From IMG/VR virus record IMGVR_UViG_3300006751_000139, positions 1-23,936 of that record: a stretch of DNA of 23,936 nt. One strand, given 5' to 3'. This document shows, piece by piece, positions 1 through 23,936 of this stretch. This stretch comes from a virus. Position 1 is the stretch's first letter, and each line of letters begins with the position of its first letter. The position numbers and the translations under genes were made by a program. The notes under the pieces were generated by a model, which did no database searches, was not told the origin of the DNA, and was given only the letters and a program-made list of their open reading frames with translations.

Positions 1-510
1 ATTTATTATACTAGTAATACTTGTTTGTGCTGCACTAACTGCAATATCATTAGCATTTGCTGTAATTCCAGTTCCACCAATAACATTCATAACAGCACTT
101 GTAGCTGTCATACCTGCTCCTGCAAACAAAGTTGCTATATCATCTATACTTTCTTTCCTTGTAGGGTCACCTGATTGGTCTTCATCCGAAAATGCAATAA
201 AGTCTCCACTTGTAATAATCGCTGAAGTTAAATCATTTACATCTAACTTTAAACTTACACTATTATCTGTAGCTCCACTTGCAATAGTAGACTCTATCCC
301 TCCATTTGAAGCAATAGTTAAATCAGACAATAATGGCAAGTGAGTAGTTACTGCACTAGCAGCAGCTTGGTCATCAGCTGTACATCTTCCTATAAATAAC
401 TGTGCATCTACATTTTGAAATCCTAATTCTCCATAGTGTAATGATGATGGCAAAGTAGTTGCATCAAAATCAGTTGGACTATTTCTTTTTAATTTTATTC
501 TGTTACTCAT
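1..510 (-). CDS. Fibre-like virion protein, 3' end cut off by the window
   Basis: The frame is open from an ATG at 510 to the left edge (170 codons), preceded by a good ribosome site (AGAGGTGAAAT). The N-terminus reads MSNRIKLKRNSPTDFDATTL, followed by LHYGELGFQNVDAQLFIG. This opening, a short basic start and then a GELGFN/DxxxxLFIG-like segment, is typical of phage tail-fibre or appendage proteins. The rest is rich in Ser, Thr, Ala, Asp and Gly with GGTGITANA-type beta repeats, consistent with a fibrous trimer. It is the last visible gene of the late block, directly after another fibre-like gene. The C-terminal receptor-binding part, if any, lies outside the window. Fibre-like is an inference from composition and context. 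Confidence 0.75.
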   Translation of the reverse strand, partial: MSNRIKLKRNSPTDFDATTLPSSLHYGELGFQNVDAQLFIGRCTADDQAAASAVTTHLPLLSDLTIASNGGIESTIASGATDNSVSLKLDVNDLTSAIITSGDFIAFSDEDQSGDPTRKESIDDIATLFAGAGMTATSAVMNVIGGTGITANANDIAVSAAQTSITSIIN

Positions 511-524
511 ATTTCACCTCTTGT

Positions 525-1358
525 TTATACAAATGTTCCACCATTTATATCGTTATCGTCAATCCATTTGGAACTAGCATCATCATATCTTAATAATGCT
601 CCATTGGTTGGACTTGTTAAATTTGTATCACTCATTTCATCAAGCGTATCTATTCCTGTTGCAGTAGTATCTACATACGCTTTAATACTTTCTGAACTTG
701 CTAATTTAGTAGGGCTAACTCCAGACATTGTATCGGAATCTAATACTGCACTACCACTAACCCCAGTGTTCAATACTGGACTTGTTAAAGTTTTATTTGT
801 TAGCGATTGTGAACCTGTTAAAGTTGTTACACTACTATCTATAGCTACCGTAACTGTATTGGCTGAACCAACTGTATCTATTCCAGTACCTCCTGCTATA
901 TCTAATGCTTCGCTATCTAAATCTATATTTAATGCTCCTCCACTATCTCCTTGAAAATCTAAATCTTGTGCTGTGACTTGAGTATCTACATAATCTTTTA
1001 CAGCTGCTGAAGTTGGTAATGTTGTATCATTATCATTTGAACCAATACCTTCAGATTCAACAACTAGTGTTGCTCCTTTTAAATTATCTACTTCTAAATT
1101 GCTAATAGTATTATTATCAGCATTAATTGTTTTGTTCGTAAATGTTTGAGTAGCACCAGCTACTGCTGTATTATTTAATGCATCTCTTACATTTGTTGCT
1201 GTACTATTATCTAAACTAACAGATATTTGTGAAGCATCAATACTAAAACTATCTTGTGTTTTACTTGAATTTTGTACACCAACAGTTTTTGAAACACTAG
1301 TATTTTGTACTGTAGCTTTTACTACTGGATTTGTAGATACTTTTGCAGAAATAGCCAT
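525..1358 (-). CDS. Fibre-like repeat protein (277 aa)
   Basis: This protein is low in aromatic and basic residues and rich in Thr, Ser, Asp and Val. Internal repeats are visible: QTFTNKTI and QSLTNKTLTSPVLN, and AAVKDYVDTQ and ESIKAYVDTT. A DLDFQGDSGG segment occurs near the middle. NKTLTSP and VxxYVDT modules are familiar from tail fibres and related appendage proteins of marine phages, where they build beta-rich trimeric shafts. The start ATG at 1358 overlaps the upstream stop by one base (TAATG), so translation is probably coupled. The C-terminus (ALLRYDDASSKWIDDNDINGG) resembles the end of such shaft segments. Its exact place in the virion is unknown. Confidence 0.75.
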   Translation of the reverse strand: MAISAKVSTNPVVKATVQNTSVSKTVGVQNSSKTQDSFSIDASQISVSLDNSTATNVRDALNNTAVAGATQTFTNKTINADNNTISNLEVDNLKGATLVVESEGIGSNDNDTTLPTSAAVKDYVDTQVTAQDLDFQGDSGGALNIDLDSEALDIAGGTGIDTVGSANTVTVAIDSSVTTLTGSQSLTNKTLTSPVLNTGVSGSAVLDSDTMSGVSPTKLASSESIKAYVDTTATGIDTLDEMSDTNLTSPTNGALLRYDDASSKWIDDNDINGGTFV

Positions 1359-1804
1359 TATGCTACCGATGCCGTAAATGTATGTGTTAACTTAGTTGCA
1401 CCTTTAGCAATTATAACATCGCCTTGTATGTGCCTTACCCAAGCATCTGCTGCTTGGTCATCTTTTTCTACTAAATCCCAATGTCCTTCAAAATCATCAT
1501 CAAAATGTTGTATAGCTTCAGCTGGTAATGTAAGAGTTATTGTACCAGCACTTCTATCAGCAACTACATCAAAGTGTACTTCGTTTTGACTACCTGAAGC
1601 CCAAGCATCATTAGAAGCTGCGGTACCATCAGTACCTTGACTTTTACCTGGTCCTGTAAATGCACTATGTGCATAATCTGTTACAATAACAGCTGCATAT
1701 TTATGATTACTAGTCATAGTATGCGAACTATCCAATGTTATTACATTAGTAAAATCTGCATTTTGTTGTATTTCTATATCTTGATATTGGTTTGATGAAA
1801 TCAT
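1358..1804 (-). CDS. Virion-associated protein of unknown role (148 aa)
   Basis: The start has a clear ribosome site (AGGAG six bases before ATG), and the stop TAA overlaps the next start as TAATG. The sequence is acidic and beta-rich (DIEIQQNADFTNVITL, then HTFTASVA at the end), with no membrane segment and no enzyme motif. It sits between a spike-base-like gene and a fibre-like gene, so a structural role such as a baseplate, appendage or decoration protein is inferred from position only. The opening 'qdieiqqNADFTNVITL' resembles small structural proteins of tailed phages, but I cannot assign a family. Confidence 0.65.
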   Translation of the reverse strand: MISSNQYQDIEIQQNADFTNVITLDSSHTMTSNHKYAAVIVTDYAHSAFTGPGKSQGTDGTAASNDAWASGSQNEVHFDVVADRSAGTITLTLPAEAIQHFDDDFEGHWDLVEKDDQAADAWVRHIQGDVIIAKGATKLTHTFTASVA

Positions 1805-1813
1805 TTATCTCTC

Positions 1814-2050
1814 CTAATATAAAAATACTACGTTTGCTGAACTTGATTTTGTTGCACAAACTGGATATATATGTCCTGCTAACAATCCTGTAAATGTTAT
1901 ATCTGCTCCATTTACAGTTAAGTCATAATTTCCTGCCACTTTAACGTATACTGCTCTACATGCATCTTGGTCATTAGTTGTTGCAACTACTGCCTTGATA
2001 TATGGAGCTACACTTTCTTGTGCTGTGTAATCTAATAATCCTTTAGCCAT
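1814..2050 (-). CDS. Spike-base-like small structural protein (78 aa)
   Basis: The gene has a strong ribosome site (AGGAG, six-base spacer). The pattern CRAVYVKVAGNYDLTV, then ADITFTGLLAGHIYPVCATK, then NVVFLY matches the shape of the short spike-base proteins known from gene transfer agents and phages (RCAP_Rcc01079-type). Those have a 'R.lyvg..G.v.v.....v.f.nvpaG...P...k.v......ivaly' signature. That family identity is my pattern match and has not been tested. The all-beta nature, the size and the position between connector-type and fibre-type genes agree with a small virion protein in the tail or spike region. Confidence 0.6.
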   Translation of the reverse strand: MAKGLLDYTAQESVAPYIKAVVATTNDQDACRAVYVKVAGNYDLTVNGADITFTGLLAGHIYPVCATKSSSANVVFLY

Positions 2051-2062
2051 GGTTTTCTCCTA

Positions 2063-2524
2063 TTATTTAATTGCAAAAGTACCTATCGTTCCTGCGATAA
2101 ACACTTTATTTTTATTACTTTCATTATCTGCTACTTTTTTATGAAATTCTCGAATATAATATTCTTTTGCTTTAATATCTCCTATTCTTTCAGCTAACTG
2201 AGCTTTAACATAACATACTACTGCCATAGACAACATTCTATTTAAATTTAAATGAGTTGATTCTGATGGAGAAGTTTGTTCGGTTAAACTAGTATTTGCT
2301 GTAGTTTCAGGGTCTTCATCTACAAAAGGTTTTTCAATTGAAGTATATTCAATTCTTAATCCATTAGTAATTGCTTCATCGGGATAAATAATATCATCCA
2401 AAGTTCCTCCTGTAACTCTACCTTGAGTATCTATAATTCTTCCAGAACTTCTTACAATTTTATATAATCGTAATTGCTTTCCATGTTGTATATAAGCATA
2501 ATTTCTATTTGTGTCATAACTCAT
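2063..2524 (-). CDS. Probable head-tail connector or neck protein (153 aa)
   Basis: The start overlaps the upstream stop as ATGA. The N-terminal half is beta-like (YAYIQHGKQLRLYKIV), followed by a flexible acidic stretch (DEDPETTANTSLTEQTSPSE) and then a helical C-terminal half (LNRMLSMAVVCYVKAQLAERIG). A helical 'AvvcYvkAqlaeriGdikakeyY..eF..k..' segment is typical of phage connector or neck proteins, which often end in such a helix pair. The assignment rests on this and on its place after portal, scaffold, capsid and another putative connector gene. It could form one functional unit with the 92-residue product just upstream. Confidence 0.5.
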   Translation of the reverse strand: MSYDTNRNYAYIQHGKQLRLYKIVRSSGRIIDTQGRVTGGTLDDIIYPDEAITNGLRIEYTSIEKPFVDEDPETTANTSLTEQTSPSESTHLNLNRMLSMAVVCYVKAQLAERIGDIKAKEYYIREFHKKVADNESNKNKVFIAGTIGTFAIK

Positions 2525-2799
2525 GGATTTGTGTCCTCTGTTACTAATGGTTCGTTTTGCAATCTTCTAATTGCTTTATATTTATTATCATCTTCTGTAT
2601 CTAAAACACTTACACTCTTAATAGCAATTAATCCCGCTGGTAAATCATAATCTCTTGTATCAGCTACAATATTTTGTTTATTTACTTCTGTATTAATTTC
2701 ATTAGAAGATTGTATTTGATGAAATGCATCTTTAATATATGCTATAACCAAATTAGTGTCTCTAGAATTTGCTCTTTCCATTATTTCTAAAATTTTCAT
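2521..2799 (-). CDS. Probable head-tail adaptor protein (92 aa)
   Basis: This gene starts at a TAATG junction with the preceding gene and ends in an ATGA junction with the next. The helical start (LEIMERANSRDTNLVIAYIK DAFHQI) is followed by the segment NIVADTRDYDLPAG and then LIAIKSVSVLD. An 'R.Y.LP.dli.i..v.v.d' segment is characteristic of head-tail adaptors and tail tubular A-like proteins in tailed phages, where helices pack on the portal. At 92 residues it is short for that family, and the following gene may supply the rest of the domain. Assigned by motif and position; moderate certainty. Confidence 0.5.
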   Translation of the reverse strand: MKILEIMERANSRDTNLVIAYIKDAFHQIQSSNEINTEVNKQNIVADTRDYDLPAGLIAIKSVSVLDTEDDNKYKAIRRLQNEPLVTEDTNP

Positions 2800-3680
2800 T
2801 ATGTTGCTGCTCCTTCTTGCTGTCTTTGAGCTTGTTGTTTTTCTTGTGGAGCTCCAATAGCTCCTGATATTGCTTGCAATTCTGATATTGCTCTTTGATA
2901 AAAAGCCATTGCTGCTTGTAATCGTTGATTTGCAAGACTTAAATTTCCTTGAGAAGCTTGTAAAACTGCTGCTGCCATTTCAGGGTCTTCATCTTCTAAC
3001 CAGTGAATAGCAGATAAACTTGTTTTGCTTGTAGCATCAACTGAAGCCATACCTCCTTCTAAAATCTTTTCAGCATCTAATGAATTAGACAATCTTAACA
3101 TATCTAATGATGCTGCATAAAATAATGCTACATTTTCATATTCTGTTAATACCCATGAATCGGTATTTTCATCAATTACTGGGGGAGCTGAATAAACAAT
3201 AACTCCTTTATCTCCTTCTTCTGAATCTACTGTGACAGTAGTTCCGATTGGATTCGTATATGCATGTTGATACGAATTGCCACTCCCCACGTGTGCATTA
3301 TAATCAGGGTCTGGTTTAATATATATTTTACCACTTAATTTATAATATTTAGGAAACATTTTTGTTGGAAACGACAAACTACTAGGTTCATCTGTCATAT
3401 GTATAGCAATTTCAGGTATTTCTTGACATACTCTTTTTTTAGTGCCATCATTACGATAAACTGCTAATATCTTATCATATGCCAAATCAGAACCATTTCC
3501 AATAATACTTGCTCCAGCACTATCAAATCCATTTATTTCTACTTCAGAAGCAACAGTCCATAAAAATCTTTCAGGTAAACTAGATACAATAAACTTAGCA
3601 CCTGCATTTAGATTTTCTACAAGAAATCTAGCTTTGGAAGCATTTCCAGTTATATTATTTACTTTTTCCCATAATTTCAT
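2799..3680 (-). CDS. Virion structural protein downstream of capsid (293 aa)
   Basis: I place the start at the ATG at 3680 (MKLWEKVNNITGN) because AAGAGGA lies seven bases upstream. The in-frame ATG 30 bases further up has no ribosome site and lies inside a hairpin. Visible parts are a helical start, a beta-rich middle (FPKYYKLSGKIYIKPDPDY; GVIVYSAPPVID), a helix (YENVALFYAASLDMLRL), and a long C-terminal helix rich in Ala and Gln ending in EKQQAQRQQEGAAT. The 'YyklsgkIyIkPdP' segment recurs in phage head-tail connector or neck proteins. A connector role is inferred from the order capsid, this gene, adaptor. No enzyme motif is seen. Confidence 0.65.
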   Translation of the reverse strand: MKLWEKVNNITGNASKARFLVENLNAGAKFIVSSLPERFLWTVASEVEINGFDSAGASIIGNGSDLAYDKILAVYRNDGTKKRVCQEIPEIAIHMTDEPSSLSFPTKMFPKYYKLSGKIYIKPDPDYNAHVGSGNSYQHAYTNPIGTTVTVDSEEGDKGVIVYSAPPVIDENTDSWVLTEYENVALFYAASLDMLRLSNSLDAEKILEGGMASVDATSKTSLSAIHWLEDEDPEMAAAVLQASQGNLSLANQRLQAAMAFYQRAISELQAISGAIGAPQEKQQAQRQQEGAAT

Positions 3681-3695
3681 ATCATTTCCTCTTAA

Positions 3696-3751
3696 CAGAT
3701 AGGTCCCCATAGGGAGAAAGGAGGTAAAGAACCTACAAGGACCAACATCTG
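3696..3751 (-). other. Interrupted stem-loop between capsid and connector genes
   Basis: In the minus-strand transcript CAGAT and GGTCC (separated by GTT) pair with GGACC and ATCTG (separated by one base). This gives a 10 bp interrupted stem, and AGGT/ACCT form a small hairpin inside. No U-run follows, so it is not a standard terminator. A processing site, 3'-end stabiliser or attenuator that sets capsid above downstream genes is possible. It contains the alternative upstream ATG of the next gene. Confidence 0.4.
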
Positions 3752-3762
3752 TAATTTAGCTA

Positions 3763-5310
3763 TTATTTCCAAATAGCGTGTGATTCTGGCATCATAAATT
3801 CGAAGCCAGCCTCAGTTAGAATCATATCTACTCTCTTGTCAATACCTGAGTTTTCTAAAGTCTGAACTCCGACATAGATTGAAGTATCACGATTCACACC
3901 ATTACCAACTAATGGTCTGTATTTAACATTATTCATGTTAAGCGCAAGGATTTTCACGTGTGAACCATCCAAAGCAATACATCTAGAAACATTAATGTCT
4001 CCGTATACTGTTGAAATAGTTGTTACATCTAATCCCATTACTTTCTTACGACCAGTAATTGCTAGGTCTGCTCTAAACTGGTCATCAATATCGATGTTTT
4101 GTTTAAAGAATCCACCTAGTTTGTGTAGCCAAGTAAAGACTTCAGTACTACATAAGAATACTGTTGCTTTGTCTTGGTTGTATCGTGGGTCTTGGTATTT
4201 TGACATATCTTGCAAGAAGTCATCAATGTTCTTAGATGAACTCCATGAGAAGATATTACCATAATTCAAGACATAATCCACAGCACCTTGGGTATGGTTA
4301 ACACTTGAATCGGTCACTTGAGATGAGAAAAGCCCTGCTTGTTCAATATCCCATTTGTGTTCGATTAACTTATCTTTCCAAACACGAGCCCATTCGTTTG
4401 GTTCATACTTAAGAGCTGTTGCTCTTGCTGTATTAGTCATTCCGAACTCAGTTCTGAAGATTTGTGTTTGTCCATAACCAGTTGAGTATGGATTATCTTT
4501 CCAGGTTTTTCCTAATAATGAAGAACCTTCTCCGAAAGAGTTACCTACTACGTAAGAACGTCTTTCTTCAAGAGTTTCTGCAATATCTGCACTGTAACTA
4601 ACACATTGTGCTACATCGCTTGCATAGGAAGCTGATTCTACATGAGTCGCTGCTGGAACTCTAAGAATCTTACCTGTGATTAACTTAGTTTCAGCAGTTG
4701 CTGAACCTGTTCCGCTATTTGCACTAAGGTTTGATGCACCTTGAGCTGCTACTGCAGTAATGCGAACTAACATATAGTCAGTTGCTGCACCACCGCCAGC
4801 TGTTGAACTCATAGGTACTTTTAGTACTTGATTAACTTGTAAGAACTCAGGAGCGGTTCCTGCGTCTCCTACTTTAATTGCGCCATTTGATTGACCTTGG
4901 ACATTTTGGATATTACCTGCGCTAAAGTAGTCAGTTGCCATGTATAATTTAACTTCACCAGCAAGTGATAAAGCTGAATTATCTGATTCTTTCAGTTCTG
5001 CATTATTGTGCACATCTGTAGAACTATGTCTGTAACCAACTACGTAAGCATAACGTTTTAACCAAGATTGTCTCTTCTCTGTAAACTTAAATGATGGGTC
5101 ATCTGTAGGTTTCTTCGCTAACATTGAAACAAGTCTGAAGAATGGAGTTTGGCTTAAAGCTAACTCCGAAAATCTTTCAGAAAAGTCATATCGTCTACGT
5201 AAATCACCTGTACTCAGGGAACTTCCCTGAGAAGCAGCATAACCTTCACTTAAGCCTGTAGAGGTAGCAATTGCCAACGGCGTATCTGCTGGATAACTTG
5301 TATCTGCCAT
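3763..5310 (-). CDS. Major capsid protein (515 aa)
   Basis: This protein forms the icosahedral shell. A very strong ribosome site (AGGAGGG) precedes the ATG, and codon choice is visibly less AT-driven than in neighbouring genes, as expected of the most expressed late gene. The N-terminal arm (1-35) is polar and rich in Ser. A segment around 40-115 (DLRRRYDFSERFSELALSQT, then FKFTEKRQSW) and the C-terminal half (FRTEFGMTNTARATALKYE, KDKLIEHKWDIEQAGLF, RVDMILTEAGFEFMMPES) have the layout of the SU10-like HK97-fold capsid proteins. Residues about 120-225 are Gly/Ala/Ser/Thr-rich (SSTAGGGAATDYM, SANSGTGSATAETK) and may be an inserted surface domain. Its place after portal and scaffold supports the call. 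Confidence 0.88.
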   Translation of the reverse strand: MADTSYPADTPLAIATSTGLSEGYAASQGSSLSTGDLRRRYDFSERFSELALSQTPFFRLVSMLAKKPTDDPSFKFTEKRQSWLKRYAYVVGYRHSSTDVHNNAELKESDNSALSLAGEVKLYMATDYFSAGNIQNVQGQSNGAIKVGDAGTAPEFLQVNQVLKVPMSSTAGGGAATDYMLVRITAVAAQGASNLSANSGTGSATAETKLITGKILRVPAATHVESASYASDVAQCVSYSADIAETLEERRSYVVGNSFGEGSSLLGKTWKDNPYSTGYGQTQIFRTEFGMTNTARATALKYEPNEWARVWKDKLIEHKWDIEQAGLFSSQVTDSSVNHTQGAVDYVLNYGNIFSWSSSKNIDDFLQDMSKYQDPRYNQDKATVFLCSTEVFTWLHKLGGFFKQNIDIDDQFRADLAITGRKKVMGLDVTTISTVYGDINVSRCIALDGSHVKILALNMNNVKYRPLVGNGVNRDTSIYVGVQTLENSGIDKRVDMILTEAGFEFMMPESHAIWK

Positions 5311-5343
5311 TTTGTTTCCCTCCTAGGGTATTTAGGTTTATGT

Positions 5344-6213
5344 TTACATTAACTCGTCTAACCCAGTCCCTTGAGATAACAACTTGTCAAAAACGGCATC
5401 GTCTACTGATTTTTCTTCTCTTTGTACATTCCCAGTTGCTGCAACACTAGTTGGCATCTGTCTAACATTTTTCATTTGTTGAACTACATCATTTCTAGCC
5501 CCTTCTGCTACAATAGCATCACGACTATCTCTATGTTTCAAATAATAGACATCTTCCAAAGTTAGTTTATGTTCTTTTGCATAATCTATCAAACCATCAT
5601 AGGCTTCTGGAGAAATATTGAATTTAGATTTAAATTCTTCTTCCTGAGAAGCTCTACGTGATTGTTCTGATTGTTTTTGTGCAAAATCACCCAATCTTCG
5701 TTGCACTACTCCATCTACTGTTGCATTAAACAACTTTGCAGATGAAGAAGTCGGGTCTGACAAAGCTTCATCATAATCAAACATAAAGTCTTCGTCTAAG
5801 CCAAGCTGCTCTTTTACACTCTTAGGTGCTGAGCCGCCACCCTCAAAATAATTTCTCACATGAGAGATTAAATTAGGGTCTTCTTTCATTGCATTTAGTA
5901 AAGGCATATAAGGTTCTAACTCTGTTAAACGATTATTAAGTCGCTTAGCTTCACGAGAAGAATCACTATATCTCTTTTCTAAATTAGCTACATCCTCATT
6001 AGGATTAGCTTGTTGCTCTACACCAGGGTTCCCTTGAGAGGAAGTTATCTGTTCTTGAGCCTCAGTTTCAATCGGCTGTTCTAGCGTTTCACCCATAACT
6101 TGTTTGTCAAGCTGAGAAAAAAATTCTTCAGCCACAGCATTGTCTTCTGGGGCTACTTGTTGTTCTGCTCTTTCAGCATCATCAACTAATAGGTTATCCT
6201 TATTTTCACTCAT
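5344..6213 (-). CDS. Capsid scaffolding protein (289 aa)
   Basis: This would be the internal assembly core, lost from mature heads. The product is highly charged and Gln/Glu-rich with no Cys or membrane segment. It has an acidic disordered N-terminus (residues 1-75), a coiled-coil part (VANLEKRYSDSSREAKRLNN, about 75-100), a middle helical region (about 160-210) and a C-terminal helical tail (KSVDDAVFDKLLSQGTGLDE) that could bind the capsid shell. It lies exactly where tailed phages put scaffold, between portal and major capsid genes, and has a good ribosome site (GGAG). No protease triad is visible, so it is scaffold only, not a protease-scaffold fusion. Confidence 0.8.
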   Translation of the reverse strand: MSENKDNLLVDDAERAEQQVAPEDNAVAEEFFSQLDKQVMGETLEQPIETEAQEQITSSQGNPGVEQQANPNEDVANLEKRYSDSSREAKRLNNRLTELEPYMPLLNAMKEDPNLISHVRNYFEGGGSAPKSVKEQLGLDEDFMFDYDEALSDPTSSSAKLFNATVDGVVQRRLGDFAQKQSEQSRRASQEEEFKSKFNISPEAYDGLIDYAKEHKLTLEDVYYLKHRDSRDAIVAEGARNDVVQQMKNVRQMPTSVAATGNVQREEKSVDDAVFDKLLSQGTGLDELM

Positions 6214-6236
6214 ACTGTACTCCTTCTAATTTACAG

Positions 6237-8489
6237 TTATTTTTTCTGTTTATCAACACTAATCTTTTTCTTTTCTAGTGCTAATTCTTTTTTTACTATA
6301 TCTACGGTATCTTTCATACGACCTCGTAGAATTTTTTGTTCTGCTACGGTTTCTGTTAATTGCTTATCTACAATCTTAGAACCTTCATTAATTTTATCTT
6401 TAATTCCAGCTTGAATTACTTGTCTTTCCAATGTTTCATTATCTCTTTGCATTTCTTTCATTTGCCCTTCCATTGATTCTATCTGTTGTTGCATTTGAGA
6501 GTAAATACTCTTTCTTTGAACTATTGCCTTTTTATTTCTAATATCGGTTTGTTCTAACATTGCTATATCATCTATTAATCCAGCTTGGAACCATCTAAAA
6601 TACTCTTCTAATAATGCCCATCTATTGACAGGTTGAGTCGAACCAGCTACAATTCTAATATCAAATTTATTTGTTTGATAATCATTATACCTTTGAATAA
6701 CTTCTCCAAAACTATTATACATAGGAATATTAATAGAAACTTCTTGTACTTCGCCTTCTCCTGCTCCAGCTTCAGGTTGAACTATCCTAAATACTTTTTG
6801 GCTTGTATATGTAAATTGAGCAATTTCTTTAAATACTTTACCCATATGCTCTAATGATGGTTCAACAACATTATTTACCCATTGTCTAATTCTTCTTGTT
6901 CCATATTCATCCATTGCTAACATACCACGATAAGTTTCGTGACTTTGGTCTCCTACTCCTTGCATACTTGATGCAACTCCACTAATATATTCAATATCTT
7001 GTTTTCCTGTTTGAGTTACTGTATAAAAAGCATTGTTAATAGGTAAAGGTTGAACGGGAGTTGGAACATCAAATCCTTGTCTATATTTTAATAAAGCACC
7101 AGGACTGCTTGAATATTTTTCCCACTCTTCTTCATCAACACTACCCTCAGTATATAGCCATCTAAGATTAGAAGCTAAATTTGCATTATGTAGCATAATT
7201 TGATGTGATTTATTTATTTCTCTTTGTTTACCAATCATTGGCAATACTGCGCTCATTGGGTATGGAGTATTTGTATGACCATATACTATTGGAATAATAG
7301 GATACTCTTCTATAGGAAGAATAGTTTCATATAAAAACATATCTCCAGCTGAAGCACACATTTTAATTTGAGTTTTAAAAAAATCTATAGTTTCTATAAT
7401 ATTTTTAGCATAAGCTTCTACTTTTGCTAAATTTTCAAAGTCTTTTCTAGGAATTACATTTTGAGTAGTTTTTGTTTGAGCTTTTACCAATTCAGCTTCC
7501 ATTATCATTTGTTGTTCTTGTATTTTTTGCTCTGCTTCTTTTTGCGCTTTTAACAATTCAACTTGCATTCTTTCAGGAAGTATTTCTCCTTCATTTACTA
7601 ATGCTTGCAATTCTACTTCTTTTTCTTTTAAAGAAACTTGTATATCTGTAGCTATTATTTCAACTTTTTCTTTAGCTTCTATTTTAATCAATTCTAATTC
7701 TTTTTCATTGGGAGGTTGTTTTAACCATACATTTACATAAGGAACTTTCTCTTTTGTATACACTTCATAAAAATCTACAATTTCATCTTGTTCTCCTTGC
7801 AATGTATATGCTTCATATTCTAAATCTCCTGGCTGTACATTTTCTGAGTCGTGAATATCTCTTTTTGAGTATTGTTTACTTTCTGTTGAGCCACTTGCTC
7901 TTACAATTTTTTTCTTAAATTGAGGAAATAAATTAATAAGAGTTGTTTTTGATAAATTCTTTTGAACAATAATATAACTTGCATCACGAAATAAAAAATC
8001 TCTACTTTGAGGGTCTACATAAATATCATAAGGGTCTACAGAATTAAATATAACTTCTCCCGTTCCTCTATCGGCATTAGGGTCTACATCTATTTTAAAA
8101 TATCCAACACCTTTTACAAGAGAATCTTGAATAACCTGACTAAATAAACTTTTTCCACTAGATAAATGCCAACAATATTCAGCAATTGAACTATGAACAT
8201 GAGCTATATCAGAATCGCTTCCATCTGCTCCAATTGCTTGCCATCTAGGATTATTGGCTGTAACAAAATATTTCATAATTTCTATAGCTGGGGTTATACG
8301 ATTAATAATAAAATCTGGCATTCCTCCTTCACGTAAATCTTCCTTTTCTTGAGCAGATAATTGTTCATTTAAATAGAAATCCATGCTTTTTTGAGAATCA
8401 ACAAACCATTTTTTCCTATAGTAACTATTCGCTTTTTGGAATAATTGTTTATTTATATCAGCTTTATTTTTTCTTCCTCTTTTTGCCAT
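6237..8489 (-). CDS. Portal protein, P22-like large type (750 aa)
   Basis: The dodecameric ring at one head vertex through which DNA enters and leaves. The N-terminal part has portal-type segments: DFIINRITPAIEIMKYF (about 59-75), then IAEYCWHLS and DSLVKGVGYFKIDVDP (about 122-137), then the hallmark VDPYDIYVDPQSRDF (151-165). Residues about 262-345 form a long charged heptad-like stretch rich in Glu, Lys and Gln, an apparent coiled-coil insertion in the middle of the fold. The last 110 residues are again coiled-coil, like the barrel of P22-type portals. The length of 750 residues is close to the large P22 class. It starts one base after the lysis gene stop, with AAGGGAT as ribosome site. Confidence 0.88.
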   Translation of the reverse strand: MAKRGRKNKADINKQLFQKANSYYRKKWFVDSQKSMDFYLNEQLSAQEKEDLREGGMPDFIINRITPAIEIMKYFVTANNPRWQAIGADGSDSDIAHVHSSIAEYCWHLSSGKSLFSQVIQDSLVKGVGYFKIDVDPNADRGTGEVIFNSVDPYDIYVDPQSRDFLFRDASYIIVQKNLSKTTLINLFPQFKKKIVRASGSTESKQYSKRDIHDSENVQPGDLEYEAYTLQGEQDEIVDFYEVYTKEKVPYVNVWLKQPPNEKELELIKIEAKEKVEIIATDIQVSLKEKEVELQALVNEGEILPERMQVELLKAQKEAEQKIQEQQMIMEAELVKAQTKTTQNVIPRKDFENLAKVEAYAKNIIETIDFFKTQIKMCASAGDMFLYETILPIEEYPIIPIVYGHTNTPYPMSAVLPMIGKQREINKSHQIMLHNANLASNLRWLYTEGSVDEEEWEKYSSSPGALLKYRQGFDVPTPVQPLPINNAFYTVTQTGKQDIEYISGVASSMQGVGDQSHETYRGMLAMDEYGTRRIRQWVNNVVEPSLEHMGKVFKEIAQFTYTSQKVFRIVQPEAGAGEGEVQEVSINIPMYNSFGEVIQRYNDYQTNKFDIRIVAGSTQPVNRWALLEEYFRWFQAGLIDDIAMLEQTDIRNKKAIVQRKSIYSQMQQQIESMEGQMKEMQRDNETLERQVIQAGIKDKINEGSKIVDKQLTETVAEQKILRGRMKDTVDIVKKELALEKKKISVDKQKK

Positions 8490-8490
8490 A

Positions 8491-14678: not shown

Positions 14679-15020
14679 TATTAGTTAAGTTGTAGTTGTA
14701 GAAACTAGACAAAGCAACTCTAAATAAAGATGTCTAGGGGTTTAAATAATAAAGTATGTTTAAGCCACTCATTAAATGTGCTTTAGCGTTTAAACTTAAA
14801 ATATCATAAGATAGAGAATATATAATCAGTTATTTTATGATTATATGGAATGAAGTTACGCAATTTGAAATAGAGTGGAATTTCAGTACTTGATAGATAG
14901 TATTGTCTATAATACTATTGCGTGTATATAGTTTAATTGTTATATAAAACAATATTATCTATTAAGTATAAATATAATCCTTTCTTAAATAAAAGAGATT
15001 AAGAGTCAACTAATAAGAAA
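14679..15020 (+). ncRNA. Hairpin-dense non-coding region, possibly the same RNA
   Basis: There is no credible gene here. Perfect or near-perfect hairpins follow one another: CTAGACA/TGTCTAG (14705-14737), an interrupted GTTTAA-GC-CAC stem (14758-14795), ATATAATC/GATTATAT (14820-14846), TGAAAT/ATTTCA (14866-14885), ATAGTATT/AATACTAT (14897-14918) and ATTGTT/AACAAT (14936-14953). Two have 8 bp with short loops. The DNA is very AT-rich, so some are expected by chance, but the density is high. With the preceding domain this may be one RNA of about 430-480 bases. Confidence 0.4.
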
Positions 15021-15033
15021 GGAGGTGAGCGAA

Positions 15034-15228
15034 ATGTATATTCGTTTAACCGATAGTCTGAATAGTGATACAGGCTATCTTCGTCTTAGTTATGAAGGCA
15101 GAGATGTATGGTATGTACGTGACACAGGTTACTGCTATCATATTTCAACGTCTGAATTATTAAAGACAATGGAGATAGATTATCCTAGACACTATCAGTG
15201 GTTCAATGTAATCGCTAATAGACTATGA
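15034..15228 (+). CDS. Unknown small protein (64 aa)
   Basis: The start is the ATG at 15034, eight bases after a strong AAGGAGG; the in-frame GTG at 15025 is too close to that site. The product (MYIRLTDSLNSDTGYLRLSY and on) is beta-like at first, with a DVWYVRDTGYCYHI segment, then helical at the end. It is flanked on both sides by structured non-coding sequence, with an 11 bp hairpin beginning one base after its stop codon. No family is recognised. Confidence 0.65.
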   Translation: MYIRLTDSLNSDTGYLRLSYEGRDVWYVRDTGYCYHISTSELLKTMEIDYPRHYQWFNVIANRL

Positions 15229-15229
15229 A

Positions 15230-15254
15230 TAAGGGAGGCTTAAAGTCTCCCTTA
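15230..15254 (+). other. Tight 11 bp hairpin after a small gene
   Basis: TAAGGGAG pairs with CTCCCTTA, and the stem continues with a G-U and CT/AG to a three-base loop. No U-run follows on either strand, so it is not a standard terminator. The same arms (TAAGGGAG and CTCCCTTA) reappear 490 bases later as the closing helix of a larger element. Confidence 0.55.
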
Positions 15255-15290
15255 GAGAAAAAGAATTTATGGATGATGAATCATATACAA

Positions 15291-15389
15291 GGATAGCTAT
15301 CCGTAACATTATTAAAAGGTGTAGTAACACTAACTTGTATTAGTGCTGTCAAGGTAGAGCTAACCAATTGATAGAGAAAAATTACTACA
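15291..15389 (+). ncRNA. Candidate three-way-junction RNA with upstream palindrome
   Basis: TGTAGTAA (15320-15327) pairs with TTACTACA (15382-15389). Inside are a perfect CACTAA/TTAGTG hairpin (15328-15345) and an arm TCAA-GGT/ACC-AA-TTGA (15349-15371). These stack as a neat three-way junction of 70 bases. Just upstream lies a perfect 12-base palindrome GGATAGCTATCC (15291-15302). The element ends 22 bases before the next start codon, so it could also act as a 5' regulatory element of that gene. Confidence 0.5.
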
Positions 15390-15411
15390 TAACATTGAAA
15401 AGAGGTAAAAG

Positions 15412-15708
15412 ATGAATAAAGAAATCGTAAAAAATGAAATAATACACGTAAAATGTGATTTTTGTGGGAATAACGACCCTATGGATAACTATACTTTAAT
15501 GAAAGAAAGTATTTCATTTTATTCAAAAACCTATAGCCAAAAAATACAAATTAATCTTAATTATAAATATATATGCTCAAAGAGTATATTAGGTGAGTGT
15601 AGAAGAACTTTTTATTGGTGGGTCAGCAAAGAATTAACTAGACATATGGAAGCAGATGAATCTTATGCTTGGAATATGTTATACAGAAAACATCCTCAAA
15701 GAGGATAA
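15412..15708 (+). CDS. Unknown four-cysteine protein (98 aa)
   Basis: AGAGG lies eight bases before the ATG. Cys15 and Cys18 (CDFC) and the later Cys55 and Cys63 (CSKSILGEC) could form a zinc site, but the spacing of the second pair is wide. The C-terminal half carries YWWVSKELTRHMEADESYAW, a helix-like segment. Predicted cytoplasmic; no family recognised. It lies between two structured RNA candidates, in a run of short accessory genes. Confidence 0.6.
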   Translation: MNKEIVKNEIIHVKCDFCGNNDPMDNYTLMKESISFYSKTYSQKIQINLNYKYICSKSILGECRRTFYWWVSKELTRHMEADESYAWNMLYRKHPQRG

Positions 15709-15719
15709 AAATGATTTAT

Positions 15720-15816
15720 TAAGGGAGACTTTTATTATCAGAGTTCGAGAGAGATGGTTGTCATCAACTTTATTTAGAACAAAGAGAAAAAGACGCTTTA
15801 CCTCGTGTCTCCCTTA
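15720..15816 (+). ncRNA. Candidate RNA closed by TAAGGGAGAC/GTCTCCCTTA
   Basis: The ten-base arms at 15720-15729 and 15807-15816 are perfectly complementary. CGAG/CTCG, GTTC/GAAC (15743/15777) and a GATG/CATC or GTTG/CAAC hairpin can form inside. No reading frame of any length runs through it. The closing arms repeat those of the compact hairpin at 15230-15254, which argues for a shared recognition or processing feature. Confidence 0.55.
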
Positions 15817-15823
15817 TGATTAA

Positions 15824-16130
15824 TTAGATAGTATAGAAAGTCAATAGTTGAGCGTTAGATAAAATGAATTATGTGTAGATGATAGATTTTGTCATACAGA
15901 TTAAGCATAATACGTATTTGTCAAGTTGGTTTTGGTAACAAGACCTATCCGAGCGAAAACGTGAACTTGTATAAAATCTTTAATACAAGCATTATTATAT
16001 TTATACTAGTATAATGAGCGGAAATAGCAAGGCGGCATTAATCAAATAAGCACACATGGATGTTAGTCGCACTAACAGCATGAGGTTAAGAGCCTGTTGT
16101 GAGATTAGTTTCACAAGTTATGCTATCTAA
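15824..16130 (+). ncRNA. Candidate large structured RNA (about 307 nt)
   Basis: A 12 bp helix with one U-G pair joins 15824-15835 to 16119-16130. Within it are GGTTTTG-GTAA-CAAGACC (15928-15945; a 7 bp arm with one U-G pair and a GNRA loop), CTTGTAT/ATACAAG (15966-15989), CATTAT/ATAATG (15990-16016, containing the palindrome TTATACTAGTATAA), TGTTAGT/ACTAACA around CGC (16061-16077) and TTGTGA/TCACAA (16097-16116). GAGCGAAA and GAGCGGAAA recur inside. The GNRA loop and the density of perfect arms are typical of large folded RNAs. I recognise no known class and see no group I or II intron core. Confidence 0.65.
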
Positions 16131-16179
16131 ATATTGAGGTAAAAACAGAAAATAAATTAAACTTATAAAAGAGGTAAAT

Positions 16180-16809
16180 ATGAAAAAATGGAAATATAAA
16201 GTAAAAGAAGGTCCTAATAAAACTTCAAAACATTATCAAGCATTTATGAAACAATTAAGAGCATACTTAAGATTTATAGATAAAAATGGTAGATTACCAC
16301 AACAAAGTAATAGTACTAATAAAAGACCAATAGCAGAATCAAGATTATATACTTGGGCATCACAAGTAAAGAACCAAGCAAGAAAAAGAACATTGAGTCA
16401 ATGGAAATATGATTTAATGATTCAGATTCCTGGATTTATATGGAATAAACAAAGTAATGTATGGTTTACTAAGTTCTTTGAATTAAAAGAATATATTGAA
16501 AAATATGGTGAAGCTCCTACACAATTAAGATGTGAAAGATTTCCTGAAAGATTGGAAAATGGTAAATGGATTTCACCTGTAGATGCTAAATTACATAGTT
16601 TATCTGTATGGTGTATGCAACAAAGAAAACTTTACAGAGAAGATTCTCTTTTACCTGATAGACTTAATCATTTAATTGATATTGATTTTAATTTTGAACC
16701 ACACAATGGTCCTATAGGTAGAAAAAATGGAATTATTCCAGGAATGGATACTGAAGAAAATATTCAATACTTATTAAAAAGAAAGGTGAAAGCTACATGG
16801 AAATATTAG
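16180..16809 (+). CDS. Two helicase-associated (HA) domain repeats (209 aa)
   Basis: Two copies of the helicase-associated domain pattern are visible. The first is at about 20-89: FMKQLRAYLRFIDKNGRLPQ, then LYTWASQVKNQARKR and IPGFIW. The second is at about 95-173: WFTKFFELKEYIEKYGEAPT, then LHSLSVWCMQQRKLYRED and LIDIDFNFE. In known proteins these three-helix repeats follow helicase cores and bind DNA. Here there is no helicase motif, so the repeats stand alone. AGAGG precedes the ATG, directly after the large RNA candidate. A DNA- or RNA-binding accessory is the likely role; an RNA-related partner is speculation. Confidence 0.72.
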   Translation: MKKWKYKVKEGPNKTSKHYQAFMKQLRAYLRFIDKNGRLPQQSNSTNKRPIAESRLYTWASQVKNQARKRTLSQWKYDLMIQIPGFIWNKQSNVWFTKFFELKEYIEKYGEAPTQLRCERFPERLENGKWISPVDAKLHSLSVWCMQQRKLYREDSLLPDRLNHLIDIDFNFEPHNGPIGRKNGIIPGMDTEENIQYLLKRKVKATWKY

Positions 16810-17024
16810 ACAAATTAGAAAGAATTGATAAATTTAATCAATACAGACTAGAACCAATGGCAACAGGAGATGAATGGGAATTTTATAACTATGATGCTAA
16901 AGCAGGTCATATTGTTAATGCATTTGCAAATTATCGCTTATCACATCCTTTGGTAAGATGGTATTACAAGATTAAAGATTTATTTAATTGGAGAATTAAG
17001 ATAAGATTATATAAAGGAGATTAA
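16797..17024 (+). CDS. Unknown small protein (75 aa)
   Basis: It overlaps the HA-repeat gene by 13 bases, with AAAGGTGAAAG as ribosome site. Helical start (LDKLERIDKFNQYRLEPMAT), a WEFYNYDAKAGHIVNAFANY segment, and an aromatic basic C-terminus (WYYKIKDLFNWRIKIRLYKG). No membrane segment or metal motif and no recognised family. It forms a tight cluster with the genes on both sides. Confidence 0.6.
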   Translation: MEILDKLERIDKFNQYRLEPMATGDEWEFYNYDAKAGHIVNAFANYRLSHPLVRWYYKIKDLFNWRIKIRLYKGD

Positions 17025-17025
17025 A

Positions 17026-17256
17026 ATGGGAAGAAAAGATAGACCCAGTAGAAAATATGTAGAAAATAAAACAGGCGTATTTAATTTTAAATCTGGTTAT
17101 TATTGGGATACCCCTGGAACAGATAATTTAAGTGCACCTTACGCTACTTACAAAATATTAGACGCTATGTTACAACAAGCAAGAACACATCCAAAGGGAT
17201 TAAGTTCTTTGCCAATAGCAATACAAAAACACATAGCTAGTATAATAAAAAGTTAA
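17026..17256 (+). CDS. Unknown small protein (76 aa)
   Basis: It starts one base after the preceding stop, with AAAGGAG eight bases upstream. The N-terminal part is basic and aromatic (MGRKDRPSRKYVENKTGVFN), followed by GYYWDTPGTDNLSAPYATYK, and the C-terminal half is helical (LDAMLQQARTHPKGLSSLPI, AIQKHIASIIK). No known domain is recognised. Confidence 0.6.
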   Translation: MGRKDRPSRKYVENKTGVFNFKSGYYWDTPGTDNLSAPYATYKILDAMLQQARTHPKGLSSLPIAIQKHIASIIKS

Positions 17257-17269
17257 AAAGGAGATTATT

Positions 17270-17536
17270 ATGTTAAGATTTAGATATGGTAAAGATACTC
17301 AGACAGTTAAGATATTAAGACACTTAAGAAAATATGGTAATATCACTAGCCTTGATGCATTTGAATTATATCGTGTAACTAGGCTAAGTTCAATAATACA
17401 TAGACTTAGACATACTGAAGGCTTTGATATAGATACGATAAAAATTAAACATAAAGAAGCAAATTTTGGTAAATATGTATTAGAAGATACTAAAAACAAT
17501 AATCAATTATTTTATGATTATAAAAGATTAGTATAA
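17270..17536 (+). CDS. Helix-turn-helix protein, phage HTH type (88 aa)
   Basis: TVKILRHLRKYGNITSLDAF, then ELYRVTRLSSIIHRLRHTEG FDID, matches the small phage HTH family in which 'iL.hL..g..it..eAl..y...RLaarI..LR..G..I' is followed by a beta wing; here the wing would be TIKIKHKEANFGKYVLE. DNA binding in transcription or excision control is the usual assumption for this family. A strong AAGGAG lies upstream. A compact pseudoknot-like RNA follows its stop codon after about ten bases. Confidence 0.7.
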   Translation: MLRFRYGKDTQTVKILRHLRKYGNITSLDAFELYRVTRLSSIIHRLRHTEGFDIDTIKIKHKEANFGKYVLEDTKNNNQLFYDYKRLV

Positions 17537-17546
17537 TAATTAGGCA

Positions 17547-17615
17547 CGGGACTAGGGTGTTATCTATTCATCCGCTTTAGAAATAAAAATGTCCCGATAG
17601 CCTTAGCCTGAATAG
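17547..17615 (+). ncRNA. Candidate pseudoknotted or switching RNA before nuclease gene
   Basis: Three complementary pairs run in the same left-to-right order on both sides: CGGGAC (17547) with GTCCCG (17591); CTAGGG and TTATC (17552-17564, TG bulged) with GATAGCCTTAG (17596-17606); CTATTCA (17564) with TGAATAG (17609). Nested folding of all three is impossible, so they must form pseudoknots or alternative states. It lies 49 bases before the start of a nuclease gene, so it could be a 5' regulatory element. Not matched to a riboswitch class I know. Confidence 0.5.
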
Positions 17616-17663
17616 GTGTTGTACTTAACCTGAAATATGTTTATATTGTAGACGGAGGAATCA

Positions 17664-18392
17664 ATGATAGATATACCAAAAATATATAACGATTACTTAG
17701 AAAAACTACGCCATGAAAATAGAGAAAAATACTCTAAACATCGTGGTTGGTTTTCAGCTAGTGCAGCTGGTAGTTGTTTTAGAAAGCAATTGCACAGAAC
17801 ACAAGATTTACCACTAGAACCAATGGATGAAAAATCTAATAGATTATTAAGACTTGGAACTTTAGTACATGCAGACTTTGAAAAATCACTAGACAAGTAT
17901 AAAGAGAAAGGTTTAGAAGTTGTTACAGAACACCGAATAGAGATACCTGAGCTTAATGTAGTAGGTCATCTGGATGTAGGAGTTGTAAACAAACAAACAG
18001 ACAAGATACACGTCTATGATATTAAGACTGCAGGAGCATGGAAATGGAGAATGAAGTTTGGTAGAAATCCAGACAAGAATCCTTCAGTTAACTATGAATT
18101 ACAATTAGCTACTTATGGAATGGGTTTAGGTAATGAACATGATATTACTGATGTAAACTTATCTATAATGTGGTATAATAAAGATAGCTCTATGATGAGA
18201 GAAGAAAATATATCTAATCTTTACATAGAAGAAGCATTTGACTACTGGACTGAACTTAATGAAGTGCAAGAGAAAGTAGACAATGAGCCTGAACAGTTAA
18301 AACCTGGAACTATGAATGTTCCTGTATATAATTGGGAATGCAAATATTGTGAATTTCAGGGCAAACATTGTCCTGGTCTATATAGTGTCTAA
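17664..18392 (+). CDS. Cas4/RecB-like PD-(D/E)XK exonuclease with Fe-S cysteines (242 aa)
   Basis: The N-terminal SAAGSCFRKQLH (Cys38) and the C-terminal CKYCEFQGKHC (Cys226, Cys229, Cys236) make the four-cysteine set that holds a 4Fe-4S cluster in Cas4 and AddB-type nucleases. Between them are LGTLVHADFE (His69), GHLDVGVV (Asp104), YDIKTA (Asp119, Lys121) and the QLATY motif (Gln147, Tyr151). All catalytic residues of the PD-(D/E)XK fold are present. It probably resects DNA ends to give single strands for the annealing protein encoded 1.1 kb downstream. ACGGAGGAATCA precedes the ATG. Size is normal for the family. No other CRISPR gene is seen. Confidence 0.85.
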   Translation: MIDIPKIYNDYLEKLRHENREKYSKHRGWFSASAAGSCFRKQLHRTQDLPLEPMDEKSNRLLRLGTLVHADFEKSLDKYKEKGLEVVTEHRIEIPELNVVGHLDVGVVNKQTDKIHVYDIKTAGAWKWRMKFGRNPDKNPSVNYELQLATYGMGLGNEHDITDVNLSIMWYNKDSSMMREENISNLYIEEAFDYWTELNEVQEKVDNEPEQLKPGTMNVPVYNWECKYCEFQGKHCPGLYSV

Positions 18393-18416
18393 ACTATATA
18401 ATACGGAGGAACTTAG

Positions 18417-18641
18417 ATGAAAGATAAAAAACTAGAATGTAGTATATGTGGAGGAGAACATGATGACCCATACGGACATAATGCTGAGCCTATTAATAAT
18501 GGAAAGTGTTGTAGTGTGTGTAATTCTGATGTGGTGCTCCCAACGAGAATAAGACTTATGTTTAACGACAAAGATGCAACAGTAGCTGAAGATATAATAG
18601 CTAAAATTAAACGATTTAAAAAGAGATACGGAGGAGAATAA
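18417..18641 (+). CDS. Small zinc-binding-like phage protein (74 aa)
   Basis: Cys8/Cys11 (CSIC) and Cys31/Cys32/Cys35 (CCSVC), with HNAEPINNGKCCSVCNSDVV between and after, form a probable zinc knuckle. The block 'GHNA.P...G.CC..CN..VV.PtR' recurs in small uncharacterised proteins of aquatic phages, from memory. The C-terminus is helical and basic. A GGAGGA ribosome site is present. It sits between the nuclease and annealing genes, so a nucleic-acid link is possible. Confidence 0.65.
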   Translation: MKDKKLECSICGGEHDDPYGHNAEPINNGKCCSVCNSDVVLPTRIRLMFNDKDATVAEDIIAKIKRFKKRYGGE

Positions 18642-18642
18642 G

Positions 18643-19266
18643 ATGGGATTTGATTTATATGGTGAAAACCCTAAGAATAACGCAATGGAAGATGATTTAA
18701 ACAGAAGAGAAGAATTAGATAGATTGTGGGAAGATAATAAAATAACTGATGAACAGAAAGAAGAGTATTATGAATTACAAAAACAGTTAAGAGAGACTAA
18801 TCCAGGTGATTATTTTAGAAATAATGTTTGGTGGTGGAGACAAATGTGGAACTTTGTTTGTAATGTTTGCGAAGATGTATTAACTGAAGAAGATATGGCT
18901 GGTGGTTCATTTAATGATAATCATTTGATTTCAGAAGAAAAAGCATTAGCTATGGCTGATTTATTAGATGTATTAATAAAAGACGGAACAGTTGATACTA
19001 TTGAAAAAGATGTAATGGCTGGAGTTGAAAAAGCAAGAATAATTAATGAAGCAATATCTAAAGAAAAGGAAGAATTACGAGAAATTGTTCGTAAAGCTAC
19101 TGGTAAAGAAGATATAGCACCTATAGATTATCCAGAAGACTTTAGAAAACTTTGGGATAAACTAAATGACAAAGAAGATTGGGCTGGAAGATACCCTTTC
19201 GATAAAGAAAATGTAATACAATTTTCAAAATTTTGTAGACAATCAGGAGGATTTAGAATATGTTAA
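18643..19266 (+). CDS. Conserved-type phage protein of unknown function (207 aa)
   Basis: The start MGFDLYGENPKN and the GDYFRNNVWWWRQMWNFVCN segment (about residues 55-74), with an FSKFCRQSGGFRIC end, are recognisable from hypothetical proteins of many aquatic phages and some bacteria. No function is known to me. It is acidic and mainly helical, with a coiled part at about 125-150 (EKARIINEAISKEKEELREI). GGAGGAG precedes the ATG. The stop overlaps the next start. Confidence 0.7.
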   Translation: MGFDLYGENPKNNAMEDDLNRREELDRLWEDNKITDEQKEEYYELQKQLRETNPGDYFRNNVWWWRQMWNFVCNVCEDVLTEEDMAGGSFNDNHLISEEKALAMADLLDVLIKDGTVDTIEKDVMAGVEKARIINEAISKEKEELREIVRKATGKEDIAPIDYPEDFRKLWDKLNDKEDWAGRYPFDKENVIQFSKFCRQSGGFRIC

Positions 19267-19481
19267 AAGATAAAGAAATATCAGAAAATAAACTTGTTAA
19301 GAAAGATGAATGGATTAAATTCTTAGAAGTTAGACAAGATGGACAACATAATATGTATAGTCCACAAGCAAGAAACTCAGTTGGGATAGACAGGGCTACT
19401 TGGGCAAAGATTATTAGTAACTTTGATGACTTATATGACTATTGGGGGGGTTTAGATGAGTGTATTCGAAAAATTAAGTAA
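19260..19481 (+). CDS. Unknown small protein (73 aa)
   Basis: It overlaps the previous gene by 7 bases (AGGAGGA lies upstream) and the following gene by 26 bases. The product (KDEWIKFLEVRQDGQHNMYS, PQARNSVGIDRATWAKIISN, FDDLYDYWGGL) looks soluble and compact. Its 3' end runs through a G7 tract that also serves the next gene as ribosome site. No family is recognised. Confidence 0.6.
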   Translation: MLKDKEISENKLVKKDEWIKFLEVRQDGQHNMYSPQARNSVGIDRATWAKIISNFDDLYDYWGGLDECIRKIK

Positions 19482-20058
19482 AATAGATGTAAGTGAACAT
19501 ACAGAAAAGAAAGGTAAATTTACATATCTTTCTTGGGCATGGGCAGTTAGAATATTATTAGAAAACTTTCCAGAAGCAACGTGGCGTGTACATACATTTG
19601 CAGATGTGGTTAACACAGAATCACCTTATATGCGTACTGATGCTGGTGCATTTGTGCAAGTAACAGTAACTGTAAATGATATAGAAAGAACACAAGTACA
19701 TCCAGTATTAGACCATATGAATAAAACTGTAATGGAACCTAATGCTTTTCAAGTAAACAATTCAATACAACGTTGTTTAGCTAAAGCAATATCTTTACAT
19801 GGTTTATCTTTATATATCTATGCTGGTGAAGATTTACCACAAGCTCCAGATGCATTGAATAAAGAGCAATACAAATCTATTTTAGATTTACTTGCTATTA
19901 TTGGTGATAAAGAATATGAAGCTAAAGTAGTTGCAGAAATTGGAGAAGGAACAGTTGATGATTCTAACTATAAAGCAGCTTATGCAAAATTGAAGCGTAA
20001 AGCTGATAAAGTAAAAAAGAATATAGATGAACTTGATAAAAAGAGAGCAGCTAAATGA
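19456..20058 (+). CDS. Single-strand annealing protein, DUF1071/Sak3 type (200 aa)
   Basis: The family signature is strong. A start like FEKLSKIDVSEHTEKKGKFT is followed by YLSWAWAV (24-31), a PYMRTDAGAFVQVTVTV strand pair, and the hallmark CLAKAISLHGLSLYIYAGED (107-126). DUF1071 proteins are phage annealing recombinases of the Sak3 group in the wider Rad52-like class. It pairs with the upstream Cas4-like nuclease as exonuclease plus annealase, and with the downstream SSB-like protein. The C-terminus is Lys-rich and helical. The ribosome site is a run of seven G (19444-19450), an unusual homopolymer in this genome. Confidence 0.88.
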   Translation: MSVFEKLSKIDVSEHTEKKGKFTYLSWAWAVRILLENFPEATWRVHTFADVVNTESPYMRTDAGAFVQVTVTVNDIERTQVHPVLDHMNKTVMEPNAFQVNNSIQRCLAKAISLHGLSLYIYAGEDLPQAPDALNKEQYKSILDLLAIIGDKEYEAKVVAEIGEGTVDDSNYKAAYAKLKRKADKVKKNIDELDKKRAAK

Positions 20059-20324
20059 AATTAAGTGAAATAAATAAACCAAAAGAAAACTATAGAGATG
20101 AACTATATCAAACAAATAATAGTTATACTATTGGAGTAAATGATGGTAAAGAGTTTCGTAATGCAGTATTTACAGGAACTAAACTATATCATGGAAAGCC
20201 AATGCTAACATTTGTTATGAAAACAACTGATGACTTTGCTAGGAATAATTATATTAATTTAAATATTAATCAAAGTTATTTGTCTTATAGTATTGAAGAA
20301 CCTAAGGAGGAAACAGATGGGTAA
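20055..20324 (+). CDS. Unknown protein in recombination operon (89 aa)
   Basis: ATGA junction with the annealing gene and a short overlap with the next gene. Beta-rich: NSYTIGVNDGKEFRNAVFTG, TKLYHGKPMLTFVMKT, then INLNINQSYLSYSIEE. The small beta domain could be an OB- or Sm-like fold, but no motif proves it. The position suggests a role in replication or recombination. Confidence 0.6.
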   Translation: MKLSEINKPKENYRDELYQTNNSYTIGVNDGKEFRNAVFTGTKLYHGKPMLTFVMKTTDDFARNNYINLNINQSYLSYSIEEPKEETDG

Positions 20325-20586
20325 ACTAACAATAAAACAAGCTACGGACTTATTAGAAAAAGGCATTTTAACAAATTCGCAATTTGAAGAAATGAGAAAT
20401 AATGGAGAGATAAGTGCAGGTAGAGGAGTCAATCGTAGATATATTAAAACAGGAGATAACACTTGGGTATCACCTATGTTATATTTCGCTGGACTCAAAG
20501 GAGCAAAGTACTCTAAAGAGATGACTGAGCTTAAACATAAAATAAATGAACTAATCATTGAACATACAGAAGGGGAGATGAAATGA
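20317..20586 (+). CDS. Unknown protein in recombination operon (89 aa)
   Basis: The ATG at 20317 has AAGGAGG seven bases upstream, better than the in-frame ATG 24 bases earlier. The start (MGKLTIKQATDLLEKGILTN) is helix-turn-helix-like, followed by EMRNNGEISAGRGVNRRYIK and a C-terminal helix (KHKINELIIEHTEGE). It might be a small DNA-binding protein. It overlaps the next gene as ATGA. Confidence 0.6.
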   Translation: MGKLTIKQATDLLEKGILTNSQFEEMRNNGEISAGRGVNRRYIKTGDNTWVSPMLYFAGLKGAKYSKEMTELKHKINELIIEHTEGEMK

Positions 20587-21146
20587 AAGAAGTAGATGCA
20601 ATATATAACGAAAAAGATAATGATTTTACACCAGTAGCTGAAGCAACTTATCCAGCTCACGTTAGTAAATTTCAATCTAGTGAATACAATGGAAGTACAG
20701 TATTCAATTTAACTTTTCGTGTTGCTGAAGAAGCAAATAAACTAGAAGTACCTAAATTAACTAAAGATAACAATGGTAATTATGTACCAACAGGTGAAAC
20801 TATTAGTGCAGCATATGTTACAGGTAGAGAATACAGAGTTGATAAAGGTGTATGGTTAACACCTAGTCCTAAAGAAGGAGAAGGTTGGAAGAACAAAAGA
20901 TACAAAGAATTCTTTGAAGGAATAAATGTAAAGTTCCCTTCAGATAAAGAAGGAAATGTAGTTCTTGGTGAAGTAGAAGAATCAGATGTAATTGGTTTTC
21001 CTTGTTTGATAGAATTAAGAGAAACAAGTTTTACTAATAAAGATGGAGAAAAGAAAACATCTTTAAAAGTTACAAACGTTCATCCTTGGGATGATGGAGA
21101 TAAATTATCCTCAGAAGAGGTAGAAGCAGATGATTTGCCATTCTAA
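20583..21146 (+). CDS. SSB-like protein with DDLPF tail (187 aa)
   Basis: The first 150 residues are beta-rich (YPAHVSKFQSSEYNGSTVFN, LTFRVAEEANKL; SDVIGFPCLIELRETSFTNK), as in OB-type single-strand DNA-binding proteins of phages, and the end is acidic, finishing EVEADDLPF. That tail copies the SSB tip (DDIPF) that recruits host replication proteins. It follows the annealing protein in a tight operon. Family identity beyond this is inference. A 7 bp hairpin (21136-21152) wraps its stop codon. Confidence 0.75.
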   Translation: MKEVDAIYNEKDNDFTPVAEATYPAHVSKFQSSEYNGSTVFNLTFRVAEEANKLEVPKLTKDNNGNYVPTGETISAAYVTGREYRVDKGVWLTPSPKEGEGWKNKRYKEFFEGINVKFPSDKEGNVVLGEVEESDVIGFPCLIELRETSFTNKDGEKKTSLKVTNVHPWDDGDKLSSEEVEADDLPF

Positions 21147-21152
21147 ATGGCA
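21136..21152 (+). other. Hairpin over the SSB-like gene stop codon
   Basis: TGCCATT and AATGGCA pair perfectly around a CTA loop. The stop codon TAA (21144-21146) spans the last two loop bases and the first base of the 3' arm. No U-run follows. It may protect the 3' end of the operon message before the RNA domains that follow. Confidence 0.45.
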
Positions 21153-21165
21153 TATGTTGCGAGAG

Positions 21166-21231
21166 TAAGTTAAAGTGTCTTTTGTCTAGTTTATATTCGG
21201 TTATCTACTAGATTATTAGGCACTTAACTTA
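21166..21231 (+). ncRNA. Candidate RNA domain 1 of a tandem trio
   Basis: TAAGTTAAAGTG (21166) pairs with CACTTAACTTA (to 21231) with one bulged A, and the stem continues by U-G, C-G and U-A to 14 bp. TCTAGT/ACTAGA (21185-21212) forms the inner arm. There is no reading frame here. Confidence 0.55.
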
Positions 21232-21236
21232 TAAGA

Positions 21237-21342
21237 TTTAGAGAATAAAGGGAGAGCGAAATAAAATGCGAAACTCCACCAGTACGTACGACAACGTAAT
21301 ATAAATGTCATGTGGGATTACTAATTCCCTTTGTTTTCTAAA
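21237..21342 (+). ncRNA. Candidate RNA domain 2, closed by 17 bp
   Basis: Bases 21237-21253 and 21326-21342 are complementary over 17 uninterrupted pairs, two of them G-U on the plus strand. An inner TCCAC/GTGGGA arm with one bulge and an ACGT/ACGT pairing are possible. At this length chance pairing is unlikely even in AT-rich DNA. Confidence 0.6.
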
Positions 21343-21357
21343 GATAATTTTGTAAAT

Positions 21358-21452
21358 TATATGAGGGCTTGTTTTATGCTTTGGTCCAGGAATTCCAAAC
21401 GGATTCTATGGAAGAAAAGTTGAGAAAGGTTGGCTACCCAAGCCCTTATATA
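21358..21452 (+). ncRNA. Candidate RNA domain 3, closed by 14 bp, next to a ribosome site
   Basis: TATATGAGGGCTTG (21358-21371) pairs with CAAGCCCTTATATA (21439-21452), including one G-U. The inner extended hairpin TCCA-GAAT-CC / GG-ATTC-TGGA around AAAC is at 21385-21412. The 3' arm ends a few bases before the AAGGAGG of the following gene, so it may also influence that gene's translation. Confidence 0.6.
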
Positions 21453-21464
21453 TAAGGAGGTATC

Positions 21465-21650
21465 ATGGATAAACTTAAACATGCAGAAGAATTAAGACGT
21501 GTTAATACTGTTTGGAATAAAATTATACAACGTATAAAAATAAATCTAGGAATAGATTCAAATGAAAAACCAGTAAGCAATGACATGATTGATTTTATTG
21601 TAAAAGACGAATGGGAAAAAGAAAATGAACGAAGCAGTAGTAACAATTAA
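21465..21650 (+). CDS. Unknown small helical protein (61 aa)
   Basis: A strong AAGGAGG lies before the ATG. Fully helical and charged: DKLKHAEELRRVNTVWNKII, QRIKINLGIDSNEKP, FIVKDEWEKENERSS. It overlaps the next gene by 26 bases. No family is recognised. Confidence 0.55.
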   Translation: MDKLKHAEELRRVNTVWNKIIQRIKINLGIDSNEKPVSNDMIDFIVKDEWEKENERSSSNN

Positions 21651-21837
21651 ATTAAGTGACAATGAAATAGGATTATTAATAAATAGTCTTGGCATGCTAG
21701 AGTCAGCAGTTGTCCCTTGTGTAGATAATGGGAAATGGAAAGTACCATATGAAACATTAAAGAAAGACTTAAAAGAAATACAAGTAAAAGTAATAGAAAA
21801 AAGAAGAGAACATGAAATTAAAGAGAATATGAGGTAA
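21625..21837 (+). CDS. Unknown small protein (70 aa)
   Basis: The start lies inside the upstream gene. An N-terminal TIKLSDNEIGLLINSLGMLE helix pair is followed by PYETLKKDLKEIQVKVIEKR, an amphipathic helix. The 'LsdnEi.lLinsL..le.a' pattern occurs in many small phage helical proteins of unknown role. The ribosome site is weak, so coupling is likely. Confidence 0.55.
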   Translation: MNEAVVTIKLSDNEIGLLINSLGMLESAVVPCVDNGKWKVPYETLKKDLKEIQVKVIEKRREHEIKENMR

Positions 21838-21839
21838 AA

Positions 21840-22052
21840 ATGAAGTGTAGTAAAGGAAAAATGTTTTTAAAAGATTTAAATGTTGGTGATATGTTTAACC
21901 AAAATGGTACAGAAGGTATATTATTGGGTTGTGAAATAAATGCAGAAGTACTAGTTTTGACATTACCAAACAGAAGTCATTTTAAAAACAATGAAAGCTA
22001 TTATAAAGGTAAACATATATGGTCAGCTCATACGGAAGTGAAAAAGGTATGA
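21840..22052 (+). CDS. Unknown small beta-rich protein (70 aa)
   Basis: GAGG lies five bases before the ATG, two bases after the upstream stop. The sequence (KMFLKDLNVGDMFNQNGTEG, ILLGCEINAEVLVLTLPN) is like small beta-barrel proteins in phages that begin with an 'l.dl.vGd.F...g.....l' segment. No further assignment. It ends as ATGA with the next gene. Confidence 0.58.
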   Translation: MKCSKGKMFLKDLNVGDMFNQNGTEGILLGCEINAEVLVLTLPNRSHFKNNESYYKGKHIWSAHTEVKKV

Positions 22053-22504
22053 AGTGCGTAGCATGTGGACACGACAGCACAAGAAAATACAACCCAACAA
22101 GGCGTATCATTTCGCTTTTGGAAAAAAGAAATCAATTATGTCAAAGAAGATTACAAAGAGTTATAAAATTAATTCGACAAAATATTCCTTCTGAGAAGGA
22201 TAATCAAAAGACATTCTATTTCCTGCAAGCAATATCTAATATACCTGATGAAACAATAGAACGTATCGTATACAGATACAATATGGATGAACACGTATAT
22301 CAAGGTAAAGGATTTGCATATTTACAGCAAATGATAGTATCTGGATATGAAAATGAAGATAAGATGTTAAAAAATGAAATAAAAAAGTTTGGTAGAACAC
22401 CAAAGAAAGTAAAAGTAGAAAGAGGAGAGTATAAAAATGTCTATAGTAGCAATGGAGGAAACGCTGTTTCCAGTAAAGGAGGTTCCAGCAGTTCTCGCAG
22501 ATGA
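22049..22504 (+). CDS. Unknown basic protein with N-terminal CxxC (151 aa)
   Basis: I start it at the ATG at 22049 (MKCVACGHDSTRKY), which overlaps the previous stop as ATGA; an in-frame upstream ATG adds ten residues but lacks a ribosome site. Cys3, Cys6 and His8 could be half of a zinc site. The middle is helical (RIISLLEKRNQLCQRRLQRV). The C-terminus (SSNGGNAVSSKGGSSSSRR) is low-complexity and encoded within the first 68 bases of the DUF932 gene in another frame. No family is recognised. Confidence 0.6.
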   Translation: MKCVACGHDSTRKYNPTRRIISLLEKRNQLCQRRLQRVIKLIRQNIPSEKDNQKTFYFLQAISNIPDETIERIVYRYNMDEHVYQGKGFAYLQQMIVSGYENEDKMLKNEIKKFGRTPKKVKVERGEYKNVYSSNGGNAVSSKGGSSSSRR

Positions 22505-23210
22505 TGTAATGAGAACAGAAGGAACAGGTCATAAATTCATCATAAGAGAAGATACAGGAGATGTATTATCTTGTATGACTGATGAATACAAAGTAGTTGA
22601 CAACAAATCAGTTGTTAATAAAGTTCAAAAAGTATTAAAAGGTTCTGGTGCTGAGTTATCAGAAGCTAGAACATTCTCAAATGGTCAAAGAGCTATTTGG
22701 AAATGGAATTTCCCTAAGACTGAAGTTAAAATTGAAAAAGGAGATTTAATAAATCCACAATTAATAGTAGCAAATAGTTACGATGGTACTACATCTGTTA
22801 ATATTATGGGTGGTGCATTTAGGCTTGTATGCTTAAATGGATTGACAATTGGTAATGTCTTAACAAAGAAGAAAGCTGTACATAAGAATAATAATACTAG
22901 TATTGGTGAAATAGATAGTACTATTACTGATACAGTTGCTATGTTAGTTCAGATGTTTGAAACAGAATTTCCAAGACTAACAAAGACTAAGTTAAGAAGT
23001 AAGCATTTAGTTGATATGGCTAAATTGATTCCACAACAATATATGGAAGATTTTACAAGGTATTGTTTAAATAATAATATGAATACATATTGGGATTTAT
23101 TGAATGCTTGTACTTATGTAGCGACACACGTTGCACATAGAGATAGAGAGTCTATTCATATTATGGAGAATCAGATTTATCCAACAATAACAAGATTAGC
23201 AAGAGCTTAG
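22437..23210 (+). CDS. DUF932-type protein (257 aa)
   Basis: The segments KFIIREDTGDVLSCMTDEYK, LIVANSYDGTTSVNIMGGAF and RLVCLNGLTIG follow the layout of the DUF932 family common in phages and plasmids: 'v...y..v......', then 'n..dg..s......g..RlvC.NGl'. The function of the family is not established; it is often near replication or recombination genes. The start has AGAGGAG upstream and lies inside the previous gene. It is followed by 464 bases of non-coding structured sequence. Confidence 0.8.
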   Translation: MSIVAMEETLFPVKEVPAVLADDVMRTEGTGHKFIIREDTGDVLSCMTDEYKVVDNKSVVNKVQKVLKGSGAELSEARTFSNGQRAIWKWNFPKTEVKIEKGDLINPQLIVANSYDGTTSVNIMGGAFRLVCLNGLTIGNVLTKKKAVHKNNNTSIGEIDSTITDTVAMLVQMFETEFPRLTKTKLRSKHLVDMAKLIPQQYMEDFTRYCLNNNMNTYWDLLNACTYVATHVAHRDRESIHIMENQIYPTITRLARA

Positions 23211-23260
23211 GTTCCTAAAAGGAGATAGCTTCTTAATAAAGGTTCCTGAGTGGCTTAAAT

Positions 23261-23335
23261 CAGAATAGAGGTGGAAGGTTCGGAACTTTAGGAAAACCGA
23301 TTAAATCATTCCAACAAAGCCTCACCTCAGTTCTG
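23261..23335 (+). ncRNA. RNA motif copy 1 (CAGAAUAGAGG / CUCAGUUCUG)
   Basis: CAGAA-TA-GAGGTG (23261-23273) pairs with CACCTC-AG-TTCTG (23323-23335), leaving a two-by-two internal loop. An inner AAGGTT-CGG-AACTTT hairpin and TGGAA/TTCCA can form. The same outer motif recurs at 23583. Bases 23211-23260 upstream show only a repeated AGGTTCCT and no gene. Confidence 0.62.
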
Positions 23336-23350
23336 AAACTTGCTAGTAAA

Positions 23351-23445
23351 ACTACAGAAGACGCACATGTAATCATTCCTTGTGATAGTTGAAGACCGAT
23401 AACTATTCAATACCAGGTACACAAGGTTTTGCCTTATTCTGTAGT
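23351..23445 (+). ncRNA. Candidate RNA with three nested perfect helices
   Basis: ACTACAGAA (23351) pairs with TTCTGTAGT (23437-23445). Nested inside are CCTTGTG/CACAAGG (23378/23420) and, directly next, ATAGTT/AACTAT (23385/23401). The three perfect helices of 9, 7 and 6 bp are stacked towards one loop. No reading frame. Confidence 0.6.
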
Positions 23446-23451
23446 AATAAT

Positions 23452-23576
23452 TAGAAAGTTGATATGAAGAAAACTTATATCGTAAAACTCAATGACGGAC
23501 CGAACCCTAGGGCGATACCTTTAATATAATCGGTTGGGGACAGAGTTTGAGCTCATATTTGAAGCGAATCTTTCTA
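23452..23576 (+). ncRNA. Candidate RNA with nested helices
   Basis: TAGAAAG (23452) pairs with CTTTCTA (to 23576). Inside, GATAT/ATATC makes a small hairpin; AAACTC (23485) pairs with GAGTTT (23543) and encloses ACCGA (23499)/TCGGT (23530). The palindrome CCCTAGGG lies in the apical part. Weaker than its neighbours but in the same row of domains. Confidence 0.45.
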
Positions 23577-23582
23577 TAACAT

Positions 23583-23650
23583 CAGAATAGAGGTAGGTGA
23601 TGTAGGAAATAATTAGTTCTATTAATTTAGGACATCCTATCTCAGTTCTG
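23583..23650 (+). ncRNA. RNA motif copy 2 (CAGAAUAGAGG / CUCAGUUCUG)
   Basis: CAGAA-TA-GAGGTAGG (23583-23597) pairs with CCTATCTC-AG-TTCTG (23636-23650). The outer helix and TA/AG internal loop equal those of copy 1, but the stem beyond GAGG differs in both strands and still pairs (one G-U). GATGT/ACATC and AATTA/TAATT extend the arm. It ends 24 bases before the next start codon. Confidence 0.62.
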
Positions 23651-23674
23651 AAAACTTAAAAAGGAGAAAAAAAT

Positions 23675-23908
23675 ATGAGTTTAAGTTTACATGATAAAAA
23701 CAACAATCCCTTAAAATGTGAAAGCAGTTTTGAAGAAAGACTTAAAAGTTATAAAACAGTTTATGCTTATACAAAAGAGCATAATGAAATATCTGAAAAA
23801 CTTGCAAAAGAAAATGGTAGAGGTTGGTGGATATTTTCAGGTCTATCATCTCCTAAAAAATATCAAAATACATGGATAGAGCAATTTAGAAAAAAGGATG
23901 AAAGATGA
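23675..23908 (+). CDS. Unknown small protein (77 aa)
   Basis: AAAGGAG nine bases before the ATG. Helical and charged (SFEERLKSYKTVYAYTKEHN EISEKL), then an RGWWIFSGLSSPKKYQNTWI segment. No family is recognised. It ends as ATGA with the next gene and follows the non-coding RNA-like row. Confidence 0.55.
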   Translation: MSLSLHDKNNNPLKCESSFEERLKSYKTVYAYTKEHNEISEKLAKENGRGWWIFSGLSSPKKYQNTWIEQFRKKDER

Positions 23909-23936
23909 GCAAAGATATGGATGATATGTGGGTATG
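23905..23936 (+). CDS. Start of next gene, cut by the window edge
   Basis: An ATG overlaps the previous stop as ATGA, and the frame stays open to the edge (MSKDMDDMWV). AAAGGATG is a weak ribosome site upstream. Nothing can be said about function. Confidence 0.45.
   Translation, partial: MSKDMDDMWV

Follow-up and report, generated by a model that had tools for sequence, protein, structure and literature searches.

The window analysed here, the whole of a 23,936-nucleotide stretch of viral DNA (positions 1 to 23,936 of IMG/VR record IMGVR_UViG_3300006751_000139), contains a segment of about 300 bases, designated RNA-B, that lies upstream of a gene for an HA-domain protein. This locus raises the question of whether the segment gives rise to a folded RNA and, if so, whether that RNA serves the gene that follows it or forms a unit of its own. 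A preliminary description proposed a discrete RNA of about 300 bases with the HA protein as a possible partner. Its coordinates for the segment (Table 1) were correct, as was the absence of a reading frame, the longest stop-free stretch being 42 codons. No match to any Rfam family, including introns, ribozymes, riboswitches, HEARO, ROOL and others, was obtained for RNA-B at curated or relaxed thresholds.

The significance of the predicted fold was assessed by comparing its minimum free energy (MFE) with those of 100 dinucleotide shuffles. RNA-B folds at -77.3 kcal/mol, against -58.4 ± 4.7 kcal/mol for the shuffled sequences (z = -4.07), and 0 of the 100 shuffles did as well. In a fold scan across the window in 150-nt windows RNA-B is unremarkable, because the signal sits in a long-range helix. 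This closing helix, described earlier as 12 bp, is present; it comprises 13 bp if two wobbles and the U-A pair at its outer end are counted, with 12 in the MFE structure. The 7-bp arm capped by GUAA is likewise there, and the four further arms all appear in the MFE structure (15966-15972/15983-15989, 15990-15999/16007-16016, ~16060-16078, and 16097-16104/16109-16116). The segment encodes no protein and very probably yields a folded RNA instead.

Table 1. Coordinates of RNA-B, its parts, and neighbouring or related elements (window positions unless a locus, L number, is given).
Feature	Position	Strand	Evidence or remark
RNA-B, noncoding structured unit bounded by closing helix	15824-16130	+	Fold z -4.07, homologues, no frame, no Rfam match
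Closing helix, 5' strand UUAGAUAGUAUAG	15824-15836	+	Pairs with 16118-16130; MFE; sequence in five copies and L013
Closing helix, 3' strand UUAUGCUAUCUAA	16118-16130	+	Pairs with 15824-15836
Variable arm 2, ~66 nt	15855-15920	+	~31 nt of other sequence in L089/L090/L092
GNRA arm GGUUUUG-GUAA-CAAGACC, 7 bp (15928-15934/15939-15945)	15928-15945	+	MFE, conservation
Variable arm 4, two hairpins (15966-15989, 15990-16016)	15950-16028	+	Different hairpin in L089/L090/L092
Conserved 3' core: AAGGCGGCAUUAAUCAAAUAAGC, GUUAG/CUAAC hairpin, UUGUGA/UCACAA hairpin	16029-16117	+	Alignment of close copies
RNA-A, small structured RNA directly upstream of RNA-B (helix 15720-15729/15807-15816)	15720-15816	+	Covarying closing helix
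HA-domain gene (PF03457), downstream of RNA-B	16180-16809	+	No consistent link to RNA-B
RNA-D, ~228-nt structured RNA	L084:3806-4034; L006:6211-6435; L018:5859-6085	+; -; -	Several pairs kept through changes
Diverged GOLLD (RF02032), ~800 nt	L013:5159-5965	-	Also L010, L014, L085, L022, L007
RNA-C inserts, ~115-219 nt, ends TTAGATAG...CTATCTAA	At exonuclease gene stop codon		L006, L007, L013, L014
RNA-H cassettes, ends TCAGAATAGAGG...CCTCAGTTCTGA, unrelated interiors	23260-23336; 23582-23651		Second end set

Homologues of RNA-B were found in IMG/VR phage contigs: including the window there are five distinct close copies (window, L084, L089, L090 and L092) and a diverged one (L013), a sample of six contexts from one main phage group and one distant phage. 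Short exact patterns from RNA-B led to the copies in L089, L090 and L092 among viral contigs, while L084 was reached through a neighbour-gene search and its RNA-B was seen by blastn. The copies range from 235 to 316 nt, with fold z-scores of -4.0 (L090), -3.4 (L089), -2.1 (L092) and -1.9 (L084, with flanks). The diverged copy, from a sister phage, occupies the same slot and has the same ends (TTAGATAGTATA...TATACTATCTAA), with an nhmmer E-value of 0.089 over all loci. Its interior is mostly different and similarity beyond the ends barely exceeds chance, so that its relation to RNA-B rests on ends, position and weak profile similarity.

A wider end-to-end pattern scan of viral contigs recovered the known copies in L089, L090 and L092 together with L152, which is the L013 phage; its new matches lay mostly inside long open frames, were read as chance and were set aside. 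In blastn searches of 50,697 records of known phage isolates, two versions of RNA-B, RNA-D and the GOLLD-like element initially labelled RNA-E gave nothing significant, and weak Campylobacter phage matches (E 0.1) corresponded to a 36-nt AT-rich stretch. Among genome contigs of hosts, 46 stretches held the exact 17-mer of the GNRA arm, with no credible RNA-B around it. Close isolate relatives of the window's phage were looked for and none was found.

The close copies consist of a nearly invariant core, formed by the closing helix, the GNRA arm and the 3' third, and of arms 2 and 4, each of which exists in two unrelated versions. The 5' strand of the closing helix is invariant in the five copies, with a U-G to U-A change in L013. 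The GUAA loop and its stem are kept in 5 of 5, with a single U-G to U-A change in L090, and the 3' core of L084 carries a 9-nt insertion. The predicted fold of the middle of the interior is not the same across homologues. Variable arm 4 holds GAGCGAAA and GAGCGGAAA, which had been suggested as loop receptors or joining elements. That suggestion did not survive the comparison, as these sequences are not conserved: GAGCGAAA (15951) and GAGCGGAA (16016) are present in the window, are replaced by GAGTGAAA and GAACGGAAA in L084, and are absent from L089, L090 and L092. In L084 a C-G pair between GAGCGAAA and GAGCGGAAA may have been exchanged for U-A in a compensatory way, which is seen in one sequence only.

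Covariation among homologues, which the preliminary description had named as a check, is found in part: the closing helix, in the form shared with the RNA-C inserts discussed below, changes compensatorily, while covariation within RNA-B proper is weak. The five close copies resemble one another too much for RNAalifold to recover more than a few compensatory changes, nearly all core pairs being invariant. Variable core columns numbered 6 of 111 paired and 8 of 62 unpaired positions, a difference that is not significant (p = 0.14), and two pairs of the last hairpin are broken in L092. Given this likeness and the non-significant substitution bias, the inner structure is supported more by folding energy and the closing helix than by covariation. 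RNA-B is nonetheless a real unit, as first observed, and homologues whose ends fall sharply at the closing helix, each in its own context, lend good support to the proposal of a discrete, folded RNA some 300 bases long.

The boundaries of homology bear on what sort of unit this is. Between the window and L084, close agreement runs from the closing helix to slightly beyond its 3' end, after which the neighbours are unrelated. In L089, L090, L092 and L084 the common stretch starts about 15 bases upstream, at CTTTGATTTAAAGAA, and overall the homology ends at, or a few bases from, the closing helix. The copies in L090 and L092 are identical at 229 of 235 positions (97.4%) between unrelated immediate flanks, and L090 is a distant phage, its terminase and portal being 31% and 28% identical to those of the window. 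Besides RNA-B, blastn of the L090 and L092 loci matched only one 111-nt stretch (93%), largely another structured-RNA element, and one 57-nt scrap. Sharp ends and two arms swapped wholesale indicate that RNA-B behaves as an exchangeable noncoding cassette. The near identity of these two copies is evidence for exchange of such cassettes between phages, recent transfer and strong selection being indistinguishable here; the presence of RNA-B almost unchanged in phages with ~31% identical terminases implies either strong selection on the RNA itself or very recent exchange. Among the genes of the window's phage are those for a Sak-type annealing protein and a Cas4-like exonuclease, together with a match to Holliday-junction resolvases, and from these it seems that exchange probably proceeds by the phages' own annealing recombination at short homologies.

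The outer helix sequence of RNA-B (UUAGAUAG/CUAUCUAA) is also found, with changes that compensate one another, on unrelated inserts at other places. One such group is RNA-C, whose site 3' of the exonuclease gene is empty (a short spacer) in the window, L010 and L067, where a small hairpin with a compensated pair is found. Across the RNA-C and RNA-B helices the inner half changes compensatorily, with 89% of cells paired and the same reached in 0 of 500 shuffles; because the outer seven bases served to pick the rows, the evidence is independent only from pair 8 on. A second end set, TCAGAAYAGARGY...RCYTCAGTTCTGA, bounds eight inserts in five phages, again with compensated inner pairs. To this set belong the RNA-H cassettes, of which a tandem pair occurs in L088 and one nearly unchanged copy is common to L090 and L092. 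Non-Watson-Crick pairs near cassette ends are largely wobbles when the coding strand is read, a pattern more in keeping with RNA than with an inverted repeat in DNA. The occurrence of nearly identical RNA-B copies in phages that otherwise differ, for the most part at the position that GOLLD or further folded RNAs take in their relatives, suggests that phages swap folded RNAs like cassettes. A tentative extension, less likely than not, is a set of unrelated folded RNAs (RNA-B, RNA-C, RNA-H and others) that would use a few shared terminal helices (UUAGAUAG/CUAUCUAA; UCAGAAUAGAGG/CCUCAGUUCUGA) as common ends for excision or exchange, would stand in tandem between early genes, and would take the place of GOLLD, or stand beside it, at one fixed position.

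That slot lies between a conserved noncoding stretch (window ~14445-14515) and a variable gene, and it is filled with structured RNAs. The conserved stretch carries DnaA-box-like repeats (TGTGGATAA/TGTGTATAA/GGGGATAA) and is possibly the phage's replication origin. The partly overlapping noncoding stretch at 14509-14700, enclosed by long self-complementary ends (AACTACAATTGAGGTAAAGTAGTT / AACTACTTACC...TTGTAGTT), is possibly another structured RNA. In the slot, RNA-A comes first and is followed, depending on the phage, by RNA-B, RNA-D and/or GOLLD: RNA-B in the window, L089 and L092; RNA-B and RNA-D in L084; RNA-D alone in L005/L006, L008, L009/L067 and L018; RNA-B directly upstream of GOLLD in L013; and GOLLD without RNA-B in L007, L010, L014, L022 and L085. 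RNA-B occurs without RNA-A in L090, where a further structured stretch with a long closing helix (TTATTATTAGGTATC/GATACCTAATGATAA) lies directly 5' of it, just upstream of position 7484.

The closing helix of RNA-A covaries among homologues (e.g., L084:3393-3459), the pairing being reached in 0 of 500 shuffles, and its covariance model found 12 matches with E < 1e-8 at related loci. The window's RNA-A has a longer insert and scores nothing with this model. Its near-invariant UUUACCUC (window 15797-15804) is the exact complement of the GAGGUAAA Shine-Dalgarno sites of the surrounding region (e.g., 15402 and 16171), and RNA-A is possibly an anti-Shine-Dalgarno RNA. RNA-D, which has no match in Rfam, occupies the slot in phages without GOLLD, and its start, AATTAAAATACGGC, remains 3' of RNA-B in L092; remnants of this kind suggest gain and loss in the slot. 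RNA-E was rejected as a new giant RNA, as an Rfam E-value search identifies it as GOLLD. In the six contigs it scores 106-141 bits against a curated 150, with all 416 model positions matched and E of ~1e-31 to 1e-41, and an alignment of ~800 nt from four sequences has 59 doubly compensated pairs (0 of 500 shuffles). Since all 6 of 6 copies fall below the Rfam gathering score, standard annotation would miss them. Whole records with RNA-D, or with RNA-B and no GOLLD beside it in the slot, were searched for GOLLD and gave none; these records are fragments in which the slot is covered.

The main rival to an independent RNA is a general cis role, in which RNA-B would act on the early transcript as its leader, help to process or stabilise it, or antiterminate it in a put-like manner, whichever gene follows. 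RNA-B usually lies just upstream of a gene (within roughly 100 nt in the window, L089, L090 and L092) and in all cases shares its strand with the genes after it, and a terminator looked for after it in the window was not found. Against this, the next feature varies in every case: it is the HA gene in the window, RNA-D and then a gene of 186 aa in L084, GOLLD in L013, and other genes in L089, L090 and L092, so that no one kind of downstream gene is associated with RNA-B across the six contexts. The proposed partnership with the HA protein fails on the same ground, and HA-gene homologues occur without RNA-B in L007, L018 and L021-L023. Both the wholesale replacement of two arms and an identity of 97% between unrelated phages are unusual for a simple leader, and GOLLD, which uses the same slot, is described as an RNA that stands alone (PMC12286853). 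A cis role is thus considered unlikely.

The sharp ends, the unrelated flanks and the terminal inverted repeats (TTAGATAG...CTATCTAA) common to unrelated inserts recall MITE-like elements, as do the site behind the exonuclease gene, filled in some phages and empty in others, and the transfer between unrelated phages, so that the RNA fold could be a by-product of a mobile or recombination element acting at the DNA level. Such an origin is quite improbable: unlike MITE-like elements, all copies are oriented with the adjacent genes and share a conserved interior core, where the repeats of RNA-B mismatch the plus strand has G-U wobbles, and the inner part of the repeat changes compensatorily rather than being conserved like a protein site. 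Nor is a transposase seen nearby among the Pfam and PHROG matches listed, or a convincing target duplication, AAT flanking both sides in some copies only. That the fold arose by chance in intergenic DNA might be suggested by the AT-rich region and by coding stretches of the window that also yield some low z-scores; in view of the z of -4 with none of 100 shuffles as good, and of sharply bounded conservation in five contexts, this explanation is close to refuted.

The reading preferred here, with a probability of roughly 60%, is that RNA-B is a phage-encoded structured noncoding RNA and a unit of its own rather than the leader of a particular gene. Its independence of any one gene, its strand and direction, which match those of the adjacent early genes in every context seen, and the slot common with GOLLD make a stable, trans-acting RNA the best reading, and RNA-B is most likely a GOLLD-like phage RNA that acts on its own. 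It would be transcribed together with the early genes, and the long closing helix, by joining its ends, may mark or protect the unit during excision from a longer transcript. The folded RNA would then act in trans, probably on a host component, in a job that by analogy may resemble that of GOLLD in phages carrying GOLLD at the same place.

Among known structured RNAs, the manA and wcaG motifs of marine phages are also phage-carried and come largely from metagenomes (PMC2864571). Each of those motifs goes with certain kinds of downstream gene, whereas RNA-B has neither a consistent gene after it nor a match in Rfam. ROOL, which is present in phages too (PMC12286853), and OLE resemble RNA-B in being structured and free of protein-coding content; both are large, while RNA-B is much smaller and, in contrast to these RNAs, no tRNA genes were found in the scanned loci. 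The GOLLD model, which covers a conserved 3' domain of 416 positions, gives no match to RNA-B at E up to 5, to the window as a whole with E up to 0.5, or to the 52.6-kb contig of the same phage. GOLLD and RNA-B differ in size (~800 nt versus 235-316 nt, 307 in the window) and have no sequence relation. GOLLD reportedly rises during lysis, forms RNA cages and binds ribosomes in pull-downs (PMC12286853). Like RNA-B, whose phage context is shown by portal and terminase genes, GOLLD is phage-encoded, noncoding and extensively folded, and it occupies the same slot in sister phages; a fixed slot of a single phage lineage in which GOLLD, RNA-B and RNA-D replace or accompany one another provides natural swaps for asking what such RNAs do.
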